From assembly GCA_963965975.1 (NCBI GenBank), contig OZ014417.1, positions 5,127,821 to 5,191,820 on the forward strand: a stretch of 64,000 bases of DNA, read 5' to 3'. Numbering within the stretch: the stretch's first letter is position 1; each line of letters opens with the position of its first letter. The notes below the pieces were generated by a model. It searched no databases. It had not been told where the DNA came from and saw nothing but the letters and a program-made list of their open reading frames with translations. The DNA is from Xestospongia bergquistia (lineage: Eukaryota; Porifera; Demospongiae; Haplosclerida; Petrosiidae). Position numbers and translations under genes: made by a program. Below are positions 1 to 64,000 of the stretch, one piece after another.

Positions 1-555
1 AAAGACTCTAGAAGGTTTAGACTATTGAGAGAAGTTTATAAAGTGAGCTGCTCATTCTAAAGGACTTTATCGCATTAACTAAATAAACAGCTATTAACAG
101 TTAGTAAGTTAGTTTGCATTAACGCTCTAAAGTCTTTAAGTTAATGACTTTAGAAGGTTTAGACTATTGAGAGAAGTTTATAAAGTAAACTGCTCAGTCT
201 AAAGGACTTTATGGCACTAACTAAATAAACAGCTATTAACAGTTTAGTAAGTTAGTTTGCATTAACGGTCTAAAGTCTTTAAGTTAAAGACTTTAGAAGG
301 TTTAGACTATTGAGAGCTTTTTTAAAGTAAACCGCTCAGTCTAAAGGACTTTATGGCACTAACTAAATAAACAGCTATTAACAGTTTAGTAAGGTAGTTT
401 GCATTTACGCTCTAAAGTCTTTAAGTTAAAGACGTTAAAAGGTTTAGACTATTTGAGAGAAGTTTATAAAGTAAACTGCTCAGTCTAAAGGACTTCATGG
501 CACTAACTGAATAAACAGCTATTAACAGTTTAGTAAGTTGGTTTGCATTAACGCT

Positions 556-714
556 CTAAAGTCTTTAAGTTAAAGACTTTAGAAGGTTTAGACTATTGAG
601 AGAAGTTTATAAAGTAAACTGCTCAGTCTAAAGGACTTTATGGCACTAACTAAATAAACAGCTATTAGCAGTTTAGTAAGTTAATTTGCATTAATACTCT
701 AAAGTCTTTAAGTT
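556..714 (+). repeat. Representative satellite monomer with three successive inverted repeats
   Basis: This copy shows the internal structure shared by the array. First, a 27-bp palindrome at 556-582: CTAAAGTCTTTAA, one G, then its exact complement TTAAAGACTTTAG. Second, a nested stem at 587-632: TTTAGACT, ATT, GAG, AGA, AGTTTA, loop TAAAG, then TAAACT, G, CTC, AGTCTAAA. Third, from 645, ACTAACT..AAAC pairs imperfectly (about 14 of 17 in the consensus) with GTTTA..AGTTAGT across a CTATTAA loop. Together they cover roughly 114 of 143 bases. The pairing is seen in the sequence; cruciform or folded-transcript formation is inference. Confidence 0.9.
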
Positions 715-3700
715 AAAGACTTTAGAAGGTTTAGACTATTGAGAGAAGTTTATAAAGTAAACTGCTCAGTCTAAAGGACTTTATGGCACTAACGAAAGAA
801 GTGGCTATTAACAGTTTAGTAAGTTAGTTTGCATTAACGCTCTAAAGTCTTTAAGTTAAAGACTTTAGAGGTTTGGACTATTGAGAGAAGTTTATAAAGT
901 AAACTGCTCAGTCTAAAGGACTTTATGGCACTAACTAAATAAACAGCTATTAACAGTTTAGTAAGTTAGTTTGCATTAACGCTCTAAAGTCTTTAAGTCA
1001 AAGACTTTAGAGGTTTAGACTATTGAGAGTAGTTTATAAAGTAAACTGCTTAGTCTAAAGGACTTTATGGCACTAAGTAAATAAACTAATGAGAGAAGTT
1101 TATAAAGTAAACTGCTCAGTCTAAAGGACTTTATGGCACTAACTAAATAAACAGCTATTAACAGTTTAGTAAGATAGTTTGCATTAACGCTCTAAAGTCT
1201 TTAAGTTAAAGACTTTAGAATGTTTAGACTATTGAGAGAAGTTTATAAAGTAAACTGCTCAGTCTAAAGGACTTTATGGCACTAACTAAATAAACAGCTA
1301 TTAACAGTTTAGTAAGTTAGTTTGTATTAACGCTCTAAAGTCTTTAAGTTAAAGACTTTAGAAGGTTTAGACTGTTGAGAGATTTTTTTAAAGTAACTGC
1401 TCAGTGTAAAGGACTTTATGGCACTAAATAAATAAACAGCTATTAGCAGTTTAGTAAGTTAGTTTGCATTAACGCTGTAAAGTCTTAAAAATAAAGACTT
1501 TAGTAGGTTTAGACTATTGAGAGAAGTTTATAATGTAAACTGCTCAGTCTAAAGGACTTTATGGCACTAACTAAATAAAGAGCTATTAACACTTTAGTAA
1601 GTTAGTTTGCATTAACGCTCTAAAGTCTTTAAGATAAGGACTTTAGAAGTTTTAGACTATTGAGGTAAAGTAAACTGCTCAGTCTAAAGGACTTTATGGC
1701 ACTAACTAAATAAACAGCTATTAACAGTTTAGTAAGTTAGTTTGCACTAACGCTCTAAAGTCTTTAAGTTAAACACTTTAGAAGGTTTAGACTATTGAGA
1801 GAAGTTTATAAAGTAAACTGCTCAGTCTAAAGGACTTTATGGCACTAACTAAACAAACAGCTATTAACAGTTTAGTAAGTTTGTTTGCATTAACGCTCTA
1901 AAGTCTTTAAGTTAAAGACTTGAGAAGGTTTAGACTATTGAGAGAAGTTTATAAAGTAAACTGCTCAGTCTAAAGGACTTTATGGCACTAACTAAAGAAG
2001 TGGCTATTAACAGCTTAGTAAGTTAGTTTGCATTAACGCTCTAAAGTCCTTAAGTTAAAGACTTTAGAGGTTTGGACTATTGAGAGAAGTTTATAAAGTA
2101 AACTGTTCAGTCTAAAGGACTTTATGGGACTAACTAAATAAACCGCTATTAACAGTTTAGTAAGTTAGTTTGCATTAACGCTCTAAAGTCTTTAAGTTAA
2201 AGACTTTAGAAGGTTTAGACTATTGAGAGAAGTTTATAAAGTAAACTGCTCTGTCTAAAGGACTTTATGGCACTGACTAAATAAACAGCTATTAACAGTT
2301 TAGTAAGTTAGTTTGCATTAACGCTCTAAAGTCTTTAAGTTAAGGACTTTAGAAGGTTTAGACTATTGAGAGATTTTTTTAAAGTAAACTGCTCAGTCTA
2401 AAGGACTTTATGGCACTAACTAAATAAAGAGCTATTAACAGTTTAGTAAGTTAATTTGCATTAATACTCTAAAGTCTTTAAGTTAAAGACTTTAGAAGGT
2501 TTAGACTATTGAGAGAAGTTTATAAAGTAAACTGCTCAGTCTAAAGGACTTTATGGCACTAACTAAAGAAGTGGCTATTAACAGTTTAGTAAGTTAGTTT
2601 GCATTAACGCTCTAAAGTCTTTAAGTTAAAGACTTTAGAGGTTTGGACTATTGGGAGAAGTTTATAAAGTAAACTGTTCAGTCTAAAGGACTTTATGGCA
2701 CTAACTAAATAAACAGCTATTAACAGTTTAGTAAGTTAGTTTGCATTAATGCTCTAAAGTCTATAAGTTAAAGACTTTAGAGGTTTAGACTATTGAGACA
2801 TTTTTTTAAAGTAAACTGCTCAGTCTAAAGGACTTTATGGCACTAAGTAAATAAACAGCTATTAGCAGTTTAGTAAGTTAATTTATATTAATACTCTAAA
2901 GTCTTTAAGTTAAAGACTTTAGAAGGTTTAGACTATTGAGAGAAGTTTATAAAGTAAACTGCTCAGTCTAAAGGACTTTATGTCACTAACAAAAGAAGTG
3001 GCTATTAACAGTTTAGTAAGTTAGTTTGCATTAACGCTCTAAAGTCTTTAAGTTAAAGACTTTAGAGGTTTGGACTATTGAGAGAAATTTATAAAGTAAA
3101 CTGTTCAGTCTAAAGGACTTTATGGCACTAACTAAATAAACAGCTATTAACAGTTTAGTAAGTTAGTTTGCATTAATGCTCTAAAGTCTATAAGTTAAAG
3201 ACTTTAGAGGTTTAGACTATTGAGACATTCTTTCAAAGTAAACTGCTCAGTCTAAAGGACTTTATGGCAGAAACTAAATAAAGAGCTATTAGCAGTTTAG
3301 TAAGGTAGTTTGCATTAAAGCTGTAAAGTCTTAAAAATAAAGACTTAAGTGGGTTTAGACTATTGAGAGAAGTTTATAATGTAAACTGCTCAGTCTAAAG
3401 GACTTTATGGCACTAACTAAATAAAGAGCTATTAACAATTTAGTAAGTTAGTTTGCATTAACGCTCTAATGTCTTTACGATAAAGACTTTAGAAGTTTTA
3501 GACTATTGAGGTAAAGTAAACTGCTCAGTATAAAGGACTTTATGGCACTAACAAAATAAACAGCTTTTCACGGTTTTGTAAGTTAGTTTGCGTTAACGCT
3601 CTAAAGTCTTTAAGTTAAAGACTTTAGAAGTTTTTGACTATTGAGAGAAGTTAGCAAAATAAACTGCTCAGTCTAAAGGACTTTATGGCACTAACTAAAT

Positions 3701-6700
3701 AAACAGCTATTAACAGTTTAGTAAGTTAGTTTGCATTAACGCTCTAAAGTCTTTAAGTTAAAGACTTTAGAAGGTTTAGACTATTGAGAGAAGTTTATAA
3801 AGTAAACTGCTCAGTCTAAAGGACTTTATCGCACTAACTAAAGATTTGCTATTAACAGTTTAGTAAGTTTGTTTCCATTAATGCTCTAAAGTCTTTAAGT
3901 TAAAGACTTTAGAAGGCTTAGACTATTGAGAGAAGTTGATAAAGTAACCTGCTCAGTCTAAAGGACTTTATGGCATTAACTAAATAAACAGCTATTAACA
4001 GTTTAGTAAGATAGTTTACATTAACGCTTTAAAGTCTTTAAGTTAACGACTTTAGAAGGTTTAGACTATTTGAGAGAAGTTTATAAAGTAAACTGCTCAG
4101 TCTAAAGGACTTTATGGCACTAACTAAATAAACAGCTATTAACAGTTTAGGAAGTTAGTTTGCATTAACGCTCTAAAGTCTTTAAGTTAACGACTTTAGA
4201 ATGTTTAGACTAATGAGAGAAGTTTATAAAGTAAACTGCTCAGTCTAAAGGACTTTATGGCACTAACTAAATAAACAACTATTAACAGTTTAGTAAGTTA
4301 GTTTGCATTAACGCTCTAAAGTCTTTAAGTTAAAGACTTTAGAAGGTTTAGACTATTGAGAGAAGTTTGTAAAGTAAACTGCTCAGTCTAAAGGACTTTA
4401 TGGCACTAACTAAATAAACAGCTATTAACAGTTTAGTAAGTTAGTTTGCATTAACGCTCTAAAGTCTTTAATTTAAAGACTTTAGAAGGTTTAGACTATT
4501 GAGAGATTTTTTTAAAGTAAACTGCTCAGTCTAAAGGACTTTATGGCACTAAATAAATAAACAGCTATTAGCAGTTTAGTAAGTTAATTTGCATTAATAC
4601 TCTAAAGTCTTTAAGTTAAAGACTTTAGAAGGTTTACACTATTGAGAGAAGTTTATAAAGTACACTGCTCTGTCTAAAGGACTTTATGGCACTAACTAAA
4701 TAAACAGCTATTAACAGTTTAGTAAGTTAGTTTGCATTAACGCTCTAAAGTCTTTAAGTTAAAGACGTTAGAAGGTTTAGACTAATGAGAGATGTTTATA
4801 AAGTACACTGCTCTGTCTAAAGGACTTTATGGCACTAACTAAATAAAGAGCTATTAACAGTTTAGTAAGTTAGTTTGCATTAACGCTCTAAAGTCTTTAA
4901 GTTAAAGACTTTAGAAGGTTTAGACTATTGAGAGAAGTTTATAAAGTAACCTGCTCAGTCTAAAGGACTTTATCGCACTAACTAAAGATTTGCTATTAAC
5001 AGTTTAGTAAGTTTGTTTCCATTAATGCTCTAAAGTCTTTAAGTTAAAGACTTTAGAAGGCTTAGACTATATAGAGAAGTTCATAAAGTAAACTTCTCAG
5101 TCTAAAGGACTTTATGGCATTAACTAAATAAACAGCTATTAGAAGGTTTAGACTATTGAGAGAAGTTTATAAAGTAAACTGCTCAGTCTAAAGGACTTTA
5201 TTGCTGTAACTAAAGGTTTGCTATTAACAGTTTAGTAAGTTTGTTTCCATTAATGCTCTAAAGTCTTTAAGTCAAAGACTTTAGAAGGTTTAGACTATTG
5301 AGAGAAGTTTATAAAGTAAACTGCTCAGTCTAAAGGACTTTATCGCACTAACTAAAGATTTTCTATTAACAGTTTAGTAAGTTTGTTTCCATGAATGCTC
5401 TAAAGTCTTTAAGTTAAAGACTTTAGAAGGCTTAGAATATTGAGAGAAGTTGATAAAGTAAACTGCTCAGTCTAAAGGACTTTATGGCATTAACTAAATA
5501 AACAGCTATTAACAGTTTAGTAAGTTAGTTTGCATTAACGCTTTAAAGTCTTTAAGTTAACGACTTTAGAAGGTTTAGACTATTTGAGAGAAGTTTATAA
5601 AGTAAACTGCTCAGTCTAAAGGACTTTATGGCACTAACTAAATAAACAGCTATTAACAGTTTTGTAAGTTAGTTTGCATTAACGCTCTAAAGTCTTTAAG
5701 TTAACGACTTTAGAATGTTTAGACTAATGAGAGAAGTTGATAAAGTAAACTGCTCAGTCTAAAGGACTTTATGGCACTAACTAAATAAACAGCTATTAAC
5801 AGTTTAGTAAGTTAGTTTGCATTAACGCTCTAAAGTCTTTAAGTTAAAGACTTTAGAAGGTTTAGACTTTTGAGAGAAGTTTATAAAGTAACCTGCTCAG
5901 TCTAAAGGACTTTATGGCACTAAGTAAATAAACAGCTCTTCACGGTTTAGTAAGTTAGTGTGCATTAGCGCTCTAAAGTCTTAAAAATAAAGAGTTTAGT
6001 AGATTTAGACTATTGACAGAAGTTTATAAAGTAAACTGCTCAGTCTAAAGGACTTTATGGCACTAACTAAATAAAGAGCTATTAACACTTTAGTAAGTTA
6101 GTTTGCATTAACGCTCTAAAGACTTTAAGATAAAGACTTCAGAAGTTTTAGACTATTGAGGTAAAGTAAACAGCTCAGTATAAAGGACTTTATGGCACTA
6201 AATAAATAAACAGCTATTAACAGTTTAGTAACTTAGTCTGCATTAACGATCTAAAGTCTTTAAGTTAAAGACTTTAGAAAGTTTAGACTATTGAGAGAAG
6301 TTTATATAGTAAACTGCTCAGTCTAAAGGACTTTATGGCACTAACTAAATGAACAACTATTAACAGTTTAGTAAGTCAGTTTGCATTAACGCTCTAAAGT
6401 CTTTAAGTTAAAGACTTTAGAAGGTTTAGTCTTTTGAGAGAAGTTTATAAAGTAAACTGCTGAGCCTAAAGGACTTTATGGCACTAACTAAATAAACAGC
6501 TATTAACAGTTTAGTAAGTTAGTTTGCATTAACGCTCTAAAGTCTTTAAGTTAAAGACTTTAGAATGTTTAGACTATTGAGAGAAGTTTATAAAATAAAC
6601 TGCTCAGTCTAAAGGACTTTATGGCACTAACTAAATAAACAGCTATTAACAGTTTAGCAAGTTTGTTTGCATTAACGCTCTAAAGTCTTTAAGTTAAAGA

Positions 6701-9700
6701 CTTTAGTAGGTTTAGACTATTGAAACAAGTTTATAAAGTAAACTGTTCAGTCTAAAGGACTTTATGGCACTAACTAAATACAGCTATTAACGGTTTAGTA
6801 AGTTAGTTTGCATTAACGCTCTAAAGTCTTTAAGTTAAAGACTTTTGAACGTTTAGACTATTGAGAGAAGTTTATAAAGTAAACTGCTCAGTCTAAAAGA
6901 CTTTATGGCACTAAGTAAATAAACAGCTATTAGCAGTTTAGTAAGTTAGTTTGCATTAACGCTCTAAAGTCATTAAGTTAAAGACTTTAGAGAGTTTAGA
7001 CTATTGAGTGATTTTTATAAAGTAAACTGCTCAATCTGTAGGACTTTATGGCACTAACTAAATAAACAGCTATTAACAGTTTAGTAAGTTTGTTTGTATT
7101 AACGCTCTAAAGTCTTTAAGTTAAAGACTTTAGAAGGTTTAGACTATTGAGAGAAGGTTATAAAGTAAACTGCTCAGTCTAAAGGTCTTTATGGCACTAA
7201 CTAAATAAACAGCTATTAACAGTTTAGTAAGTTAGTTTGCATTAACGCTCTAAAGTCTTTAAGTTAAAGACTTTAGAACGTTTAGACTATTGAGAGATGT
7301 TTATAAAGTAAACTGATCAGTCTAAAGGACTTTATGGCACTAACTAAATAAACAACTATTAACAGTTTAGTAGGTTAGATTGCATTAACGCTCTAAAGTC
7401 TTTAAGTTAAAGACTTTAGAAGGTTTAGACTATTGAGAGAAGTTTATAATGTAAACTGCTCTGTCTAAAGGACACTATAGCACTAACTAAATAAACAGGT
7501 ATTAACAGTTTAGTAAGTTAGTTTGCATTAACGCTCTAAAGTCTTTAAGTTAAAGACTTTAGAAGGTTTCGACTATTGAGAGACGTTTATAAAGTAAACT
7601 GCTCAGTCTAAAGGACTTTTTGGCACTAACTAAATAAACAGCTATTAACAGTTTAGTAAGTTAGTTTGCGTTAACGCTCTAAAGTCTTTAAGTTAAAGAC
7701 TTTAGAAGGTTTACACTAATGAGAGAAGTATATAAAATAAACTGCTCATTTTAAAGGACTTTATGACACTAACTAAATAAACAGCTATTAACAGTTTAGT
7801 AAGATAGTTTGCAATAACGCTCTAAAGTCTTTAAGTGAAAAACTCTAAAAGGTTTAGAATATTGAGAGATTTTTATAAAGTAAACTGCTCATTCTCTAGG
7901 ACTTAATGGCACTAACTAAATAAATAGCTATTAACAGTTTAGTAAGTTAGTTTGCATTAACGCTATAAAGTCTTTAAATTAAAGACTTTAGAAGGTTTAG
8001 ACTATTGAGAGAAGTTTATAAAGTAAATTGCTCAGTCTAAAGGTCTTTCTGGCACTAACTAATGAAGTAGCTATTAACAGATTAATAAGTTAGTTTGCAT
8101 TAACGCTCTAAAGTCTTTAAGTTAAAGACCTTAGAAAGTTTAGACTATTGAGAGAAGTTTATAAAGTAAACTGCTCAGTCTAAAGGACTTTATGGCACTA
8201 ACTAAATGAACAGCTATTAACAGTTTAGTAAGTTAGTTTGCATTAACGCTCTAAAGTCTTTAAGTTAAAGACTTTAGAAGGTTTAGACTATTGAGAGAAT
8301 TTTATAAAGTAAACTGCTCAGCCTAGAGGACTTTATGGCACTAACTAAATAAACAGCTATTAACCGTTTAGTAAGTTAGTGTGCATTAACACTCTAAAGT
8401 CTTTAAGTTAAAGACTTTAGTAGGTTTAGACTATTGACACAAGATTATAAAGTAAACTGCTCAGTGTGAAGGACTTTATGGCACTAACTAAATAAACAGC
8501 TATTAACAGTTTAGTAAGTTAGTTTGCATTAACGCTCTAAAGTCTTTAAGTTAAAGACTTTAGAAGGTTTCGACTATTGAGAGAAGTTTATAAAAGAAAC
8601 TGCTCAGTTTAAGGACTTTATGGCACTAACTAAATAAACAGCTATTAACAGTTTAGTAAGTTTGTTTGCATTAACGCTCTAAAGTCTTTAAGTTAAAGAC
8701 TTTAGTAAGTTTAGACTATTGAGAGAAGTTTATAAAGTAAAATGTTCAGTCTAAAGGACTTTATGGCACTAAATAAATAAACAGCTATTAACAGTTTAGT
8801 AAGTTAGTTTGCATTAACGCTCTAAAGTCTTTAAGTTAAAAACTTTAGAAGGTTTAGAATATTGAGAGATTTTTATAAAGTAAACTGCTCATTTTATTGG
8901 ACTTTATGGCACTAACTAAATAAACAGCTATTAACAGTTTTGTAAGTTAGTTTGCATTAACGTTCTAAAGTCTTTAAGTTAAAGACTTTAGAAGGTTTAG
9001 ACTATTGAGAGAAGTTTATAAAGTAAACTGCTCAGTCTAAAGGTCTTTATGGCACTAACTAAAGAAGTAGCTATTAACAGTTTAGTAAGTTAGTTTGCAT
9101 TAACGCTCTAAAGTTTTTAAGTTAAAGACTTTAGGAAGTTTAGACTATTGAGAGAAGTTTATAAAGTAAACTGCTCAGTCTAAAGGACTTTATGGCACTA
9201 ACTAAATAAAAAACTATTAACAGTTTAGTAAGTTAGTTTGCATTAACGCTCTAAAGTCTTTAAGTTAAAGACTTTAGAAGGTTTAGACTTTTGAGAGAAG
9301 TTTATAAAGTAAACTGCTCAGCCTAAAGGACTTTATGGCACGAACTAAATAAACAGCTATTAACAGTTTAGAAAGTTAGTTTGCATTAACGCACTAAAGT
9401 CTTTAAGTTAAAGACTTTAGAAGGTTTAGACTATTGGGAGAAGTTTATAAAATAAACTGCTCAGTCTAGAGGACTTTATGGCACTAACTAAATAAACAGC
9501 TATTAACAGTTTAGTAAGTTAGTTTGCATTAACGCTCTAAAGTCTTTAAGTTAAAAACTTTAGAAGGTTTAGAATATTGAGAGATTTTTATAAAGTAAAC
9601 TGCTCATTCTATAGGACTTTATGGCACTAACTAAATAAACAGCCATTAACAGTTTAGTAAATTAGTTGGCATTAACGCTCTAAAGTCTTTAAGTTAAAGA

Positions 9701-12700
9701 CTTTAGAAGGTTTAGACTATTGAGAGAAGTTTATAAAATAAACTGCTCAGTCTAAAGGTCTTTATGGCACTAACTAAAGAAGTAGCTATTAACAGTTTAG
9801 TAAGTTAGTTAGCATTAACGCTCTAAAGTTTTTAAGTTAAAGACTTTAGAAAGTTTAGACTATTGAGAGAAGTTTATAAAGTAAACTGCTCAGTCTAAAG
9901 GACTTTATGGCACTAACTAAGTAAACAACTATTAACAGTTTAGTAAGATAGTTTGCATTAACGCTCTAATGTCTTTAAGTTAAAGACTTTCGAAGGTTTA
10001 GACTTTTGAGAGAAGTTTATAAAGTAAACTGCTCAGCCTTAAGGACTTTATGGCACGAACTAAATAAACAGCTATTAACAGTTTAGTAAGTTAGTTTGCA
10101 TTAACGCTCTAAAGTGTTTAAGTTAAAGACTTTACAAGGTTAAGACTATTGAGAGAAGTTTATAAAATAAACTGCTCAGTCTAAAGGACTTTATGGCACT
10201 AACTAAATAAACAGCTATTAACAGTTTAGCCAGTTTGTTTGCATTAACGCTCTAAAGTCTTTAAGTTAAAGACTTTAGTAGGTTTAGACTATAGAAACAA
10301 GTTTATAAAGTAAACTGTTCAGTCTAAAGGACTTTATGGCACTAACTAAATACAGCTATTAACTGTTTAGTAAGTTAGTTTGCATTAACGCTCTAAAGTG
10401 TTTAAGTTAAAGACTTTCGAAGGTTTAGAATATTGAGAGAAGTTTATAAAGTAAACTGCTCAGTCTAAAGGACTTTACGGCACTAACTAAATAAACAGCT
10501 ATTAACAGTTTAGTAAGTTTGTTTGCATTAACGCTCTAAAGTCTTTAAGTTAAAGACTTTAGAAAGTTAAAGACATTAGAAAGTTTAGACTATTGAGAGA
10601 AGTTTATAAAGTAAACTGCTCAGTCTAAAGGACTTTTTGGCACTAACTAAATAAACAGCTATTAACAGTTTAGTAAGTTAGTTTGCATTAACGCTCTTAG
10701 TCTTTAAGTGAAAGACTTTAGAGGGTTTACACTAATGAGAGAAGTATATAAAATAAACTGCTCAGTTTAAAGGACTTTATGAGACTAACTAAATAAACAG
10801 CTATTAACAGTTTAGTAAGTTAGCTTGCAATAACGCTCTAAAGTCTTTTAGTGAAAAACTCTAAAAGGTTTAGAATATTGAGAGATTTTTATAAAGTAAA
10901 CTGCTCATTCTCTAGGACTTTATGGCACTAAATAAATAAATAGCTATTACCAGTTTAGTAAGTTAGCTTGCATTAACGCTCTAAAGTCTTTAAGTTAAAG
11001 ACTTTAGAAGGTTTAGACTATTGAGAGGAGTTTATAAAGTAAATTGCTCAGTCTAAAGGACTTTATGGCACTAACTAAGTAAACAGCTATTAACAGTTTA
11101 GTAAGTTAGTTTGCATTAACGCTCTAAAGTCTTTAAGTTAGAGACTTTAGAAGGTTTAGACTATTGAGAGAAGTTTATAAAGTAAACTGCTCAGTCTAGA
11201 GGACTTTATGGCACTAACTAAATAAACAGCTATTAACCGTTTAGTAAGTTAGTTTGCATTAACACTCTAAAGTCTTTAAGTTAAAGACTTTAGAAGGTTT
11301 AGTCTATTGAGAGAAGGTTATAAAATAAACTGCTCAGTCTGAAGGACTTTATGGCACTAACTAAATAATCAGCTATTAACAGTTTAGTAAGTTTGTTTGC
11401 ATTAACGCTCTAAAGTCTTTAAGTTAAAGACTTTAGTAGGTTTAGACTATTGACACAAGATTATAAAGTAAACTGCTCAGTCTGAAGGACTTCATGGCAC
11501 TAACTAAATAAACAGCTATTAACAGTTTAGTAAGTTAGTTTGCATTAACGCTCTAAAGTCTTTAAGTAAAGACTTTAGAAGGTTTCGACTATTGAGAGAA
11601 GTTTATAAAAGAAACTGCTCAGTTTAAGGACTTTATGGCACTAACTAAATAAACAGCTATTAACAGTTTAGTAAGTTTGTTTGCATTAACGCTCTAAAGT
11701 CTTTAAGTTAAAGACTTTAGTAAGTTTAGACTATTGACACAAGTTTATAAAGTAAAATGTTCAGTCTAAAGGACTTTGTGGCACTAACTAAATAAACAGC
11801 TATTAACAGTTTAGTAAGATAGTTTGCATTAACGCTCTAAAGTCTTTAAGTTAAAAACTTTAGAAGGTTTAGAATATTGAGAGATTTTTATAATGTAAAC
11901 TGCTCATTCTATAGGACTTTATGGCACTAACTAAATAAACAGCTATTAACAGTTTAGTAAGTTAGTTTGAATTAACGCTCTAAAGTCTTTAAGTTAAAGA
12001 CTTTAGAAGGTTTAGACTATTGAGAGAAGTTTATAAAGTAAACTGCTCAGTCTAAAGGTCTTTATGGCACTAACTAAAGAAGTAGCTATTAACAGTTTAG
12101 TAAGTTAGTTTGCATTAACGCTCTAAAGTTTTTAAGATAAAGACTTTAGAAAGTTTAGACTATTGAGAGAAGTTTATAAAGCAAACTTCTCAGTCTAAAG
12201 GACTTTATGGCACTAACTAAATAAACAACTATTAACAGTTTAGTAAGTTAGTTTGCATTAACGCTTTAAAGTCTTTAAGTTAAAGACTTTAGAAGGTTTA
12301 GACTTTTGAGTGAAGTTTATCAAGTATACTGCTCAGCCTAAAGGACTTTATGGCACGATCTAAATAAACAGCTATTAACAGTTTTGTAAGTTAGTTTGCA
12401 TGAACGCACTAAAGTCTTTAAGTTAAAGACTTTACAAGGTTTAGACTATTGAGAGAAGTTTATAAAATAAACTGCTCAGTCTAAAGGAGTTTATGGCACT
12501 AACTAAATAAACAGCTATTAACAGTTTAGCCAGTTTGTTTGCATTAACGCTCTAAAGTCTTTAGGTTAAAGACTTTAGTAGGTTTAGACTATTCAAACAA
12601 GTTTATAAAGTAAACTGTTCAGTCTAAAGGACTTTATGGCACTAACTAAATACAGCTATTAACAGTTTAGTAAGTTAGTTTGCATTAACGCTCTAAAGTC

Positions 12701-15700
12701 TTTAAGTTAAAGACTTTAGAAGGTTTAGACTATTGAGAGAAGTTTATAAAGTAAACTGCTCAGTCTAAAGGACTTTACGGCACTAACTAAATAAACAGCT
12801 ATTAACAGTTTAGTAAGTTTGTTTGCATTAACGCTCTAAAGTCTTTAAGTTAAAGACTTTAGAAAGTTTAGACTATTGAGAGAAGTTTATAAAGTAAACT
12901 GCTCAGTCTAAAAAACTCTAGGGCACTAACTAAATAAACAGCTATTAACAGTTTAGTAAGTTAGTTTGCATTAACGCTCTAAAGTGTTTAAGTTAAAGAC
13001 TTTAGAAGGTTTAGACTATTGAGGGAAGTTCATAAAGTAAACTGCTCAGTCTAAAGGACTTTACGGCACTAACTAAATAAAGAGGTATTAACAGTTTAGT
13101 AAGTTAGTTTGCATTAACGCTCTAAAGTCTTTAAGACAAAGACTTTAGAAGGTTTAGACTAATGAGAGAAGTTTATAAAGTAAAATGCTCAGTCTAAAGG
13201 ACTTTAAGGCACTAACTAAATAAACAACTATTAAGAGTTTAGTAAGTTAGTTTGCATTAACGCTCTAAAGTCTTTAAGTTAAAGACTTTAGAAGGTTTAG
13301 ACTATTGAGAGAAGTTTATAAAGTAAACTGCTCAGTCTAAAGGACTTTACGGCACTAACTAAATAAACCGCTATAAACAGTTTAGTAAGTTAGTTTGCAT
13401 TAACGCTCTAAAGTCTTTAAGATAAAGACTTTAGAAGGTTTAGACTAATGAGAGAAGTTTATAAAGTAAACTGCTCAGTCTTAAGGACTTTAAGGCACTA
13501 ACTAAATAAACAGGTATTAACAGTTCAGTAAGTTAGTTTGCATTAACGCTCTAAAGTCTTTAAGTTAAAGACTTTAGAAGGTTTAGACTATTGAGATAAG
13601 TTTATAAAGTAAACTGCTCAGTCTAAAGGACTTTATGGCACTAACTAAATAAACAGCTATTAACAGTTTAGTAAGTTAGTTTGCATTAAAGCTCTAAAGT
13701 CTTTAAGATAAAGACTTTAGAAGGTTTACACTAATGAGAGAATTTTATAAAGTAAACTGCTCAGTCTAAAGGACTTTAAGGCACTAACTAAATAAACAAC
13801 TATTAACAGTTTAGTAAGTTAGTTTGCATTAGCGCTCTAAAGTCTTTAAGTTAAAGACTTTAGAAGGTTTCGACTATTGAGAGAAGTTTATAAAAGAAAC
13901 TGCTCAGTTTAAGGACTTTATGGCACTAACTAAATAAACAGCTATTAACAGTTTAGTAAGTTAGTTTGCATTAACGCTCTAAAGTCTTTAAGTTAAAGAC
14001 TTTAGAAGGTTTAGACTATTGAGAGAAGTTTATAAAGTAAACTGCTCAGTCTAGAGGACTTTCTGGCACTAACTAAATAATCAGCTATTAATAGTTTAGT
14101 AAGTTTGTTTGCATTAACGCTCTAAAGTCTTTAAGTTAAAGACTTTAGTAGGTTTAGACTATTGACACAAGATTATAAAGTAAACTACTCAGTCTGAAGA
14201 ACTTTAGGGCACTAACTAAATAAACAGCTATTAACAGTTTAGTAAGTTAGTTTGCATTAACGCTCTAAAGTCTTTAAGTTAAAGACTTTAGAAGGTTTCG
14301 ACTATTGAGAGAAGTTTATAAAAGAAACTGCTCAGTTTAAGGACTTTATGGCACTAACTAAATAAACAGCTATTAACAGTTTAGTAAGTTTGTTTGCATT
14401 AACGCTCTTAAGTCTTTAAGTTAAAGACTTTAGTAAGTTTAGACTATTGACACAAGTTTATAAAGTAAAATGTTCAGTCTAAAGGTCTTTATGGCACTAA
14501 GTAAATAAACAGCTATTAACAGTTTAGTAAGTTAGTTTGCATTAACGCTCTAAAGTCTTTAAGTTAAAAACTTTAGAAGGTTTAGAATATTGAGAGATTT
14601 TTATAAAGTAAACTGCTCATTCTATAGGACTTTATGGCACTAACTAAATAAACAGCTATTAACAGTTTAGTAAGTTAGTTTGCATTAACGCTCTAAAGTC
14701 TTTAAGTTAAAGACTTTAGAAGGTTTAGACTATTGAGATAAGTTTATAAAGTAAACTGCTCAGTCTAAAGGTCTTTATGGCACTAACTAAAGAAGTAGCT
14801 ATTAACAGTTTAGTAAGTTAGTTTGCATTAACGCTCTAAAGTCTTTAAGTTAAAGACTTTAGAAAGTTTAGACTATTGAGAGAAGTTTATAAAGTAAACT
14901 GCTCAGTCTAAAGGACTTTATGGCGCGAACTAAATAAACAACTATTAACAGTTTTGTAAGTTAGTTTGCATTAACGCTCTAAAGTCTTTAAGTTAAAGAC
15001 TTTACAAGGTTTAGACTTTTGAGAGAAGTTTATAAAGTAAACTGCTCAGTCTGAAGAACTTTAGGGCACTAACTAAATAAACAGCTATTAACAGTTTAGT
15101 AAGTTAGTTTGCATTAACGCTCTAAAGTCTTTAAGTTAAAGACTTTAGAAGGTTTCGACTATTGAGAGAAGTTTATAAAAGAAACTGCTCAGTTTAAGGA
15201 CTTTATGGCACTAACTAAATAAACTGCTATTAACAGTTTAGTAAGTTAGTTTGCATTAACGCTCTAAAGTCTTTAAGTTAAAGACTTTAGAAGGTTTAGA
15301 CTATTGAGAGAAGTTTATAAAGTAAACTGCTCAGTCTAAAGGACTTTACGGCACTAACTAAATAAACAGCTATTAACAGTTTAGTAAGTTTGTTTGCATT
15401 AACGCTCTAAAGTCTTTAAGTTCAAGACTTTAGAAAGTTTAGACTATTGAGAGAAGTTTATAAAGTAAACTGCTCAGTCTAAAAAACTCTATGGCACTAA
15501 CTAAATAAACAGCTATTAACAGTTTAGGATGTTAGTTTGCATTAACGCTCTAAAGTCTTTAAGTTAAAGACTTTAGAAGGTTTAGACTATTGAGGGAAGT
15601 TTATAAAGTAAACTGCTCAGTCTAAAGGACTTTACGGCACTAACTAAATAAACAGCTATTAACAGTTAAGTAAGTTAGTTTGCATTAACGCTCTAAAGTC

Positions 15701-16261
15701 TTTAAGACAAAGACTTTGGAAGGTTTAGACTAATGAGAGAAGTTTATAAAGTAAACTGCCCAGTCTAAAGGACTTTAAGGCACTAACTAAATAAACAACT
15801 ATTAACAGTTTAGTAAGTTAGTTTGCATTAACGCTCTACAGTCTTTAAGTTAAAGACTTTAGAAGGTTTAGACTATTGAGAGAAGTTTATAAAGTAAACT
15901 GCTCAGTCTAAAGGACTTTATGGCACTAACTAAATGAACAACTATTAACAGTTTAGTAAGTTAGTTTGCATTAACGCTCTAAAGTCTTTAAGATAAAGAC
16001 TTTAGAAGGTTTAGACTAATGAGAGAAGTTTATAAAGTAAACTGCTCAGTCTAAAGGACTTTAAGGCACTAACTCAATAAACAACTATTAACAGTTTAGT
16101 AAGTTAGTTTGCATTAACGCTCTAAAGTCTTTAAGTTAAAGACTTTAGAAGGTTTAGACTATTGAGAGAAGTTTATAAAGTAAACTGCTCAGTCTAAAGG
16201 ACTTTATGGCACTAACTAAATAAACAGCTATTAACAGTTTAGTAAGTTACTTTGCATTAAC

Positions 16262-18270
16262 GCTCTAAAGTCTTTAAGATAAAGACTTTAGAAGGTTTAG
16301 ACTATTGAGAGAAGTTCATAAAGTAAACTGCTCAGTCTAAAGGACTTTAAGGCACTAACTAAAGAAACAGCTATTAACAGTTTAGTAAGTTAGTTTGCAT
16401 TAACTCTCAAAAGTCTTTAAGTTAAAGACTTTAAAAGGTTTAGACTATTTAGACAAGTTTATAAAGTAAACTGCTCAGTCTAAACGACTTTATGGCACTA
16501 ACTAAATAAACAGCTATTAACAGTTTAGTAAGTTAGTTTAAATTAACGCTCTAAAGTCTTTAAGTTAAAGACTTTAGAAGGTTTAGACTATTGAGAGAAG
16601 TTTATAAAGTAAACTGCTCAGTCTAAAGGACTTTACGGCACTAACTAAATAAACAGCTATTAACAGTTTAGTAAGTTTGTTTGCATTAACGCTCTAAAGT
16701 CTTTATGTTAAACACTCTAGAAAGTTTAGACTATTGAGAGAAGTTTATAAAGTAAACTGCTCAGTCTAAAGGACTTTATGGCACTAACTAAATAAACAAC
16801 TATTAACAGTTTAGTAAGTTAGTTTGCATTAACGCTCTAAAGTCTTTAAGTTAAAGACTTTAGAAGGTTTAGACTATTGAAAGAAGTTTATAAAGTAAAC
16901 TGCTCAGTCTAAAGGACTTTACGGCACTAACTAAATAAACAGCTATTAACAGTTTAGTAAGTTAGTTTGCATTAACGCTCTAAAGTCTTTAAGATAAAGA
17001 CTTAGAAGGTTTAGACTAATGAGAGAAGTTTATAAAGTAAACTGCTCAGTCTAAAGGACTTTAAGGCACTAACTAAATAAACAACTATTAACAGTTAGTA
17101 AGTTAGTTTGCATTAACGCTCTAAAGTCTTTAAGTTAAAGACTTTAGAAGGTTTAGACTATTGAGAGAAGTTTATAAAGTAAACTGGTCAGTCTAAAGGA
17201 CACTATGGCACTAACTAAATAAACAGCTATTAACAGTTTAGTAATTTATTTTGCATTAACGCTCTAAAGTCTTTAAGATAAAGACTTTAGAAGGTTTAGA
17301 CTATTGAGAGAAGTTCATAAAGTAAACTGCTCAGTCTAAAGGACTTTAAGGCACTAACTAAAGAAACAGCTATTAACAGTTTAGTAAGTTAGTTTGCATT
17401 AACTCTCAAAAGTCTTTAAGTTAAAGACTTTAAAAGGTTTAGACTATTTAGACAAGTTTATAAAGTAAACTGCTCAGTCTAAACGACTTTATGGCACTAA
17501 CTAAATAAACAGCTATTAACATTTTAGTAAGTTAGTTTAAATTAACGCTCTAAAGTCTTTAAGTTAAAGACTTTAGAAGGTTTAGACTATTGAGAGAAGT
17601 TTATAAAGTAAACTGCTCAGTCTAAAGGACTTTACGGCACTAACTAAATAAACAGCTATTAACAGTTTAGTAAGTTTGTTTGCATTAACGCTCTAAAGTC
17701 TTTATGTTAAAGACTTTAGAAAGTTTAGACTATTGAGAGAAGTTTATAAAGTAAACTGCTCAGTCTAAAGGACTTTATGGCACTAACTAAATAAACAGCT
17801 ATTAACAGTTTAGTAAGTTAGTTTGCATTAACGCTCTAAAGTCTTTAAGTTAAAGACTTTAGAAGGTTTAGACTATTGAGAGAAGTTTATAAAGTAAACT
17901 GCTCAGTCTAAAGGACTTTACGGCACTAACTAAATAAACAGCTATTAACAGTTTAGTAAGTTAGTTTGCATTAACGCTCTAAAGTCATTAAGATAAAGAC
18001 TTTAGAAGGTTTAGACTAATGAGAGAAGTTTATAAAGTAAACTGCTCAGTCTAAAGGACTTTAAGGCACTAACTAAATAAACAACTATTAACAGTTAGTA
18101 AGTTAGTTTGCATTAACGCTCTAAAGTCTTTAAGTTAAAGACTTTAGAAGGTTTAGACTATTGAGAGAAGTTTATAAAGTAAACTGCTCAGTCTAAAGGA
18201 CTTTATGGCACTAACTAAATAAACAGCTATTAACAGTTTAGTAATTTATTTTGCATTAACGCTCTAAAGT
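16262..18270 (+). repeat. Two tandem copies of a 7-monomer (~999 bp) higher-order unit
   Basis: Diagnostic variants recur at a 999-base offset. The AACTCTCAAA variant is at 16402 and 17401, each followed by TTTAGACAAG, TAAACGAC, a TTTAAATTAACG monomer, a TTTATGTTAAA/C monomer and a GTAATTTATT monomer in the same order. Seven monomers of 143 bp give ~1 kb, so a seven-unit block was duplicated in tandem. Boundaries are approximate because neighbouring monomers are alike. Confidence 0.8.
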
Positions 18271-20650
18271 CTTTAAGATAAAGACTTTAGAAGGTTTAGA
18301 CTATTGAGAGAAGAATATAAAGTAAATTGTTCAGTCTAAAGGACTTTATGGCACTAACTAAATAAACAGCTATTAACAGTTTAGTAAGTTAGTTTGCATT
18401 AAGGCTCTAAAGTCTTTAAGTTAAAGACTTTAGAAGGTTTCGACTATTGAGAGAAGTTTATAAAAGAAACTGCTCAGTTTAAGGACTTTATGGCACTAAC
18501 TAAATAAACAGCTATTAACAGTTTAGTAAGTTTGTTTGCATTAACGCTCTTAAGTCTTTAAGTTAAAGACTTTAGTAAGTTTAGACTATTGACACAAGTT
18601 TATAAAGTAAAATGTTCAGTCTAAAGGACTTTATGGCACTAAGTAAATAAACAGCTATTAACAGTTTAGTAAGTTAGTTTGCATTAACGCTCTAAAGTCT
18701 TCAAGTTAAAGACTTTAGAAAGTTTAGACTATTGAGAGAAGTTTATAAAGTAAACTGCTCAGTATAAAAAACTCTATGGCACTAACTAAATAAACAGCTA
18801 CTAACAGTTTAGTATGTTAGTTTGCATTAACGCTCTAAAGTCTTTAAGTTAAAGACTTTAGAAGGTTTAGACTATTGAGGGAAGTTTATAAAGTAAACTG
18901 CTCAGTCTAAAGGACTTTACGGCACTAACTAAATAAACAGCTATTAACAGTTTAGTAAGTTAGTTTGCGTTAACGCTCTAAAGTCTTTAAGACAAAGACT
19001 TTGGAAGGTTTAGACTAATGAGAGAAGTTTATAAAGTAAACTGCTCAGTCTAAAGGACTTTAAGGCACTGACTAAATAAACAACTATTAACAGTTTAGTA
19101 AGTTAGTTTGCATTAACGCTCTACAGTCTTTAAGTTAAAGACTTTAGAAGGTTTAGACTATTGAGAGAAGTTTATAAAGTAAACTGCTCAGTCTAAAGGA
19201 CTTTACGGCACTAACTAAATAAACAGCTATTAACAGTTTAGTAAGTTAGTTTGCATTAACGCTCTAAAGTCTTTAAGATAAAGACTTTAGAAGGTTTAGA
19301 CTAATGAGAGAAGTTTATAAAGTAAACTGCTCAGTCTAAAGGACTTTAAGGCACTAACTAAATAAACAGCTATTAACAGTTTAGTAAGTTAGTTTGCATT
19401 AACCCTCTAAAGTCTTTAAGTTAAAGACTTTAGAAGGTTTAGACTATTGAGAGAAGTTTATAAACTAAACTGCTCAGTCTAAAGGACTTTATGGCACTAA
19501 CTAAATAAACAGCTATTAACAGTTTAGTAAGTTACTTTGCATTAACTCTCAAAAGTCTTTAAGTTAAAGACTTTAAAAGGTTTAGACTATTGAGAGAAGT
19601 TTATAAAGTAAACTGCTCAGTCTAAACGACTTTATGGCACTAACTAAATAAACAGCTATTAACATTTTAGTAAGTTAGTTTAAATTAACGCTCTAAAGTC
19701 TTTAAGTTAAAGACTTTAGAAGGTTTAGACTATTGAGAGAAGTTTATAAAGTAAACTGCTCAGTCCAAAGGACTTTACGGCACTAACTAAATAAACTGCT
19801 ATTAACAGTTTAGTAAGTTTGTTTGCATTAACGCTCTAAAGTCTTTAAGTTAAAGACTTTAGAAAGTTTAGACTATTGAGAGAAGTTTATAAAGTAAACT
19901 GCTCAGTCTAAAGGACTTTACGGCACTAACTAAATAAACAGCTATTAACAGTTTAGTAAGTTTGTTTGCATTAACGCTCTAAAGTCTTTAAGTTAAAGAC
20001 TTTAGAAGGTTTAGACTATGGAGGGAAGTTTATAAAGTAAACTGCTCAGTCTAAAGGACTTTATGGCACTAACTAAATAAGCAGCTATTAACAGTTTAGT
20101 AAGTTAGTTTGCATTAACGCTCTAAAGTCTTTAAGATAAAGACTTTAGAAGGTTTATACTAATGAGAGAAGTTGATAAAGTAAATTGTTCAGTCTAAAGG
20201 ACTTTATGGCACTAACTAAATAAACAGCTATTAACAGTTTAGTAAGTTAGTTTGCATTAAGGCTCTAAAGTCTTTGAGATAAAGACTTTAGAAGGTTTAG
20301 ACTAATGAGAGAAGTTTATAAAGTAAACTGCTCAGTCTAAAGGACTTTAAGGCACTAACTCAATAAACAACTATTAACAGTTTAGTAAGTTAGTTTCCAT
20401 TAACGCTCTAAAGTCTTTAAGTTAAAGACTTTAGAAGGTTTAGACTATTGAGAGAAGTTTATAAAGTAAACTGCTCAGTCTAAAGGACTTTATGGCACTA
20501 ACTAAATAAACAGCTATTAACAGTTTAGTAAGTTACTTTGCATTAACGCTCTAAAGTCTTTAAGATAAAGACTTTAGAAGGTTTAGACTATTGAGAGAAG
20601 TTTATAAAGTAAACTGCTCAGTCTAAAGGACTTTATGGCACTAACTAAAG

Positions 20651-23294
20651 AAACAGCTATTAACAGTTTAGTAAGTTAGTTTGCATTAACGCTCTAAAGT
20701 CTTTAAGTTAAAGACTTTAGAAGGTTTAGACTATTGAGAGAAGTTTATAAAGTAAACTGCTCAGTCTAAATGACTTTATGGCACTAACTAAATAAACAGC
20801 TATTAACAGTTTAGTAAGTTAGTTTGCATTAACGCTCTAAAGACATTAAGTTAAAGACTTTAGAAGGTTTAGACTAATGAGAGAAGTCTATAAAGTAAAC
20901 TGCTCAGTCTGAAGGACTTTAAGGCACTAACTAAATAAACAACTATTAACAGTTTAGTAAGTTAGTTTGCATTAACGCTCTAAAGTCTTTTAAGTTAAAG
21001 ACTTTAGAAGGTTTAGACTATTGAGAGAAGTTTATAAAGTAAACTGCTCAGTCTAAAGGACTTTAAGGCACTAACTAAATAAACAGCTATTAACAGTTTA
21101 GTAAGTTAGTTTGCATTAACGCTCTAAAGTCTTTAAGTTAACTACTTTAGAAGGTTTAGACTATTGAGAGAAGTTTATAAAGTAAACTGCTCAGTCTAAA
21201 GGACTTTATGGCACTAACTAAATAAACAGCTATTAACAGTTTAGTAAGTTAGTTTGCATTAACGCTCTAAAGTCTTTAAGATAAAGACTTTAGAAGGTTT
21301 AGACGAATGAGAGAAGTTTATAAAGTAAACTGCTTAGTCTAAAGGACTTTAAGGCACTAACTAAATAAACAACTATTAACAGTTTAGTAAGTTAGTTTGC
21401 ATTAACGCTCTAAAGTCTTTAAGTTAAAGACTTTAAAAGGTTTAGACTATTGAGAGAAGTTTATAAAGTAAACTGCTCAGTCTAAAGGACTTTATGGCAC
21501 TAACTAAATAAACAGCTATTAACAGTTTAGTAATTTATTTTGCATTAACGCTCTAAAGTCTTTAAGATAAAGACTTTAGAATGTTTAGAGTAATGAGAGA
21601 AGTTTATAAAGTAAACTGCTTAGTCTAAAGGACTTTAAGGCACTAACTAAATAAACAACTATTAAGAGTTCAGTAACTTAGTTTGCATTAACGCTCTAAA
21701 GTCTTTAAGTTAAAGACTTTAGAAGGTTTAGACTATTGAGAGAAGTTTATAAAGTAAACTGCTCAGTCTAAAGGACTTTACGGCACTAACTAAATAAACA
21801 GCTATTAACAGTTTAGTAAGTTAGTTTGCATTAACGCTCTAAAGTCTTTAAGTTAAAGACTTTAGAAGATTTAGACTAATGAGAGAAGTTTATAAAGTAA
21901 ACTGCTCAGTCTAAAGGACTTTAAGGCACTAACTAAATAAACAACTATTAACAGTTTAGTAAGTTAGTTTGCATTAACGCTCTAAAGTCTTTAAGTTAAA
22001 GACTTTAGAAGGTTTAGACTATTGAGAGAAGTTTATAAAGTAAACTGCTGAGTCTAAAGGACTTTATGGCACTAACTAAATAAACAGCTATTAACAGTTT
22101 AGTAAGTTAGTTTGCATAAACGCTCTGAAGTCTTGAAGATAAAGACTTTAGAAGGTTTAGACTAATGAGAGAAGTTTATAAAGTAAACTGCTCAGTCTAA
22201 AGGACTTTAAGGCACTAACTAAATAAACAACTATTATCAGTTTAGTAAGTTAGTTTGCATTAACGCTCTAAAGTCTTTAAGTTAAAGACTTTAGAAGGTT
22301 TAGACTATCGAGAGAAGTTTATAAAGTAAACTGCTCAGTCTAAAGGACTTTATGGCTCTAACTAAATAAACAGCTATTAACAGTTTAGTAATTTATTTTG
22401 CATTAACGCTCTAAAGTCTTTAAGATAAAGACTTTGGAAGATTTAGACTATTGAGAGAAGTTTATAAAGTAAACTGCTCAGTCTAGAGGACTTTATGGCA
22501 CTAACTAAATAAACAGCTATTAACAGTTTAGTAAGTTAGTTTGCATTAACGCTCTAAAGTCTTTAAGTTAAAGACTTTAGAAGGTTTAGACTATTGAGAG
22601 AAGTTTATAAAGTAAACTGCTCAGTCTAAATGACTTTATGGCACTAACTAAATAAACAGCTATTAACAGTTTAGTAAGTTAGTTTGCATTAACGCTCTAA
22701 AGACATTAAGTTAAAGACTTTAGAAGGTTTAGACTAATGAGAGAAGTCTATAAAGTAAACTGCTCAGTCTGAAGGACTTTAAGGCACTAACTAAATAAAC
22801 AACTATTAACAGTTTAGTAAGTTAGTTTGCATTAACGCTCTAAAGTCTTTTAAGTTAAAGACTTTAGAAGGTTTAGACTATTGAGAGAAGTTTATAAAGT
22901 AAACTGCTCAGTCTAAAGGACTTTAAGGCACTAACTAAATAAACAGCTATTAACAGTTTAGTAAGTTAGTTTGCATTAACGCTCTAAAGTCTTTAAGTTA
23001 ACTACTTTAGAAGGTTTAGACTATTGAGAGAAGTTTATAAAGTAAACTGCTCAGTCTAAAGGACTTTATGGCACTAACTAAATAAACAGCTATTAACAGT
23101 TTAGTAAGTTAGTTTGCATTAACGCTCTAAAGTCTTTAAGATAAAGACTTTAGAAGGTTTAGACGAATGAGAGAAGTTTATAAAGTAAACTGCTTAGTCT
23201 AAAGGACTTTAAGGCACTAACTAAATAAACAACTATTAACAGTTTAGTAAGTTAGTTTGCATTAACGCTCTAAAGTCTTTAAGTTAAAGACTTT
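20651..23294 (+). repeat. 13-monomer (1860 bp) duplication with a ~780-bp near-identical stretch
   Basis: The stretch 20651-21434 recurs at 22511-23294, offset exactly 1860 bases, and I saw no difference over most of it. Shared private variants include AAAGACATTAAG, GAGAAGTCTATAAAG, CAGTCTGAAGG, CTTTTAAGTTAAAG, AACTACTTTAG and AGACGAATGAG. Copies separate by an A/G change near 21435/23295 and then more widely. This is among the youngest-looking duplications in the array. Confidence 0.85.
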
Positions 23295-25249
23295 AGAAGG
23301 TTTAGACTATTGAGAGAAGTTTATAAAGTAAACTGCTCAGTCTAAAGGACTTTATGGCACTAACTAAATGAACAGCTATTAACAGTTTAGTAAGTTAGTT
23401 TGCATTAACGCTCTAAAGTCTTTAAGTTAAAGACTTTAGAAGGTTTAGACTATTGAGAGAAGTTTATAAAGTAAACTGCCTAGTCTAAAGGACTTTAAGG
23501 CACTAACTAAATAAACAGCTATTAACAGTTTAGTAAGTTAGTTTGCATTAACTCTCAAAAGTCTTTAAGTTAAAACTTTAAAAGGTTTAGACTATTGAGA
23601 CAAGTTTATAAAGTAAACAGCTCAGTCTAAACGACTTTATGGCACTAACTAAATAAACAGCTATTAACATTTTAGTAAGTTAGTTTAAATTAACGCTCTA
23701 AAGTCTTTAAGTTAAAGACTTTAGAAGGTTTAGACTATTGAGAGAAGTTTATATAGTAAACTGCTCAGTCTAAAGGACTTTACGGCACTAACTAAATAAA
23801 CAGCTATTAACAGTTTAGTAAGTTTGTTTGCATTAACGCTCTAAAGTCTTTAAGTTAAAGACTTTAGAAAGTTTAGACTATTGAGAGAAGTTTATAAAGT
23901 AAACTGCTCAGTCTAAAGGACTTTATGGCACTAACTAAATAAACAGCTATTAACAGTTTAGTAAGTTAGTTTGCATTAACGCTCTAAAGTCTTTAAGTTA
24001 AAGACTTTAGAAGGTTTAGACTATTGAGAGAAGTTTATAAAGTAAACTGCTCAGTCTAAAGGACTTTACGGCACTAACTAAATAAACAGCTATTAACAGT
24101 TTAGTAAGTTAGCTTGCATTAACGCTCTAAAGTCTTTAAGATAAAGACTTTAGAAGGTTTAGACAAATGAGAGAAGTTTATAAAGTTAACTGCTCAGTCT
24201 AAAGGACTTTAAGGCACTAACTAAATACACAACTATTAACAGTTAGTAAGTTAGTTTGCATTAACGCTCTAAAGTCTTTAAGTTAAAGACTTTAGAAGGT
24301 TTAGACTATTGAGAGAAGTTTATAAAGTAAACTGCTCAGTCTAAAGGACTTTATGGCACTAACTAAATAAACAACTATTAACAGTTTAGTAATTTATTTT
24401 GCGTTAACGCTCTAAAGTAATTAAGATAAAGACTTTAGAAAGTTTAGACTATTGAGAGAAGTTTATAAAGTAAACTGCTCAGTCTAAAGGACTTTATGGC
24501 ACTAACTAAACAAACAGCTATTAACAGTTTAGTAAGTTAGTTTGCATTAACGCTCTAAAGTCTTTAAGTTAAAGACTTTAGAAGATTTAGACTATTGAGA
24601 GAAGTTTATAAAGTAAACTGCTCAGTCTAAAGGACTTTATGGCACTAACTAAATAAACAGCTATTAACAGTTTAGTAAGTTAGTTTGCATTAACGCTCTA
24701 AAGTCTTTAAGATAAAGACTTTAGAATGTTTAGACTAATGAGAGAAGTTTATAAAGTAAACTGCTCAGTCTAAAGGACTTTAAGGCACTAACTAAATAAA
24801 GAACTATTAACAGTTTAGTAAGTTAGTTTGCATTAATGCTCTACAGTCTTTAAGTTAAAGACTTTAGAAGGTTTAGACTATTGAGTGAAGTTTATAAAGT
24901 AAACTGCTCAGTCTAAAGGACTTTATGGCACTAACTAAATAAACAGCTATTAACAGTTTAGTAAGTTAGTTTGCATTAACGCTCTAAAGTCTTTAAGATA
25001 AAGACTTTAGAAGGTTTAGACTCATGAGAGAAGTTTATAAAGTAAACTGCTCAGTCTAAAGGACTTTAAGGCACTAACTCAATAAACAACTATTAACAGT
25101 TTAGTAAGTTAGTTTGCATTAACGCTCTAAAGTCTTTAAGTTAAAGACTTTAGAAGGTTTAGACTATTGAGAGAAGTTTATAAAGTAAACTGCTCAGTCT
25201 AAAGGACTTTATGGCACTAACTAAATAAACAGCTATTAACAGTTTAGTA

Positions 25250-27200
25250 AGTTACTTTGCATTAACGCTCTAAAGTCTTTAAGATAAAGACTTTAGAAGG
25301 TTTAGACTATTGAGAAAAGTTCATAAAGTAAACTGCTCAGTCTAAAGGACTTTAAGGCACTAACTAAAGAAACAGCTATTAACAGTTTAGTAAGTTAGTT
25401 TGCATTAACTCTCAAAAGTCTTTAAGTTACAGACTTTAAAAGGTTTAGACTATTGAGACAAGTTTATAAAGTAAACTGCTCAGTCTAAACGACTTTATGG
25501 CACTAACTAAATAAACAGCTATTAACATTTTAGTAAGTTAGTTTAAATTAACGCTCTAAAGTCTTTAAGTTAAAGACTTTAGAAGGTTTAGACTATTGAG
25601 AGAAGTTTATAAAGTAAACTGCTCAGTCTAAAGGACTTTACGGCACTAACTAAATAAACAGCTATTAACAGTTTAATAAGTTTGTTTGCATTAACGCTCT
25701 AAAGTCTTTATGTTAAAGACTTTAGAAAGATTAGACTATTGAGACAAGTTTATAAAGTAAACTGCTCAGTCTAAAGGACTTTATGGCACTAATTAAATAA
25801 ACAGCTATTAACAGTTTAGTAATTTATTTTGCATTAACGCTGTAAAGTCTTTAAGATAAAGACTTTAGAAGGTTTAGACTATTGAGAGATCTTTATAAAG
25901 TAAACTGCTCAGTCTCGAGGACTTTATGGCACTAACTAAATAAACAGCTATTAACAGTTTAGTAAGTTAGTTTGCATTAACGCTCTAAAGTCTTTAAGTT
26001 AAAGACTTTAGAAGGTTTAGACTATTGAAACAAGTTTATAAAGTAAACTGTTCAGTCTAAAGGACTTTATGGCATTAACTAAGTACAGCTATTAACAGTT
26101 TAGTAAGTTAGTTTGCATTAACGCTCTAAAGTCTTTAAGTTAAAGACTTTAGAAGGTTTAGACTATTGAGAGAAGTTTATAAAGTAAACTGCTCAGTCTA
26201 AAGGACTTTATGGCACTAACTAAATAAACAGCTATTAACAGTTTAGTAAGTTACTTTGCATTAACGCTCTAAAGTCTTTAAGATAAAGACTTTAGAAGGT
26301 TTAGACTATTGAGAGATGTTCATAAAGTAAACTGCTCAGTCTAAAGGACTTTAAGGCACTAACTAAAGAAACAGCTATTAACAGTTTAGTAAGTTAGTTT
26401 GCATTAACTCTCAAAAGTCTTTAAGTTAAAGACTTTAAAAGGTTTAGACTATTGAGACAAGTTTATAAAGTAAACTGCTCAGTCTAAACGACTTTATGGC
26501 ACTAACTAAATAAACAGCTATTAACATTTTAGTAAGTTAGTTTAAATTAACGCTCTAAAGTCTTTAAGTTAAAGACTTTAGAAGGTTTAGACTATTGAGA
26601 GAAGTTCATAAAGTAAACTGCTCAGTCTAAAGGACTTTACGGCACTAACTAAATAAACAGCTATTAACAGTTTAGTAAGTTTGTTTTCATTAACGCTCTA
26701 AAGTCTTTATGTTAAAGACTTTAGAAAGTTTAGACTATTGAGAGAAGTTTATAAAGTAAACTGCTCAGTCTAAAGGACTTTATGGCACTAACTAAATAAA
26801 CAGCTATTAACAGTTTAGTAATTTATTTTGCATTAACGCTCTAAAGTCTTTAAGATAAAGACTTTAGAAGGTTTAGACTATTGAGAGATGTTTATAAAGT
26901 AAACTGCTCAGTCTAGAGGACTTTATGGCACTAACTAAATAAACAGCTATTAACAGTTTAGTAAGTTAGTTTGCATTAACGCTCTAAAGTCTTTAAGTTA
27001 AAGACTTTAGAAGGTTTAGACTATTGAAACAAGTTTATAAAGTAAACTGTTCAGTCTAAAGGACTTTATGGCATTAACTAAATACAGCTATTAACAGTTT
27101 AGTAAGTTAGTTTGCATTAATGCTCTAAAGTCTTTAAGTTAAAGACTTTAGAAGGTTTAGACTATTGAGAGAAGTTTATAAAGTAAACTGCTCAGTCCAA
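25250..27200 (+). repeat. Second pair of 7-monomer (~999 bp) higher-order units
   Basis: The TTACTTTGC variant at 25252 and 26251, and AACTCTCAAA at 25407 and 26406, give a 999-base offset. The variant order (GTTCATAAAG, TAAACGAC, TTTAAATTAACG, TTTATGTTAAAG, GTAATTTATT, GAAACAAG with a shortened TACAGC monomer) matches between copies and partly matches the 16.3-18.3 kb blocks. Edges are approximate. Confidence 0.75.
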
Positions 27201-29339
27201 AGGACTTTACGGCACTAACTAAATAAACAGCTATTAGCAGTTTAGTAAGTTTGTTTGCATTAACGCTCTAAAGTCTTTAAGTTAAAGACTTTAGAAAGTT
27301 TAGACTATTGAGAGAAGTTTATAAAGTAAACTGCTCAGTCTAAAAAACTCTATGGCACTAACTAAATAAACAGCTATTCACAGTTTAGGATGTTAGTTTG
27401 CATTAACGCTCTAAAGTCTTTAAGTTAAAGACTTTAGAAGGTTTACACTATTGAGGGAAGTTTATAAAGAAAACTGCTCAGTCTAAAGGACTCTACGGCA
27501 CTAACTAAATAAACAGCTATTAATAGTTTAGTAAGTTAGTTTGCATTAACACTCTAAAGTCTTTAAGACAAAGGCTTTGTAAGGTTTAGACTAATGAGAG
27601 AAGTTTATAAAGTAAACTGCTCAGTCTAAAGGACTTTAAGGCACTAACTAAATAAACAACTATTAACAGTTTAGTAAGTTAGTTTGCATTAACGCTCTAA
27701 AGTCTTTAAGTTAAAGACTTTAGAAGGTTTAGACTATTGAGAGAAGTTTATAAAGTAAACTGCTCAGTCTAAAGGACTTTACGGCACTAACTAAATAAAC
27801 AGCTATTAACAGCTTAGTAAGTTAGTTTGCATTAACGCTCAAAAGTCTTTAAGATAAAGACTTTAGAAGGTTTAGACTAATGAGAGAAGTTTATAAAGTA
27901 AACTGCTCAGTCTAAAGGACTTTAAGGCACTAACTAAATAATCAGCTATTAACAGTTTAGTAAGTTACTTTGCATTAACTCTCTAAAGTCTTTAAGTTAA
28001 AACTTTAAAAGGTTTAGACTATTGAGACAAGTTTATAAAGTAAACAGCTCAGTCTAAACGACTTTATGGCACTAACTAAATAAACAGCTATTAACATTTT
28101 AGTAAGTTAGTTTAAATTAACGCTCTAAAGTCTTTAAGTTAAAGACTTTAGAAGGTTTAGACTATTGAGAGAAGTTTATAAAGTAAACTGCTCAGTCTAA
28201 AGGACTTTACGGCACTAACTAAATAAACAGCTATTAACAGTTTAGTAAGTTTGTTTGCATTAACGCTCTAAAGTCTTTAAGTTAAAGACTTTAGAAAGTT
28301 TAGACTATTGAGAGAAGTTTATAAAGTAAACTGCTCAGTCTAAAGGACTTTATGGCACTAACTAAATAAACAGCTATTAACAGTTTAGTAAGTTAGTTTA
28401 AATTAACGCTCTAAAGTCTTTAAGTTAAAGACTGTAGAAGGTTTAGACTATTGAGAGAAGTTTATAAAGTAAACTGCTCAGTCTAAAGGACTTTACGGCA
28501 CTAACTAAATAAACAGCTATTAACAGTTTAGTAAGTTTGTTTGCATTAACGCTCTAAAGTCTTTAAGTTAAAGACTTTAGAAAGTTTAGACTATTGAGAG
28601 AAGTTTATAAAGTAAACTGCTCAGTCTAAAGGACTTTATGGCACTAACTAAATAAACAGCTATTAACAGTTTAGTAAGTTAGTTTGCATTAACGCTCTAA
28701 AGTCTTTAAGTTAAAGACTTTAGAAGGTTTAGACTATTGAGAGAAGTTTATAAAGTAAACTGCTCAGTCTAAAGGACTTTACGGCACTAACTAAATAAAC
28801 AACTATTAACAGTTTAGTAATTTATTTTGCATTAACGCTCTAAAGTCTTTAAGATAAAGACTTTAGAAGGTTTAGACTATTGAGAGAAGAATATAAAGTA
28901 AATTGTTCAGTCTAAAGGACTTTATGGCACTAACTAAATAAACAGCTATTAACAGTTTAGTAAGTTAGTTTGCATTAACGCTCTAAAGTCTTTAAGTTAA
29001 AGACTTTAGAAGGTTTCGACTATTGAGAGAAGTTTATAAAAGAAACTGCTCAGTTTAAGGACTTTATGGCACTAACTAAATAAACAGCTATTAACAGTTT
29101 AGTAAGTTTGTTTGCATTAACGCTCTTAAGTCTTTAAGTTAAAGACTTTAGTAAGTTTAGACTATTGACACAAGTTTATAAAGTAAAATGTTCAGTCTAA
29201 AGGACTTTATGGCACTAAGTAAATAAACAGCTATTAACAGTTTAGTAAGTTAGTTCGCATTAACGCTCTAAAGTCTTTAAGTTAAAGACTTTAGAAAGTT
29301 TAGACTATTGAGAGAAGTTTATAAAGTAAACTGCTCAGT

Positions 29340-31160
29340 CTAAAAGACTTTATGGCGCTAACTAAATAAACAACTATTAACAGTTTAGTAAGTTAGTTTG
29401 CATTAACGCTATAAAGTCTTTAAGTTAAAGACTTTAGAAGGTTTAGACTTTTGAGAGAAGTTTCTAAAGTAAACTGCTCAGCCTAATGGACTTTATGGCA
29501 AGAACTAAATAAACAGCTATTAACAGTTTAGTAAGTTACTTTGCATTAACGCTCTAAAGTCTTTAAGTTAAAGACTTTAGAAGGTTTAGACTATTGAGAG
29601 AAGTTTATAAAGTAAACTGCTCAGTCTAAAGGACTTTACGGCACTAACTAAATAAACAGCTATTAACAGTTTAGTAAGTTAGTTTGCATTAACGCTCTAA
29701 AGTCTTTAAGATAAAGACTTTAGAAGGTTTAGACTAATGAGAGAAGTTTATAAAGTTAACTGCTCAGTCTAAAGGACTTTAAGGCACTAACTATATACAC
29801 AACTATTAACAGTTAGTAAGTTAGTTTGCATTAACGCTCTAAAGTCTTTAAGTTAAAGACTTTAGAAGGTTTAGACTATTGAGAGAAGTTTATAAAGTAA
29901 ACTGCTCAGTCTAAAGGACTTTATGGCACTAACTAAATAAACAACTATTAACAGTTTAGTAATTTATTTTGCATTAACGCTCTAAAGTCTTTAAGATAAA
30001 GACTTTAGAAGGTTTACACTATTGAGAGAAGAATATAAAGTAAATTGTTCAGTCTAAAGGACTTTATGGCACTAACTAAATAAACAGCTATTAACAGTTT
30101 AGTAAGTTAGTTTGCATTAACGCTCTAAAGTCTTTAAGTTAAAGACTTTAGAAGGTTTCGAGTATTGAGAGAAGTTTCTAAAGTAAACTGCTCAGTCTAA
30201 AGGTCTTTATGGCACTAACTAAAGAAGTAGCTATTAACAGTTTAGTAAGTTAGTTTGCATTAACGCTCTAAAGTCTTTAAGTTAAAGACTTTAGAAAGTT
30301 TAGACTATTGAGAGAAGTTTATAAAGTAAACTGTTCAGTCTAAAGGACTTTATGGCGCTAACTAAATAAACAACTATTAACAGTTTAGTAAGTTAGTTTG
30401 CATTAACGCTCTAAAGTCTTTAAGTTAAAGACTTTAGAAGGTTTAGACTTTTGAGAGAAGTTTCTAAAATAAACTGCTCAGCCTAATGGACTTTATGGCA
30501 CGAACTAAATAAACAGCTATTAACAGTTTAGTAAGTTAGTTTGCATTAACGCTCTAAAGTCTTTAAGTTAAAGACTTTAGAAGGTTTAGACTATTGAGAG
30601 AAGTTTATAAAGTAAACTGCTCAGTCTAAAGGACTTTACGGCACTAACTAAATAAACAGCTATTAACAGTTTAGTAAGTTAGTTTGCATTAACGCTCTAA
30701 AGTCTTTAAGATAAAGACTTTAGAAGGTTTCGACTAATGAGAGAAGTTTATAAAGTTAACTGCTCAGTCTAAAGGACTTTAAGGCACTAACTATATACAC
30801 AACTATTAACAGTTAGTAAGTTAGTTTGCATTAACGCTCTAAAGTCTTTAAGTTAAAGACTTTAGATGGTTTAGACTATTGAGAGAAGTTTATAAAGTAA
30901 ACTGCTCAGTCTAAAGGAGTTTATGGCACTAACTAAATAAACAACTATTAACAGTTTAGTAATTTATTTTGCATTAACGCTCTAAAGTCTTTAAGATAAA
31001 GACTTTAGAAGGTTTAGACTATTGAGAGAAGAATATAAAGTAAATTGTTCAGTCTAAAGGACTTTATGGCACTAACTAAATAAACAGCTATTAACAGTTT
31101 AGTAAGTTAGTTTGCATTAACGCTCTAAAGTCTTTAAGTTAAAGACTTTAGAAGGTTTCG
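29340..31160 (+). repeat. Third pair of 7-monomer (~1000 bp) units
   Basis: The variant series TATGGCGCTAAC, CAGCCTAATGG, AAAGTTAACTGC, ACTATATACACAAC and GAAGAATATAAAG appears in the same order at offset 1000 (for example AAGGCACTAACTATATAC at 29781 and 30781). It supports a seven-monomer tandem duplication with minor divergence. Edges are approximate. Confidence 0.75.
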
Positions 31161-34100
31161 ACTATTGAGAGAAGTTTATAAAAGAAACTGCTCAGTTTAA
31201 GGACTTTATGGCACTAACTAAATAAACAGCTATTAACAGTTTAGTAAGTTTGTTTGCATTAACGCTCTTAAGTCTTTAAGTTAAAGACTTTAGTAAGTTT
31301 AGACTATTGACACAAGTTTATAAAGTAAAATGTTCAGTCTAAAGGACTTTATGGCACTAAGTAAATAAACAGCTATTAACAGTTTAGTAAGTTAGTTTGC
31401 ATTAACGCTCTAAAGTCTTTAAGTTAAAAACTTTAGAAGGTTTAGAATATTGAGAGATTTTTATAAAGTAAACTGCTCATTCTATAGGACTTTATGGCAC
31501 TAACTAAATAAACAGCTATTAACAGTTTAGTAAGTTAGTTTGCATTAACGCTGTAAAGTCTTTAAGTTAAAGACTTTAGAAGGTTTAGACTATTGAGATA
31601 AGTTTATAAAGTAAACTGCTCAGTCTAAAGGTCTTTATGGCACTAACTAAAGAAGTAGCTATTAACAGTTTAGTAAGTTAGTTTGCATTAACGCTCTAAA
31701 GTCTTTAAGTTAAAGACTTTAGAAAGTTTAGACTATTGAGAGATGTTTATAAAGTAAACTGCTCAGTCTAAAAAACTCTATGGCACTAACTAAATAAACA
31801 GCTATTAACAGTTTAGGATGTTAGTTTGCATTAACGCTCTAAAGTCTTTAAGTTAAAGACTTTAGAAGGTTTAGACTATTGAGGGAAGTTTATAAAGTAA
31901 ACTGCTCAGTCTAAAGGACTTTACGGCACTAACTAAATAAACAGCTATAAGCAGTTTAGTAAGTTAGTTTGCATTAACGCTCTAAAGTCTTTAAGACAAA
32001 GGCTTTGGATGGTTTAGACTAATGAGAGAAGTTTATAAAGTAAACTGCTCAGTCTAAAGGACTTTAAGGCACTGACTAAATAAACAACTATTAACAGTTT
32101 AGTAAGTTAGTTTGCATTAACGCTCTACAGTCTTTAAGTTAAAGACTTTAGAAGGTTTAGACTATTGAGAGAAGTTTATAAAGTAAACTGCTCAGTCTAA
32201 AGGACTTTACGGCACTAACTAAATAAACAGCTATTAACAGTTTAGTAAGTTAGGTTGCATTAACGCTCAAAAGTCTTAAAGATAAAGACTTTAGAAGGTT
32301 TAGACTAATGACAGAAGTTTATAAAGTAAACTGCTCAGTCTAAAGGACTTTAAGGCACTAACTAAATAAACAACTATTAACAGTTTAGTAAGTTAGTTTG
32401 CATTAACGCTCTAAAGTCTTTAAGTTAAAGACTTTAGAAGGTTTAGACTTTTGAGAGAAGTTTATAAAGTAAACTGCTCAGTCTAAAGGACTTTATGGCA
32501 CTAACTAAATAAACAGCTATTAACAGTTTAGTAAGTTACTTTGCATTAACTCTAAAAAGTCTTTAAGTTAAAGACTTTAAAAGGTTTAGACTATTGAGAG
32601 AAGTTTATAAAGTAAACTGCTCAGTCTAAAGGACTTTATGGCACTAACTAAATAAACAGCTATTAACATTTTAGTAAGTTAGTTTAAATTAACGCTCTAA
32701 AGTCTTTAAGTTAAAGACTTTAGAAGGTTTAGACTATTGAGAGAAGTTTATAAAGTAAACTGCTCAGTCTAAAGGACTTTACGGCACTAACTAAATAAAC
32801 AGCTATTAACAGTTTAGTAAGTTTGTTTGCATTAACGCTCTAAAGTCTTTAAGTTAAAGACTTTAGAAAGTTTAGACTATTGAGAGAAGTTTATAAAGTA
32901 AACTGCTCAGTCTAAAGGACTTTACGGCACTAACTAAATAAACAGCTATTAACAGTTTAGTAAGTCTGTTTGCATTAACGCTCTAAAGTCTTTAAGTTAA
33001 AGACTTTAGAAGGTTTAGACTATTGAGAGAAGATTATAAAGTAAACTGCTCAGTCTAAAGGACTTTAAGGCACTAACTAAATAAACAGCTGTTAACAGTT
33101 TAGTAAGTTAGTTTGCATTAACGCTCTAAAGTCTTTAAGATAAAGACTTTAGATGGTATAGACTAATGACAGAAGTTTATACAGTAAACTGCTCAGTCTA
33201 AAGGACTTTAAGGCACTAACTAAATAAACAACTATTAACAGTTAGTAAGTTAGTTAGCATTAACGCTCTAAAGTCTTTAAGTTAAAGACTTTAGAAGGTT
33301 TAGACTATTGAGAGAAGTTTATAAAGTAAACTGCTCAGTCTAAAGGACTTTATGGCACTAACTAAATAAACAGCTATTAACAGTTTAGTGATTTATTTTG
33401 CATTAACGCTCTAAAGTCTTTAAGATAAAGACTTTAGAAGGTTTACACTATTGAGAGAAGAATATAAAGTAAATTCTTCAGTCTAAAGGACTTTATGGCA
33501 CTAACTAAATAAACAGCTATAACAGTTTAGTAAGTTAGTTTGCATTAACGCTCTAATGTCTTTAAGACAAAGACTTTGGAAGGTTTAGACTAATGAGAGA
33601 AGTTTATAAAGTAAACTGCTCAGTCTAAAGGACTTTAAGGCACTAACTAAATAAACAACTATTAACAGTTTAGTAAGTTAGTTTGCATTAACTCTCTAAA
33701 GTCTTTAAGTTAAAGACTTTAGAAGGTTTAGACTATTGAGAGAAGTTTATAAAGTAAACTGCTCAGTCTAAAGGACTTTATGGCACTAACTAAATAAACA
33801 GCTATTAACAGTTTAGTAAGTTAGTTTGCATTAACGCTCTAAAGTCTTTAAGATAAAGACTTTAGAAGGTTTAGACGAATGAGAGAAGTTTATAAAGTAA
33901 ACTGCTCAGTCTAAAGGACTTTAAGGCACTAACTAAATAAACAACTATTAACAGTTTAGTAAGTTAGTTTGCATTAACGCTCTAAAGTCTTTAAGTTAAA
34001 GACTTTAGAAGGTTTAGACTATTGAGAGAAGGTTATAAAGTAAACTGCTCAGTCTAAAGGACTTTAAGGCACTAACTAAATAAACAGCTATTAACAGTTT

Positions 34101-37100
34101 AGTAAGTTAGTTCGCATTAACGCTCTAAAGTCCTAAGTTAAATACTTTAGAAGGTTTAGACTATTGAGAGAAGTTTATAAAGTAAACTGCTCAGTCTAAA
34201 GGACTTTATGGCACTAACTAAATAAACAGCTATTAACAGTTTAGTAAGTTAGTTTGCATTAACGCTCTAAAGTCTTTAAGATAAAGACTTTAGAAGGTTT
34301 AGGCTATTGAGAGAAGTTTATAAAGTAAACTGCTCAGTCTAAAGGACTTTATGGCACTAACTAAATAAACAGCTATTAACAGTTTAGTAATTTACTTTGC
34401 ATTAACGCTCTAAAGTCTTTAAGATAAAGACTTTAGAAGGTTTAGACTATTGAGAGAAGTTTATAAAGTAAACTGCTCAGTCTAGAGGACTTTATGGCAC
34501 TAACTAAATAAACTGCTATTAACAGTTTAGTAAGTTAGTTTGCATTAACGCTCTAAAGTCTTTAAGTTAAAGACTTTAGAAGGTTTAGACTATTGAGAGA
34601 AGTTTATAAAATAAACTGCTCTGTCTAAAGGACTTTACGGCACTAACTAAATAAACAGCTATTAACAATTTAGTAAGTTAGTTTGCATTAACGCTCGAAA
34701 GTCTTTAAGTTAAAGACTTTAGAAGGTTTAGACTATTGAAACAAGTTTATAAAGTAAACTGTTCAGTCTAAAGGACTTTATGGCATTAACTAAATACAGC
34801 TATTAACAGTTTAGTAAGTTAGTTTGCATTAACGCTCTAAAGTCTTTAAGTTAAAGACTTTAGAAGGTTTACACTATTGAGAGAAGTTTATAAAGTAAAC
34901 TGCTCAGTCTAAAGGACTTTACGGCACTAACTAAATAAATAGCTATTAGCAGTTTAGTAAGTTTGTTTGCATTAACGCTCTAAAGTCTTTAAGTTAAAGA
35001 CTTTAGAAATTTTAGACTATTGAGAGAAGTTTATAAAGTAAACTGCTCAGTCTAAAAAACTCTATGGCACTAACTAAATAAACAGCTATTAACAGTTTAG
35101 GATGTTAGTTTGCATTAACGCTCTAAAGTCTTTAAGTTAAAGACTTTAGAAGGTTTAGACTATTGAGGGAAGTTTATAAAGAAAACTGCTCAGTCTAAAG
35201 GACTCTACGGCACTAACTAAATAAACAGCTATTAACAGTTTAGTAAGTTAGTTTGCATTAACGCTCTAAAGTCTTTAAGACAAAGACTTTAGAAGGTTTA
35301 GACGAATGAGAGAAGTTTATAAAGTAAACTGCTCAGTCTAAAGGACTTTAAGGCACTAACTAAATAAACAACTATTAACAGTTTAGTAAGTTAGTTTAAA
35401 TTAACGCTCTAAAGTCTTTAAGTTAAAGACTTTAGAAGGTTTAGACTATTGAGAGAAGTTTATAAAGTAAACTGCTCAGTCTAACGGACTTTACGGCACT
35501 AACTAAATAAACAGCTATTAACAGTTTAGTAATTTATTTTGCATTAACGCTCTAAAGTCTTTAAGATAAAGACTTTAGAAGGTTTAGACTATTGAGAGAA
35601 GTTTATAAAGTAAACTGCTCAGTCTAGAGGACTTTATGGCACTAACTAAATAAACGGCTATTAACAGTTTAGTAAGTTAGTTTGCATTAACGCTCTAAAG
35701 TCTTTAAGTTAAAGACTTTAAAAGGTTTAGACTAATGACAGAAGTTTATAAAGTAAACTGCTCAGTCTAAAGGACTTTATGGCAATAACTAAATAAACAG
35801 CTATTAACAGTTTAGTAAGTTAGTTTGCATTAACGCTCTAAAGTCTTTAAGATAAAGACTTTAGAAGGTTTAGACTAATGAGAGAAGTTTATAAAGTAAA
35901 CTGCTCAGTCTAAAGGACTTTAAGGCACTAACTAAATAAACAACTATTATCAGTTTAGTAAGTTAGTTTGCATTAACGCTCTAAAGTCTTTAAGATAAAG
36001 ACTTTAGAAGGTTTAGACTAATGAGAGAAGTTTATAAAGTAAACTGCTCAGTCTAAAGGACTTTAAGGCACTAACTAAATAAACAACTATTAAGAGTTTT
36101 GTAAGTTAGTTTGCATTAACGCTCTAAAGTCTTTAAGTTAGAGACTTTAGAATGTTTAGACTAATGAGAGAAGTTTATAAAGTAAACTGCTCAGTCTAAA
36201 GGACTTTAAGGCACTAACTAAATAAACAACTATTAAGAGTTTAGTAAGTTAGTTTGCATTAACGCTCTAAAGTCTTTAAGTTAAAGACTTTAGAAGGTTT
36301 AGACTATTGAGAGAAGTTTATAAAGTAAACTGCTCAGTGTAAAGGACTTTATGGCACTAACTAAATAAACAGCTATTAACAGTTTAGTAATTTATTTTGC
36401 ATTAACGCTCTAAAGTCTTTAAGATAAAGACTTTAGAAGGTTTAGACTAATGAGAGAAGTTTATAAAGTAAACTGCTCAGTCTAGAGGACTTTATGGCAC
36501 TAACTAAATAAACAGCTATTAACAGTTTAGTAGGTTAGTTTGCATTAACGCTCTAAAGGTCTTTAAGTTAAAGACTTTAGAAGGTTTAGACTATTGAGAG
36601 AAGGTTATAAAATAAACTGCTCAGTCTGAAGGACTTTATGGCACTAACTAAATAATGAGCTATTAACAGTTTAGTAAGTTTGTTTGCATTATCGCTCTAA
36701 AGTCTTTAAGTTAAAGACTTTAGTAGGTTTAGACTATTGACACAAGATTATAAAGTAAACTGCTCTGTCTGAGGGACTTTATGGCACTAACTAAATAAAC
36801 AGCTATTAACAGTTTAGTAAGTTAGTTTGCATTAATGCTCTAAAGTCTTTAAGTTAAAGACTTTAGAAGGTTTCGTCTATTGAGAGAAGTTTATAAAAGA
36901 AACAGCTCAGTTTAAGGACTTTATGGCACTAACTAAATAAACAGCTATTAACAGTTTAGTATGTTTGTTTGCATTAATGCTCTAAAGTCTTTAAGTTAAA
37001 GACTTTAGTTAGTTTAGACTATTGACACAAGTTTATAAAGTAAAATGTTCAGTCTAAAGGACTTTATGGCACTAACTAAATAAACAGCTATTAACAGTTT

Positions 37101-37599
37101 AGAAAGTTAGTTTGCATTAACGCTCTAAAGTCTTTAAGTTAAAAACTTTAGAAGGTTTAGAATATTGAGAGATTTTTATAAAGTAAACTGCTCATTCTAT
37201 AGGACTTTATTTCACTAACTCAATAAACCGCTATTAACAGTTTAGTAAGATAGTTTGCATTAACGCTCTATAGTCTTTAAGTTAAAGACTTTAGAAGGTT
37301 TAGACTATTGAGAGAAGTTTCTAAAGTAAACTGCTCAGTCTAAAGGTCTTTATGGCACTAACTAAAGAAGTAGCTATTAACAGTTTAGTAAGTTAGTTTG
37401 CATTAACGCTCTAAAGTCTTTAAGTTAAAGACTTTAGAAAGTTTAGACTATTGAGAGAAGTTTATAAAGTAAACTGCTCAGTCTAAAGGACTTTATGGCG
37501 CTAACTAAATAAACAACTATTAACAGTTTAGTAAGTTAGTTTGCATTAACGCTCTAAAGTCTTTAAGTTAAAGACTTTAGAAGGTTTAGACTTTTGAGA

Positions 37600-40500
37600 G
37601 AAGTTTCTAAAGTAAACTGCTCAGCCTAATGGACTTTATGGCACGAACTAAATAAACAGCTATTAACAGTTTAGTAAGTTAGTTTGCATTAACGCTCTAA
37701 AGTCTTTAAGTTAAAGACTTTAGTCAGTTTAGACTATTGATACAAGTTTATAAAGTAAACTGTTCAGTCTAAAGGACTTTATGGCACTAACTAAATACAG
37801 CTATTAACAGTTTAGTAAGTTAGTTTGCATTAACGCTCTAAAGTCTTTAAGTTAAAGACTTTAGAAGGTTTAGACTATTGAGAGAAGTTTATAAAGTAAA
37901 CTGCTCAGTCTAAAGGACTTTACGGCACTAACTAAATAAACAGCTATTAACAGTTTAGTAAGTTAGTTTTCATTAACGCTCTAAAGTCTTTAAGTTAAAG
38001 ACTTTACAAAGTTTAGACTATTGAGAGAAGTTTATAAAGTAAACTGCTCAGTCTAAAAAACTCTATGGCACTAACTAAATAAACAGCTATGAACAGTTTA
38101 GGAAGTTAGTTTGCATTAACGCTCTAAAGTCTTTAAGTTAAAGACTTTAGAAGGTTTAGACTATTGAGGGAAGTTTATAAAGTAAACTGCTCAGTCTAAA
38201 GGACTTTACGGCACTAACTAAATAAACAGCTATTAACAGTTTAGTAAGTTAGTTTGCATTAACGCTCTAAAGTCTATAAGATAAAGACTTTAGAAGGTTT
38301 AGACTAATGAGAGAAGTTTATAAAATAAACTGCTCAGTCTAAAGGACTTTAAGGCACTAAGTAAATAAACAACTATTAACAGTTTAGTAAGTTAGTTTGC
38401 ATTAACGCTCTAAAGTCTTTAAGTTAAAGACTTTAGAAGGTTTAGACTATTGAGAGAAGTTAATAAAGTAAACTGCTCAGTCTAAAGGACTTTATGGCAC
38501 TAACTAAATAAACAGCTATTAACAGTTTAGTAATTTATTTTGCATTAACGATCTAAAGTCTTTAAGATAAAGACTTTAGAAGCTTTAGACTATTGAGAGA
38601 AGTTTATAAAGTGAACTGCTCAGTCTAAAGTACTTTAAGGCACTAACTAAATGAACAGCTATTAACAGTTTAGTAAGTTAGTTTGCATGAACTCTCAAAA
38701 GTCTTTAAGTTAAAGCCTTTAAAAGGTTTAGACTATTGAGAGAAGTTTATAAAGTAAACTGCTCAGTCTAAAGGACTTTATGGCACTAACTAAATAAACA
38801 GCTATTAACAGTTTAGTAAGTTAGTTTAAATTAACGCTCTAAAGTCTTTAAGTTAAAGACTTTAGAAGCTTTAGACTATTGAGAGAAGTTTATAAAGTAA
38901 ACTGCTCAGTCTAAAGGACTTTAAGGCACTAACTAAATAAACAGCCATTAAAAGTTTAGTAAGTTTGTTTGCATTAACGCTCTAAAGTCTTTAAGATAAA
39001 GACTTTAGAAGGTTTAGACTATTGAGAGAAGAATATAAAGTAAATTGTTCAGTCTAAAGGACTTTATGGCACTAAATAAATAAACAGCTATTAACAGTTT
39101 AGTAAGTTAGTTTGCATTAACGCTCTAAAGTCTTTAAGTTAAAGACTTTAGAAGGTTTAGACTATTGAGAGAAGTTTATAAAGTAAACTGCTCAGTCTAA
39201 AGGACTTTATGGCACTAAATAAATAAACAACTATTAACAGTTTAGTAAGTTAGTTTGCATTAACGCTCTAAAGTCTTTAAGTTAAAGACTTTAGAAGGTT
39301 TAGACTTTTGAGAGATGTTTATAAAGTAAACTGCTCAGCCTAAAGGACTTTATGGCACTAACTAAATAAACAGCTATTAACAGTTTAGTAAGTTAGTTTG
39401 CATTAACGCTCTAAAGTCTTTAAGTTAAAGACTTTAGTCAGTTTAGACTATTGATACAAGTTTATAAAGTAAACTGTTCAGTCTAAAGGACTTTATGGCA
39501 CTAACTAAATACAGCTATTAACAGTTTAGTAAGTTAGTTTGCATTAACGCTCTAAAGTCTATAAGTTAAAGACTTTAGAAGGTTTAGACCATTGAGAGAG
39601 GTTTATAAAGTAAACTGCTCAGTCTAAAGGACTTTACGGCACTAACTAAATAAACAGCTATTAACAGTTTAGTAAGTTAGTTTTCATTAACGCACTAAAG
39701 TCTTTAAGTTAAAGACTTTACAAAGTTTAGACTATTGAGAGAAGTTTATAAAGTAAACTGCTCAGTCTAAAAAACTCTATGGCACTAACTAAATAAACAG
39801 CTATGAACAGTTTAGGAAGTTAGTTTGCATTAACGCTCTAAAGTCTTTAAGTTAAAGACTTTAGAAGGTTTAGACTATTGAGGGAAGTTTATAAAGTAAA
39901 CTGCTCAGTCTAAAGGACTTTACGGCACAAACTAAATAAACAGCTATTAACAGTTTAGTAAGTTAGTTTGCATTAACGCTCTAAAGTCTATAAGATAAAG
40001 ACTTTAGAAGGTTTAGACTAATGAGAGAAGTTTATAAAATAAACTGCTCAGTCTAAAGGACTTTAAGGCACTAAGTAAATAAACAACTATTAACAGTTTA
40101 GTAAGTTAGTTTGCATTAACGCTCTAAAGTCTTTAAGTTAAAGACTTTAGAAGGTTTAGACTATTGAGAGAAGTTAATAAAGTAAACTGCTCAGTCTAAA
40201 GGACTTTATGGCACTAACTAAATAAACAGCTATTAACAGTTTAGTAATTTATTTTGCATTAACGATCTAAAGTCTTTAAGATAAAGACTTTAGAAGCTTT
40301 AGACTATTGAGAGAAGTTTATAAAGTGAACTGCTCAGTCTAAAGTACTTTAAGGCACTAACTAAATGAACAGCTATTAACAGTTTAGTAAGTTAGTTTGC
40401 ATGAACTCTCAAAAGTCTTTAAGTTAAAGCCTGTAAAAGGTTTAGACTATTGAGAGAAGTTTATAAAGTAAACTGCTCAGTCTAAAGGACTTTATGGCAC

Positions 40501-43500
40501 TAACTAAATAAACAGCTATTAACAGTTTAGTAAGTTAGTTTAAATTAACGCTCTAAAGTCTTTAAGTTAAAGACTTTAGAAGCTTTAGACTATTGAGAGA
40601 AGTTTATAAAGTAAACTGCTCAGTCTAAAGGACTTTAAGGCACTAACTAAATAAACGGCCATTAAAAGTTTAGTAAGTTTGTTTGCATTAACGCTCTAAA
40701 GTCTTTAAGATAAAGACTTTAGAAGGTTTAGACTATTGAGGGAAGAATATAAAGTAAATTGTTCAGTCTAAAGGACTTTATGGCACTAAGTAAATAAACA
40801 ACTATTAACAGTTTAGTAAGTTAGTTTGCATTAACGCTCTAAAGTCTTTAAGTTAAAGACTTTAGAAGGTTTAGACTATTGAGAGAAGTTTATAAAGTAA
40901 ACTGCTCAGTCTAAAGGACTTTATGGCACTAACTAAATAAACAGCTATTAACAGTTTAGTAATTTATTTTGCATTAACGCTCTAAAGTCTTTAAGATAAA
41001 GACATTAGAAGGTTTAGACTATTGAGAGAAGAATATAAAGTAAATTGTTCAGTCTAAAGGACTTTATGGCACTAACTAAATTAACAGCTATTAACAGTTT
41101 AGTAAGTTAGTTTGCATTAACGCTCTAAAGTCTTTAAGTTAAAGACTTTAGAAGGTTTAGACTATTGAGGGAAGTCTATAAAGTAAACTGCTCAGTCTAA
41201 AGGACTTTATGGCACTAACTAAATAAACAACTATTAACAGTTTAGTAAGTTTGTTTGCATTAACGCTCTAAAGTCTTTAAGTTAAAGACTTTAGAAGGTT
41301 TAGACTATTGAAACAAGTTTATAAAGTAAACTGTTCAGTCTAAAGGACTTTATGGCACTAACTAAATACAGCTATTAACAGTTTAGTAAGTTAGTTTGCA
41401 TTAACGCCCTAAAGTCTTTAAGTTAGAGACTTTAGAGAGTTTAGACTATTGAGTGATTTTTATAAAGTAAACTGCTCAGTCTATAGGACTTTATGGCACT
41501 AACTAAATGAACAACTATTAACAGTTTAGTAAGTTTTTTTGCATTAACGCTGTAACGGCTTTAAGTTAAAGACTTTAGAAGGTTTAGACTATTGAGAGTA
41601 GTTGATAAAGTAAACTGCTCAGTCTAAAGGACTTTATGGCACTAACTAAATAAACAGCTATTAACAGTTTAGTAAATTAGTTTGCATTAACGCTCTAAAG
41701 TCTTAAAGTTAAAGACTTTAGAAGGTTTAGACTATTGAGAGAACTTTATAAAGCAAACTACTCAGTCTAAAGGATTTTATGGCACTAACTAAATAAAGAG
41801 CTCTTAAGAGTTTAGTAAGTTAGTTTGCATTAACGCTCTAAAGTCTTTAAGTTAAAGACTTTAGAAGGTTTAGACTATTGAGAGAAGTTTATAATGTAAA
41901 CTGCTCAGTCTAAAGGACTTTATAGCACTAACTAAATAAACAGCTATTAACAGTTTAGTAAGTTAGCTTGCATTAACGCTCTAAAGTCTTTAAGTTAAAG
42001 ACTTTAGAAGGTTTAGACTTTTGAGAGACGTTTATAAAGTAAACTGCTCAGTCTAAAGGACTTTTTGGCACTAACTAAATAAACAGCTATTAACAGTTTA
42101 GTAAGTGAGCTTGCATTAACGCTCTAAAGTCTTTAAGTTAAAGACTTTAGAAGGTTTAGACTTTTGAGAGATGTTTATAAAGTAAACTGCTCAGCCTAAA
42201 GGACTTTATGGCACTAACTAAATAAACAGCTATTAACAGTTTAGTAAGTTAGTTTGCATTAACGCTCTAAAGTCTTTAAGTTAAAGACTTTAGTCAGTTT
42301 AGACTATTGATACAAGTTTATAAAGTAAACTGTTCAGTCTAAAGGACTTTATGGCACTAACTAAATACAGCTATTAACAGTTTAGTAAGTTAGTTTGCAT
42401 TAACGCTCTAAAGTCTTTAAGTTACAGACTTTAGAAGGTTTAGACTATTGAGAGAAGTTTATAAAGTAAACTGCTCAGTCTAAAGGACTTTACGGCACTA
42501 ACTAAATAAACAGCTATTAACAGTTTAGTAAGTTAGTTTTCATTAACGCTCTAAAGTCTTTAAGTTAAAGACTTTACAAAGTTTAGACTATTGAGAGAAG
42601 TTTATAAAGTAAACTGCTCAGTCTAAAAAACTCTATGGCACTAACTAAATAAACAGCTATGAACAGTTTAGGAAGTTAGTTTGCATTAACGCTCTAAAGT
42701 CTTTAAGTTAAAGACTTTAGAAGGTTTAGACTATTGAGGGAAGTTTATAAAGTAAACTGCTCAGTCTAAAGGACTTTACGGCACTAACTAAATAAACAGC
42801 TATTAACAGTTTAGTAAGTTAGTTTGCATTAACGCTCTAAAGTCTATAAGATAAAGACTTTAGAAGGTTTAGACTAATGAGAGAAGTTTATAAAATAAAC
42901 TGCTCAGTCTAAAGGACTTTAAGGCACTAAGTAAATAAACAACTATTAACAGTTTAGTAAGTTAGTTTGCATTAACGCTCTAAAGTCTTTAAGTTAAAGA
43001 CTTTAGAAGGTTTAGACTATTGAGAGAAGTTAATAAAGTAAACTGCTCAGTCTAAAGGACTTTATGGCACTAACTAAATAAACAGCTATTAACAGTTTAG
43101 TAATTTATTTTGCATTAACGATCTAAAGTCTTTAAGATAAAGACTTTAGAAGCTTTAGACTATTGAGAGAAGTTTATAAAGTGAACTGCTCAGTCTAAAG
43201 TACTTTAAGGCACTAACTAAATGAACAGCTATTAACAGTTTAGTAAGTTAGTTTGCATGAACTCTCAAAAGTCTTTAAGTTAAAGCCTGTAAAAGGTTTA
43301 GACTATTGAGAGAAGTTTATAAAGTAAACTGCTCAGTCTAAAGGACTTTATGGCACTAACTAAATAAACAGCTATTAACAGTTTAGTAAGTTAGTTTAAA
43401 TTAACGCTCTAAAGTCTTTAAGTTAAAGACTTTAGAAGCTTTAGACTATTGAGAGAAGTTTATAAAGTAAACTGCTCAGTCTAAAGGACTTTAAGGCACT

Positions 43501-44981
43501 AACTAAATAAACGGCCATTAAAAGTTTAGTAAGTTTGTTTGCATTAACGCTCTAAAGTCTTTAAGATAAAGACTTTAGAAGGTTTAGACTATTGAGAGAA
43601 GAATATAAAGTAAATTGTTCAGTCTAAAGGACTTTATGGCACTAACTAAATAAACAGCTATTAACAGTTTAGTAAGTTAGTTTGCATTAACGCTCTAAAG
43701 TCTTTAAGTTAAAGACTTTAGAAGGTTTAGACTATTGAGAGAAGTTTATAAAGTAAACTGCTCAGTCTAAAGGACTTTATGGCACTAACTAAATAAACAG
43801 CTATTAACAGTTTAGTAATTTATTTTGCATTAACGCTCTAAAGTCTTTAAGATAAAGACATTAGAAGGTTTAGACTATTGAGAGAAGAATATAAAGTAAA
43901 TTGTTCAGTCTAAAGGACTTTATGGCACTAACTAAATTAACAGCTATTAACAGTTTAGTAAGTTAGTTTGCATTAACGCTCTAAAGTCTTTAAGTTAAAG
44001 ACTTTAGAAGGTTTAGACTATTGAGGGAAGTCTATAAAGTAAACTGCTCAGTCTAAAGGACTTTATGGCACTAACTAAATAAACAACTATTAACAGTTTA
44101 GTAAGTTTGTTTGCATTAACGCTCTAAAGTCTTTAAGTTAAAGACTTTAGAAGGTTTAGACTATTGAAACAAGTTTATAAAGTAAACTGTTCAGTCTAAA
44201 GGACTTTATGGCACTAACTAAATACAGCTATTAACAGTTTAGTAAGTTAGTTTGCATTAACGCCCTAAAGTCTTTAAGTTAGAGACTTTAGAGAGTTTAG
44301 ACTATTGAGTGATTTTTATAAAGTAAACTGCTCAGTCTATAGGACTTTATGGCACTAACTAAATGAACAACTATTAACAGTTTAGTAAGTTTTTTTGCAT
44401 TAACGCTGTAATGGCTTTAAGTTAAAGACTTTAGAAGGTTTAGACTATTGAGAGTAGTTGATAAAGTAAACTGCTCAGTCTAAAGGACTTTATGGCACTA
44501 ACTAAATAAACAGCTATTAACAGTTTAGTAAATTAGTTTGCATTAACGCTCTAAAGTCTTAAAGTTAAAGACTTTAGAAGGTTTAGACTATTGAGAGAAC
44601 TTTATAAAGCAAACTACTCAGTCTAAAGGATTTTATGGCACTAACTAAATAAAGAGCTCTTAAGAGTTTAGTAAGTTAGTTTGCATTAACGCTCTAAAGT
44701 CTTTAAGTTAAAGACTTTAGAAGGTTTAGACTATTGAGAGAAGTTTATAATGTAAACTGCTCAGTCTAAAGGACTTTATAGCACTAACTAAATAAACAGC
44801 TATTAACAGTTTAGTAAGTTAGCTTGCATTAACGCTCTAAAGTCTTTAAGTTAAAGACTTTAGAAGGTTTAGACTTTTGAGAGACGTTTATAAAGTAAAC
44901 TGCTCAGTCTAAAGGACTTTTTGGCACTAACTAAATAAACAGCTATTAACAGTTTAGTAAGTTAGCTTGCATTAACGCTCT
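37600..44981 (+). repeat. Nested 12-mer and 20-mer higher-order satellite blocks
   Basis: The marker ACTTTACAAA occurs at 38001, 39715 and 42571, giving offsets of 1714 (12 monomers) and 2856 (20 monomers). The 2856-bp segment ~39270-42125 is directly followed by a near copy, ~42126-44981; rare differences include ACGGCTTT against ATGGCTTT near 41550/44410 and GAGGGAAG against GAGAGAAG near 40740/43595. A shared 12-mer sub-block lies at ~37.6-39.3, 39.3-41.0 and 42.2-43.9 kb. One 12-mer duplication followed by a 20-mer duplication would explain this. Confidence 0.85.
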
Positions 44982-47900
44982 AAAGTCTTTAAGTTAAAGA
45001 CTTTAGAAGGTTTACACTAATGAGAGAAGTATATAAAATAAACTGCTCAGTCTAAAGGACTTTATGGCACTAACTAAATAAACAGCTATTAACAGTTTAG
45101 TAAGTTAGTTTGCATTAACGCTCTAAAGTCTTTAAGTGAAAGACTTTAGAAGGTTTACACTAATGAGAGAAGTATATAAAATAAACTGCTCAGTCTAAAG
45201 GACTTTACGGCACTAACTATATAAACAGCTATTAACAGTTTAGAAAGTTAGTTTGCATTAACGCTCTACAGTCTTTAAGTTAAAAACTTTAAAAGGTTTA
45301 GACTATTGAGAGAAGTTTATAAAGTAAAATGCTCAGTCTAAAGGACTTTATGGCACTAACTAAATAAACAGCTATTAACAGTTTAGTAAGTTAGTTTAAA
45401 TTAACGCTCTAAAGTCTTTAAGTTAAAGACTTTAGAAGGTTTAGACTAATGAGAGAAGTTTATAAAGTAAACTGCTCAGTCTAAAGGACTTTATGGCACT
45501 AACTAAATAAACAGCTATTAACAGTTTAGTAATTTATTTCGCATTAACGCTCTAAAGTCTTTAAGATAAAGACTTTAGAAGGTTTAGACTATTGAGAGAA
45601 GAATATAAAGTAAATTGTTCAGTCTAAAAGACTTTATAGCTCAAACTAAATAAACAGCTATTAACAGTTTAGTAAGTTAGTTTGCATTAACGCTCTAAAG
45701 TCTTTAAATTAAAGACTTTAGAAGGTTTAGACTATTCAGAGAAGTTTATAAAGTAAACTGCTCAGTCTAAAGGTCTTTATGGCACTAACTAAATAAACAG
45801 CTATTAACAGTTTAGTAAGTTAGTTTGCATTAACGCTCTAAAGTCTTTAAGTTAAAGACTTTAGAAGGTTTAGACTTTTGAGAGAAGTTTATAAAGTAAA
45901 CTGCTCAGCCTAAAGCACTTTATGGCACTAACTAAATAAACAGCTATTAACAGTTTAGTAAGTTAGTTTGCATTAACGCTCTAAAGTCTTTAAGTTAAAG
46001 ACTTTAGAAGGTTTAGACTACTGAGAGAAGTTTATAAAATAAACTGCTCAGTCTGAAGGACTTTATGGCACTAACTAAGAAAACAGCTATTAACAGTTTA
46101 GCCAGTTTGTTTGCATTAACGCTCTAAAGTCTTTAAGTTAAAGACTTTAGTAGGTTTAGACTATTGAAACAAGTTTATAAAGTAAACTGTTCAGTCTAAA
46201 GGACTTTATGGCACTAACTAAATACAGCTATTAACAGTTTAGTAAGTTAGTTTGCATTAACGCTCTAAAGTCTTTAAGTTAAAGACTTTAGAAGGTTTAG
46301 ACTATTGAGAGAAGTTTATAAAGTAAACTGCTCAGTCTCAAGGACTCTATGGCACTAACTAAATAAACAGCTATTAACAGTTTAGTAAGTTAGTTTGCAT
46401 TAACGCTCTAAAGTCTTTAAGTTAAAGACTTTAGAGAGTTTAGACTATTGAGTGATTTTTATAAAGTAAACTGCTCAGTCTATAGGACTTTATGGCATTA
46501 ACTAAATGAACAACTACTAACAGTTTAGTAAGTTTGTTTGCATTAACGCTGTAAAGTCTTTAAGTTAAAGACTTTAGAAGGTTTAGACTATTGAGAGAAG
46601 TTTATAAAGTAAACTGCTCAGTCTAAAGGACTTTATGGCACTAACTAAATAAACAGCTATTAACAGTTTAGTAAGTTAGTTTGCATTAACGCTCTAAAGT
46701 CTTTAAGTTAAAGACTTTAGAAGGTTTAGACTATTGAGAGAAGTTTATAAAGCAAACTACTCAGTCTAAAGGACTTTATGGCACTAACTAAATAAACAGC
46801 TATTAACAGTTTAGTAAGTTAGTTTGCATTAACGCTCTAAAGTCTTTAAGTTAAAGACTTTAGAGAGTTTAGACTATTGAGTGATTTTTATAAAGTAAAC
46901 TGCTCAGTCTAAAGGACTTTATGGCATTAACTAAATGAACAACTATTAACAGTTTAGTAAGTTTGTTTGCATTAACGCTATAAAGTCTTTAAGTTAAAGA
47001 CTTTAGAAGGTTTAGACTTTTGAGAGAAGTTTATAAAGTAAACTGCTCAGTCTAAAGGACTTTATGGCACTAACTAAATAAACAGCTATTAACAGTTTAG
47101 TAAGTTAGTTTGCATTAACGCTCTAAAGTCTTTAAGTTAAAGACTTTAGAAGGTTTAGACTATTGAGAGAATTTTATAAAGCAAACTACTCAGTCTAAAG
47201 GACTTTATGGCACTAACTAAATAAACAGCTATTAACAGTTTAGTAAGTTAGTTTGCATTAACGCTCTAAACTCTTTAAGTTAAAGACTTTAGAAGGTTTA
47301 GACTATTGAGAGAAGTTTATAATGTAAACTGCTCAGTCTAAAGGACTTTATAGCACTAACTAAATAAACAGCTATTAACAGTTTAGTAAGTTAGCTTGCA
47401 TTAACGCTCCAAAGTCTTTAAATTAAAGACTTTAGAAGGTTTAGACCTTTGAGAGACGTTTATAAAGTAAACTGCTCAGTCAAAAGGACTTTTTGGCACT
47501 AACTAAATAAACAGCTATTAACAGTTTAGTAAGTTAGCTTGCATTAACGCTCTAAAGTCTTTAAGTGAAAGACTTTAGAAGGTTTACACTAATGAGAGAC
47601 GTATATAAAATAAACTGCTCAGTCTAAAGGACTTTATGGCACTAACTAAATAATCAGCTATTAACAGTTTAGTAAGTTAGTTTGCATTAACGCTCTAAAG
47701 TCTTTAAGTTAAAAACTTTAAAAGGTTTAGACTATTGAGAGAAGTTTATAAAGTAAACTGCTCAGTCTAAAGGACTTTATGGCACTAACTAAATAAACAG
47801 CTATTAATAGTTTAGTAAGTTAGTTTAAATTAACGCTCTAAAGTCTTCAAGATAAAGACTTTAGAAGGTTTACACTAATGAGAGAAGTTTATAAAGTAAA

Positions 47901-50900
47901 CTGCTCAGTCAAAAGGACTTTAAGGCACTAACTAAATAAACAACTATTAACAGTTTAGTAAGTTAGTTTGCATTAACGCTCTAAAGTCTTTAAGTTAAAG
48001 ACTTTAGAAGGTTTTGACTATTGAGAGAAGTTTATAAAGTAAACTGCTCAGTCTAAAGGACTTTATGGCACTAACTAAATAAACAGCTATTAACAGTTTA
48101 GTAATTTGTTTTGCATTAACGCTCTAAAGTCTTTAAGATAAAGACTTTAGAAGGTTTAGACTATTGAGAGAAGAATATAAAGTAAATTGTTCAGTCTAAA
48201 GGACTTTATGGCACTAACTAAATAAACAGCTATTAACAGTTTAGTAAGTTAGTTTGCATTAATGCTCTAAAGTCTTTAAGTTAAAGACTTTAGAAGGTTT
48301 AGACTATTGGGGGAAGTTTATAAAGTAAACTGCTCAGTCTAAAGGACTTTATGGCACTAACTAAATAAACAGCTATTAACAGTTTAGCCAGTTTGTTTGC
48401 GTTAACGCTCTAAAGTCTTTAAGTTAAAGACTTTAGTAGGTTTAGACTATTGAAACAAGTTTATAAAGTAAACTGTTCAGTCTAAAAAACTTTATGGCAC
48501 TAACTAAATACAGCTATTAACAGTTTAGTAAGTTAGTTTGCATTAACGCTCTAAAGTCTTTAAGTTAAAGACTTTAGAAGGTTTAGACTATTGAGAGAAG
48601 TTTATAAAGTAAACTGCTCAGTCTCAAGGACTCTATGGCACTAACTAAATAAACAGCTATTAACAGTTTAGTAAGTTAGTTTGCATTAACGCTCTAAAGT
48701 CTTTAAGTTAAAGACTTTAGAGAGTTTAGACTATTGAGTGATTTCTATAAAGTAAACTGCTCAGTCTATAGGACTTTATGGCACTAACTAAATGAACAAC
48801 CATTAACAGTTTAGTAAGTTTGTTTGCATTAACGCTGTAAAGTCTTTAAGTTAAAGACTTTAGAAGGTTTAGACTATTGAGAGAAGTTTATAAAGTAAAC
48901 TGCTCAGTCTAAAGGACTTTATGGCACTAACTAAATAAACAGCTATTAACAGTTTAGTAAGTTAGTTTGCATTAACGCTCTAAAGTCTTTAAGTTAAAGA
49001 CTTTAGAAGGTTTAGACTATTGAGAGAAGTTCATAAAGCAAACTACTCAGTCTAAAGGACTTTATGGCACTAACTAAATAAAGAGCTATTAAGAGTTTAG
49101 TAAGTTAGTTTGCATTAACGCTCTAAAGTCTTTAAGTTAAAGACTTTAGAAGGTTTAGACTATTTAGAGAAGTTTATAATGTAAACTGCTCAGTCTAAAG
49201 GACTTTATAGCACTAACTAAATAAACAGCTATTAACACTTTAGTAAGTTAGCTTGCATTAACGCTCTAAAGTCTTTAAGTTAAAGACTTTAGAAGGTTTA
49301 GACTTTTGAGAGACGTTTATAAAGTAAACTGCTCAGTCTAAAGGACTCTTTGGCACTAACTAAATAAACAGCTATTAACAGTTTAGTAAGTTAGCTTGCA
49401 TTAACGCTCTAAAGTCTTTAAGTGAAAGACTTTAGAAGGTTTACACTAATGAGAGAAGTATATAAAATAAACTGCTCAGTCTAAAGGACTTTATGGCACT
49501 AAGTAAATAAACAGCTATGAACTGTTTAGTAAGTTAGTTTGCATTAACGCTCTAAAGTCTTTAAGTGAAAGACTTTAGAAGGTTTACGCTAATGAGAGAA
49601 GTATATAAAATAAACTGCTCAGTCTAAAGGACTTTAAGGCACTAACTAAATAAACAGCTATTAACAGTTTAGTAAGTTAGTTTGCATTAACGCTCTAAAG
49701 TCTTCAAGATAAAGACTTTAGAAGGTTTAGACTAATGAGAGAAGTTTATAAAGTAAACTGCTCAGTCTAAAGGACTTTAAGGCACTAACTAAATAAACAA
49801 CTATTAACAGTTTAGTAAGTTAGTTTGCATTAACGCTCTAAAGTCTTTAAGTTAAAGACTTTAGAAGGTTTAGACTATTGAGAGAAGTTTGTAAAGTAAA
49901 CTGCTCAGTCTAAAGGACTTTATGGCACAAACTAAATAAACAGCTATTAACAGTTTAGTAATTTATTTTGCATTAACGCTCTAAAGTCTTTAAGATAAAG
50001 ACTTTAGAAGGTTTAGACTATTGAGAGAAGAATATAAAGTAAATTGTTCAGTCTAAAGGACTTTATGGCACTAACTAAATAAACAGCTATTAACAGTTTA
50101 GTAAGTTAGTTTGCATTAACGCTCTAAAGTCCTTAGTCAAAGACTTTAGAACGTTTAGACTATTGAGGGAAGTTTATAAAGTAAACTGCTCAGTCTAAAG
50201 GACTTTATGGCACTAACTAAATAAACAGCTATTAACAGTTTAGTAATTTAGTTTGCATTAACGCTCTAAAGTCTTTAAGTTAAAGACATTAGAGAGTTTA
50301 GACTATTGAGTGATTTTTATAAAGTAAACTGCTCAGTCAATAGGACTTTATGGCTCTAACTAAATAAACATCTATTAACAGTTTAGTAAGTTAGTTTGCA
50401 TTAATGCTCTAAAGTCTTTAAGTTAAAGACTTTAGAAGGTTTAGACTATTGAGAGAAGTTTATAAAGTAAACTGCTCAGTCTAAAGGACTTTATGGCACT
50501 AACTAAAGAAGTAGCTATTAACAGTTTAGTAAGTTAGTTTGCATTAATGCTCTAAAGTCTTTAAGTTAAAGACTTTAGAAGGTTTAGACTATTGAGAGAA
50601 GTTTATAAAGTAAACTGCTCAGTCTGAAGGACTTTATGGCACTAACTAAATAAACAGCTATTAACAGTTTAGTAAGTTAGTTTGCATTAACGCTCTAAAG
50701 TCTTTAAGTTAAAGACTTTAGAAGGTTTAAACTATTGGAGAAGTTTATAATGTAAACTGCTCAGTCTAAAGGACTTTATAGCACTAACTAAATAAACAGC
50801 TATTAACAGTTTAGTAAGTTAGTTTGCATTAACGCTCTAAAGTCTTTAAGTTAAAGACTTTAGAAGGTTTAGACTATTGAGAGAAGTTTATAAAGTAAAC

Positions 50901-51262
50901 TGCTCAGTCTAGAGGACTTTATGGCACTAACTAAATAAACAGCTATTAACAGTTTAGTAACTTAGTTTGCATGAATGCTCTAAAGTCTTTAAGTTAAAGA
51001 CTTTAGAAGGTTTAGACTATTGAGAGAAGTTTATAAAGTAAACTGCTCTGTCTAAAGGACTTTATGGCACTAACTAAATAAACAGCTATTAACATTTTAG
51101 TAAGTTAGTTTTCATTAATGCTCGAAAGTCATTAAATTAAAGACTTTAGTAGTTTTGCACTATTGAGATAAGTTTATAAAGTAAACTGCTCAGTCTAAAG
51201 GACTTTATGGCACTAACTAAATAAACAGCTATTAACAGTTTAGTAAGTTACTTTGCATTAAC

Positions 51263-54200
51263 TCAGTCTAAAGGACTTAATGGGACTAACTAATAAAACT
51301 TCTATTAACAGTTTAGTAACTTTGTTTGCATGATGCTCTAAAGTCTTTAAGTTAAAGACTTTAGAAAGTTTAGACTTTTGAGTGATTTTTATAAAGTAAA
51401 CAGCTCAGTCTAAACGACCTTATGGCACTAACTAAATAAACAGCTATTAATAGTTCAGTAAGTAAGTTTGAATTAACGAACTAAAGTATTTAAGTTGAAG
51501 ACTTTAGAAGGTTTAGACTGTTTAGTGAAGTGTATAAAGTAAACCTCTCAGCCTAAAGGACTTGATGGGACTAACTAAACAAACTGCTACTAACAGTTTA
51601 GTAAGCTATTTTGCATTAACGCTCTAAAGTCTTTTAGTTAAAGACTTTACAAGGTTTAGATAATTGACTGAAGTTTATAAAGTAAAATGCTCAATATAAA
51701 GGGGTTTTTGGCTCTAACTAAGTAAACAGCTATTACAACTTCAGTAAGTTGGTTTGCATTAATGCTCTAAAGTCTTTAAGTTAAAGACTTTAGAAAGTTT
51801 AGACTATTGAATGAATTTTATAAAGTAAACTGCTCAGTCTAAAGGACTTTATGGCACTAAATAAATAAACAGCTATTAACAGTTTAGTAAGTTAATTTGC
51901 ATTAACGCTCTAAAGTCTTTAAGTTAAGGACTTTAGAAGGTTTAGACTATTGAGTGAAGTTTATAAAGTAAACTGCTCTGTATAAAGGTCTTTATGGCAC
52001 TAACTAAGTATACAGCTATTAAAAGTTTAGTAAGTTTGTTTGCATTAACGCTCTAAAGTCTTTAACTTAAAGACTTTAGAAGGTTTAGACAATTGATTGA
52101 AGATTATAAAGTAAACTGCTAAGTGTAAAGGACTTTATGGCACTGACTAAATAAGCTTCTATTAACAGTTTAGTAAGTTTGTTTGCGTTAACGCTCTAAA
52201 GTCTTTAAGTTAAAGAGTTTAGAAGGTTTAGACTATTGGAAGAAGTTTATAAAGTAAACTGCTCAGTCTAAAGGACTTTATGGCACTAACTAAATAAACA
52301 GCTATTAACAGTTTAGTAAGTTTTTTTGCATTAACGCTCTAAAGTCTTTAAGTTAAAGACTTTAGAAGGTTTACACTATTTATTGATGTTGATAGAGTAA
52401 ACTGCACAGTCTAAGGGACTTTATGGCAATAATTAAATAAACAGCTATAACAGTTTAGTAAGTTTTTTTGCATTAACGCTCTGAAGTTTTAAATTAAAGA
52501 CTTTAGAAGGTTTAGACTATTGAGTGAATTTTATAAAGTAAACACTCAGTCTAAAGGTTTTAATGGACTATCTAAGCACACTGCTATTAACAGTTTAGAA
52601 AGTTTGTTTGCATTAACGCTATAAAGTCTTTAAGTTAAAGACTTTAGGAAGTTTAGACTATTGAGTGAATTTTATAAAGTAAACTGCTCAGTCTAAAGGA
52701 CTTAATTGGACTAACTAAACAAACTGCTACTAACAGTTTAGTAAGTGTTTTTGCATTAACGCTCTAAAGTCTTTAAGTTAAACACTTTACAAGGTTTGGC
52801 TATTGACTGAAGTTTATAAAGTAAAATGTTCACTATAAAGGTCTTTATAGCACTAACTGAATAAACAGCTATTAACAGTTTAGTAAGTTGGTTTGCATTA
52901 ACGCTCTAAAGTCTTTAAGTTAAAGACTTTAGAAGGTTTAGACTATTGAGAGAAGTTTATAAAGTAAACTGCTCGGTATAAAGGACTTTATGGCACTAAC
53001 TAAATAAACAGCTATTAAATGTTTAGCAAGTTTGTTTGCATTAACGGTCTAAAGTCTTTAAGTTAAAGACTTTAGAAGGTTTAGACTATTGAGAGAAGTT
53101 TATAAAAAAAACTGCTCAGTCTAAAGGACTTAATGGTACTAAGTTAATAAACTGCTACTAACATTTTAGTAAGTTGGTTTGCATTAACACTCTAAAGTCT
53201 TTAAGTTAAAGACTTTAGAAGGTTTATACTATTGAGTGAAGTTTATAAAGTAAGCTGCTCAGTGTAAAGGACTTAATCGGACTAACTAAAGAAACTGCTA
53301 CTAACAGTTTAGTAAGTTTGTTTGCATTAATGCTCTAAAGTGTTTAAGTTAAAGACTTAAAAAGGTTTAGACTATTGAGTGAATTTTATAAAGTAATCTG
53401 CTCAGTATAAAGGTCTTTATGGCACTAAATAAATAAACAGCTATTAAATGTTTAGTAAGTTTGTTGCATTAACGCTTTAAAGTCTTTAAGTTAAAGACTT
53501 TAGGAGGTTTAGACTTTTGAGTGAAGTTTATAAAGAAAACTGCTCAGTCTAAAGGACTTAATGGGACTAACTATACAAACTGCTACTAACAGTTTAGTAA
53601 GTTGGTTTACATTAACTGTCGAAAGTCTTTAATTGAAAGTCTTTAAAGGTTTAGACTATTGAGTGAATTTTATAAAGTAATTTGCTAAGTCTAACGGACT
53701 TAGTGCAACTAACTAATTAACCTGCAATTAACAGTTTAGTAAGGTGGCTTGCATTAAGGGTCTAAAGTCTTTAATTTAAAGACTTTAGAAGGTTTAGACT
53801 ATTGAGTGAATTTTATGAAGTAAATTGCTCCGTCGAAAGGACTAATAGGACTAACTCATCAAGCTGCTACTAACAGTTTAGTAAGTTGGTTTGCATTAAC
53901 GCTCTAAAGTCTTTAATTTAAAGACTTTAGAAGGTTAAGACTATTGAGGGAATTTTATAAAGTAAACTGTTCAGTCTAAAGGACTTAATGGCACTAAACA
54001 AATAAACTGCAATGAACAGTTTAGTAAATTGGTTTGCATTAACGCTCTAAAACCTTTAATTTAAAGACTTTAGAAGGTGTAGACTATTGAGAGAAGTTTA
54101 TAAAGTAAACTGCTAGGTGTAATGGTGTTAATGGGACTAACTCAAGAAGCTGCTAATAACAGTTCAGTAAGTTGGTTTGTATTAACGCTCTAAAGTCTTT

Positions 54201-54415
54201 CATTTAAAGACTTTAGAATGTTTACACTATTGAGTGAAGTTTATAAAGTAAACTGCTCAGTCCAAAGGACTTAATGGGACTAACTAAATAATCTGCAATT
54301 AACAGTTTAGTAAGTTTGTTTGCATTAACGCTCTAAAGTCTTTAATTTAAAACTTTATAAGGTTTAGACTATTGAGTGAAATTTATAAAGTAAACTGCTC
54401 AGTCTAATGGACTTA
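51263..54415 (+). repeat. Diverged right edge of the satellite array
   Basis: At ~51262 a monomer is cut short: GCATTAA joins straight to CTCAGTCTAAAGG. From here copies differ from each other far more than in the core and carry recurrent edge-type changes, such as CTTAATGGGACTAAC instead of CTTTATGGCACTAAC, AAACTGC instead of AAACAGC, GAGTGAA instead of GAGAGAA, and CTTTAATTTAAAG instead of CTTTAAGTTAAAG. A few core-type copies are mixed in (for example near 52250). The stretch ends where the pogo-type transposon starts. The pattern fits reduced homogenisation at an array edge. Confidence 0.92.
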
Positions 54416-54439
54416 GAGTCGAAAATCAATGGACGGACA
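54414..54439 (+). repeat. Left TA target duplication and left inverted end of the pogo-type element
   Basis: TA at 54414-54415 is followed by an end starting GAGTCG, with TCAATG and CGGACA further in. Compared with the inverted right end it matches at 17 of 24 positions, the differences lying mainly in a 4-base block after GAGTCG. A second CGGACA occurs at 54595-54600. Confidence 0.8.
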
Positions 54440-55661
54440 AATCTATTTTCAGACACTTTTTCTTCTAAAAATTTGAAGATAGCTTATTGCTTCCGTGCTA
54501 TCTAAACTCCGTGTTGTGAACGAGCTCCGTTTTTTTGTGCTTTTACAGACTTGAATGTATTCGCGGGCACGTGGTATGATTTGGCGGACAACACAACCTC
54601 AAGTCTAAACGTTAGCTAGGAGTTTTCTGTCAGTTTCTGAGTCTTTCTCTTTCTATCAACTAAATCTACCTCAAGTTAAACCTTAGGCAGGACTCTCTTG
54701 TATTAACTATCGTGGAAAGAATCAAACATGGTAATTTGTGATAATGTATAGATGTCAATGTGGAAGACTTGATGGCTTGAGCTATGTGTTTGTAATACCT
54801 TAGTCAACCCTGGCCATTTTAGTGATTAGTAAATATATCTGTAATAACAGAGTCAGTTCACTTTTTTAATAATAATAGTGTTGTACTAAGGCTTAATAGC
54901 TGCTTGACTTTATGACTAACTTTACTGTAAGTAGGTAAACATGTGATAGATATTTGATTTATAATAATCTGAGTGAAATAAATTTTTAAATGATAATCAA
55001 TTAACTATATGACAATATTATTGTTTTTAATACCTTTGAGAAAAAAAGATAAAGTCATCACATAAACTAAAATATGTCATAGACCATCTATTATACTATA
55101 GGTATGATGTCATAGTCACAAAAATAGGAGGAAGGGTAGGCAGATAACATGTTAAAGTCACTAGTCATTATTTTGATAGAGAAATGAGTTCTGATGAGTT
55201 GCTTATTCAAAATTCATGATATGATCAAAGGCTCTAAATAATTGCAGTATATAGTTATATCACATGTAGTCATTGGTGCAATGTATAGTCTTTGTTATGA
55301 AGTAGAGAAGAGATGTATACCTTCAAGCATACTAGTAGACATATCTGCCTTACTTATTTGTTTTCATCTGGTCTTATTGAATCTTCAGAATGCAATAGTC
55401 CACTACAGTGAGCTAGAGTCTTTCTATGTTTTATACATAACTAGGAGTCTCTCTACAAAGCTATGACAATTAGTATAAGATTGTGAAAAACCTTTGTACA
55501 AATGACTTATTGCAAACCATAAAGTTTATGTGCTTAATTGGGTGCTGAGACAATTAATTGTTTGAAAACATGCAAGTCCGTTTTTAAGTGCCCCTGACAT
55601 GAGTCTATTTTTCTTTGTTTATATATGATTTATTATGTTATAGTTACATCTTCTTTAATAG
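54440..55661. other. 5' region of the pogo-type element, no convincing long coding exon
   Basis: No conserved protein is seen here. The transposase reading frame must start upstream of an acceptor at ~55661, and one candidate first exon is 54912-54926 (ATG plus four codons) ending at a good donor, GTAAGT at 54927. That exon is in phase with an acceptor AG at 55660-55661. The exon is tiny and its start context is weak, so this is a guess. The 74-codon open frame at 55242-55466 lacks an ATG start and any recognisable domain, and I treat it as chance. Confidence 0.5.
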
Positions 55662-57582
55662 CCTAGGTTATCCTCTGGAGGAAAAAAGCCAAGGAATAGG
55701 CACTACAAGCGGTGGAGTGAGACCCAGTTACGTATAGCAGCAAAGGACGTGGCTAAAGGACAATTTACTCTTAGAAAAGCTGCTGAAATGTATAATGTGC
55801 CAAAGTCAAGATTATGGGACCGAGTGTCTGGTAATGTCTCTTTTGGTGCTCACAGTGGACCCCCTCGATACTTAAATGACGTTGAAGAAGAAGAACTAGT
55901 AACATTTTTGGTAGGTTCAGCTAAAATTGGCTTCGCTCGGACAAAGGAACAAGTTCTTTGTATTGTTAGAGCAGCACTAGCAAAGAAACGTCAATGTGAA
56001 GTTGAAGATGTCAATGTCATTACTGGTTGGTGGGGCTCATTTGTGAAGCGGCATCCAAAACTACGATTAAGATATGGATCCAAATTAGCATATCGTAGAG
56101 CTATTGCAGCTAACCCAGATGTCATAAATCGATATTTTGACTTGCTTGAAGAAACATTGAAGTCTAATAATTTGCTTGAATGACCAATGCTGATTTTTAA
56201 CTGTGATGAGAGCGGGTTCCCATTGGAACATAAACCTGGCAAAATAATTGGAGTACTAGGTCAGAGAGATATTTCCTGTATTACTAGTGGTGATAAAGCC
56301 CAAATTACTGTTTAGTCAGCATGCAGTGCTTCTGGTTACCTTTTGCCTCCGATGATAATTTTTGATCGGAAAAAACTCAAGCCCAATTTCACAAAAGGAG
56401 AAATCTCAGGTACTGCATAAGGGGTGTCTAAAAATGGATGGATAGATTCCGAATTGATTTAGGAATGGTTTACTAATCACTTCTTACTTCACATCCCTCC
56501 ACAGCGACCCATCTTGTTACTCCTGGATGGACATTCTTCACATTACCAACCTCAATTGATCAGGACAGCTGCTGCAAATCAGATCATCTTATTTTGCTTG
56601 CCACCTCATACAACTCATTTGTGTCAACCATTGGACAGGTCATGTTTTAGCCCCTTAAAAAAGGCATACAATAATGAGTGTCATCTCTACATGTCCTGTA
56701 ATCCTGGGAAAGCTGTTAATAGATTTAATTTCACCGAAACGTTTAGTCGAGCCTGGACAAAGGCGATGACACCAGCTAATATTGTTGCTGGGTTTAGATC
56801 CACTGGTATATACCCCCTCAACAGGTATGCAGTATTACGTTACTTGCAACTTGAGGAGGATGGGAAAATAGATATGATAACCTCCAAGATGAGACTGTTT
56901 CTTCCTCTGTATAGCCCAGCTAAATCTCATCCTCATACCTGTATTACTTCCGATAGTGAAAGCATTGATTATAATGAGAAAGACACTTGTAGTGAAGACA
57001 GTACCTGTGGTTACTATGGTAACTTTTCTGAAGACGAAGATTACATTACAAAAGTTCAGCCATCTACTCTTCATGATTTTCTTACTTTACCTCAGCTACC
57101 AAGTAACGAGAAAAAGACAAACCACAGTGCTCGTGTTTTAACAAGTTCTGAAAATCTTCAGTTGATAAGAGAAAAAGAAATGAAGAAAGCAGATGAATTA
57201 AAAGCTTAAGATCTTAGAAAGCAACAGCGAGAAAAGAAGGCAATGGAACGAGAACAGAAAAAGAAGGAGGTAGAGGAGAGAAAGCTTAAAAGAGCAGTTG
57301 AAAAAGCCGAGAAAGAGAGACAAAAGAAAGAAAAAAAACAACGTGAACAGAGTACATCAAAATTTGATTTTACAGAAGAAAGCACAGTCGGTTTTCTAGG
57401 AAGTATGAGAATGGTTATGATCTACCTGACATCAGATATGAAAAATGGAAAAAAATATTCCATCCTGAAGAATTATCTTTAGATGCTACAGCATGTAAAT
57501 CCAGTGATGGAGACATCAGTCTCAGTGAAGTAGATGAGAATAGTAAGTGATACAGCCTGAGGTTAATTATACTTTGAATTTA

Positions 57583-58358
57583 TGGCTTGCTATTTTAGAA
57601 AGTGCACTAGAACAGTCACCAAAAGTTCTCAAATTTCCAGTATGTGTAATGTATATATATATTTTAGTATTTTTGAGTTAATTATCCTTGTTACAGGGAG
57701 GAAGAGATGTACCAGAAGTACTAGCAAGAGAAGTGAAGAAGAGATAGGACTCTATGAATATGACAAGAATGGACTCAGTGATAATGGTATGTGACATTAT
57801 ATTATAATTAACCCTTTAATAGTGGCTTGCCATTTTAGAAACTACACTAGAGCAGTCAAAGACATTACCTAAAAATTCTCAAATTTCCAGTATGTGTAAT
57901 GTATATATATTGAAGTATTTTAAAGTTAATTATCCTTGTTACGGGGAGGAAGAGATGTACCAGAAATACTAGCAAGAGAAGTGAAGAAGAGATAGGACTC
58001 TATGAATATGACAAGAATGGACTCAGTGATAATGGTATGTGACATTATGTTATAATTAACCCTTTAATAGTGGCTTGCCATGTTAGAAACTACACTAGAG
58101 CAGTCAAGGACATTACCTAAAAATTCTCAAATTTCCAGTATGTGTAATGTATATATATTGAAGTATTTTAAAGTTAATTATCCTTGTTACAGGGAGGAAG
58201 AGATGTACCAAAAGTACTAGCAAGAGAAGTTAAAAAAAGATAGGACTCAGTGAATATGACAAGAATGGACTCAGTGATAATGGTATGTGACATTATACTA
58301 TAATTAACCCTTTAATAGTGGCTTGCCATGTTAGAAACTACACTAGAGCAGTCAAAGA
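57583..58358 (+). repeat. Tandem triplication of a ~248-bp unit holding a 90-nt exon
   Basis: Units begin with TGGCTTGC at 57583, 57823, 58071 and 58319 (the last partial, to ~58358); lengths are 240, 248 and 248. Each full unit contains a pyrimidine-rich acceptor region, a 90-nt exon (57697-57786, 57945-58034, 58193-58282) and a GTATGTGAC donor. The exon begins and ends in phase 1, so extra copies would not break the frame. Copy 1 is open and has both splice sites. Copy 2 has ACGG where the others have the ACAG acceptor. Copy 3 has an in-frame TAA at 58231. Only copy 1 therefore looks usable. Confidence 0.9.
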
Positions 58359-58423
58359 ATAACCTGACAACCAGTATGAAAATATTCACAATATAATAAT
58401 ACAATTCATGTATTTCATTACAG

Positions 58424-58578
58424 AAAAACTATCAGCATGTTCTAATAATTTATGTTTTCACACTAAAGCGACTAATTGGGTGGAATGTGAAAAATGTTTC
58501 CAGTGGTACCACATGGTATGTGTTGGGATCAAGAAAGAAAAATCACTAAATTTTGTTTGTTTTATGTGTGACATATAA
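58424..58578 (+). CDS. Terminal exon of the transposase encoding a PHD finger
   Basis: The exon follows a CATTACAG acceptor and reads in phase 1 from the preceding 90-nt exon. It encodes a C4HC3 zinc-binding pattern: Cys-x4-Cys, then WVECEKC, WYHMVC, GIKKEKS and FVCFMC before the stop at 58576. The tryptophan before the third cysteine and the WYH..CVGI string are typical of PHD fingers, which in known families often bind histone H3 tails. The first pair is Cys-x4-Cys rather than the usual Cys-x2-Cys. The exon is intact although the gene upstream is broken. Chromatin targeting of the transposase is my inference. Confidence 0.85.
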
Positions 58579-58641
58579 TAATTAACTACTAGACTTTTTG
58601 TAGTAAAATTATTTTTTCATGCACAGTGAATTTGAATAATT

Positions 58642-58681
58642 AATAAACAGTATTTGTGATTGTCAAATTTGAGTTAATAAA
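58642..58681 (+). promoter_or_regulatory. Two candidate poly(A) signals for the transposase gene
   Basis: AATAAA occurs at 58642-58647 and 58676-58681, 64 and 98 bases after the PHD-exon stop codon. Spacing and strand fit 3' end formation. AATAAA also arises by chance in AT-rich DNA, so usage is unproven. Confidence 0.55.
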
Positions 58682-59083
58682 TATCAAGAACTTATCACCT
58701 ACTTTAGAAAAGAACTTCTCTTAAATGTCCGTTTATTCGTCCATGAGTTCATGTTTTCAAAGAGATGTATATTCAGAACTGTACGTAGAAATTTCTCCAA
58801 AGTTTGACAGTTAATTCTTTACATATTATATACTGTTCAAAAGCAGAGATAACGTTCAAGCTATAATTGTTATCAAGATATGGTCATCGTTCAAATCTAC
58901 ATAAGAATGTCCGTTTTATCATGATCTCAAGTGTACAGGATATATGCTTGTAAATTCTGCAAAAAGATTTCTTTTTCAGTATATTCTTTGCAATAACTAT
59001 ATGATGGATTGGGGCACTCGAAGCTGGTGTCGAAAGTCAGCTTCGAATGCTCTGTTTATTTAAAAACAGTAAAAACACCAGAG
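58682..59083. other. 3' subterminal region of the pogo-type element: repeated TGTCCG motif and a hairpin
   Basis: No coding exon is seen. TGTCCG recurs at 58726 and 58908 (both inside AATGTCCGTTT) and, within the end itself, at 59084; its complement CGGACA is at 54434 and 54595 near the other end. A hairpin is formed by 59014-59025 (GCACTCGAAGCT) and 59039-59050 (AGCTTCGAATGC), 11 of 12 paired across a 13-base loop. These may be transposase-binding or fold-back sites, which is inference. Confidence 0.55.
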
Positions 59084-59109
59084 TGTCCGATCATTGAGCC
59101 ACGCCTCTA
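59084..59109 (-). repeat. Right inverted end and TA target duplication of the pogo-type element
   Basis: Read on the minus strand from 59107, the end begins GAGGCG and carries TCAATG and CGGACA in the same spacing as the left end. TA at 59108-59109 opens the resumed satellite monomer and matches the TA at 54414. Confidence 0.8.
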
Positions 59110-59408
59110 ATGGGACTAACTAAATAAACTGCTATTAACAGTTTAGTAAGTTGGTTTGCATTAAGGGTCTAAAGTCTTTAATTTAAAGACTTTAGAAGGT
59201 TTAGACTATTGAGTGAAGTTTATAAAGTAAACTGCTCAGTCTAAAAGAGTTAACGTTACTAACTAAATAAACTGCAATTAACATTTTAGTAAGTTGGTTT
59301 GAATTAACGCTCTAAAGTCTTTAATTTAAAGACTTTAGAAGGTTTAGACTATTGAGTGAAGTTTATAAAGTAAACTGCTCAGTCTAAAGGATTTAATGGT
59401 ACTAACTA
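59108..59408 (+). repeat. About two edge-type satellite monomers between two transposons
   Basis: The satellite resumes with TAATGGGACTAAC in the same strand and register as before 54415. It carries the edge-type changes (AAACTGC, CTTTAATTTAAAG, GAGTGAAG). It stops at TA 59407-59408, the target of the next element. Confidence 0.95.
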
Positions 59409-59433
59409 TACTCTGTCTGAGTTGAGAAAAGCC
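59409..59433 (+). repeat. Left inverted end of the 794-bp element
   Basis: It starts TACTCTGTCTGAGTTGAG and ends AAAAGCC. It differs from the right end at two positions only (T/C and A/G). Alternatively the element starts at CTCTG with a TATA duplication; the satellite consensus favours TA. Confidence 0.9.
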
Positions 59434-59539
59434 CTTTATTAAAAAAAAGGTGTTTTATGCATGGAATGTAACGTGAGGTATTTTCTCGCCTGTTAGCGCT
59501 GAAGTACGTGTTAAGTGTTTTCATTATTTGTTCACGTGG

Positions 59540-60004
59540 ATGTCATGCGAACACACCACGTTTTTTCTCGTGCTTGTAAGTGGAAAAAGATTGCGATCAC
59601 AAACAAAGGAGGTTGCTGTGAATGTCTATGAATATTTCGAGGAACTTGGCAGGCGCAAACGGACTGAAGGATCTCTGAAACAAACCTGTGATGCCCCAGG
59701 ACTTTCACGTTCCAGTATCAATCTGACAGTTCTGATGACGAATGATTTTAGACATTTTCAGTTTTCCTTATTTGTCAAAAGGTTTTTTTCAAAACCATGT
59801 TGGCTTTATAGCTGCCCAAAATTGCAAAAGACGATACCTGGTTATCATTTTAATAGTATAATTGATACAAAGGCATTTATTTTTATAATTAGAATTGTAA
59901 TTTTGACTTGCCATGTGATAGTCGGCTGGCTTCTCGGTGATAGTTGGCTGACTTTTCGAGGTGAAAATCGATTTTTGTTATCTGCTCGAAGGTGTGCAAT
60001 TTAA
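59540..60004 (+). pseudogene. Remnant transposase N-terminus (helix-turn-helix) inside the 794-bp element
   Basis: The first ATG in this open frame is at 59540. The part worth attention is 59579-59719, which begins SGKRLRSQTKEVAVNVYEYF and ends at GLSRSSI. This resembles the N-terminal helix-turn-helix of Tc1/mariner-IS630-type transposases, in which a KxL..xxKEV..NVY.YF helix is followed by a GVS..T-type recognition helix. After ~59720 the translation loses any recognisable pattern and no Asp-rich catalytic block follows, so the ORF is best read as the stump left after an internal deletion. The assignment is by memory of the pattern only. A donor-like GTAAGT at ~59576 lies just before the conserved part. 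Confidence 0.5.
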
Positions 60005-60177
60005 AGTATGCAAAAGGGATGCCATTTAAAATGTATGGAGTTTTATAGTTTGATACTTTATCGTAGCGCTAGACAGCCAAATTTTATATATAAAATGCGC
60101 GTTTGCAAGCTGAATCGATTGGTGCAAGTCCCATGTGGATAGCACGTAAAACGGCAAAGTTATTCACACGTCTGGGT

Positions 60178-60202
60178 GGCTTCTCTCAACTCGGACAGAG
60201 TA
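60178..60202 (-). repeat. Right inverted end of the 794-bp element
   Basis: On the minus strand it reads TACTCTGTCCGAGTTGAG then AGAAGCC, pairing with the left end. It is followed by TA at 60203-60204 and normal satellite. Confidence 0.9.
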
Positions 60203-60354
60203 TAAATAAACTGCTATTAACAGTTTAGTAAGTTTGTTTGTGTTAACGCTCTGAAGTCTTTAATTTAAAGACTTTAGAAGGTTTAGACTGTTGATTGAAG
60301 TTTATAAAGTAAATTGCTAAGTCTAAAAGACTTGAAGGGAATAAATATATAAAG
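60203..60354 (+). repeat. One edge-type satellite monomer in forward orientation
   Basis: Satellite continues in register after the 794-bp element, with edge-type changes (AAACTGCTATTAACAGTTT, CTTTAATTTAAAG, GATTGAAG). It ends in an irregular stretch (GGGAATAAATATATAAAGGG) at the strand switch. Confidence 0.93.
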
Positions 60355-62110
60355 GGACTATTGGGTGTACTTTTTAAAGTAGTCTAAACCTTCTAAAGTC
60401 TTTAAATTAAAGACTTTAGAGCGTTAATGGAAAGAAACTTAATAAACTGTTAATGGCAGTTTATTTAGTTAGTCCCTTTCAGTCCTTTAGTCTGAGCAGT
60501 TTACTTTATAAAGTTAACTCTACAGTCTCAACATTCTAAAGTCATTGAATTAAAAACTTTAGAACGTTAATGAAACAAAGTTAATAAGCTTTTAATGGCA
60601 GTTTATTTACTTAGTCCCTTTAAGTCCCTTAGTCTATGCAGTTTATTTTATAAACTAAACTCAATGGTTGAAACCTTATAAAGTCTTTAAATTAAAGACT
60701 TTAGAGCGTTAATGCAAACAAACTTAATAAACTGTACACACCAACTTAGTAAACTGTTAAATGTAGCTTATTTAGTTGGTCCCTTTAAGTCCTTTAGTCT
60801 GAACAGATTACTTTAGAAAGTTCACTCAATAGTCTAAACCTTCTAAAGTTTTTAAATTAAAGACTTTAGTGCTTTAATACAAACCAACTTAATAAACCGT
60901 TAATTGATGTTTATTTAGTTAGTCCATTTAAGTCCTTTAGTCTGATCAGTTTCCTTTTTAAAGTACATCCAATAGTCTAAACCTTCTAAAGTCTTTAAAT
61001 TAAAGACTTAAAGCGTTAATGCAAACAAACTTAATAAACTGTTAATGGTAGTTTATTTAGTTAGTCGTTTTAAGGCCTTTAGTCTCAGCAGTTTATTTTA
61101 TAACCTTAAGTCAATAGTCTAAACTTCTAAAGTCTTTAAATTAAAGACATTAGAGCGTTATTGGAAACAAACTTGATAAAATGTTAATTCCAGTTTATTT
61201 AGTTAGTCCCTTTAAGTCTTTTATTTTGAGCAGTTTACTTTATAAAATTCACTCAATAATCTAAACCTTCTAAAGTCTTTAAATTAAAGACTTTAGAGCA
61301 TTAATGCAAACAAACTTAATAAACTGTTAATGGCAGTTTATTTAGTTAGTCGGTTTAAGTCCTTTAGTCTTTGCAGTTTACTTAATAAACTGAAATCAAC
61401 AGCCTAACCCTCTTAAAGTCTTTAAATTAAAGACTTGAATGTTTTAATACACACCAACTTAGTAAACAATTAATTGCAGCTTATTTGGTTGGTCCCTTTA
61501 ACTCCTTTAGTCTGAACAGATTACTTTAGAAAGTTCACTCAATAGTCTAAACCTTCTAAAGTCTTTGAATTAAAGACTTTAGAGCATTAATGCAAACAAA
61601 CTCGACAAACTGTTAATGGCAATTTACTTAGTTAGTCCCTTTAAGTCCTTCAGTCTGAGCAGTTTACTTTTTAAAATTTACTCCACAGTCTAAACCTTCT
61701 AAAGTCTTTAATTTAAAGATTTAAAATTGTTATTGCAAACAAACTTAATAAACTGTTAATGGCAGTTTACTTAGCTAGTCCCTTTAAGTCCTTTAGTCTG
61801 AGCAGTTTACTATTTGAAATTTACTCAACAGTCTAAACCTTCTGAAGTCTTTAAATTAAAGACTTAGACTGTTAATGCAAACAAAGTTAATAAGCTGTTA
61901 ATGGCAGTTTATTTACTTAGTCCCTTTAAGTCCCTTAGTCTCAGCAGTTTATTTTATAAACTAAACTCAATAGTCTAAACCTTCTAAAGTCTTTAAATTA
62001 AAGACTTTAGAGCATTAATGCGAAGAAACTAAATATATTGTTAATGGCAGTTTATTTATTTAGTCCCTTTAAGTCCTTTAGTCCTAGCAATTTACTTTAT
62101 AAAGTTAACT
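60355..62110 (-). repeat. Inverted segment of the satellite array, about 12 monomers
   Basis: The same monomer is read on the minus strand: AGTCTAAACCTTCTAAAG, CTTTAAATTAAAG, GCGTTAATGCAAAC, CTTAATAAACTGTTAATG, TTTATTTAGTTAGTCCC, AAGTCCTTTAGTCTGAGC. The period is roughly 135-160 with small indels. The switch is at ~60355-60385, where a forward GACTATTGGGTGTAC fragment abuts inverted GTCTAAACCTTC. These copies are edge-type and diverged from each other. Inversion of one array end, or inverted duplication, would give this layout. Confidence 0.93.
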
Positions 62111-62340
62111 CAATAAAATGCAAAGTGCTTAGACTAAAGGACTTAATAAACTGCAATTGACTGTTTATTAAGTTCATTTCCATTAAATCTTGAAACTCTT
62201 TAATTTAAAGGATTGTTAGGGTTTACAGTATTTTGGTAAACTTAACAATGCGAACTACTTACACTAATGGGTTTATACTTACCACTGCAAACTATTTGCA
62301 ATAAAGGCTTAAAGACATTTAGTCTATTAACTGGAATAGA
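62111..62340 (+). repeat. Degenerate outermost satellite copies, forward strand again
   Basis: Weak forward-strand similarity is visible: CTTAGACTAAAGGACTTAAT, AAACTGCAATTGACTGTTTA, TTAAGTTCATTTCCATTAAA and CTTTAATTTAAAGGATTG, followed by vaguer echoes (TAAGGCTTAAAGACATTTAG style). Beyond ~62340 the similarity is lost. I read this as the decayed outer limit of the array. Confidence 0.65.
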
Positions 62341-62369
62341 GTCTTCTATTGCTAAAATGTATATTTTAA

Positions 62370-62640
62370 TATGTATATTTTTTGTGGAAATTGCAGTTTT
62401 TTAAAAACTTTTTTCTATGTTTTTGGTGCCAAAATATACAAGTCCTAATTTTTTTTGTGCCAAAAATATGTGTTTTAACCCTTGTTTAAAACTTTTTTGG
62501 CAGCAAAATGTGTCAGTTGTCACAGCCTCTTTAAAAAGCATTTTAGTGCGAAAATTGCACATGTTTTAAATCCTTTTGCTAATTTTTTTAGGTGCCCAAA
62601 ATGCCGATATTTGAAAACCCATTTTGCTAAAAAAAGGAAC
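62370..62640. repeat. Degenerate ~46-bp minisatellite
   Basis: A motif like TTTTGGTGCCAAAAT recurs with starts near 62379, 62425, 62456, 62499, 62545 and 62591, mostly 43-46 bases apart with one shortened copy (31). Copies share a T run, G(G/T)(T/C)GCC, AAAAT and then an A/T-rich tail with TTTAAA. Divergence is high. No relation to the 143-bp satellite is evident. Confidence 0.6.
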
Positions 62641-62829
62641 AGGTATTAATGTGAACCCTTTAACGGGTGGTTGCGTAATTATGAGCAGGCGGATGCAATT
62701 ATTGAGTGGGTGGAATCGCAATTTTGCACAGTAACTATTACCGAGGCACCTGGACTGTTTTTCGAAAGCAAGAACGTGAATATGATTGCAATCACTGGTT
62801 TGTAAAGCTATCAACATGGCTAAAGCGTC

Positions 62830-63117
62830 ATGGCATTGACAAGCAGAAGGTTTATACAGTTGCCTTCTGACCCAGACCTCCTTTTACAGTGTATTGATGG
62901 TGCTGAAAGTGACTATTCAGACAGTGATTTCTACAGCTACATTGATGAAGAAGAAGCACTGACAGATCTTTTGCAAAGCCATTTACTAGCAAGGCTGACT
63001 TCTGAAAGCTTTGTACTAAAATGTAACTCTTCAGCTCCACCTTTACCAACAAGAAGCAGTTTCCTAGCTCCACCTACACCCACGGATAAGATGATTTTAC
63101 ACACATGTACAAAATAA
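62830..63117 (+). pseudogene. Putative N-terminal part of a piggyBac-type transposase
   Basis: A 95-codon open frame starts at ATG 62830. It has an acidic, Ser/Asp-rich section (ESDYSDSDFYSYIDEEEA, about residues 26-43) and a Ser/Pro-rich tail. piggyBac transposases commonly begin with an acidic, poorly conserved region like this, and the remnants downstream in the same strand support the link. A second open stretch, 63138-63215, is a Ser/Thr/Ala-rich low-complexity linker (ATSPATALPSTSTTATAS) that fits the usual disordered part before the folded domain. On its own the ORF carries no diagnostic domain. Shorter open frames on the minus strand here look like shadows. Confidence 0.5.
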
Positions 63118-63302
63118 TAATAATTATTGTAGTTCATCCATTGGTTGCCACCTCTCCAGCAACAGCTTTGCCCAGTACTAGCACTACTGCTACAGCTAGC
63201 CTACCTATAGTTAACTAAAGACTACCAATAATAGCAAAGTAACTTTATAGTTCATCCATTTACTGCATCACCTGGGCTTACTCTTGATATAACCAAAAAC
63301 CA

Positions 63303-63531
63303 CCACTTGCTTTCTTCAATCTATACTTTTCATCAGCAGTAAAAGATTTGATCTTTGTGGAAACAGCTACCTATCCTGTGTCAAATTGAATCTTACATGC
63401 ATAATCATCCCAATGCTCTTAGTCATGACTGGAGTAGAAATCTGATAAAGCATGAGGAAGTTGACCCATTACTAGCCATAATAATTACAAAGGGACTAGT
63501 TAGATATCTGTCTGTGAGGTATTCATTATAA
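63303..63531 (+). pseudogene. piggyBac-type transposase fragment, dimerisation/N-terminal folded domain
   Basis: Two frames continue each other. The first, 63303-63389, reads PLAFFNLYFSSAVKDLIFVE then TATYP, matching the family pattern P..FF.LFF....I..IV.ETN.YA. The second, reading on from 63394 to a stop at 63529, contains KHEEVDPLLAIIITKGLVRY then LSVRYSL, matching the family pattern of an Elkaf.gi.i.mG segment followed by P.I.dYWs. The one-base frame change between 63380 and 63394 shows decay. Both patterns are recalled from the family; no alignment was run. Confidence 0.75.
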
Positions 63532-63729
63532 CCAAGGAAATAGATTGATATGAATTGCAAGTTTTATTTATTACACTTACTTGTAATTGTAATTTTATTA
63601 GGAAGCCCTAAAAATTTGTGAATTTCCTGTACAACTTACTTATTTGTAGATGATACTGGAGCAGCAAATGGTCATTTCATAGTGATATAGTCAGTCATAT
63701 CATGCAGAAGGTTTGAATTATTGATGAAA

Positions 63730-64000
63730 TCTTGATCAGCTTAACGAGTCATTCTAGTTGGTTTATATTCCCAATAGAGAAATTGCTGTTGATGAGAGTA
63801 TCATTGGACACAAAGGAGGACTCTCGTGGTTCTAGTACATGCTCAAGAAGCCCACTAAATGGGATATTATACTTACTATAATGGTTGTTAATGAGCCATA
63901 CAGGAAAAGAGAAGATGGTGTCCCTGAGCAAGGGCTAGCGTACAAAGTGATCTCATGTCTCCTTTATCAATAAGTGGATATCATGTGTGTACCAATATAC
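63730..64000 (+). pseudogene. piggyBac-type transposase fragment, start of the DDE catalytic domain
   Basis: From 63764 the frame reads YIPNREIAVDESIIGHKGGL then SWF, a TAG stop at 63833, and YMLKKPTKWDIILT. This matches the piggyBac catalytic signature (vDESm..fkGR.s..QYmp.KPtkWGiK), with the first catalytic Asp at 63791-63793. A later part (GLAYKVISCLLYQ) resembles the block before the second Asp; a TAA at 63971 follows, and a shifted frame gives SGYHVCTNIY, like the family's YHVYVDNFYT, with the expected Asp not present. Stops at 63755, 63833 and 63971 make this a pseudogene. It runs to the window end. Confidence 0.85.

Follow-up and report, generated by a model that had tools for sequence, protein, structure and literature searches.

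A dyad-rich satellite with three hairpins per monomer, a candidate for centromere DNA on every chromosome of the sponge Xestospongia bergquistia

Introduction

In human alpha satellite, younger and homogeneous stretches are flanked by older sequence that carries transposons, and its types are characteristic of groups of chromosomes. Other centromeres are rich in dyad symmetry, and it has been proposed that these form cruciforms, which a centromeric-histone chaperone may recognise (see the relevant parts of PMC9070824 and PMC8997354). Here, we report a satellite from the sponge Xestospongia bergquistia, analysed in a window of 64,000 nucleotides (the whole stretch of DNA under study, C7:5127821-5191820) and traced through the genome assembly. 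Like the dyad-symmetry-rich centromeres of Kasinathan and Henikoff (as cited in PMC9070824 and PMC8997354), it is AT-rich and enriched in inverted repeats, for which hairpins or cruciforms are predicted. The dyads of those centromeres are shorter than 10 bp as given in the parts of PMC9070824 and PMC8997354 that treat them, whereas the arms of the sponge satellite reach 14 bp when perfect and 15-17 bp when nested; the satellite also differs from what those parts describe in being known from sequence alone and in having a sponge as its host.

The closest published parallel that we found is the pair of Tribolium madens satellites TmSat1 and TmSat2, which have macro-dyad symmetries and whose dyads are found on more than one scale (PMC13081366, in the sections describing them). 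Common to these and to the sponge satellite are a putative (peri)centromeric position, occurrence on all chromosomes, dyads and inverted segments. Compared with the description in those sections of PMC13081366, several blocks in the sponge run mainly one way, the inversion in the window measures only about 1.7 kb, and the satellite alternates with a shared spacer that carries transposons. The layering of young and old arrays and the presence of chromosome-group types are shared with human alpha satellite (part of PMC8997354 gives some context). Unlike alpha satellite, the window has no CENP-B box within one mismatch (0 sites, against 0.39 expected) and no clear higher-order repeat, and the large unit of the sponge is made of satellite plus spacer. 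The literature matches listed are general papers on centromeres and satellites, or unrelated by their titles, with no study of a sponge centromere or satellite among them; a literature search on large centromere units gave no lead, and none of the terms on sponges or inverted repeats looked for in PMC4053949 is present there.

Results and Discussion

Monomer structure and layout of the window

The satellite unit is 143 bp long and AT-rich (30% GC), and it forms the long head-to-tail arrays of a fixed-length unit that define satellite DNA. With Tandem Repeats Finder, 357.9 copies at period 143 were found over positions 1-51262 (89% matches) and 22.1 copies over 51262-54414 (85% matches), with short arrays beyond, and BLAST with the consensus recovered 388 near-full monomers there, of which 377 are forward and 11 reverse. 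The preliminary description had spoken of hundreds of units and of more than a thousand potential cruciforms, and both estimates agree with this count (388 x 3 in the window). Within the main array (1-54414, forward strand), identity to the consensus is 95-97% per 4-kb bin up to about 51-52 kb and about 90% (90.5%) thereafter. A fixed multimer was rejected for the window, the best lag identity being 0.937 against a baseline of 0.933.

Adjacent inverted repeats of 27, 46 and 41 bp occupy 114 of the 143 bases of the monomer. These three successive repeats had been pointed out in one copy (553-695, forward strand, in consensus phase GCTCTAAAG...), and we could read all of them there. Hairpin 1 (555-583, forward strand) has perfect 14-bp arms around one central base; its 27-bp core at 556-582 is a perfect odd palindrome with 13-bp arms (14-bp when 555 and 583 are counted). 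Hairpin 2 (587-632, forward strand) is a nested stem of 8+3+6 bp in which TTTAGACT/GAG/AGTTTA pairs with TAAACT/CTC/AGTCTAAA. Hairpin 3 (645-685, forward strand) is an imperfect stem that extends further in the C9 consensus, which is of the older type. The structures are retained in most copies, as had also been claimed: at least 80% of the pairs are intact in 825, 803 and 769 of 934 distinct monomers for hairpins 1, 2 and 3, respectively (with the older-type pairing used for hairpin 3). Descent of one hairpin from another was rejected, since scores equal to theirs or better are reached by 315, 878 and 232 of 1000 shuffles. Searches of the window and five loci against Rfam gave no match at the gathering score, a tRNA search returned none, and the palindrome pattern had no site in prokaryote and viral collections.

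The main array is followed on its right by a pogo/Tigger-like DNA transposon insertion (54415-59109, forward strand). Matches to HTH_psq, DDE_1 and PHD each fall in an open stretch of their own, three in all, and as judged by eye the insertion has imperfect terminal inverted repeats and a TA duplication. Inside this transposon, 57621-58365 comprises three copies of a 248-bp unit, each with an exon-like stretch flanked by splice-like sites (by eye), and the right end of the element has an identical copy 129 kb upstream on C7. Older-type satellite monomers follow (59110-59408, forward strand), then a short insertion of about 0.8 kb (59409-60202, no strand assigned) that by eye has matching inverted ends and a TA duplication, and whose longest frame has no Pfam match. 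Beyond it are diverged satellite (60203-60353, forward strand), an inverted satellite segment (60380-62115, reverse strand) with about 85% (84.7%) identity to the consensus, and satellite relics (62116-62340, forward strand) recognised by eye, in which BLAST finds one 46-bp stretch at 80%. The window closes with the start of the non-satellite spacer of a large repeat unit (62340-64000, forward strand).

One satellite block on each chromosome

The assembly comprises 146.46 Mb in 21 contigs, fifteen of which are of chromosome size, from 28.2 (28.17) to 5.4 Mb; C21 (18,997 bp) looks mitochondrial, its mitochondrial genes having been recognised by eye. A 30-mer of the monomer, with up to two mismatches, has 26,607 sites in the genome (16,337 forward and 10,270 reverse), and its reversed sequence, used as a control, has none. 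Rarer monomer variants served as patterns to reach further chromosomes. The sites considered were complete for patterns with 1, 89, 10, 69 and 38 sites and numbered about 100 of 131, of 112 and of 26,607 for the others. Direct sampling covered C1, C2, C3, C8, C9, C12 and C14.

Among the matches listed and the samples, the satellite is present on 15 of 15 chromosome-size contigs in one internal cluster each, the pattern of one major block per chromosome that characterises centromeric satellites. Block centres lie at 0.36-0.76 of chromosome length. Spans, with spacers counted in, are 455-961 kb on 11 chromosomes, and on C1, C2, C3 and C8 satellite extends over at least about 124-155 kb from the first to the last sample. 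On C14, sampled at 20 places, satellite was found at three neighbouring ones. Ten of 20 further small samples contained it, namely both on C9 and eight on C1, C2, C3 and C8; those eight were taken on the right side of the first site known on each chromosome, and the ten taken on its left side are without satellite. One sample within the C6 block (L035) consists of spacer without satellite. Blocks on C2, C3, C8, C9 and C12 hold satellite in both orientations, and those on C4-C7, C10, C11, C13 and C15 mainly in one.

Because one large block occurs on each of the 15 chromosomes, the satellite is most likely centromere DNA. From its sequence and distribution we consider it very probable that it is a dyad-rich (peri)centromeric satellite, although the single block per chromosome may represent pericentromeric heterochromatin only.

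Large repeat units of satellite and spacer

The spacer at 62340-64000 gave 41 matches, corresponding to at least 40 copies (one is split in two, and the window's own is counted); 40 of 82 candidates were scored, so that this is a lower bound. The copies number at least one on C4, five on C5, seven on C6, four each on C7, C10 and C11, and five each on C13, C14 and C15. The spacer is thus shared by nine chromosomes, on which it recurs together with the satellite. All scored copies have the main block orientation and lie within or adjoining blocks, the outermost on C11, C13 and C15 being about 9-78 kb past the last satellite site listed. Spacing is mostly about 109-225 kb, with one 65-kb interval on C6. 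Identity is 100% on C7, 96-97% on C14 and 98-99% elsewhere. The neighbouring part of the unit is also repeated: C7:5057201-5059700 equals window positions 58562-61061 with 100% identity over 2,500 bp, and counterparts on C5 and C6 are 98.6% and 98.4% identical over about 2 kb. A spacer stretch on C6 and the C7 spacer past the window share 96.8-98.9% over several kb. Given these shared copies and identities, satellite and spacer appear to have spread together, both within and between chromosomes.

The spacer carries DDE_Tnp_1_7 matches, which we take to be piggyBac. On C7, past the window, DDE_Tnp_1_7 transposase matches lie in two adjoining open stretches of the shared spacer (L043:2593-4047). 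Elsewhere in the spacer of a centromere-like block, a degenerate GGTTTAG/TTTAGGG short tandem repeat is telomere-like (L042:3704-3885). Exact variant monomers on C7 recur, among the matches listed, at an offset of about 126.3-126.5 kb, and this fixed offset suggests that segments within the block were duplicated recently.

Young and old monomer types

We compared the consensuses of 16 groups, comprising 916 monomers (728 from young arrays and 188 from old arrays). Seven groups from C4, C5, C7, C10 and C11 form a young type A, whose monomers differ by 3.7-5.4% from their own consensus, and exact type-A patterns match C6, C13 and C15 too. An older type, at 7.4-10.9%, is found on C1, C2, C3, C8 and C9, at the right end of the window array and in the inverted segment. 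C12 and C14 have a variant type (6.2-6.6%).

An exact 47-mer of the older type has 38 sites, 21 of them, as we read their positions, near block ends on C4, C5, C7, C10, C11 and C12 (some of the older-type sites themselves define the block ends on C5, C10 and C12). Six sites on C6 and five on C14 occur once per large unit, and the remaining six are near the right end of C14 (three) and on C1, C8 and C9 (one each). On chromosomes of the young type, older-type monomers lie near block ends and at junctions of satellite and spacer. This layering of old and young resembles that of growing centromere arrays, with the older type presumably ancestral.

Folding and inverted-repeat density

The preliminary description had proposed a comparison of the folded consensus with dinucleotide-shuffled controls. 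The consensus folds far better than these (z -5.2 as DNA): its energy as DNA is -26.5 kcal/mol, against -12.8 (sd 2.64) for shuffled sequences (z -5.19; 0 of 200 as low), and as RNA it is -39.1 (z -3.26), with one of 200 shuffles as low. With 500 shuffles the values are z -5.29 for DNA (0/500) and z -3.58 for RNA (2/500). DNA and RNA have the same kind of minimum-energy structure, three side-by-side hairpins. Strong folding extends to eight group consensuses, with z from -4.81 to -7.41 as DNA (0 of 500 shuffles as low for each) and from -3.58 to -6.11 as RNA (0-2 of 500). The DNA energy of type A (-26.5) is weaker than those of C9 (-29.1), the array right end (-28.3) and C1 (-26.8), and stronger than those of C2 (-25.9), C12 and C14 (-24.4 each) and the inverted segment (-23.7). 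Its RNA z is the weakest of the eight.

The longest exact inverted-repeat arm is 14; among the 200 shuffles made of each consensus, it never exceeds 10-11. Arms of at least 10 take up 8-14% of bases in seven of seven satellite samples; the share is 0-2.1% in four samples of spacer and, on average, 0.5% (maximum 3%) in 17 satellite-free samples of C14. Relative to this C14 background, the satellite has the inverted-repeat density of dyad-rich centromere DNA.

Origin and possible function of the hairpins

There is about an even chance that this is an ordinary (peri)centromeric satellite whose hairpins are a functionless by-product of its founding sequence. We examined variation per site, stratified by base, in eight tests. 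In young arrays (728 monomers) the stems vary as much as the rest of the monomer (p 0.635; hairpins 1-3, p 0.279, 0.771 and 0.624), as a by-product would, and the one-sidedness of fixed changes and the lack of a compensatory excess by events, both described below, favour the same reading. Old arrays (188 monomers) fit it less well: variation in hairpin 1 is 0.053 against 0.085 elsewhere (p 0.003, or about 0.02 after Bonferroni correction), with p 0.357 for hairpin 2, 0.680 for hairpin 3 and 0.033 for all stems. Long dyads, a unit of near-nucleosome length and presence on every chromosome, moreover, are what the dyad-symmetry hypothesis predicts.

A possible but rather unlikely reading is that hairpin 1 is a sequence-specific palindromic site for a putative homodimer, with hairpins 2 and 3 passive. 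Fixed differences among the 16 group consensuses fall at 16 positions, none of them in the hairpin 1 arms. In favour of this reading, its 28 arm positions are identical in 16 of 16 consensuses (seven of which are the same young type), while its central base has three states, and in the old arrays hairpin 1 is the least variable of the elements compared. Against this, its variation is no lower in young arrays, and the stretch right after it, up to position 48, is likewise unchanged between groups.

That selection maintains the three-hairpin structure, as cruciform or RNA hairpin, while the sequence drifts is improbable in our view. The strong folds in eight of eight group consensuses are consistent with it, as are the lower variation of all stems in old arrays and a stem pair gained at position 131 in type A, though this type lost others. 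Against it, positions 53, 68, 75 and 108 each carry a change that disrupts one stem pair in part of the groups. These single-sided breaks are fixed between groups, and no two-sided swap is present among the fixed differences.

Covariation was evaluated at 52 pairs in 934 distinct rows of 1,048 monomers (114 duplicates dropped). By cells, 73 of 172 doubles are complementary against 47.5 expected, a value reached in 0 of 1000 permutations, and for hairpin 2 complementary states make up 24 of the 38 double cells of the young set, with 18.9 doubles expected; both would speak for selection on structure. When each double state is counted once, the excess is gone, as clonal amplification predicts: 34 of 89 double types are complementary, the permutation mean being 34.1, and 553 of 1000 permutations reach as many. 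Within a single stretch of the window, seven monomers share one double, and the gap between types and cells is as expected if a few doubles were amplified.

A separate covariation tool was applied to 106 rows, mostly old, which include three out-of-phase window rows; 26 of 129 old monomers had been dropped by hand as length variants or for thinning. Here 87.3% of positions are paired against 87.1% (83/500), changes on both sides affect 17 pairs against 12.7 (31/500), and the covariation score is 0.048 against 0.046 (66/500), above every slid version of the structure (0.020-0.034). These differences lean toward selection, but relatedness also exceeds the tool's shuffles, and a consensus-derived structure also exceeds its slid versions, both without selection. 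A compensatory excess is therefore absent by distinct types, and the weak excess by cells and in the separate tool is obtainable from relatedness.

The preliminary description had suggested selection for structure rather than sequence, and had named independent variation of stem positions and folding no better than shuffled sequence as evidence to the contrary. The double types and the one-sided fixed changes do not bear its suggestion out; the stems do vary independently, while folding is far better than in shuffled sequence. The three-hairpin structure looks inherited rather than maintained by compensatory changes, and it is largely intact; in the old arrays only, there is a hint that hairpin 1 is constrained. 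Since there is neither a compensatory excess nor lower stem variation in young arrays, a function of the hairpins is a candidate only.

The origin first suggested, from a fold-back or MITE-like transposon, is highly improbable, for although the inverted repeats are dense and DNA transposons are present in the window, the sites listed form one cluster per chromosome with no dispersed copy among the matches (the patterns being satellite-like and such as would miss diverged relatives), and the three hairpins are not significantly alike. Likeness of the monomer to the ends of the two window insertions was judged by eye.

Proposed mechanism and significance

As a (peri)centromeric satellite, its blocks would be the sites where centromeric chromatin forms, with dyad-bearing units of near-nucleosome length providing an AT-rich, easily melted template, and with blocks that enlarge through unequal exchange and the duplication of large segments. 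Less certainly, the hairpins would already have been present in the ancestral monomer and have spread by amplification; while the DNA is replicated or transcribed, they might extrude into cruciforms or hairpins and help to load the centromeric histone, a role put forward for dyad-rich centromeres of other organisms. Hairpin 1 may instead, or additionally, be a palindrome to which a dimeric protein binds. We infer the step from dyads to function, and the data would fit extrusion or none. A search for the Scm3 domain had no match here, nor in any of 14 controls. It is conceivable, if unlikely, that hairpin 1, a 29-bp palindrome found every 143 bp in a block of every chromosome, is a conserved recognition element by which, as cruciform or dimer site, centromeric chromatin is directed, and that it is copied between chromosomes within array-plus-spacer units of mostly 110-225 kb.

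The dyad-symmetry idea can be put to a sharper test when each double change is counted once and when old and young parts of one genome are compared, as here. Sponges are far from the vertebrates, flies and yeasts in which the idea has mostly been tested, and the arms in this satellite are longer than those reported there. The satellite is thus a candidate centromere DNA for all chromosomes of a sponge.
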